From IMG/VR virus record IMGVR_UViG_3300030380_004637, positions 1 through 24,501 of that record: a stretch of DNA of 24,501 bases. The stretch is one strand, 5' to 3'. The DNA is from a virus. Each line of letters starts with the position of its first letter. Positions within the stretch are counted from its first letter, which is position 1. This document shows, one piece after another, positions 1-24,501 of this stretch. The translations under genes were made by a program, and so were the position numbers. The notes below the pieces were generated by a model. The model made no database searches. It worked only from the letters and a program-made list of their open reading frames with translations, and had not been told where the DNA came from.

Positions 1-584
1 TCTGCTGACTGCCCCTCCTGTTCCGAGTGAGGGTCGTCAATAATCAAAAGGTCAGCACCTTTGCCTGTTACAGCACCGCCAACACCAATAGCGAAGTATT
101 CGCCGTTCTTGTTGGTGCTCCAGCGCCCCGCTGCTTTTGAGTCTGCTCTTAGCTGAAGATTGGGAAAGACCTTCTTGAAGTCATCCGAATCTACAAGGTT
201 TCGCACCTTTCTGCCGAAACCAACCGATAACTCAGCAGTGTGCGCCGTCTGAATGATCTTTTTCTCAGGCATCTGGCCCAAGAACCATGCTGGCAGCAAG
301 AAAGAAGCAAACTCAGATTTAGTGTGCCTGGGTGGCATATTCACGATCAAGCGCTTCAGTTCGCCCTTGGCAATACGCTCGAATGCCTCTGCCATGATCT
401 TGTGATGCCTGCCCTCAATGAATGCAGGCCACATATGCTTCACAAACCCCATATAGGTGGTCTGTGCTTTTTCGATCTCTTCTGCTTGCTTTGCCTTTTC
501 CAGAAGCTCTGCTGCTCTAAGCCTTACCTCTGGAGATGCGCCCTGTAGCTTTTTTGCTAATTCGGGCGTCATTAACTCTGACAT
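1..584 (-). CDS. terL: Terminase large subunit, N-terminal ATPase part (partial)
   Basis: This is the packaging motor ATPase that drives phage DNA into the procapsid. Reading the minus strand from the ATG at 584 gives 194 residues before the window edge, so the C-terminal part, including the nuclease domain, is not visible. A charged helix (about residues 20-40) is followed by a Walker A-like segment PPRHTKSE (84-91), as in many phage terminases that lack the classic GxxxxGK. A Walker B segment LLIIDDPH lies at 179-186. The start overlaps the stop of the upstream HNH gene by one base (TAATG), which indicates coupled translation. The terminase small subunit is not adjacent but lies about 2.2 kb upstream. 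The family assignment is firm. Confidence 0.93.
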   Translation of the reverse strand, partial: MSELMTPELAKKLQGASPEVRLRAAELLEKAKQAEEIEKAQTTYMGFVKHMWPAFIEGRHHKIMAEAFERIAKGELKRLIVNMPPRHTKSEFASFLLPAWFLGQMPEKKIIQTAHTAELSVGFGRKVRNLVDSDDFKKVFPNLQLRADSKAAGRWSTNKNGEYFAIGVGGAVTGKGADLLIIDDPHSEQEGQSA

Positions 585-835
585 TATGCCATCCGTGCTG
601 TTTTAGTGCGCTTGAATGACCTGTTCTTTGATTTCGATGCCACCTTCAGATTGCTCTTTTTGTTAGAGCCGCCCTTTGCCAGTGGTTTCTTGTGGCCTAC
701 GTCCTTACCGTCACCCTTGGAGACCTTTCCTGACTTCTCCATGATGTCCCGTGCCGCGTTCCTTTTGGCGCGGTTTTTCTTCTGCTTGGGCTTTCCGTGG
801 TAGTTGTCGTATTCCTTGCGGTAGTTACGGCGCAT
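584..835 (-). CDS. Small HNH endonuclease-like protein next to terminase
   Basis: An 83-residue, very basic protein. Its C-terminal half carries a compact HNH-type pattern, DVGHKKPLAKGGSNKKSNL (residues 45-63), followed by KNRSFKR: the central His, the GG turn and two spaced Asn are visible, with no zinc-binding cysteines. Proteins of this type beside terL are known in other phages to assist terminase in genome cutting and packaging; that role here is inferred from position. The ATG at 835 sits one base after the stop of the upstream gene, so longer in-frame starts inside that gene are unlikely. The N-terminal 30 residues are Lys/Arg/Asn-rich and probably contact DNA. The weak ribosome binding site suggests translational coupling. 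Confidence 0.8.
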   Translation of the reverse strand: MRRNYRKEYDNYHGKPKQKKNRAKRNAARDIMEKSGKVSKGDGKDVGHKKPLAKGGSNKKSNLKVASKSKNRSFKRTKTARMA

Positions 836-836
836 T

Positions 837-2390
837 TTAGTAGCCGAAACCACCTTTGCCGCCCATCGGACGCATGATTCTGGGGCCGCCTTTGCCGCCA
901 CCGAACCTAGGCCGCTGATACCCGCCATAAGGGCCAAAGCCCGTGGAGTATCCAGACATCAATCCACGGTTGGGCATATATTGCTCAGACATCTGCGGAG
1001 GCTGGTATATCGTTGGTTGCATCATGGGTTGCATGAAATTCATCATACCCATCGGCTGGGTCATGCCATACGGCAGTCCAGAGTAAAGCTGATTGCCGGT
1101 AATGTACTGTCCGGGCATTCTTCCGGGCATCCCGCCACCTTTTCCCAAAGGATGACCTCCGCCTCCGTAGGAGCCGTCTGGACGCTGGTAAAGACCTCCC
1201 TTTCCGGGCACGGGCCTATTTCCGCCTCCGGGGAATTGACCCCCGCTCGAAGGCGGTGGTGGCATTCCGGGGTCTGGCTGATACTGAGCTAGATCACTGC
1301 CATACGCGACATTGGCATAGGTGCCGCCATCTTGCAGGAATGGGTTTCCTGATCGGTCTATGCCCAGAGAATCTAGGTACGCCTGATAGTCGTTACTCTG
1401 ACCTCCACCCTCGCCACGGTTATAGGCAAGCTGTACCAACCTGCCTCTAAGCTGTTCCGGTGTCAGGTCGCCTGCATCAAGCTGGCTTCTGTACTGACCA
1501 AAGCCGCCCTCAAGCTGACCTGTCTCTGGGTTGAATCTTCCCCTTGCGGGTCTTCTACCAAAGAGTTGCTGAGTTGCATCAAATACAGGGCCACCCGACT
1601 GAGAAGCATCGTAGTACTGCCTGTCTGATCCTTGAGCGCCAGCGATGATGGCATCTCTTAAAGTGGCATCTGTCAGGTCACCTGATCCTAAGCGTCCTGC
1701 AAAGTAATCAAGCCCTGGCTGTTGCGCCTGACGATTGAACAGCTCTTGGTAATACTGCTGTATGAGGGGGTTGAAGTTGCCCGTGTTGGACTGTCCTCCG
1801 GTGGTGCCTGCCGTGGTTGACCCTGTATTTGTGTTTCCGTCGAACCCATCAGGTAAGTTTCCAACTGTCGCACCTGACTGAGTGGCAAGAAAAGCCGCTC
1901 TTTCTGGACTTATCGTTCCAAGTCCAGTGGCTGGGTCAATTGATGCGGCGTAGGCTTGCCCCTCTGCGGAGTTCTGGATTGCTTGTGCGGCCTCTTCAAA
2001 AGTCATTTCCCCAGAATTAACGGCATCTGCCCAATTCTGGACATATTCCCCTTGCCCTTCGCCGCCTAAATACTGTCTATATAACTGTTGTATTTCGCCT
2101 GTGGTTACCTGTTGAGGATTTTTGTCAGTTTCTGGCTTGTCTGCTCCCCCGTCCTCATCAGCAAAGTCAGCAGGGGTTCCCGTCACTGCCGCCCTATCCG
2201 GGTCTACCTCTCTAGTTTCAGCGTAGGCGATGCCCTCAGGTGATCCTTGAATCGCGGCTTTGACCTCTGATTCAGTCATCTCGCCGCTCTGAATCTTGCT
2301 TGCCCAATATATCAGTGCATCGGTCTTGGGAAGACCGCCAAGATCGGATTTATAGGTGTCAACTACGAACTGGGCCGCTGTATTCGCCAT
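837..2390 (-). CDS. DUF4214-like repeat protein with Gly/Pro/Met-rich tail
   Basis: A 517-residue protein that probably belongs to the virion or acts at the cell surface. Three or four repeats of about 45-50 residues share the pattern Y..lL-x-W/YxxxLxSGxmTxxEvxxAIxxSxEGxAY. Clear copies lie near residues 8-58, 100-150 and 215-265, with a degenerate one near 270-345. This resembles DUF4214, a helical repeat found in surface and some phage proteins. From about residue 370 to the end the chain is rich in Gly, Pro, Met and Tyr, with several GGxGG and GKGG stretches, and is probably disordered. A GGAG six bases before the ATG at 2390 supports this start over the in-frame GTG at 2402. No catalytic motif was seen. 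Exact function is unknown. Confidence 0.7.
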   Translation of the reverse strand: MANTAAQFVVDTYKSDLGGLPKTDALIYWASKIQSGEMTESEVKAAIQGSPEGIAYAETREVDPDRAAVTGTPADFADEDGGADKPETDKNPQQVTTGEIQQLYRQYLGGEGQGEYVQNWADAVNSGEMTFEEAAQAIQNSAEGQAYAASIDPATGLGTISPERAAFLATQSGATVGNLPDGFDGNTNTGSTTAGTTGGQSNTGNFNPLIQQYYQELFNRQAQQPGLDYFAGRLGSGDLTDATLRDAIIAGAQGSDRQYYDASQSGGPVFDATQQLFGRRPARGRFNPETGQLEGGFGQYRSQLDAGDLTPEQLRGRLVQLAYNRGEGGGQSNDYQAYLDSLGIDRSGNPFLQDGGTYANVAYGSDLAQYQPDPGMPPPPSSGGQFPGGGNRPVPGKGGLYQRPDGSYGGGGHPLGKGGGMPGRMPGQYITGNQLYSGLPYGMTQPMGMMNFMQPMMQPTIYQPPQMSEQYMPNRGLMSGYSTGFGPYGGYQRPRFGGGKGGPRIMRPMGGKGGFGY

Positions 2391-2429
2391 AACATTCTCC
2401 ACTATGGGCGCAAATCAATGAGTCCGCAC

Positions 2430-2441
2430 CGTAAATTTACG
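2430..2441. promoter_or_regulatory. 12-base perfect palindrome CGTAAATTTACG
   Basis: A perfect palindrome 40 bases upstream of the ATG at 2390. It shares the outer half-sites CGTA/TACG with the palindrome at 2498-2509. This is the form expected of a dimeric repressor operator, but no binding protein is identified. Operator function is inference. Confidence 0.4.
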
Positions 2442-2497
2442 CCTCTCAAATGAAAGAAAAACCCAAAGGCTAACTAATAGCTCGCAAATACTAGCTG

Positions 2498-2509
2498 CGT
2501 ATATATACG
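2498..2509. promoter_or_regulatory. 12-base perfect palindrome CGTATATATACG
   Basis: A perfect palindrome with the same CGTA/TACG ends as the site at 2430. Near-identical sequences occur at 13076-13087 (one mismatch) and 13126-13137 (one mismatch), both in the other main regulatory gap of the window. In all three, CTAG precedes the site by 0 to 2 bases. It may be a shared operator or a phage-specific promoter element. Confidence 0.45.
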
Positions 2510-2546
2510 AGAGGGAATAAGCGTAGGAGATAGAAATATCCCCCGG

Positions 2547-2573
2547 ATTGTACAGAATATACCCTCTTGACAA
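2547..2573 (-). promoter_or_regulatory. Candidate leftward promoter, TTGTCA / TACAAT
   Basis: On the minus strand TTGTCA (2573-2568) is followed after 15 bases by TACAAT (2552-2547). The hexamers are good but the spacing is shorter than the usual 16-18, so this is a weak call. It would transcribe the DUF4214-like gene, the HNH gene and terL. Confidence 0.3.
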
Positions 2574-2647
2574 GACCAATTCCACTGTATGACAGCTTTT
2601 TTTTACAATTTTTTGCTATATCAGGCAAATTTTTTATAAATAATATG

Positions 2648-2689
2648 GGGGTATGGGACTCCTAGGGCATTTCTGGGCAAAAATACCCC
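2648..2689. repeat. Inverted repeat GGGGTAT / ATACCCC
   Basis: Seven-base arms at 2648-2654 and 2683-2689 flank a 28-base interval. No U-tract follows on either strand, so it is not a standard terminator. It could be structured RNA or a protein site. Confidence 0.35.
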
Positions 2690-2695
2690 TGTGAG

Positions 2696-2730
2696 TAGGT
2701 CAATAGGTCAGTATTTTAGGCATTTTAGGC
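2696..2730 (+). repeat. Two adjacent tandem repeats (TAGGTCAA x2, ATTTTAGGC x2)
   Basis: TAGGTCAA/TAGGTCAG occupies 2696-2711, then ATTTTAGGC is repeated at 2713-2721 and 2722-2730, followed by a run of T. Small iteron-like direct repeats in an AT-rich noncoding stretch near terminase genes could mark a replication origin or a packaging site. No function is shown. Confidence 0.45.
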
Positions 2731-2802
2731 TAATTTTTTGAGCGTTTTACTATGTATACAGATGACAGGTAGGCGTCTGCGTCAGGGGGGGTGGCGTCCC
2801 GG

Positions 2803-3306
2803 CTAGTGGAGCTGCTCATTTGTGCCATTTTCGTGCGTTTTTTCGGATTCGTGCGCGCCTTCGCTACTATCAGAAGCTGCGGCGCTCTCTAATAGTGCAT
2901 CAAGCTGCTCTAATAGCTCTGCGCTGTTCTGCTGCCCTTCCTCAATCGTTACCGTTTGATTGAGCATGCCCAAATGTTTCGCCATTAACTCACTAGCGCG
3001 GAGCGATCCGTTCTCACGCTCGCCATTGTCGATCGCATCTAGCCAGTGCTGCAGTACTTTGTCTCTCAGTGAAAGCGATGAGGCAAGTTGTGCCCGCGCA
3101 ATCTGCTGTAATCGCGCCTCCAGCCTTGCGGCGATCTTGGGGTTAGCCAATAGTCTGCTGGCTTCTTCGATAGCTGTTTTGGGATTGCTGCCCTCGCTAA
3201 CGTCATAAACGATACGATAACACTCTGCATTACTATGCTGCCCTGTTGCGACTAGGTTTATAAAGCGCTCTTGTTTTACTGACAAACCCTTTCGATTCGC
3301 TCCCAT
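2803..3306 (-). CDS. terS: Terminase small subunit
   Basis: A 167-residue protein that would recognise the packaging site and recruit the large subunit. The N-terminal part reads LSVKQERFINLVATGQ, then a helix-turn-helix-like region up to EEASRLLANPKIAARLEARL (about residues 8-68), the typical opening of phage small terminases. A central helical oligomerisation region follows. The last 35 residues are acidic and Ser/Glu/His-rich, as expected of a disordered tail. The ATG at 3306 has GGAG eight bases before it; an upstream in-frame TTG lies upstream of the predicted transcription start and is rejected. It is separated from terL by two genes and a 412-base gap, and faces a divergent early operon. 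Confidence 0.85.
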   Translation of the reverse strand: MGANRKGLSVKQERFINLVATGQHSNAECYRIVYDVSEGSNPKTAIEEASRLLANPKIAARLEARLQQIARAQLASSLSLRDKVLQHWLDAIDNGERENGSLRASELMAKHLGMLNQTVTIEEGQQNSAELLEQLDALLESAAASDSSEGAHESEKTHENGTNEQLH

Positions 3307-3337
3307 CGCTAATTCTCCGCTGCTATATAAAGCGCGA

Positions 3338-3365
3338 ATGATATACCCCAATGCCCTGCAATCAA
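3338..3365 (-). promoter_or_regulatory. Candidate promoter for terS
   Basis: On the minus strand TTGATT (3365-3360) and TATCAT (3343-3338) are separated by 16 bases. The predicted start near 3331 lies just upstream of the terS ribosome binding site and ATG at 3306. Confidence 0.45.
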
Positions 3366-3379
3366 ACCCCGTTAAACCA

Positions 3380-3395
3380 CTGTATGAATTAACAG
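3380..3395. promoter_or_regulatory. LexA (SOS) box-like site
   Basis: The 16-base sequence CTGTATGAATTAACAG has the form CTGT-N8-ACAG with an AT-rich centre, and the flanks read CA and TA, close to the E. coli consensus TACTGT-N8-ACAGTA. It lies between the divergent terS and early-operon promoters, 15 bases upstream of the former's -35 and 32 bases upstream of the latter's. LexA repression of one or both units is inferred. A half-related copy of its left part (CCACTGTATGA) occurs at 2582-2592. Confidence 0.55.
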
Positions 3396-3427
3396 TAAAA
3401 AAAGTGCAAAAAAGTGTAAATTACCTA

Positions 3428-3455
3428 TTGACAGACTGACCTATATAAACATAAT
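3428..3455 (+). promoter_or_regulatory. Strong early rightward promoter, TTGACA / CATAAT
   Basis: A perfect -35 hexamer TTGACA (3428-3433), a 16-base spacer and CATAAT (3450-3455) lie 39 bases before the first gene of the early operon. Two A-tracts (AAAAAAGTG repeated, about 3399-3417) just upstream could act as an UP element. This is the best sigma70-type promoter in the window. Confidence 0.75.
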
Positions 3456-3493
3456 GGGCAGACCGATAACCGTTACTGTAAGGAGTAGCAACA

Positions 3494-3799
3494 ATGGAAA
3501 CAATGACCACTTGCAAAGCAACATCACGCGGCCTTCGTATATGGATTGAGGGCGATAAGCTCTCCGCTGCTGGCTTCCCACCCGCGACACCGTACAGCAC
3601 CATATATGATGCGAGCGAGAACGTGATTCGCATCTACTTCGATAACGCCAGCAAGAAACGCGTTACCAAATCCACACGCAACGGCAACCCCCGCCCGATT
3701 ATCGACCTGATGAACAAAAAGGTTGGCGATGTATTCACTGCTGGCGATGCGCTGCGCGTTACCTTCTCCGATAACAACATCACGATTGCGAGGGCTTAA
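3494..3799 (+). CDS. Small hypothetical protein, possible SymE/AbrB-like beta-barrel
   Basis: A 101-residue protein, first gene of the early rightward operon, with AGGAG eight bases before the ATG. The segment RGLRIWIEGDKLSAAGFPP (residues 13-31) loosely resembles the entry of SymE/AbrB-type swapped-hairpin beta-barrels (wl..AGF..G). The C-terminal half is also strand-rich, ending VTFSDNNITIARA. If the fold is right it may bind DNA or RNA, but no decisive motif is present. It is followed two bases later by a membrane protein gene. Confidence 0.6.
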   Translation: METMTTCKATSRGLRIWIEGDKLSAAGFPPATPYSTIYDASENVIRIYFDNASKKRVTKSTRNGNPRPIIDLMNKKVGDVFTAGDALRVTFSDNNITIARA

Positions 3800-3801
3800 T
3801 C

Positions 3802-3984
3802 ATGCTGCGCGCAATCATTCTGACACTAGTACTAACGCAGCTTGCCATCATGCTGTCATCACCCTTTGCGCTCTATGTGCTGCTAGCCAGTGGCGTGAAC
3901 ATGGCCTTCGCTAAAGCGATGCTGATAGCGCTGCTGGCGCTGATACCGCTGCAAGCGCTCGAAACATGGCTAAGGAGTCGCTGA
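3802..3984 (+). CDS. Small two-segment membrane protein
   Basis: A 60-residue, strongly hydrophobic protein with two predicted membrane segments (about residues 4-29 and 34-54), a short linker and a C-terminal WLRSR that should stay in the cytoplasm. No family is recognised. It lies two bases after the previous stop, so translation is probably coupled. Membrane proteins encoded this early are candidates for superinfection exclusion or host membrane takeover rather than lysis, but that is inference. Confidence 0.6.
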   Translation: MLRAIILTLVLTQLAIMLSSPFALYVLLASGVNMAFAKAMLIALLALIPLQALETWLRSR

Positions 3985-3985
3985 A

Positions 3986-4417
3986 ATGGAAGGTTACGCA
4001 AAAGCTATTGATGACAGGGATTGCACCGTCAGGGCGCTAGCTAATGCTAGCGGTATGCCCTACCAGCGAGCTTACGACCTACTGGCAGCAGCAGGGCGCC
4101 GCAAAGGACGCGGGATGTATCAAAGCAAGTGGCTTCCCGTATACGAGCAGCACATGGCGCTGGAGCATAGCCAATACCTTTCCAGCAGCTTCCCCACCGT
4201 GACAACACTTACCCGCAAACTGCGCGAGCTTGGCGGCACTTACATAGTCACGATTAGGCAGCACGTTGCAGTGTGCCGCGATGGTAAGTGGGTTGATTGG
4301 CTTGAAGGCAACCGCCGACACCATATCCGCAGCGTTTGGAAAGTATTAGACGCACCCGAGCCGCTGCGCGAACTTGCGCCGATGCCCAACACCGACACCC
4401 AGATGGCGCTGCTGTAA
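3986..4417 (+). CDS. Papain-like cysteine-peptidase-fold protein
   Basis: A 143-residue protein. RDCTVRALAN (Cys13) near the N-terminus, IRQHVAV (His93) and KWVDW (Asp104) match the Cys-His-Asp order of compact papain-like proteins common in phages. These have an opening DCxxRAL helix and a C-terminal strand pair with the His in GHVxV-type context. Between them is a Gly/Lys/Arg-rich GRRKGRGM segment. Substrate unknown; it could cleave a host or phage peptide, or have lost activity. AAGGAG precedes the ATG by about 10 bases, and the gene starts one base after the previous stop. Confidence 0.6.
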   Translation: MEGYAKAIDDRDCTVRALANASGMPYQRAYDLLAAAGRRKGRGMYQSKWLPVYEQHMALEHSQYLSSSFPTVTTLTRKLRELGGTYIVTIRQHVAVCRDGKWVDWLEGNRRHHIRSVWKVLDAPEPLRELAPMPNTDTQMALL

Positions 4418-4466
4418 TAAAACTCAGCGCCAATCGTTATATCAATTCTACTGAGGAGTGGAAGCA

Positions 4467-5471
4467 ATGAAAAAGCAGGACACAGCAACCAAGATTAGCA
4501 AGCAAGTAAGCGCCAAACTGCAGGAGATCGCAGAAGCTATAGCCGATGGCAGCGCTACCGCCGATGAATTCCAAATGCCCTTTGGCGGTACTGGTGGAGC
4601 GCCTCACAATGTAGACAGCCAGCACTACGCCACCGGATCAAATGCGCTTATCTGCTGGATTATGGGCATTACCCACTACAGCACATACGATGGCTGGCTG
4701 CGCGCCGGTTACGCAGTACCAGCAGGGCAGCAGTCAATTGTCAGCCTACGCAAGCCGATGCCGATAAAGTATGAGCGCGAGAATAAACAAACAGGTGAAA
4801 CCGAGGAGCATAGCTTCACCAAATTTAGCGCCTTCGCTATTTGGGATTTTTCGCAGGTAGTTTTGCGAACGCCCGAGTCTGACGCAGCACTGCAAGAGAA
4901 GTGGGATCGACGATCTAAGCAGGCAGGCCGAGAGCGCAAGATCGTGCCGCCCATGCCAGAAAACCCCTGGACCCCGCCGGTAGTGGAGCGCCGCACGGAT
5001 GTGGAACTGCAGAAGGCGGTACAAGATTATATAGCCAACACTGGCGCGGATGTTGAATGGGTAGACGCAGATCGCGCTTGCTACACGCCCAGCGTTAACA
5101 AGATCACGCTCCCGCTGCCCGAGCGATTCCGCGACACAAAGCACAGCACAGCAGCGCAGAATCTAGCCAGCACCGCGTTGCATGAGCTAGGCCACTGGAC
5201 AGGTGGAGCGCAGCAGCTTGGGCGCAACTTTTCCATGGAGCGCCGCCAATATGCAGCAGAGGAATTGCTCGCAGAATCGCTGTCGGCAATTCTATGCGCG
5301 CAACTTGGCGTTGAATCCACAATGCGAATGGATCACGCGCAATATATAGCTAGCTGGCTGAAGGCGCTGAACAATGATCCCAAGTTTATTTTTGATACCG
5401 GCAGCGCAGCACAAAAAGCTGTTGACTATCTAAACTCGCTGCAGCCTGCAGCACTAACCGAGGCTGCATAA
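4467..5471 (+). CDS. ArdC-like antirestriction protein (ssDNA-binding plus zinc peptidase)
   Basis: A 334-residue protein. The N-terminal region (about 1-130), with TGSNALICWIM, YDGWLRAGY and SFTKFSAFAIWDFSQV, follows the ArdC N-terminal ssDNA-binding domain. The C-terminal domain has HELGH at 239-243 and a downstream EELLAESLSAIL helix supplying the third ligand, as in ArdC metallopeptidase-like domains. Known family members are plasmid or phage proteins that protect incoming DNA from type I/II restriction. The central segment (about 140-175) is a basic, Pro-rich linker. AGGAG eight bases before the ATG at 4467 favours it over the GTG at 4458. Placement near the start of the early operon fits an immediate-early protective role. 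Confidence 0.82.
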   Translation: MKKQDTATKISKQVSAKLQEIAEAIADGSATADEFQMPFGGTGGAPHNVDSQHYATGSNALICWIMGITHYSTYDGWLRAGYAVPAGQQSIVSLRKPMPIKYERENKQTGETEEHSFTKFSAFAIWDFSQVVLRTPESDAALQEKWDRRSKQAGRERKIVPPMPENPWTPPVVERRTDVELQKAVQDYIANTGADVEWVDADRACYTPSVNKITLPLPERFRDTKHSTAAQNLASTALHELGHWTGGAQQLGRNFSMERRQYAAEELLAESLSAILCAQLGVESTMRMDHAQYIASWLKALNNDPKFIFDTGSAAQKAVDYLNSLQPAALTEAA

Positions 5472-5500
5472 CGCGGCCCATTCACTGAGGAGTGGAGACG

Positions 5501-5698
5501 ATGCCAAGCACCAACATTTTTTTATTGCTGTTTTTTGTAAAGCTAATCGCCGGTCTGGGTTTGACCCTTTGCGGCATAGCTGGCGCGAGTATGGGCGATC
5601 CCCGCGCACCCGTGAACATCATATACGGGGCAGCGTTACTGGGGCTCGCTTTTGTAATGCTTATCGCTTCAATTTTTGATCCTACCAGTAAGGAGTAA
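5501..5698 (+). CDS. Small two-segment membrane protein
   Basis: A 65-residue hydrophobic protein with two membrane segments (about 5-28 and 38-58) and a loop containing MGDPRAP. The ATG at 5501 has AGGAG eight bases upstream; an in-frame GTG at 5492 overlaps that site and is rejected. No family recognised. It sits between the antirestriction gene and a hypothetical gene, with no sign of a lysis cassette around it. Confidence 0.6.
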   Translation: MPSTNIFLLLFFVKLIAGLGLTLCGIAGASMGDPRAPVNIIYGAALLGLAFVMLIASIFDPTSKE

Positions 5699-5703
5699 GA
5701 GAC

Positions 5704-6321
5704 ATGGAAAAAGCAGCGTATACATTTTTTCAGCGCCAATGCGCGGAATACTGTTCAAAGATCGCAGCCGGTGGATCTTTTACCGTACCGCGCCATTTGG
5801 ACGATGAACCCGAGAACTTTATAGAACGCTATCTTGGATCGGACATTTACATATACAGCAGCCTTATTACTGAAAATGGCAAAGCGTACAGGGCGCGCCA
5901 CACTGACGAGCCCAGCGATTACAGCAGCGGTTATGCCACGCTGGAGGAAGCGCGGCAGCGATGCCTAAAAGAAATGCAAACCAGAACGGAGCTAGTGGGC
6001 GTGATGACAGCCGAGAAAGTAATTAGCGAGCAGGGTGTCGAATGGATCGCCCAAGAACTGCACGAACGCTTAAAGACAGGCGCAGGAGATGAGCGCCACT
6101 TATCCTCGCAATTCCTGAACTTTTACGGATCGGATGAAATGTGGGACGCAGTGCATGCATACGCAGCCGATGCAGAATTTCAGATCGCAGAGGGCAACCC
6201 GCCATGTTTTGAAATCAAGAAATGTCACACGGCATCGGGCCACACTGAAGAAATCGAAATACCCGAGCAGTTTGTTATTGACCTGACCGACTACAAAAAC
6301 AGCAAGGAGACAGACCAATGA
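5704..6321 (+). CDS. Hypothetical protein, 205 residues
   Basis: Not recognised. The soluble protein is mildly acidic, with a beta-rich first third (FTVPRHL, DIYIYSSL), a helical middle (residues about 80-130) and a C-terminal region with several Cys/His (CFEIKKCHTASGH, about 172-184) that could bind metal weakly. AAGGAG precedes the ATG. The gene overlaps the next by four bases (ATGA), so it belongs to a coupled group with the two genes that follow. Confidence 0.65.
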   Translation: MEKAAYTFFQRQCAEYCSKIAAGGSFTVPRHLDDEPENFIERYLGSDIYIYSSLITENGKAYRARHTDEPSDYSSGYATLEEARQRCLKEMQTRTELVGVMTAEKVISEQGVEWIAQELHERLKTGAGDERHLSSQFLNFYGSDEMWDAVHAYAADAEFQIAEGNPPCFEIKKCHTASGHTEEIEIPEQFVIDLTDYKNSKETDQ

Positions 6322-6545
6322 GATCAGAATTACCTGGGCCCAGGAGCGGCTTTCATACTATGTGCGTTGAAGTCAAAAGCGCATACGGGCAGCAGCGCAT
6401 CTATCCGATATGCCAGAACGCGCACGAAATCGCGGGAATGATGGGAACCAAAACCATCACGCCGCAGGTAGTCAAAACGCTGCAGCGCCTCGGCGTTACA
6501 GTAGAAATCAAACAGCCAGAGATCATGCTAGGGGGTAACCAATGA
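6318..6545 (+). CDS. Hypothetical protein, 75 residues
   Basis: Not recognised. A short basic N-terminus is followed by a strand (MCVEVKSAY) and the helical segment TPQVVKTLQRLGVTVEI (about 48-64), a helix-strand arrangement that may be a small alpha/beta domain. ATGA overlaps link it to the genes on both sides, supporting that it is translated. Confidence 0.55.
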   Translation: MRSELPGPRSGFHTMCVEVKSAYGQQRIYPICQNAHEIAGMMGTKTITPQVVKTLQRLGVTVEIKQPEIMLGGNQ

Positions 6546-6784
6546 GATACAAAGAGATCAGCTATCACGCCGACACTGACGGCTTGGGGTATGAGGCGAC
6601 AGTGTACGAGCGCACCGAGCCGAGCGATGCACCGCGCTACTACGCGCAGCGCTGGCAGTGGGGAGATAAAAAGCGCCACGTTTCCACGCTCCGCACGGAA
6701 TCCCTAGAACGTGCAACGGAATACGCGCAGCAATGGACAGGTGCGCGTCCCATTGTTTGCGAAGATCAGCGCAACTTTTATTAA
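6542..6784 (+). CDS. Hypothetical protein, 80 residues
   Basis: Not recognised. Several strands with charged and aromatic residues (YKEISYHADT, YEATVYERTE, YYAQRWQWGDKKRHVSTLRT) suggest a small beta-sheet protein followed by a helix. It overlaps the previous gene by four bases, and GGGG lies seven bases upstream of its ATG. Confidence 0.55.
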   Translation: MRYKEISYHADTDGLGYEATVYERTEPSDAPRYYAQRWQWGDKKRHVSTLRTESLERATEYAQQWTGARPIVCEDQRNFY

Positions 6785-6801
6785 TCAAGGAGACGCAGCT
6801 A

Positions 6802-6969
6802 ATGACCGCGAAAAAACAGTATTTAAACATTTTGCAAAGGCAGCGCACCGACTGGCTGCAGTTCAGCATGGCAAACCCAAGCTGCCACATGACGCCAATG
6901 CACGTGGCATTGCATGGCATCGTTTTACGTTCGCGTGGCGCTGATATTCCGAAAACAATTAATTGGTAG
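6802..6969 (+). CDS. Hypothetical protein, 55 residues
   Basis: Not recognised. A short protein starting MTAKKQYLN, with AAGGAG about 10 bases before the ATG at 6802. One Cys and four His (CHMTPMHVALHG) sit in the middle, though without a clear zinc-binding spacing. A longer in-frame reading from 6733 lies inside the preceding gene and is unlikely. A GC-rich hairpin follows directly. Confidence 0.5.
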   Translation: MTAKKQYLNILQRQRTDWLQFSMANPSCHMTPMHVALHGIVLRSRGADIPKTINW

Positions 6970-6973
6970 AGCG

Positions 6974-7006
6974 CTGATAATGCCCACCCTAACGGGTGGG
7001 TATCAG
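6974..7006 (+). terminator. GC-rich hairpin after a short gene; weak terminator or processing site
   Basis: CCCACCC (6983-6989) and GGGTGGG (6994-7000) pair around a TAAC tetraloop. Outside them CTGATA (6974-6979) and TATCAG (7001-7006) extend the stem with a three-base bulge. Only GTTTTG follows at 7012, so the U-tract is short. It may attenuate, terminate or mark an RNA-processing site. Confidence 0.45.
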
Positions 7007-7043
7007 TGAGCGTTTTGCTCAGAACCACTAAGGAGTGCAACCA

Positions 7044-7313
7044 ATGACAAAGCAAGACCTGAGAGAAGAAACACAAACAAAACTGGGCCATCATTTTTAC
7101 CGCGTAAAAAATGACGTAAACGGAAATCCGCGTTATGTCATTAGCTGGCTGGCATTTGGATCGGATTATGACGCAGCAAAAGTCCTGGCAAACGCTCAGG
7201 GATTCAGCGTTTACCGTGGGCGGGATTTTGGCGGGGGGTTTGTGTGCCAGAGCTATAACTTAGAGCGCACAGCGCAATGGATACTTAAAAAGATTGAGGA
7301 GACAGTGCAATGA
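7044..7313 (+). CDS. Hypothetical protein, 89 residues
   Basis: Not recognised. N-terminal charged helix (TKQDLREETQTKL), then strands and the segment YDAAKVLANAQGFSVYRGRDFGG, ending in a helix (LERTAQWILKKIEE). ACTAAGGAGTG upstream is a copy of the ribosome-binding sequence used by several genes here and fixes the start at 7044. The end overlaps the next gene by four bases. Confidence 0.6.
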   Translation: MTKQDLREETQTKLGHHFYRVKNDVNGNPRYVISWLAFGSDYDAAKVLANAQGFSVYRGRDFGGGFVCQSYNLERTAQWILKKIEETVQ

Positions 7314-7711
7314 ACAAATCAACACGGATAGACCGACTCGCAAAGCTGCACATTATCGACGCGCTGCGCGACAAACTAAACGACTACGAAAACCCCAACG
7401 CCTACAGAATGTCCGCTAAAGAAGTGGGGCAGGCAGGCGCGCAGATTTTCGCGGATGAGTATCAATGGCGAGTGGATCAGGTGGGGCCACAGAATGCCGC
7501 AATGGATTGGTTGCAGGGGCTGGCAATCAATATCGAATATCGGAACCACGCAATTCTGGAAATGGCGCGGAAATGGGGCAGCATCCCACCCGATGCCACC
7601 GAGCGCCAAGAGGAGAACATACTGCGCGGCTACTGGCGATTTATGGCGGCAAAAACGTTGCAAGTATTCAACGGCTACCGAGTGCCAGCAGAGACGGAGG
7701 CGGCAGCGTGA
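7310..7711 (+). CDS. Hypothetical protein, 133 residues
   Basis: Not recognised. Mostly helical and soluble, with several Trp (YQWRVDQ, MDWLQGLAINIEY, MARKWGSIPP, YWRFMAAKTLQ). No catalytic or metal motif seen. The ATG overlaps the previous stop (ATGA). It is the last gene before the strong intrinsic terminator at 7742, which marks the end of this transcription unit. Confidence 0.6.
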   Translation: MNKSTRIDRLAKLHIIDALRDKLNDYENPNAYRMSAKEVGQAGAQIFADEYQWRVDQVGPQNAAMDWLQGLAINIEYRNHAILEMARKWGSIPPDATERQEENILRGYWRFMAAKTLQVFNGYRVPAETEAAA

Positions 7712-7741
7712 CAACGCGCCGTTTCCTTTACCTACTATCAC

Positions 7742-7774
7742 GCCCCTGAGAAGGCAGGTCAGGGGCTTGTTTTT
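7742..7774 (+). terminator. Strong intrinsic terminator
   Basis: Perfect eight-base stem GCCCCTGA (7742-7749) / TCAGGGGC (7759-7766) with a nine-base loop, directly followed by TTGTTTTT. It lies 30 bases after the stop at 7711 and should end the operon that begins near 3460. Confidence 0.88.
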
Positions 7775-7836
7775 CTGTTTGTCTGCTGATACCTTTGTGT
7801 CAGTGGTTCTTTTACGTTTACTAAGGAGTGAACATT

Positions 7837-8550
7837 ATGCAAGACCTAGATTTCTGGTATTCCACCGAGCTTACTTATGACGTTTTCCTGGAACAGTGGT
7901 TGGTCGCATCATGCGACAAAAACGGCAACGTTATAGATGGCGGTATCTATTCCAAGCACGACAAAAAAGCCGATGCGCTGCACGAAGCGCAGGGCTACTT
8001 TGATAGCAAGCGCTGCCAGATTCTCGCAGTACACAAAAAGAACGGGCGGCTAAATCACAGGCTATGCGATTTTTATGCAGACGATGAGCTAGAGCGCCCA
8101 GCATCCCAAGATGCCGCCCCCGATGATGATCTGCTCACTGTCGCAAAAGCCTATGTAAACGGCACTACAGAATACCGTGGGGCCGACTACGAGAAAGACA
8201 CGCTGCAGGAATCAATCTATATCGAACTGGATATAAACGATTTCAATTTTCTGTGGTCAACCGCAATGGATGCTTTTTTCTGGGATGAGGATCAGGCGGA
8301 ACGGTTTGAAATAGTCAGACCGGACGGCTTGGACCCTGACGCGGAAATACCGGAGAAGTCAGGCTGGATGATGTATTGGCTGGGCGACATGACCAGCAGG
8401 GCTGACGCACTACTCGCTTATAGAATCATACTGGCTGCTGGCTATCGGGCATTTCTGTTATGGGATTGTGCCGATCCAGAACCCACGCTAGTCGATCCCT
8501 TATATAACTTGGGCTGGGTCATATTGACCGACTACAGGAGGGACAGCTAA
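7837..8550 (+). CDS. Hypothetical acidic protein, 237 residues
   Basis: Not recognised. The first gene after the terminator, with ACTAAGGAGTG seven bases before the ATG at 7837. Strongly acidic and rich in Trp and Tyr (DFWYSTELTYDVFLEQWLV at the N-terminus, then DDELERP, PDDDLL, FFWDEDQAERFE). Acidic early phage proteins are sometimes DNA mimics that block host nucleases or restriction enzymes; that is only a possibility here. No clear promoter was found between the terminator and this gene, so readthrough or an atypical promoter is implied. Its stop overlaps the next start (TAATG). Confidence 0.65.
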   Translation: MQDLDFWYSTELTYDVFLEQWLVASCDKNGNVIDGGIYSKHDKKADALHEAQGYFDSKRCQILAVHKKNGRLNHRLCDFYADDELERPASQDAAPDDDLLTVAKAYVNGTTEYRGADYEKDTLQESIYIELDINDFNFLWSTAMDAFFWDEDQAERFEIVRPDGLDPDAEIPEKSGWMMYWLGDMTSRADALLAYRIILAAGYRAFLLWDCADPEPTLVDPLYNLGWVILTDYRRDS

Positions 8551-8765
8551 TGCTTATTTTCCTTTTAGATGACGTTAAAGACCCGCAAAAAGCCAAAACG
8601 CTTGCGCTGTCCAATATCTGGGTTGTATTGAATGAGTACCGCGAGGAGCTTATCCCGTCGAACTGCGACGATGAAACAAATCAATCTAGGGATCAGATCT
8701 GGGATGAATTATGCGCGTCCATGAATCTAATTGAAAAGCTGATAGACGGGGGTGACCAGCAATGA
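8550..8765 (+). CDS. Hypothetical acidic protein, 71 residues
   Basis: Not recognised. A helical, acidic protein (LFLLDDVKDPQKAKTLAL, then DDETNQSRDQIWDELC). GGAGGG lies about nine bases upstream of its ATG, inside the end of the previous gene. It overlaps the following gene by four bases, so it is part of a coupled series. Confidence 0.58.
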   Translation: MLIFLLDDVKDPQKAKTLALSNIWVVLNEYREELIPSNCDDETNQSRDQIWDELCASMNLIEKLIDGGDQQ

Positions 8766-9076
8766 ACAACGTCCATTATCTGAAATCTATCGCCATCTAC
8801 TGCCCAGAGTGCGGCAACGTGGGCGGCAGACACCATCCAAATTGCCCAGAAAACGATCAGGAGATGCGGAGGAAGCGCAGCAGTGTAGCAGTCAGGCTAT
8901 CGACTGTGCGTTATGTCGATGTAATCCATGATGAAGATGCCCTGGATGAAGTCATAAAAGGCAAGGCAGAAGATGCTGCTGTAAGCGCAGAGCTTAAAGC
9001 ACACGGCGACTGCGAGGAATGCGAGGTGTGGGCAGACGCAGAATTTATCTATGAAAGTGAATTTCTGGAGGGGTGA
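8762..9076 (+). CDS. Small zinc-motif protein, 104 residues
   Basis: The N-terminal segment CPECGNVGGRHHPNCPE (residues 15-31) is a compact Cys/His cluster suited to one zinc ion, and CEECE occurs near residue 87. The same CxxCG-HHPxCPE layout appears in the unrelated-position gene at 19069-19275, suggesting a family of small phage zinc proteins. The rest is acidic with the segment VRYVDVIHDEDALDEV. Function unknown. ATGA overlap with the previous gene. Confidence 0.6.
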   Translation: MNNVHYLKSIAIYCPECGNVGGRHHPNCPENDQEMRRKRSSVAVRLSTVRYVDVIHDEDALDEVIKGKAEDAAVSAELKAHGDCEECEVWADAEFIYESEFLEG

Positions 9077-9077
9077 C

Positions 9078-9248
9078 ATGAAAACAACCGTTTTAACTCG
9101 CAAAGAATTAGTTGATTCGCTTATTCAATGGACGCTAGACACTGGCGTCGAGTGGACTGTTACAGAACACGGCAATGAATACGACGAAATTAACAGCGTA
9201 ACTCACATCGACATTACTTTTCCATGCGCTATTAAGGAGGAGGAATGA
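9078..9248 (+). CDS. Hypothetical protein, 56 residues
   Basis: Not recognised. One helix (TRKELVDSLIQWTLDTG) followed by strands (VEWTVTEHGNEY, THIDITFPC). GGAGGGG lies six to ten bases before the ATG at 9078, just after the preceding stop. The end overlaps the next gene by four bases; a GGAGGAGG at that junction serves the next start. Confidence 0.55.
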   Translation: MKTTVLTRKELVDSLIQWTLDTGVEWTVTEHGNEYDEINSVTHIDITFPCAIKEEE

Positions 9249-9493
9249 AAATCTATAAAGCCAGTTATTACGATGAGCAGCGCGGCAGGGTTCTTGCTTG
9301 GTTTACCAGCCGCAAAGAAGCAGAGAGGCACTTATCAAAGGCCGTAGGCAAACAACCAAAAGATCATCAGCTAGGTCTGCACCGATATTACAGACACTCA
9401 GGAGAGGTTGAAGTCTGTCAGTTCGCGGCAACCAGAGAGGGCATTGTTGATTGGTTGTCAGGACAGGACTTTGCACAGAACAACAACGGATGA
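9245..9493 (+). CDS. Hypothetical protein, 82 residues
   Basis: Not recognised. Small alpha/beta protein with the pattern WFTSRKEAERHLSKAV, resembling short phage proteins that begin with a strand, a Ser-Arg-Lys-Glu-Ala helix and a second strand. A second helix (TREGIVDWLSG) closes the chain. AAGGAGG lies about five bases before the ATG. Confidence 0.58.
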   Translation: MKIYKASYYDEQRGRVLAWFTSRKEAERHLSKAVGKQPKDHQLGLHRYYRHSGEVEVCQFAATREGIVDWLSGQDFAQNNNG

Positions 9494-9547
9494 TTGATAG
9501 AAAATCAAAACGCAACCCTTTTAAAAAATATATCAAGGTATATCACC

Positions 9548-9922
9548 ATGCGATGTTTTGAAAACTCCAGATTTGCTGGCTACGACAATCAAGGCCAGTT
9601 TCTAAAACTGCGTAATGCCCTGGAATCACACGGGTTTGACGATGTGACATATAACAATGATGTATGCCCATCGGTGGCGTATGGTCACTACGACGATACG
9701 CACATTGAGCTAAGGGTGTTTGTTGATTATCTGCAGCCAGAGGAGCGTGAGGTAAACGATGCAAGCCAGTTTACTGTGACAATCTGCAGTGATGACCCAG
9801 ACATCCGAGAAGAGTTCATTAGGGGCACTGACCAATATGAATTAGCGATCAGTGCAGCTATTGAAGCAAAGCAAAAGCTGGATGTTCAGCTTGAAGATGT
9901 ATTCAATCTTTTTAGACGATAA
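9548..9922 (+). CDS. Hypothetical acidic protein, 124 residues
   Basis: Not recognised. The ATG at 9548 is preceded by CAAGGT at suitable distance; an in-frame TTG at 9494 would add 18 residues but lacks a ribosome binding site. The chain has strands typical of a small alpha/beta fold (HIELRVFVDYLQP, FTVTICSDDP) and a C-terminal helix (YELAISAAIEAKQKLD). Acidic overall. Confidence 0.58.
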   Translation: MRCFENSRFAGYDNQGQFLKLRNALESHGFDDVTYNNDVCPSVAYGHYDDTHIELRVFVDYLQPEEREVNDASQFTVTICSDDPDIREEFIRGTDQYELAISAAIEAKQKLDVQLEDVFNLFRR

Positions 9923-9944
9923 CTGCTTAATTAAGGAGCAAACT

Positions 9945-10280
9945 ATGAAAACGCAATTAACACTTACTCAGAAGCAAACCAGAGACTTTGCCGATTGCAT
10001 TGAGAAGCATGGTCACGAAAATTTTTATATGGCAAAGGATCAGGGCGCTTATGTGGGCGCTGGCAACAGTTCGGACAACACTGGTGTTGTTTTTTATTTC
10101 AGAGGCTGCGATCCCTCAAAGAATGAGGATTGGTGGGAGGAGTGCCAGTACAGATTCGGAGGAGACGATTTTGGTGTAATCATAGAGGACACTGATTTTG
10201 TTGTGGAAGCGCGAGATAACGGCATGAAGCTGAATGTGCTGGTCACTGACGATGATGTTCGTGTAAGGATGGTGGGATAA
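9945..10280 (+). CDS. Hypothetical acidic protein, 111 residues
   Basis: Not recognised. A basic, helical N-terminus (LTQKQTRDFADCIEKHG) is followed by strands and aromatic or acidic stretches (GVVFYFRGCDP, EDWWEECQYRFGGDDFG) and a C-terminal strand pair. The in-frame extension to 9852 lies inside the preceding gene and is rejected, since AAGGAG sits six bases before the ATG at 9945. Confidence 0.58.
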   Translation: MKTQLTLTQKQTRDFADCIEKHGHENFYMAKDQGAYVGAGNSSDNTGVVFYFRGCDPSKNEDWWEECQYRFGGDDFGVIIEDTDFVVEARDNGMKLNVLVTDDDVRVRMVG

Positions 10281-10281
10281 C

Positions 10282-10518
10282 ATGAATACGGCACTAAACA
10301 AACTCATAGACACCTACGATCTCATGTTGGAGCAGCACTTCTCTGACGTACTCAAAGAAAGAGAACCCTATTGCGCCCAAGAATTTCAGATAGAGCAGGG
10401 CCACGAAATGACCGAGATGCAGAGGAAAGCCCTTTCCACTTTCTGCGATTTCTGGGAGGTTTTGCAGCACATGGAGGACTTTAAATGGCGTCTGAACAAG
10501 CAGCAGCTTCAACAGTAG
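10282..10518 (+). CDS. Hypothetical helical protein, 78 residues
   Basis: Not recognised. Almost entirely helical by eye (LNKLIDTYDLMLEQHFSDVL, then MQRKALSTFCDFWEVLQ), with no Gly and few Pro. It could be a small helical-bundle or coiled-coil protein. It starts one base after the previous stop with AAGGA upstream, so translation is coupled. Confidence 0.57.
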   Translation: MNTALNKLIDTYDLMLEQHFSDVLKEREPYCAQEFQIEQGHEMTEMQRKALSTFCDFWEVLQHMEDFKWRLNKQQLQQ

Positions 10519-10531
10519 GTGTTGGTCAACT

Positions 10532-10708
10532 ATGAGCAATCAGTATTCGGTTGCGGTTGAAAGCGCCACTGTGATGGCTGAAATAATGGGCCAAGACGTT
10601 GGAATACGCCATGATTTGCGGCCCGTCTTACTGAGCGAGTCTGACGGGCCTTACTTGGAAATTATTAGATGCCCGCAGGCGTTGAAAAAGGCAGCAGACA
10701 CCGACTAG
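10532..10708 (+). CDS. Hypothetical protein, 58 residues, last of the early region
   Basis: Not recognised. Starts MSNQYSVAVESATVMAEIMG and ends KKAADTD. No good ribosome binding site is visible (GGTGTTGG upstream), so it may depend on translation of the preceding gene 13 bases away. A perfect eight-base hairpin lies inside it. It could alternatively be a noncoding 3-prime region with a chance open frame. Confidence 0.4.
   Translation: MSNQYSVAVESATVMAEIMGQDVGIRHDLRPVLLSESDGPYLEIIRCPQALKKAADTD
10620..10650 (+). terminator. GC-rich hairpin inside or at the end of the early region
   Basis: GGCCCGTC (10620-10627) and GACGGGCC (10643-10650) form a perfect eight-base stem with a 15-base loop in which ACT and AGT can add pairs. 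TTACTT follows, so there is no proper U-tract. Possible weak or factor-dependent terminator, lying inside the small frame at 10532-10708. Confidence 0.35.
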
Positions 10709-10713
10709 AATGT

Positions 10714-10774
10714 TTGTAGGCCACACTCCTTACGGCGCTGGCGGCGTCGATACAGTCTTAACTTTGGCCTACAA
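10714..10774. repeat. Inverted repeat TTGTAGGCC / GGCCTACAA between convergent units
   Basis: Perfect nine-base arms at 10714-10722 and 10766-10774 flank 43 bases rich in GGC. It fills most of the 78-base gap between the end of the rightward early region and the end of the leftward replication unit. No U-tract follows on either strand. It may be a bidirectional stop, a structured small RNA or a protein site. Confidence 0.5.
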
Positions 10775-10786
10775 TCATTGTTGTGG

Positions 10787-11290
10787 TTAAGATTGACCGC
10801 CAACCTTTTTTTTCAGATGGCGCAGCGGGTTCCGGCCTCCCGCCATTCTTCTCTGCGAAACAAGATCCAAAGACTTCTTCAGCGCCGACAACAACGGTAG
10901 ATCCTGGCTTACATCTTTATTTTCCAGCACCACACTTTCCACCAGCTTTTTGTTGTCATCACCGAACCTACGGCTAATCAGGCTCATGGTTCGCCCGTAT
11001 CGCATCAGCGCATCCGAAAACACGGAGTCACCTTGCCTGACGGAACCAGAACCAGCCTCATACCGTAGCGGTCTGCCGAACAGTCCCGCCTTGCTTGCCT
11101 GACTCAAAATGTATTCACCAGCCTGATGCTCAGACAACGACAGCGAACCGTTTATCAGGTAGCGATCAATGACCATCTGATCCATGACTTTGGCTCTGGG
11201 CATAGCCCCGCCTTCCACCATGACGCTATGGCGCTTGTGGATTTCATTGGTTCCCAGATCAGTGTGCTGGTTCTGCATCTCAATCGACAT
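10787..11290 (-). CDS. Hypothetical protein downstream of primase-helicase
   Basis: Not recognised. A 167-residue basic protein, soluble and mostly helical. A segment KVMDQMVIDRYLINGSLS (about 34-52) followed by EHQAGEYILSQASKAGLFGRPL could be a DNA-binding helical domain; the last 20 residues are strongly basic (RRMAGGRNPLRHLKKK). Its ATG overlaps the end of the primase-helicase gene by 11 bases, so the two are co-transcribed and a role in replication or late gene control is plausible. Not shown by any motif. Confidence 0.65.
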   Translation of the reverse strand: MSIEMQNQHTDLGTNEIHKRHSVMVEGGAMPRAKVMDQMVIDRYLINGSLSLSEHQAGEYILSQASKAGLFGRPLRYEAGSGSVRQGDSVFSDALMRYGRTMSLISRRFGDDNKKLVESVVLENKDVSQDLPLLSALKKSLDLVSQRRMAGGRNPLRHLKKKVGGQS

Positions 11291-13034
11291 CGTACCAATC
11301 TACCCCGCGAATTTTGCTTACATCCGAAGAAGGCAGGTCAGACAAAATGTTTTGAGATGCTGACTCGCCTGAGTATGTGCCATTGACTACATCATATTTT
11401 AACTTGGCGACACCTTGCTGCCCCACCCATTTAAAGCGTGACTTCCAGCAGTGTACCTCTACGTCATTGTCGCCGCGATGCACCGTTATACCCAAGTCTG
11501 CCTTGGCAAACCATGCAGCACTACCGGAAATGCTCATGCCTTTCGGCACAGCATACGTCCCATCTTCCCTGGGGTACATCTTGGCGGGGTGCGCCACAAA
11601 CCAGATATGGATACCCGCTGCCTTGCAGAAGCTGGTGATCTTGGTCAGCATCATGCTAATACTCTGATGCTCTTCTTGGCCCTGATGCTCAATGAAGTTA
11701 TAGGGATCAATTACCGCACCCCTGCAGCCGAGCCTGAACACGGCCTGCTTGATGCGATCAATGATGGAGTCAATCGTGCTGAGTCCACCGTCCTTGGACT
11801 CTAAGAAAACAAAGTGGTCGTTAATAAACTCGACAGCCTCAGACATTTCTTGCTCGCTCATTCTGGGTGTCATGCCTTCGAAAAACGGCTTACCCGTAAT
11901 TTTCTCGCAGAGCTTACTGATGTGAAGCTGCGGAGGATTCTCAAAACTGCACACCGCGAACTTCCATTTCTCTTTTTGCGCTAGGTTGACCATGATCTGG
12001 TCAATAAATTCTGATTTCCCCGAAGAAGGCAGTCCAGTGACTACAGACAACTGGCCCTCTGCGACAGTGAACAGGTCGTCAATCGCCGGTATACCAGTGC
12101 TGACACCCCTGCCATGACCATTGGCATAAATATCCTTGACCTGCTCCATATAGTCATTGGCTGCATAAACACCTGACAGCGGAACCGGCTGCGCCTCACT
12201 GAATATCCGCTTGGTTTCCGCCTCACCCAGCCGAGCCACTGCGTCATTAGCGTCCTTTATGCTCTCTGGGAAATGCACCCGCCAACATTTTGCCCTGCCT
12301 ACCCGTCTGGCAATCTCTTCTGCCAACGCTTCCCCTGGTTCATCATTGTCAGTGGCAAGGACAACGCGCTTGCAGCCTTCAAATCGCTCCCTTTCGTCCC
12401 AAACAAAGCTAAATTTGCCGTCTTCTTCTGGCGAGATTTTATTCTGACTCACCTTAACCGGAGCGCCATTTGGACAGGACACAGCACGAACGCCGATTGA
12501 TGCAAGAGAGATTACGTCTGCCTCTCCCTCCACCACGATCAGGTCATCAACGTCTTCTTCAAGCTCTTCAATGCCGTAGAAGCTCCTAGGAGCGCCCTCA
12601 CAGATAAAATCTTTGGAGATGATGCTCCTCCATTTGATGGCCGTAGGATTGCTCACAGGGCCATACACGAAGCCTATGGCTGGCATTGACTCCCCACGGA
12701 AATTCTTAGTGCCTGTGGTCATCCTGGGCAGACCCTCCAGAGAGTCAAGCTGCACCCCACGATGACGGAAAAAATCTTTGATGACTGTTACGTTAGAATT
12801 GAGATCTGTCGGAATGTTGACCACTTTCTCTTGTTTCATGTAAGCCTCGTAAAACTTTTTTCTTTTAATACCTCCTGACAAACCACAATGATGACAATGG
12901 TACAAACTGTGATCGTGATTCACTGTTATGGAGAGCGTTTTCTCGTTTTTCTTTTTTCTGCTATCGCCACACTCAGGGCATTTCACTCTGGCGCTTTGAT
13001 TGTATTGAAGAACAAACTCCTCAAGTTGTTCCAT
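11280..13034 (-). CDS. Phage primase-helicase (T7 gp4/Twinkle type)
   Basis: This 584-residue enzyme would synthesise primers and unwind DNA at the phage fork. In order: a zinc-binding domain with CPECG (19-23) and CHHCG (47-51); a Toprim primase core with DLIVVEGEADVISLA and VVLATDNDEPGEA; a linker; then a RecA-like hexameric helicase domain with Walker A GLPSSGKS (334-341), FAVCSFENPP, and a Walker B-like GAVIDPYNFIE, followed by WFVAHPAKMY and SISGSAAWFAKAD. This is the full T7 gp4 order and near-usual length. GGAGGT lies nine bases before the ATG at 13034; the longer in-frame reading to 13073 is less likely. Confidence 0.93.
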   Translation of the reverse strand: MEQLEEFVLQYNQSARVKCPECGDSRKKKNEKTLSITVNHDHSLYHCHHCGLSGGIKRKKFYEAYMKQEKVVNIPTDLNSNVTVIKDFFRHRGVQLDSLEGLPRMTTGTKNFRGESMPAIGFVYGPVSNPTAIKWRSIISKDFICEGAPRSFYGIEELEEDVDDLIVVEGEADVISLASIGVRAVSCPNGAPVKVSQNKISPEEDGKFSFVWDERERFEGCKRVVLATDNDEPGEALAEEIARRVGRAKCWRVHFPESIKDANDAVARLGEAETKRIFSEAQPVPLSGVYAANDYMEQVKDIYANGHGRGVSTGIPAIDDLFTVAEGQLSVVTGLPSSGKSEFIDQIMVNLAQKEKWKFAVCSFENPPQLHISKLCEKITGKPFFEGMTPRMSEQEMSEAVEFINDHFVFLESKDGGLSTIDSIIDRIKQAVFRLGCRGAVIDPYNFIEHQGQEEHQSISMMLTKITSFCKAAGIHIWFVAHPAKMYPREDGTYAVPKGMSISGSAAWFAKADLGITVHRGDNDVEVHCWKSRFKWVGQQGVAKLKYDVVNGTYSGESASQNILSDLPSSDVSKIRGVDWYDVD

Positions 13035-13054
13035 CTGTTGACCACCTCCTATTT

Positions 13055-13083
13055 TTGTGATATTGGTAGTCACCTAGTATATA
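13055..13083 (+). promoter_or_regulatory. Candidate rightward promoter for a short transcript
   Basis: TTGTGA (13055-13060), a 17-base spacer and TATATA (13078-13083) point rightward, away from the leftward primase-helicase gene. The predicted start near 13090 lies about 75 bases before the hairpin of the terminator at 13164-13188 on the same strand, so it would make a roughly 100-base RNA. Each hexamer matches consensus at four of six positions. Confidence 0.35.
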
Positions 13084-13087
13084 TACG
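13076..13087. promoter_or_regulatory. AGTATATATACG, copy of the palindromic site at 2498
   Basis: Differs at one base from the palindrome at 2498-2509, and CTAG overlaps its left edge. It lies upstream of the primase-helicase ribosome binding site, so it could be an operator or promoter for that gene, and it overlaps the candidate rightward -10 element. Confidence 0.4.
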
Positions 13088-13125
13088 CTCTTACATATTC
13101 GCTTTTTAAAGCTCTTATTTACTAG

Positions 13126-13137
13126 CGTTTATATACG
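13126..13137. promoter_or_regulatory. CGTTTATATACG, second copy of the palindromic site
   Basis: One mismatch from the palindrome at 2498-2509 and preceded by CTAG. It lies 50 bases from the copy at 13076, close to five helical turns, which would suit cooperative binding of a regulator. The function is inferred only. Confidence 0.4.
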
Positions 13138-13163
13138 GTATGACTCCTTTAGATTGAGCTTCG

Positions 13164-13188
13164 CCCCCTTCCGCAAGGGGGTTTTTTT
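13164..13188 (+). terminator. Intrinsic terminator, rightward orientation
   Basis: CCCCCTT (13164-13170), tetraloop CCGC, AAGGGGG (13175-13181), then seven T. An outer GAGCT/AGCTC pair extends it. The U-tract exists only on the plus strand, yet flanking genes on both sides are leftward. It therefore either ends an antisense or small RNA, or acts in the leftward mRNA only as a structured element. Confidence 0.8.
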
Positions 13189-13468
13189 AGCTCGCGTTTA
13201 ATTCCTCCATGACAAGTTCAGCAACAATCTTTTGCTCCACGCTGCTGAGTAAAACCATTTCATCCAGGGCGTCTTGCAGTGCTTCTGGATACCCAGCGAT
13301 CCTGCAATGCTCTATAAAAGCCTGAGATTTCATGTACTTGAGCGCATCATCACGCTCTTGATGCTGGCTACCCACTAGATCGCGGATAGCTCTGTTAATC
13401 ACTTTGCTGTAGACAATCTTGTAGGTGTCTGACACAAATCTCTGCTCTAGGATTAGCCTTGTCCACAC
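13187..13468 (-). CDS. Small hypothetical protein downstream of RusA
   Basis: A helical 93-residue protein whose C-terminal part reads DALKYMKSQAFIEHCRIAGYP (about 42-62). This resembles short phage proteins near RusA with an S..F...C..AG pattern, but the family is not certain. The GTG at 13468 overlaps rusA by 74 bases; an alternative GTG at 13435 would shorten the overlap and remove 11 residues. Neither has a strong ribosome binding site, though GGGGCGG precedes the first. Its stop lies in the terminator T-run. Confidence 0.6.
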   Translation of the reverse strand: MWTRLILEQRFVSDTYKIVYSKVINRAIRDLVGSQHQERDDALKYMKSQAFIEHCRIAGYPEALQDALDEMVLLSSVEQKIVAELVMEELNAS

Positions 13469-13775
13469 CGCCCCAGACGATGTGCTTCTCTTTTACTTGC
13501 CGATCATTTTTATAAACGAATCCTTGCAAACAGTCCAGTATTAAAGACTCATCCAGATCAGGACGACGACTTGCGTAATAGATTTTGATGTCCACCGCGA
13601 GATCGGTTTCTGGCAATGGTGTGATTTTTTTACACTGCTTGGCAAACGACTTGCAGTAGTCGAGCGCCTTTTGGGACTTGATAAATAACGGTCTACCTGT
13701 TTTGCTTTTTACTAGCCTGCGACTGTTTGCCTTAGATACAGGCTCCCCCAATATCACCATATCTACTATTGACAC
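13395..13775 (-). CDS. rusA: RusA-like Holliday junction resolvase
   Basis: A 126-residue endonuclease that would cut branched DNA before packaging. GEPVSKANSRR (10-20) is the characteristic N-terminal strand and loop. RRPDLDES (70-77) and the downstream KNDRQVKEKH (89-98) contain Asp73, Asp75 and Asp91, equivalent to the catalytic aspartates of E. coli RusA, and Asp81 lies between. Length matches the family. The GTG at 13775 has GGGG a few bases upstream; an ATG five codons in is possible. It diverges from the rightward recombination operon, and its start region overlaps that operon's promoter. Confidence 0.88.
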   Translation of the reverse strand: MSIVDMVILGEPVSKANSRRLVKSKTGRPLFIKSQKALDYCKSFAKQCKKITPLPETDLAVDIKIYYASRRPDLDESLILDCLQGFVYKNDRQVKEKHIVWGGVDKANPRAEICVRHLQDCLQQSD

Positions 13776-13797
13776 AATACCCCCATGAGCATAAAGT
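13769..13797 (+). promoter_or_regulatory. Rightward promoter of the recombination operon, TTGACA / TAAAGT
   Basis: A perfect -35 TTGACA (13769-13774), a 17-base spacer and TAAAGT (13792-13797). The predicted start near 13804 lies upstream of the ATG at 13890, so the in-frame ATG at 13785 would not be transcribed. It overlaps the first codons of rusA on the other strand. Confidence 0.6.
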
Positions 13798-13889
13798 TAG
13801 CTGTCCCGATTGCTGGAGTGTACATGATGAGTAAGATGGGACGCCACGTTTATGGTCTACACGAAGACCTTCTTTCAAGAGGTGAATAC

Positions 13890-14162
13890 ATGGAAATCGA
13901 AATTCAACGGGGCATTCCGCGCCCCACAGAGCGAGTCAAGTTACCTGATTACCCTTTGCAGGACATGACCACAGATCCACAAGAGGCGTTTAATACCAAG
14001 ATTCTGGCTACAGACAAGAAGCAAGTGTCTGCCATGCGGCGAAAAATCACCCGCTGGGGCAACCGCCAAGATCCGGTCAGGAAATTCAGCATCCAAGCAG
14101 CAAAAAACGATCCTGGTAATCCCCACTCAGAATTAACTATGTGGGTGTGGAGAATCAGTTGA
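13890..14162 (+). CDS. Hypothetical basic protein, 90 residues, first gene of the recombination operon
   Basis: Not recognised. The ATG at 13890 is preceded by AAGAGGTG and lies downstream of the predicted promoter; a longer reading from 13785 is rejected. Basic middle (MRRKITRWGNRQDPVRKFSI) and an ending WVWRIS. The WRI ending and size resemble small phage proteins with a histone-like or OB-type core, but nothing decisive. The stop overlaps the TTG of the exonuclease gene by two bases. Confidence 0.55.
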   Translation: MEIEIQRGIPRPTERVKLPDYPLQDMTTDPQEAFNTKILATDKKQVSAMRRKITRWGNRQDPVRKFSIQAAKNDPGNPHSELTMWVWRIS

Positions 14163-15037
14163 GGATAACCAACCTCACAAACTTGCCAGAGCCAATATTC
14201 CAAGCGCTGACCCGCAACGATTACAGCAGGGGCAACAGTAACTACTCTGTTACCCAGCTAATCGACAGTCCTCGCGTTCGTATTCTCAGGAAAAACCATG
14301 ACGAGGATATAACCGAGGACTGCGCGGATATGCTTTGGTCTGTCCTTGGCACATCTGTACATAAGATGTTTGAGCAGCACAGCCCAGATGGTCACATTGT
14401 CGAAGAGCGCCTGTTCGCTCAGGTGGACAAGTGGATGATTAGCGGGGCCATAGACTTACAAAGGTCTGAGGATGACGGGCGCGTGACGCTGATGGACTAC
14501 AAATGCACCAGCGCATGGTCTGTGATCTATGGCAAAAAGGAATGGGACAAACAGCTTAACTTCTATGCTTGGCTGGCAGAGCGCAAGCCTGACGTTGAAG
14601 TAAGCGCTCTCCAGATCGTTGCCGTGCTGCGAGATTGGCAGCGTAAGAAGGCAGAGATGGAAGCCAGTTACCCGCAAGCCCCAATAGTCATTGTGGAAAT
14701 ACCCCTCTGGTCACAAGAGGAACGGGATCAATATGTCAATGAGCGTGTAGCACTGCACACTCAGGCAGATTGGCAGAGCTTTTCTGGCGAAGAGCTACCC
14801 CCATGCACCGATGACGAACGGTGGAAAAGACCCGACAGTTACGCCATCAAGAAAATCACTCAGAAAAGGGCGATCAAGCTGTTCGATAGCAAAGAAGATG
14901 CAGAGCATCATCTTGCCACTAAATATGCAGACTCCAAAGAGCATGAAATAGAAACCCGCTTAGGAGAGTTTGTTCGTTGCGAAGCTAACTGGTGTCGGGT
15001 TGCCGATTGGTGTACCCAGCACAATCAAGGAGTGTGA
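14159..15037 (+). CDS. PD-(D/E)XK (RecB/Cas4-like) exonuclease
   Basis: A 292-residue nuclease likely to resect DNA ends for the annealing protein encoded downstream. GTSVHKMFEQ supplies the N-terminal His/Glu region, SGAIDLQ the conserved Asp, and VTLMDYKCTSAW the D-x-K active site. W-xxQLNFYAWL then matches the QhxxYxxll motif IV of the family. The C-terminus has three cysteines (RCEANWCRVADWC), fewer than the four of Cas4 iron-sulphur clusters, so a cluster is uncertain. The TTG at 14159 has GGAG six bases upstream and a TTGA overlap with the previous stop; GTG codons at 14141 and 14147 lack such a site. Confidence 0.82.
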   Translation: MRITNLTNLPEPIFQALTRNDYSRGNSNYSVTQLIDSPRVRILRKNHDEDITEDCADMLWSVLGTSVHKMFEQHSPDGHIVEERLFAQVDKWMISGAIDLQRSEDDGRVTLMDYKCTSAWSVIYGKKEWDKQLNFYAWLAERKPDVEVSALQIVAVLRDWQRKKAEMEASYPQAPIVIVEIPLWSQEERDQYVNERVALHTQADWQSFSGEELPPCTDDERWKRPDSYAIKKITQKRAIKLFDSKEDAEHHLATKYADSKEHEIETRLGEFVRCEANWCRVADWCTQHNQGV

Positions 15038-15039
15038 TG

Positions 15040-15309
15040 ATGGATATGCCAGAGTTTAAAGACGATATTCCAGTGCATGGGGCTTGGGACACGCCGACAC
15101 CATGCAAATATCAGTGGCTTGAGCTGATGAAAATTGGTGAGTATTTCGAGGTAGAACACGACAACATCCACATTGCTGAGGCTACGGCAAGACGGATTAT
15201 GAGATGCACATTTGGCGAAAGGGCAAAGCGGTATTTCCCTGACGGCATAAAGCTCAAGAGAACAAAGATTCGTGGCGAAAACAAATTTAGGATATGGAGA
15301 GTCGAGTGA
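15040..15309 (+). CDS. Small hypothetical basic protein, 89 residues
   Basis: Shape similar to short phage proteins with a central GxYFxV segment, a helix of ARRIMRCTFGERA and a C-terminal strand ending RIWRVE. Family name not certain. AAGGAG is seven bases before the ATG at 15040; the adjacent ATG at 15037 overlaps the previous stop and is equally possible. Basic C-terminal half suggests nucleic-acid contact. Overlaps the next gene by four bases. Confidence 0.6.
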   Translation: MDMPEFKDDIPVHGAWDTPTPCKYQWLELMKIGEYFEVEHDNIHIAEATARRIMRCTFGERAKRYFPDGIKLKRTKIRGENKFRIWRVE

Positions 15310-15527
15310 TACAGACCGATCCAGAGTTTTACAGAAAGGTCGTGGCGTTGATGCAGACTACAAAACACAAGCTGAGAATTGTAATTACAGGCGACACTGT
15401 GCATTTTTATGTGGCAGATAAGCATATCGGAGACATGAATACAGCCATGTTCTTCAAATCAGAACCGAATGAAATTTGGAAAATACTAGGAGTCAGCAAT
15501 GAAAACAGAAAAGGATACCTCCTCTGA
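15306..15527 (+). CDS. Small hypothetical protein, 73 residues
   Basis: Not recognised. GTG start at 15306 in a GTGA overlap, with GGAG six bases upstream. Two strands (KLRIVITGDTVHFYVADK) between helices. Its end overlaps the annealing-protein gene by 29 bases in another frame, a longer overlap than is usual here. Confidence 0.55.
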   Translation: MIQTDPEFYRKVVALMQTTKHKLRIVITGDTVHFYVADKHIGDMNTAMFFKSEPNEIWKILGVSNENRKGYLL

Positions 15528-16197
15528 GGGTTTCGACAGCCCCAGCTTTGAGGAAGTATGGACAGTTTTGTCCAAGGTAGATGTAACGGCGCAGAAAAAA
15601 CAACTTCCTGAAAGCAACATCACCTATCTTTCTTGGACATGGGCATGGGATGAGCTTATGAAGCACTATCCCTACGCGACATACTCTTTTGACGAAGATC
15701 AGTGGGATCACCTGGGATACTGCACGGTATCCTGCACAATACGGATCGGGCATCTGGAGCGATCTATGTGGTTGCCCGTCATGGGGGGTTACAGTCACAA
15801 AGCGGTAAAGAATCCTGACGCCAGAGGGCGCAGTGATACTCGTATGCGATGCCTAGTAAAAGCGATGGCGATGTTTGGGCTTGGGCATTACATCTACAAC
15901 GGCGAGGACTTTCCGCGCAAAGAGGATGATGAAGAGATCAAACAGCAAGAGCGGGATCAAAATCTGCCGCCCTTTGGCGATGGCAAGCGACAGATCGAAA
16001 ACGAAAGCGATGCCAAGAAAGCATCTGAGCAGTTTGCCAACGAGTTCCGCAATGCAGAGAGTGGTGAGCATATCAAGTCTCTGTATACCGCAAACCCCAA
16101 CACCTTCCAAGCATTAGAGAGAAGTTACCCAAGCCATTTTGCAGTAATGATGCAAGAGGCACAGGCAAAAATAGCCGCGCTGAATGCGGCACAGTAA
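15499..16197 (+). CDS. Single-strand annealing protein, DUF1071/Sak3-like
   Basis: A 232-residue recombinase that would anneal complementary single strands. The DUF1071 pattern is clear: FEEVWTVLSKVDVTAQKK, then ITYLSWTWAWDELMKHYPYA, LPVMGGYSHKAV, and RMRCLVKAMAMFGLGHYIYNGEDFP (about residues 15-140). This matches the Sak3 group of phage annealing proteins, placed in the Rad52-like superfamily. The C-terminal 90 residues are charged and helical. It sits between the exonuclease and the SSB-like gene, the usual arrangement of a phage recombination pair. AGGAG is six bases before the ATG. Confidence 0.85.
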   Translation: MKTEKDTSSEGFDSPSFEEVWTVLSKVDVTAQKKQLPESNITYLSWTWAWDELMKHYPYATYSFDEDQWDHLGYCTVSCTIRIGHLERSMWLPVMGGYSHKAVKNPDARGRSDTRMRCLVKAMAMFGLGHYIYNGEDFPRKEDDEEIKQQERDQNLPPFGDGKRQIENESDAKKASEQFANEFRNAESGEHIKSLYTANPNTFQALERSYPSHFAVMMQEAQAKIAALNAAQ

Positions 16198-16208
16198 AGG
16201 AGATCAGC

Positions 16209-16688
16209 ATGACCAATTTCAATTCAATCGCAGACGAACAATATGGCCCTGACAGTAAAGAGGGCGGTATGTGGGAACAGGAAAGAAAGTCAGACAAAGT
16301 GCCGAAATATAAAGGCTTTATTCCCGTCACTCCCGAGATGTTCGTGGCAATCAAGGCAGCGTTCAAAGTTTATCAAGCCAATCCAACGCAAGAGAATCTG
16401 CCAAAAATCAGTCTGGCATCTTATGGGTTTAGGTCTTACGAGAAAAAAACCGGCGGCATGGCAGAGATGATTCAGTGCAAGCCACAAGTGCTGCTAACTG
16501 ATGACACCAGGGCGATTATCAGGGAGTGGGGCGCACAGCAGGGAGGCCAGCAAGCACAACCAGCGCCGTATGTAGCGCCTCCTACGCCACAGCCAGCACC
16601 CCCACCAGTGCAGCAACCAGCGCCAGCAGCGCCCCAGCAGACGCCAGCAGAGCCTTTCTCAAGCTCTTTCGAGCAGCTTTTTGATTAG
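16209..16688 (+). CDS. Probable phage single-stranded DNA-binding protein
   Basis: A 159-residue protein. The first 100 residues form a compact domain with strands and aromatics (KYKGFIPVTPEMF, KISLASYGFRSYEKKTGG). The next 50 are a Pro/Ala/Gln-rich flexible linker, and the chain ends SSSFEQLFD, an acidic-hydrophobic tip like the partner-binding tails of SSB proteins. No OB-fold signature was positively identified, so SSB is inferred from the tail and from its place just after the annealing protein. AAAGGAG lies six bases before the ATG. Confidence 0.6.
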   Translation: MTNFNSIADEQYGPDSKEGGMWEQERKSDKVPKYKGFIPVTPEMFVAIKAAFKVYQANPTQENLPKISLASYGFRSYEKKTGGMAEMIQCKPQVLLTDDTRAIIREWGAQQGGQQAQPAPYVAPPTPQPAPPPVQQPAPAAPQQTPAEPFSSSFEQLFD

Positions 16689-17004
16689 GTCAAAGAAGCT
16701 CCTAGCCGCCGCAAGGGATCAGGCTTGTGTGAACTGTGGCGTCAGAGATGGCACCATAGTCGCCGCACACTACACAGGTCTTAGAGCCTCACAGCTAGGC
16801 AAAGGAACGGGGCATAAGCCACATGATCTGGCAATCGCGGATCTGTGCCATAAATGCCACTACTCGTTTGATGTTGCGGGTGGTGGCAGCACTTTTGAGA
16901 AAAAGATAGATAAGAGCGAGCAGTTTCTTTTCAACATAATCAAGACGCTTATCAGGCGGATTGACCAAGGTGTAATCAAAATAGAGGGTATAAAGGATGA
17001 GTGA
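16681..17004 (+). CDS. DUF1364-like HNH-type nuclease-fold protein
   Basis: A 107-residue protein matching DUF1364 of lambdoid phages: RSKKLLAAARDQACVNCG at the N-terminus, AAHYTG, GKGTGHKPHDLAIADLCHKCHYSFD. The four cysteines (CVNC and CHKC) would bind zinc, and the His/Asp residues fit an HNH-like nuclease, though activity is unproven. Such proteins occur in phage recombination regions. TTG start overlapping the previous stop by eight bases, without a good ribosome binding site, so expression is probably coupled. Confidence 0.75.
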   Translation: MIRSKKLLAAARDQACVNCGVRDGTIVAAHYTGLRASQLGKGTGHKPHDLAIADLCHKCHYSFDVAGGGSTFEKKIDKSEQFLFNIIKTLIRRIDQGVIKIEGIKDE

Positions 17005-17432
17005 TGGAGATAAACCTGCCAAGAAGCAACGCAGAAAAAAAGTTAAACAGGATGCTAGCGTTACTGTCAGCGGAGTTTCCGCAGATGGCAAATCAAATGA
17101 GCGAGATAGCGAAGTCGAAACACGGGATAACCCTAGAGTTAAAGCCTCTGAAAACAAGACGCTCAAGGCCGCAAGAAAATTATTACAGGCAGTGGTGCGG
17201 AAAGTTCGCAAGCTACTGCGGCTTGACGCCTGACGAGATGCACGAAGAAATGCTCTGCCAGTGCTATGGGTCAGAAATACGGGAAACCAAGTTTGGGGAA
17301 AAACGAAGGCCGCGCAAGAGAAGCAATGACGCTACTCGCGGAGACTTTTCCGATCTGATCGAAACACTTTGCCGCATTGCAGCAGAGATGAGCTTTGATA
17401 TACCGCCACCGGTTATTGACCCAGAATGCTAA
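17004..17432 (+). CDS. NinB-like recombination accessory protein
   Basis: A 142-residue protein. LELKPLKTRRSRPQENYYRQW (about 45-65) followed by LTPDEMHEEMLCQCYG, then a basic segment and a final helical TRGDFSDLIETLCRIAAEMSFDIP. This layout (R-x-x-x-Q-N helix, short loop, MHExMLxxxxG, C-terminal helix) resembles lambda NinB (Orf), a DNA-binding recombination mediator. Identity is by pattern only. The first 40 residues are an added helical region. The ATG at 17004 overlaps the preceding stop (TGATG) with AAAGGA before it. Confidence 0.6.
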   Translation: MEINLPRSNAEKKLNRMLALLSAEFPQMANQMSEIAKSKHGITLELKPLKTRRSRPQENYYRQWCGKFASYCGLTPDEMHEEMLCQCYGSEIRETKFGEKRRPRKRSNDATRGDFSDLIETLCRIAAEMSFDIPPPVIDPEC

Positions 17433-17614
17433 TGACTGAGGAGGAGCAGCGGCTCCACGACAGGCAAGAAGAAGCGAAAAAATACTACGCCGCACGGTTT
17501 GCGTGGAAGAACAAGAGCAGCTTTACGCCCAAGGGTGTTACCTGGGGGGATTGGTTCAACAATATGTTTGGCGAGTCTTTGGACGCCTACGCTGAAAGGA
17601 TGAAACAACGATGA
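17432..17614 (+). CDS. Small hypothetical protein, 60 residues
   Basis: Not recognised. Charged helix (EEEQRLHDRQEEAKKYYAAR) followed by WKNKSSFTPKGVTWGDWFNNMFG. The ATG at 17432 shares a base with the previous stop (TAATG); an upstream ATG at 17426 would add two residues. Overlaps the next gene by four bases. Confidence 0.5.
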   Translation: MTEEEQRLHDRQEEAKKYYAARFAWKNKSSFTPKGVTWGDWFNNMFGESLDAYAERMKQR

Positions 17615-17805
17615 CGAAACTGACAGTAGAGCTAGAGGGTGACGCCTATGTAGAGGCAATTGCTACCGCCAACAGGTTTGTTGATGAAATGATAGACCGT
17701 TTAGCCAAGATAGAACGAACCTTGGAGGAAAGTCTCAACACGCTAGATCAGATCGAACTCGCTATTGATGATCTTAAAAAAGCAAAGAAGGTGCTTGATG
17801 ACTGA
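17611..17805 (+). CDS. Small coiled-coil protein, 64 residues
   Basis: Not recognised. Starts with a strand-like MTKLTVELEGDAYVEAIA and continues as a long helix with regular hydrophobic spacing (IDRLAKIERTLEESLNTLDQ to DDLKKAKKVL), a probable coiled coil. Linked by four- and eight-base overlaps to its neighbours. Could be a small scaffold or an inhibitor; no evidence for either. Confidence 0.5.
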   Translation: MTKLTVELEGDAYVEAIATANRFVDEMIDRLAKIERTLEESLNTLDQIELAIDDLKKAKKVLDD

Positions 17806-18208
17806 CAAATACTGCGAACACTGTGGCGCGAAGATGGTCGAGTATAAGCACGGTCTGTCCAAGAAACTTTGTCGTGCGCTGGCTATGGTAGTTACAAGAT
17901 CACGCAGCACTGAGCCACAAGAAATACGCGAAATGGGCTTGGACTACAGCCACAGGTGCAACTTCCAAAAGCTGCGGTACTGGGGGTTGGTTGAAAAAAT
18001 TGGAGACAAAGACTCAAAAGGCGGCTTGTGGAGAGTGACTGATCGGGGAATGGCATTTGTTACGGGCAACATAAGCTGCCCACGATTCGCGTGGACATAT
18101 CGGGGTGATGTGGTAAGGCACGAAGGTGATCTTATTAATATCACTGATATTTCAGGGGGCTGGAAATACCGAATAGATTACGCGAGAGAAAGCGAGCCTC
18201 ACAAATGA
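17798..18208 (+). CDS. Zinc-finger plus winged-helix-like protein, 136 residues
   Basis: Opens with YCEHCGAKM (Cys-x-x-Cys), followed by a region resembling a winged helix: LSKKLCRALAMVV, then NFQKLRYWGLVEKI, GGLWRVTDRGMAFV. The LRYWGLVE...GLWRVTDRG pattern is typical of small wHTH domains with a wing. A strand-rich C-terminal part ends in a basic-acidic mix. It may be a transcription regulator for the phage; the target is unknown. The ATG at 17798 overlaps the previous gene by eight bases, and the end overlaps the methyltransferase gene by four. An upstream reading to 17765 is rejected. Confidence 0.6.
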   Translation: MTDKYCEHCGAKMVEYKHGLSKKLCRALAMVVTRSRSTEPQEIREMGLDYSHRCNFQKLRYWGLVEKIGDKDSKGGLWRVTDRGMAFVTGNISCPRFAWTYRGDVVRHEGDLINITDISGGWKYRIDYARESEPHK

Positions 18209-18954
18209 AAAACGTGTTGGACTTATTTAGCGGTATTGGTGGATTTTCTATTGGCTTGGAAAAAGCAGGATTCACAACAACTGCGTTTTGTGAGATAGAC
18301 CCATACGCACAAAAGGTGTTGAAAAAACACTGGCCCGAGGTGCCGATTTACGATGATGTCAGACAAATCACAGCAGACAGATTGGCTTCAGACGGAATTA
18401 ACGTCGATGTCATCACGGCTGGGTTCCCGTGCCAAGACATCTCGCTTGCGGGAAACCAAGAAGGTCTTGACGGAGAGCGAAGTGGGCTCTGGTCAGAGTG
18501 CGCCCGTCTGCTTGGGGAGATTCGACCCCGATATGCCATCTTTGAAAACGTCACAAACCTGCTTGCTGGACAGCGGGGAAATTGGTTTAAGCGAGTTCTC
18601 TGGGACATTTCCGCGCTCGGGTATGATGCGGAATGGCACTGTATACCAGCTTCAACAGTTGGCGCACATCACAGAAGAGATAGAGTCTGGATTGTGGCCT
18701 ACCCCAGCAGCGAGGGATTGGAAGGGAGCGAGGAAGCCAGAGACAATGGCGAAGACGGGAAGAAACCCAGAAAACAACTCATTACCGGACTCGGTGGAGT
18801 TTCAAGGAGAACCTGGGCGGCTGAACCCAGCATGGGTAGAGTGGCTAATGGGATTCCCAAACGATCACACAGACTTAGATGTTTAGGAAATGCAGTCGTT
18901 CCCAAGATTCCTGAGTCTATTGGACATTCAATATGCCAAATAAAGAAACCGTAG
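18205..18954 (+). CDS. DNA (cytosine-5-) methyltransferase
   Basis: This 249-residue enzyme would methylate cytosines, probably shielding phage DNA from restriction. Motifs: I DLFSGIGGFSIGLEKAGF (6-23), IV GFPCQDISLAG with the catalytic Cys76, VI FENVTNLL, VIII HHRRDRVWIVAY and IX/X RLRCLGNAVVPKI near the C-terminus. The target-recognition region between VIII and IX is only about 60 residues and compositionally odd (Glu/Gly/Lys-rich), and this segment is read in another frame by the nested gene at 18353-18886. ATGA overlap with the previous gene. Phage methyltransferases with a compact recognition region of this type are common. Confidence 0.9.
   Translation: MKNVLDLFSGIGGFSIGLEKAGFTTTAFCEIDPYAQKVLKKHWPEVPIYDDVRQITADRLASDGINVDVITAGFPCQDISLAGNQEGLDGERSGLWSECARLLGEIRPRYAIFENVTNLLAGQRGNWFKRVLWDISALGYDAEWHCIPASTVGAHHRRDRVWIVAYPSSEGLEGSEEARDNGEDGKKPRKQLITGLGGVSRRTWAAEPSMGRVANGIPKRSHRLRCLGNAVVPKIPESIGHSICQIKKP
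18353..18886 (+). CDS. Nested overlapping gene inside the C5 methyltransferase
   Basis: A 177-residue frame lies entirely inside the methyltransferase gene in the +1 frame, with no stops for 534 bases. It carries conserved-looking motifs that I recognise from phage proteins: SLKTSQTCLLDSGE, GTFPRSGMMRNGTVYQLQQL, LWPTPAARDWKG and LNPAWVEWLMGFPNDHTDL. Proteins with these motifs recur in phage and prophage genomes, usually annotated as hypothetical or methyltransferase-associated. GAGGTG lies 10 bases before the ATG at 18353. Function unknown. It may aid or modulate the methyltransferase, or reflect a conserved dual-coding locus. A chance open frame remains possible but does not explain the family-like motifs. 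Confidence 0.62.
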   Translation: MMSDKSQQTDWLQTELTSMSSRLGSRAKTSRLRETKKVLTESEVGSGQSAPVCLGRFDPDMPSLKTSQTCLLDSGEIGLSEFSGTFPRSGMMRNGTVYQLQQLAHITEEIESGLWPTPAARDWKGARKPETMAKTGRNPENNSLPDSVEFQGEPGRLNPAWVEWLMGFPNDHTDLDV

Positions 18955-19082
18955 AAGAATTTTTAAAGAGAGGCGGAAAGATAAATAAAATTCCTAGGGG
19001 CGTGGGTGTGGGATTTAAGCCGTCCAATACTATTGCTGGGAACAGGCGAAGAAAGAAAGAGGGGAGCATTGAAAGAAGCTAG
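18933..19082 (+). CDS. Small hypothetical protein, 49 residues
   Basis: Starts MPNKETVEEFLKRGGKINKIPRG: the FLxxGGKIxxxP pattern is familiar from very short phage proteins of unknown function. The rest is basic (AGNRRRKKEGS). The ATG at 18933 lies within the last 22 bases of the methyltransferase gene, and the end overlaps the next gene by 14 bases in another frame. No strong ribosome binding site, so coupling is likely. A real gene is supported by the recognisable N-terminus. Confidence 0.55.
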   Translation: MPNKETVEEFLKRGGKINKIPRGVGVGFKPSNTIAGNRRRKKEGSIERS

Positions 19083-19275
19083 ATTCCCTAAAATGTGCAT
19101 GGCGTGTGGTCGCCTTGGGTATCATCACCCTCACTGCCCAGAGGCTGACGATTATAATGACGGCAACGTAATACGCGAAACTCTGGCCGACCGGATAGCG
19201 ACAATTAGGCTCTTTGAGAGAAAGGAGCAGGGTGGCTCTGGTACTACAGATACCGTCTTAGTGTTGGACTTTTGA
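19069..19275 (+). CDS. Small zinc-motif protein, 68 residues
   Basis: CMACGRLGYHHPHCPE (about residues 10-25) repeats the CxxCG-HHPxCPE cluster found in the gene at 8762-9076. The rest is acidic then basic, with TLADRIATIRLFERKEQ as a helix. Start uncertain: TTG at 19069 has GAGGGGAG just upstream, while ATG at 19093 or 19099 would begin nearly at the zinc motif and a GTG at 19006 lies inside the preceding gene. It ends two bases from the stop of the convergent leftward gene. Confidence 0.5.
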   Translation: MKEARFPKMCMACGRLGYHHPHCPEADDYNDGNVIRETLADRIATIRLFERKEQGGSGTTDTVLVLDF

Positions 19276-19277
19276 CT

Positions 19278-19448
19278 TCACGAATACCTGTTTTGGATAC
19301 GCTTGAAGATTGCATAAATAGACAGGAAGTAGAACGCAATAATGCTCATGGGGATGGACAGGTAGATCAAATCCCAAGGGTGCAGGGCCAGTATCTCCCA
19401 GATGCCTTCAAGTGCGCTCTCGACTTGATTCGCAGCGCACTCCTCCAT
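19278..19448 (-). CDS. Small membrane protein, 56 residues
   Basis: An N-terminal amphipathic or acidic part (MEECAANQVESALEGIWEIL) is followed by one hydrophobic membrane segment (about 27-48) and a short basic end KRIQNRYS, predicting the C-terminus in the cytoplasm. The ATG at 19448 shares a base with the stop of the nuclease gene (TAATG) and lies just before GGAGGAG inside the gene. Possibly a holin-like or structural membrane protein, since it follows virion-type genes, but nothing specific supports lysis. Confidence 0.6.
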   Translation of the reverse strand: MEECAANQVESALEGIWEILALHPWDLIYLSIPMSIIAFYFLSIYAIFKRIQNRYS

Positions 19449-19894
19449 TAAAGATTGCCTTGGCTTCTATGATGCTCGACGTTAATCAGGTGCTGGTTGA
19501 TGATGTCTTCTTTGGACTGACCGCTGTACCGGACGCCTAGGTTTTCATCCAGCAGCATCTGATTCAAGGTTTTTTCTTGGAAGCCGTCTTCACCTGGGCC
19601 TTTTGCCAAATGAATTTCTGCGAGTATGCGCCCGAACTTGCCCTTTTTATCTAGCGATGTTCTCAGCAGCACAGTAGAGCCAACCGGCAGACGCTCTTCC
19701 ACAAACTTCTTTGCTAGGTTGCCCAAGGCTTTGAGATCGTCTGTCCCGCCTCTGGTTTCACTGGTATCTACACCCAGAAGCCTTATTGACCTCTTGCCCA
19801 ATATGACAGAAAAGCCGCAGTCTACATTGCAGATAACGCTATCTCCGTCTACGACTCTACACACCTCCGCTCTGTACAGCCATTGCATATCCAT
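19448..19894 (-). CDS. Staphylococcal nuclease-like (SNase) protein
   Basis: A 148-residue OB-fold nuclease homologue. CRVVDGDSV (12-20) gives the Asp18 metal ligand. IRLLGVDTSETRG (37-49) holds Arg38, Asp43, Thr44 and Glu46, spaced as Arg35, Asp40, Thr41 and Glu43 of staphylococcal nuclease, and KKGKFGRIL (83-91) gives Arg89 for Arg87. All catalytic positions appear intact, so activity is expected. No signal peptide; it may act in the cell on host DNA or travel in the virion, being directly downstream of the polyvalent protein. TAATG overlaps at both ends. Confidence 0.85.
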   Translation of the reverse strand: MDMQWLYRAEVCRVVDGDSVICNVDCGFSVILGKRSIRLLGVDTSETRGGTDDLKALGNLAKKFVEERLPVGSTVLLRTSLDKKGKFGRILAEIHLAKGPGEDGFQEKTLNQMLLDENLGVRYSGQSKEDIINQHLINVEHHRSQGNL

Positions 19895-22800
19895 TATAAA
19901 AAGGTGCTCGGTATTAGCGGCAAGTCAGCGTACTCTTTGAGTCGCGGGATTACCTGGAGTTGTTGGTTTAGCCTCTGGTCAAGCTGATCCAGCATGGCTC
20001 TCTTGGTTTCGGGATCTATGTTCTGCCTTTGTATTCTGTCTCTTTGCTTTCTGACTTTATCCATAGCCTTCTTGATATTGTATACAGGCTCTTTCAGTGC
20101 AAGCAGGGATTCTCTGCCAACTAAATATCGCTCTAGCTCTTCTCTTCTGCCTTCTTTCTTGAGCTTGTTGACAGTGGAACGAACAGTTAGAACCTCACGG
20201 TACAGATCATACGCGTCTTCACGCAGACCGCCCCCTTCTTTGGAGCCAAAGAACCGCTTGATGATTGGATACTCGTAAGGCTGCATAGCTGGCATCTTGG
20301 CCTGCTTGTCGCCCTGAACCGCCTCGCTCCTCATAATGGTATCTACCGTATCAAGAACGTAGCTTCCTATAGTACCAGTGTATCCATACAGCACATGGTC
20401 TATTTTCAGAGGGCTGATATTTGCAAATTGCCCGACAATTTTAGCTACCTCGCTCGCTCCATAGCGATCTTGCAACCCAGCAGTAACCGTTTGATCCATG
20501 TAGTAAGGAACAATCTTTCTGCCGGTAAACGAATTGTAGTTAAGCGCTGCTTCTAAAAAAGGCCCAAACGCCTGTATGCCCAGAGGGTTTATTTCAAACG
20601 TAGATGTAATCGCTCGTATCGCCGTGTCCCTGACTTCTGGCGATGACTTATCGCCCACCGTGGCAGCGGCTACTGTTTCCGGTATTGTCTTGAAAAGAAT
20701 GCCAACCTCAAACGGGATAGGCAGCTTTATGGGTACGCCCCAGACAGTCGGAATAATCCAGTTATTGTCTCTTGTTACCTCTGTCTGCTCTTGGTACTGC
20801 TCGTTATCGCTAACCAAGGCGTAGTAAAGCAGGGTGAGGCCAGCCATAAGACTGCCGCGCATCATCATTTTTGCGATTGCTTCGCTTCTTGCAAGCTCCT
20901 TGTTGGCTGTGTAGCCCCCGGTTGCCGCCCGGTAAAAGACATCCAAGCCCTGTATTCTGGCGTTCAAGAACGGTATTGCTGCAGTCACTGTGCGGAATAC
21001 TGGGCTGGCACCACGCCTTGAGAAGTTAATTACTTCCATAGCCTGGAACAGCGCCTCTGCTTCGTTCCCTGTTCGCGCAAGAACATCCTTATAAACAGCC
21101 ATTCTGGTAGCAGAATCAGATGCTGTAGTTGCAGAGCCAAGCGCATCCCATGCCCTTCCAACAAGATTGAAGGCAGAAAGCTCATTGTTTCTGCGCTTCA
21201 TCTCTTTTTCAAAGAAGCTGCCTATATCGTCTGGATCATTGGAGTAATCATAGCCGCCGACAACACCTGCCCTTTCCAGAGCATCTACCGATCCTCTTAA
21301 ATTCCTCACAGAGTCGATGACAGGCGTGAAATCAGCACCACTTGTCGCCCACGCAGACAGCGTATCGCGCATTAGGTTGGCAACCATAAAGCCAGGATCT
21401 CTGGTGATGGCTTCTCTCAGGAACTTGGCTGGCCAGCCAAGAACTTTTTGTACGGTCGTTAGGCCAGAGTCAGAGCCGATCATCTGAAGAGAATCAAAAA
21501 GCATCTTGTCTTTTATGATGAAAGACCTGTTTTGCCCGTCCACCTTTAGCTTGATAACGTGCGCCTCTGAAGAGGTCGCTGATGTTTCCTGCGCCAAGCC
21601 CATAGATTGCATATCTCTAACAATCCGCTGCTGGGCAACATTCTTCATACCAAGCTCAATGGCAGCAGAAAGATTCAGGCTAATTGACTCTATTAATCCG
21701 ACATTAACACCTTCATCCTTACCTTTATATTTTTTAAACTCGCCACGAAATGTAAGGCTGGCCCCATTTGCTGCACCAAAAACACCTCTAGCGTCTTTGC
21801 CTTGGTTTGGATCTGCCGCCTCTCTGTAGAAAGGAACATACGATGATTTTTTCCACTTTTCGGCTGTCTCTGCATTTAGCATCCCTGTGTCTAACAGGAA
21901 CTCAGTGGTCTTGGCATTGTATGCCTGCCAAACGGAATGCCATTCCTTGACGGGGTTATAACCATTTTCGTCAGTCAGTGCGTCAATCTCTGCGCGAACT
22001 GCTGCGGCTTTTTCTGGGGTAACTGGTGTCAGCTTACCGTCAGCATCAAGAACTTCTCCACGCAACACCATTGCATAGGCTTGCGCGTAACGGGTCATGT
22101 CTCCCCGCTCTTTTGAATACAGCAGGGACATTACTTCGATCAAGCCTTTGTATTGCTTGCCCACTGTCTGAGGCTTGTAGCCATCACTGTCAGCGTCTGC
22201 GTCCGGTAGCGGCCTAAAAAAGAAGTCTTCTACGGTTGTAACGCCACCCCTGTATACAGCCACACCTTTGGTAATTGCCGAGGCAAGGACGCCTTTTGCC
22301 CTATCAGAGAACAACACAGCGGCTATTGCGCTGGAGTCTGCCTCCAGATCACGCAACTCAGGGTTCTTTGCATAATATCGCTCCAGCACTGAATACTTAT
22401 TTATAAACTGCTCCCTAAGAATAAGCAGTGCTTTTCCTATTTTTCCTTTCGGCAGGATGTCTGTGACTTCGTTTAAAGTCTCAATCGGTGTCTGGGGAGT
22501 CTCGTTACTGGTCAGGTCATCTACTGCTTTCCTGCCCGACTCCGTTTCACCTTCATACTGCTGCCTAGAGTACATCTGCTGCTGCGTTGGTTCTGCAGCG
22601 GCCTCTGGATTCTGCGCCACATACTGAGCATCTGGGGATGCCGTGACGGTGTTACGAGAGATAATCGTTGGGTTCTCTCTGATAACACGCTTGTTCTCTT
22701 CTACAGCCTCTTCTACTTTGACCGGATCGTGCGCTCTTGGCTGTGACTCTGCGCGGCTTTGCTTGTCAACGCTCCTGTCTATCGGCATATCCCTTTGGGG

Positions 22801-24501
22801 TGAAGGCGCATCCTCTGGCGCTGTCTGCTCTGTATCAACATCCATAGCCCTCTGCTGTTTTTGCTGGACTACAGGTCGATCAGCTACCTCTTGCGATCTT
22901 TGCTGTGTCCGCTTGGGCTTTCTCCTCGTTGGCTCTTGGCCCTCAACGTATCCAAGCACATCCTCCGTGATGCCTCTCTCTTCTATCTCTCCCCTTCTGG
23001 CTTCTGTTGCTCTCAGGGTGCGTACCACACCCCGCTCTCTGCGCCCCACCTCTCCAGTACGAATGGCATTGACCAGATCAGCGTATGAATCAGCGTCAGA
23101 CTTTGCCGCCGTGGTGACAATGCCCTTGAAGAAATTGACCACCTTGTTGAGTAGCTGTCTGATCTTGCCGCTGGGCTTTGTTACCTTGCCGTCAATGTTT
23201 ACGCCATCGGTTAGGGAGTCGCGCAGCATCTCTGCAATCGCCTCTTCCTGCATCTCAACAGGCGTTCTATCCTTGTATGTTCTAGCCGCCCATGCCGCAT
23301 AGGACATATTTGTTCCAGGCTTTACGTACTTCCTGCTCAATCGCTCAAGAAGGCTAAATTCTTTTGCCGTAATCAGGTCAAGTCGGCGCAGGGCATGGAT
23401 AACTTCATGGTTGAGTATGTCGGCAACCGCCTCTTGATATGTCAGATTTCCGTCTTCAACCTTGGTTTTTACCCGATCAAGACTGATCTGGATAACCTTG
23501 TTTAGAGGATCAAAGCTGCCCTCTACAACCCTCCCCTCTGCAGCGTCTTGTGCCAGAACATCGGGGTCTATCTCTACTATCAGATCGCCATCTGCGTTAA
23601 ATGTCGCGTTGCCAACTTGGTCAACGAGCCGTGTAGTAACCTGATCGGCTATACCAAACCCAGCTAGTGTTTCTCTGAGACTCTGTGCCAGCTTGCTTGC
23701 TTCACGATTTACTTGTTGGCGTTTTCCTGGCTGTTGCGTTCTGGCAATCCTGTCGTATATACGGCCTAGCTCTGCATCTTGCGCCTGTAACTCTTCGAGA
23801 GTGACCGGATCACCAGACTCCAGCCTTTGCTCTTGCTGCGCCACAGAACGCTCTACCTCAGTCGCCTCCTGTATTGCGGCTTCGTCCTGACTGCGTAACG
23901 CTTCTTGCTGCTGTGCCGCCTGAACGCGCTTTACTTCGTTAAGTCGTAGTGCGTTTATTTGTTTTTGGTTTTCTTCCTGTACTGTGGCGGTATCTCTGTT
24001 GAGATTATCTCGCTGCAATCTAAGATCATTGAGTCTTGCGCCTAGGTTGCTGGTTGCAGCATAGGTTCTGGTTGACGGAATATCCTTGTCAAAGACGTCC
24101 AGCGCGTCACTAATATCAGAAAGAACCTGATTTGCATCTGGTCGCTCTGGATAAAAGCCGGCGTCTGCAAGTAGCTCTCCTAAAGCGTCCATTGAAAGAC
24201 CGCCTTCATCCTCAAAGAGACTGTAGTATCGGCTTCCAGGTCTAAATCTGTTTGCAACTGTGCCTTTAACTCTATGAAGCGGTCTATCACCCTTCAGTGG
24301 GGGTACATCCAGACCCTCGCTCAAAGCCTCTTGCATATTAATACCGCCAACTTTAGCGGCGGCAAGAAGAATATCGTCTTTTTCGGGGTCAGCAGGAAGG
24401 CTGACGTTTCTTTCTTCTGCCTTTCTTACGTCCTTCTCTATTTCTTCTATTTGACTGTTGAGATTTTCTGTTTCTGCTTCAATCCTGTCCGTTTCTGCCT
24501 T
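19894..24501 (-). CDS. Giant polyvalent phage protein, partial, with LPD38-like C-terminus
   Basis: 1535 residues are visible and the frame continues past the right edge, so the start is missing (the ATG at 24336 is internal). From the edge: a charged coiled coil (about 1-35), the segment PEKDDILLAAAKVGGIN, and a region with HEVIH (visible residues 365-369), a possible metallopeptidase zinc motif. A long Gln/Arg/Glu-rich low-complexity linker follows, then a large helical C-terminal half (DFFFRPLPDADAD, EINPLGIQAFGPFLEAALN, GRKIVPYYMDQ) resembling the large polyvalent protein domain LPD38. Such proteins are packaged and ejected with phage DNA. Followed by SNase and membrane protein genes in one unit. 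Confidence 0.8.
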   Translation of the reverse strand, partial: KAETDRIEAETENLNSQIEEIEKDVRKAEERNVSLPADPEKDDILLAAAKVGGINMQEALSEGLDVPPLKGDRPLHRVKGTVANRFRPGSRYYSLFEDEGGLSMDALGELLADAGFYPERPDANQVLSDISDALDVFDKDIPSTRTYAATSNLGARLNDLRLQRDNLNRDTATVQEENQKQINALRLNEVKRVQAAQQQEALRSQDEAAIQEATEVERSVAQQEQRLESGDPVTLEELQAQDAELGRIYDRIARTQQPGKRQQVNREASKLAQSLRETLAGFGIADQVTTRLVDQVGNATFNADGDLIVEIDPDVLAQDAAEGRVVEGSFDPLNKVIQISLDRVKTKVEDGNLTYQEAVADILNHEVIHALRRLDLITAKEFSLLERLSRKYVKPGTNMSYAAWAARTYKDRTPVEMQEEAIAEMLRDSLTDGVNIDGKVTKPSGKIRQLLNKVVNFFKGIVTTAAKSDADSYADLVNAIRTGEVGRRERGVVRTLRATEARRGEIEERGITEDVLGYVEGQEPTRRKPKRTQQRSQEVADRPVVQQKQQRAMDVDTEQTAPEDAPSPQRDMPIDRSVDKQSRAESQPRAHDPVKVEEAVEENKRVIRENPTIISRNTVTASPDAQYVAQNPEAAAEPTQQQMYSRQQYEGETESGRKAVDDLTSNETPQTPIETLNEVTDILPKGKIGKALLILREQFINKYSVLERYYAKNPELRDLEADSSAIAAVLFSDRAKGVLASAITKGVAVYRGGVTTVEDFFFRPLPDADADSDGYKPQTVGKQYKGLIEVMSLLYSKERGDMTRYAQAYAMVLRGEVLDADGKLTPVTPEKAAAVRAEIDALTDENGYNPVKEWHSVWQAYNAKTTEFLLDTGMLNAETAEKWKKSSYVPFYREAADPNQGKDARGVFGAANGASLTFRGEFKKYKGKDEGVNVGLIESISLNLSAAIELGMKNVAQQRIVRDMQSMGLAQETSATSSEAHVIKLKVDGQNRSFIIKDKMLFDSLQMIGSDSGLTTVQKVLGWPAKFLREAITRDPGFMVANLMRDTLSAWATSGADFTPVIDSVRNLRGSVDALERAGVVGGYDYSNDPDDIGSFFEKEMKRRNNELSAFNLVGRAWDALGSATTASDSATRMAVYKDVLARTGNEAEALFQAMEVINFSRRGASPVFRTVTAAIPFLNARIQGLDVFYRAATGGYTANKELARSEAIAKMMMRGSLMAGLTLLYYALVSDNEQYQEQTEVTRDNNWIIPTVWGVPIKLPIPFEVGILFKTIPETVAAATVGDKSSPEVRDTAIRAITSTFEINPLGIQAFGPFLEAALNYNSFTGRKIVPYYMDQTVTAGLQDRYGASEVAKIVGQFANISPLKIDHVLYGYTGTIGSYVLDTVDTIMRSEAVQGDKQAKMPAMQPYEYPIIKRFFGSKEGGGLREDAYDLYREVLTVRSTVNKLKKEGRREELERYLVGRESLLALKEPVYNIKKAMDKVRKQRDRIQRQNIDPETKRAMLDQLDQRLNQQLQVIPRLKEYADLPLIPSTFL

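Follow-up and report, generated by a model that had tools for sequence, protein, structure and literature searches.

A nested frame carrying motif IX inside a phage C5-cytosine methyltransferase gene points to a split enzyme encoded on doubly used DNA

Single-chain C5-cytosine methyltransferases have their target-recognition domain (TRD) between motifs VIII and IX. The large domain of C5 enzymes comprises motifs I-VIII and X, and the small domain comprises the TRD and motif IX (PMC3404938). Passages of PMC3404938 that cite Lee et al. 1995 describe M.EcoHK31I (YGGCCR) as a two-polypeptide C5 methyltransferase, with motifs I-VIII and X on the large chain and motif IX on the small chain, and place its predicted TRD in the large chain. 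M.AquI (CYCGRG) has motifs I-VIII on one chain and IX-X on a small chain (PMC3404938). A hidden, out-of-frame HNH element in phage methylases, the ShiLan domain, has been described as a mobile insertion (PMC11855218). The literature searched yielded no account of a gene nested within those of phage C5 methyltransferases.

We analyzed the window, which is the whole of the IMG/VR virus record IMGVR_UViG_3300030380_004637 (24.5 kb; 24,501 nucleotides), with a focus on a methyltransferase chain without motif IX (alpha) and a chain with motif IX nested in its +1 frame (beta). As in M.EcoHK31I, compared here by description only, motif IX is found on a separate small chain. The small chain of M.EcoHK31I is said to be encoded in an overlapping alternative frame of the large one and to be similar in size to beta; here, a small chain in another frame within the large one was found at 431 loci, including the window. 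However, M.EcoHK31I is a single restriction-modification enzyme, whereas the present pair occurs in phages and in bacterial genomes of many phyla, and its TRD is predicted in the large chain, whereas here a conserved segment precedes motif IX in beta and motifs IX and X migrate between frames. The motif division of M.AquI is shared by some relatives (L296, L396, L422, and L447), but the window keeps motif X on alpha, and its beta is fully nested. The likeness to ShiLan is that a phage methylase gene conceals a second protein in a different frame; a hidden HNH insertion of that type was rejected, as beta has no Pfam domain at E<=1 and the overlap spans the conserved catalytic core with no insertion. 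Split C5 methyltransferases are therefore a known kind, with M.EcoHK31I and M.AquI as precedents, and what appears to be new is the breadth across phages and bacteria, a conservation that is strict and long-standing, the movement of IX and X between frames, and the probable placement of recognition in the hidden chain.

Alpha (18205..18954, plus strand as are all features of the pair, 249 aa) is the large-domain chain of a C5-cytosine DNA methyltransferase; it has motifs I-VIII and motif X but is without motif IX. It matched phrog_363 at 3e-78 and PF00145 at 1e-50, the latter covering only profile positions 2-169 of 324. Columns of motif I (DLFSGIGG, AdoMet binding, 18220..18243) are near-invariant; in motif IV (GFPCQDIS, containing the catalytic Cys, 18421..18444), aligned to M.HhaI, G73-Q77 and S80 are invariant and D78 nearly so; and motif VI (ENV, 18544..18552) is invariant in alignment A3. 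Further invariant residues are R158 and R160 of motif VIII (HHRRDRVWIVA, 18667..18699), the last conserved part of alpha within the PF00145 match, and G228, N229, V232, and P233 of motif X (LGNAVVP, 18883..18903). The hallmarks of the family in alpha, namely invariant PCQ, ENV, and R-x-R together with a Rossmann fold, are thus present. The alpha model (pLDDT 82) matched the M.HhaI fold with Z 27 over 209 of 327 M.HhaI residues, and pLDDT fell below 50 at residues 173-181 and 194-225, within the place of the small-domain insertion (173-225).

Beta is a 177-aa ORF at 18353..18886, with an ATG start and its stop at 18884-18886, and is wholly enclosed by the alpha ORF. Translation of the window bore out the initial annotation, which had reported this +1 frame as open inside a C5 methyltransferase: its 177 codons contain no stop, against 4.2 expected from shuffles that keep the alpha protein. 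The frame correspondences quoted there were also right: beta residues 84-95 (GTFPRSGMMRNG) share their bases with alpha residues 133-144 (WDISALGYDAEW), and beta WPTPAARDW (115-123) overlaps alpha WIVAYPSSEG (162-171). A conserved block, FSGTFPRSGMMRNGTVYQL (18596..18652), has near-invariant columns at P87, S89, G90, G95, Y98, and L100 and scored 93.9 bits, compared with 35 +/- 8 in alpha-synonymous shuffles. Downstream lies the WPTP region (18695..18820), a variable-length, probable target-recognition segment whose alpha reading is a low-confidence linker; across relatives, a WPTP-like motif is present 1-4 times in most loci, and the distance from the core to motif IX ranges from 79 to 226 aa. 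The C-terminal end of beta carries motif IX, LNPAWVEWLMGFP (residues 157-169, 18821..18859), with M166, G167, and P169 invariant (n=79 sequences), and by HMM placement this motif shares a 70-nt stretch (18808..18877) with the motif-X region of alpha. Beta matched phrog_1008 (5e-26) and is a member of that family, whose label, 'DNA methyltransferase', is silent on the overlap with a C5 methyltransferase in the other frame; no NCBIfam family was matched. Beta is no separate phage protein family, a point that the initial annotation missed: it holds motif IX, and probably the target-recognition part, of the same methyltransferase.

The coding status of beta was assessed against a null model in which synonymous codons of alpha were shuffled, preserving the alpha protein and its codon usage. 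We used a set of 58 sequences (the window and 57 non-redundant homologues picked by alpha protein alone) and a set of 267 non-redundant viral and bacterial loci arranged like the window (class A: IX on beta, X on alpha), in which the beta core extends from the conserved block to motif IX. The +1 frame of the 58 sequences had 51 stops, compared with 407 expected, and the beta core of the 267 loci had 4, compared with 668 expected, so the presence of frequent stops in homologues, named earlier as evidence against dual coding, was not seen and dual coding is favoured. Among the 58 sequences, the +2 frame had 752 stops versus 674 expected, and the most depleted reverse frame had 204 versus 270. 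The +1 products of the same set resembled the window beta with z of 5.9 to 15 over shuffles (median 10.7). At alpha-conserved residues, the observed-to-expected ratio of codon identity was 1.17 ahead of beta, rose to 2.12 within it, and was 1.32 beyond it, and synonymous constraint on alpha begins and stops at the two ends of beta. Third-position differences per site were 0.55 and 0.56 outside beta, 0.22 in its first half, and 0.11 in the IX/X overlap, where alpha codons change most slowly at position 3 and fastest at position 1, which is the wobble position for beta. Such a rate pattern is the classic signature of dual coding, with beta the more constrained in the IX/X stretch. Both frames code and both are under purifying selection. 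The suggestion that both are constrained at the same bases thus agrees with the stop depletion, the nested similarity, and the jump in synonymous constraint at the beta ends, and codon identity and third-position rates speak against a pattern in which only the methyltransferase frame is conserved.

Over the first half of beta, some of the resemblance is a shadow of alpha conservation, with shuffles averaging 7-79 bits against an N-terminal beta model, and because shuffles keep this score, the first half alone is no evidence. Weak matches to the first half only (for example, L496, L497, L505, L506, L508, and L512) were rejected, as their scores lie within the alpha-synonymous shuffle range.

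Beta begins in the window with ATG ATG (18353..18358), and the ribosome-binding site that had been proposed ahead of it is a predicted GAGGTG at 18337..18342, 10 nt before the ATG. Homologues mostly begin one codon earlier, with ATG ACG ATG, and an ATG at, or a few codons from, this place was identified in 57 of 58 sequences. The ATG of the homologues is created by TAT-GA at alpha Tyr49, whose codon is TAT in 55 of 58 sequences, compared with 13 of 59 alpha Tyr codons upstream of beta, where TAC is preferred; in the window, that ATG has been lost (TAC) and a new one is found one codon later (GAT-GAT). SD-like GAGGTG, GGAGGTG, or GGAGT is usually present upstream of beta, at a place where the alpha residue varies between E, G, R, and D, and its conservation is modest (mean longest match of 4.76 vs 3.90 under the synonymous expectation).

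We searched for motif IX in the alpha frame of the 267 loci with IX in beta and found no match. With IX in beta, the PF00145 match of alpha ends at profile positions 166-194; with IX in the alpha frame, it reached 319-323 of 324 in 6 of 7 chains tested, from relatives of the L242 group. The C-terminal block of beta is identified as motif IX because relatives (L242 and L304-L313) carry the same block in frame with alpha, between VIII and X, where it lengthens the PF00145 match. In a contiguous relative, LNPDWVEWLMGFP aligns with M.HhaI LHPRECARVMGYP, a low-scoring stretch, yet collinear with VIII and X. Between VIII and IX, it is beta that holds the conserved material, and alpha is variable there, with low pLDDT. 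Searched by sequence against solved structures, the beta profile had no match, and the model of beta alone was poor (pLDDT 56). As the WPTP region of beta occupies the place of the TRD in single-chain enzymes, beta most likely carries the TRD before motif IX, an assignment made uncertain by the prediction of the M.EcoHK31I recognition domain in its large chain (PMC3404938). The division between chains in class-A loci matches the large-domain/small-domain division of single-chain C5 enzymes. Further, class-B loci retain a beta without motif IX, which argues that beta does more than supply this motif.

Across relatives, 431 of 464 loci belonged to class A. Class B, which has IX and X in the alpha frame and retains in +1 a beta that is shorter or without IX, comprised 12 loci, or 14 with L229 and L494, and class C, with IX and X in beta and alpha ending near VIII, comprised 7 loci, including the 4 M.AquI-like relatives named above. 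No second IX in alpha or second X in beta was identified in the 267 class-A loci. On a maximum-likelihood tree of alpha, against a class-A background, class B represents 2 changes and class C 4, on an unrooted tree with the direction of change as we infer it; motifs IX and X have thus moved between frames at least 6 times, as if in a set of natural experiments in frame swapping. In the L304-L313 group, beta begins at a new site, in most members with a recognisable SD of its own (for example, AGGAGGTTAAT before ATG); its conserved block scored 73-96 bits versus 23-32 in shuffles, and the first half of beta holds stops and is no longer clearly above shuffles. That the motifs relocate repeatedly without loss or duplication argues for a two-chain enzyme and against an unrelated overprinted protein.

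Several loci with apparently different architectures were also inspected. At a bacterial locus (L227, 2193-4057), motif IX and a probable motif X lie on a third ORF of their own, downstream from both alpha and beta; this may be a three-piece version or a case of decay. L204 of Paenibacillus macquariensis (2454-3325) was rejected as a new architecture, as an indel after WPTPTARDYK brings IX into the alpha frame and strands X, and its beta has stops, so that it looks like a decaying copy. Mycobacterium phage Llama (L001, 1498-2257) and L217 were likewise set aside, since in each, as in L204, a single indel seems to break or shift both frames, and all three were read as decay or sequencing error. 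The Llama record carries 2 'DNA methyltransferase' genes, 74 and 75, and the same two-piece match was identified in several other mycobacteriophage records.

Searching phages with the 177-residue product, as had been advised, matched 73 phage records, including those of mycobacteriophages, cyanophages, and phages of Microbacterium, Salmonella, Sulfitobacter, and others. We also picked 80 bacterial loci solely by the pattern of beta motif IX, and nearly all were nested in +1 within a methyltransferase, the exceptions being class-B, frameshifted, or edge-cut; the loci belonged to Pseudomonadota, Actinomycetota, Bacillota, Bacteroidota, Verrucomicrobiota, Acidobacteriota, Planctomycetota, and more. 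When 964 sampled bacterial genomes were searched by profile, a few per cent were positive (14/369, 9/296, and 8/299), some shadow matches included. No stand-alone beta was confirmed by the beta motif in viral and bacterial contigs or by the profile in the 964 sampled genomes. In L046, L210, and L303, the main census had no match to the alpha N-terminus, and a motif-X region adjoins the beta motif. Among 9 intact phage records, alpha only was annotated in 7, the beta frame only in 2, and both frames in none, which, with 431 class-A loci, supports the proposal of a widespread overlap missed by one-frame annotation. The 2 beta-only records, from Mycobacterium phage Bipolar and Microcystis phage Mwe-JY08 (partial, at the record end), list beta as a 'hypothetical protein'. 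In Bipolar (L469, 520-1071), the beta frame is annotated and the methyltransferase frame left out; in the related phage Spikelee, only the methyltransferase frame is annotated.

We consider it probable, at about 0.86, that the locus is one split C5-cytosine methyltransferase on doubly used DNA, an orphan phage enzyme with a catalytic alpha and a beta that carries motif IX and recognition. Alpha is without IX, beta has it, and the ensemble holds one copy of each motif despite the moves between frames. Alpha, read in frame 0, would fold as the large catalytic domain with motifs I, IV, VI, and VIII and the C-terminal X, and beta would arise by internal initiation in the +1 frame, at 18353, as the small DNA-recognition domain, with motif IX and, most likely, the variable recognition segment. 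The DNA of that segment would be read by alpha as a poorly conserved, probably disordered linker reaching motif X, and by beta as the protein that matters. The two chains would then assemble into an active methyltransferase that shields phage DNA from host restriction. This scheme predicts that beta is initiated internally in the cell, that the chains assemble as a heterodimer, that beta is the specificity part, and that the enzyme is protective.

The same frames could be used in another way, with no separate beta start: ribosomes would shift +1 after alpha motif VIII and make a single chain with I-VIII, the TRD, and IX beside unshifted alpha with X. A shift near alpha residue 165-170 would link VIII directly to WPTP...IX, and the C-type alpha ends near VIII; however, constraint on beta sets in about 115 codons ahead of the end of VIII, at a conserved ATG that has an SD, the L304-L313 loci use a different start with its own SD (AGGAGGTTAAT, for example), and the shifted chain would be without motif X, so we regard frameshifting as improbable. 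We give a marginally slimmer chance to beta being an overprinted protein of other function that has only the DNA in common with alpha, for example a phage protein for regulation or anti-restriction. In its favour, no known domain matches the first half of beta or the WPTP region, and B-type betas are without IX, but motif IX sits in beta exactly where alpha is without it and changes frames with neither loss nor duplication, and no beta was confirmed standing alone in the viral and bacterial contigs or the 964 sampled bacterial genomes.

Alpha conservation together with codon usage, or else an RNA- or DNA-level element, could leave the +1 frame open as a side effect, and shuffles do keep some likeness to beta in its N-terminal half; but the matched null of alpha-synonymous shuffles is hugely exceeded, strong stop depletion is confined to the +1 frame, and an RNA element would not hold +1 stops at 4 versus 668 while the core-to-IX length varies over 79-226 aa. 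This explanation is already contradicted by the shuffle, frame, and stop tests, and we leave it next to no weight.

The split-enzyme reading changes how these genes are to be read, as records list one of two frames, at times with beta as a 'hypothetical protein'. In window-like loci, the annotated methyltransferase chain is without motif IX and is probably inactive alone. 'Orphan methyltransferases' cloned or assayed from the annotated CDS retain beta only with unrecoded DNA; after codon-optimised synthesis, beta would be gone. Beta, at about 530 bp and nested over its full length, is conserved from cyanophages and mycobacteriophages to many bacterial phyla and is among the clearer long dual-coding cases in bacterial viruses, and through its frame-swapped relatives, direct tests of how overlapping genes arise and persist become possible. 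As to why the superimposed domains are kept, we tentatively suggest, as a possibility we would not bet on, that they are useful: modular WPTP-type recognition repeats in beta may alter specificity, alpha may tolerate the same DNA as a linker, and a single message may set the ratio of the chains.

Elsewhere in the window, an ArdC-like anti-restriction protein was identified at 4458-5471 (MPTase-PolyVal at 1e-32 and a weak ArdcN match; phrog_7245), which fits a phage that protects its DNA, a role that it would presumably share with the methyltransferase. Further, a 1480-aa ORF on the minus strand (19894-24336) encodes a giant phage protein with the Large polyvalent protein associated domain LPD38 (6e-31).
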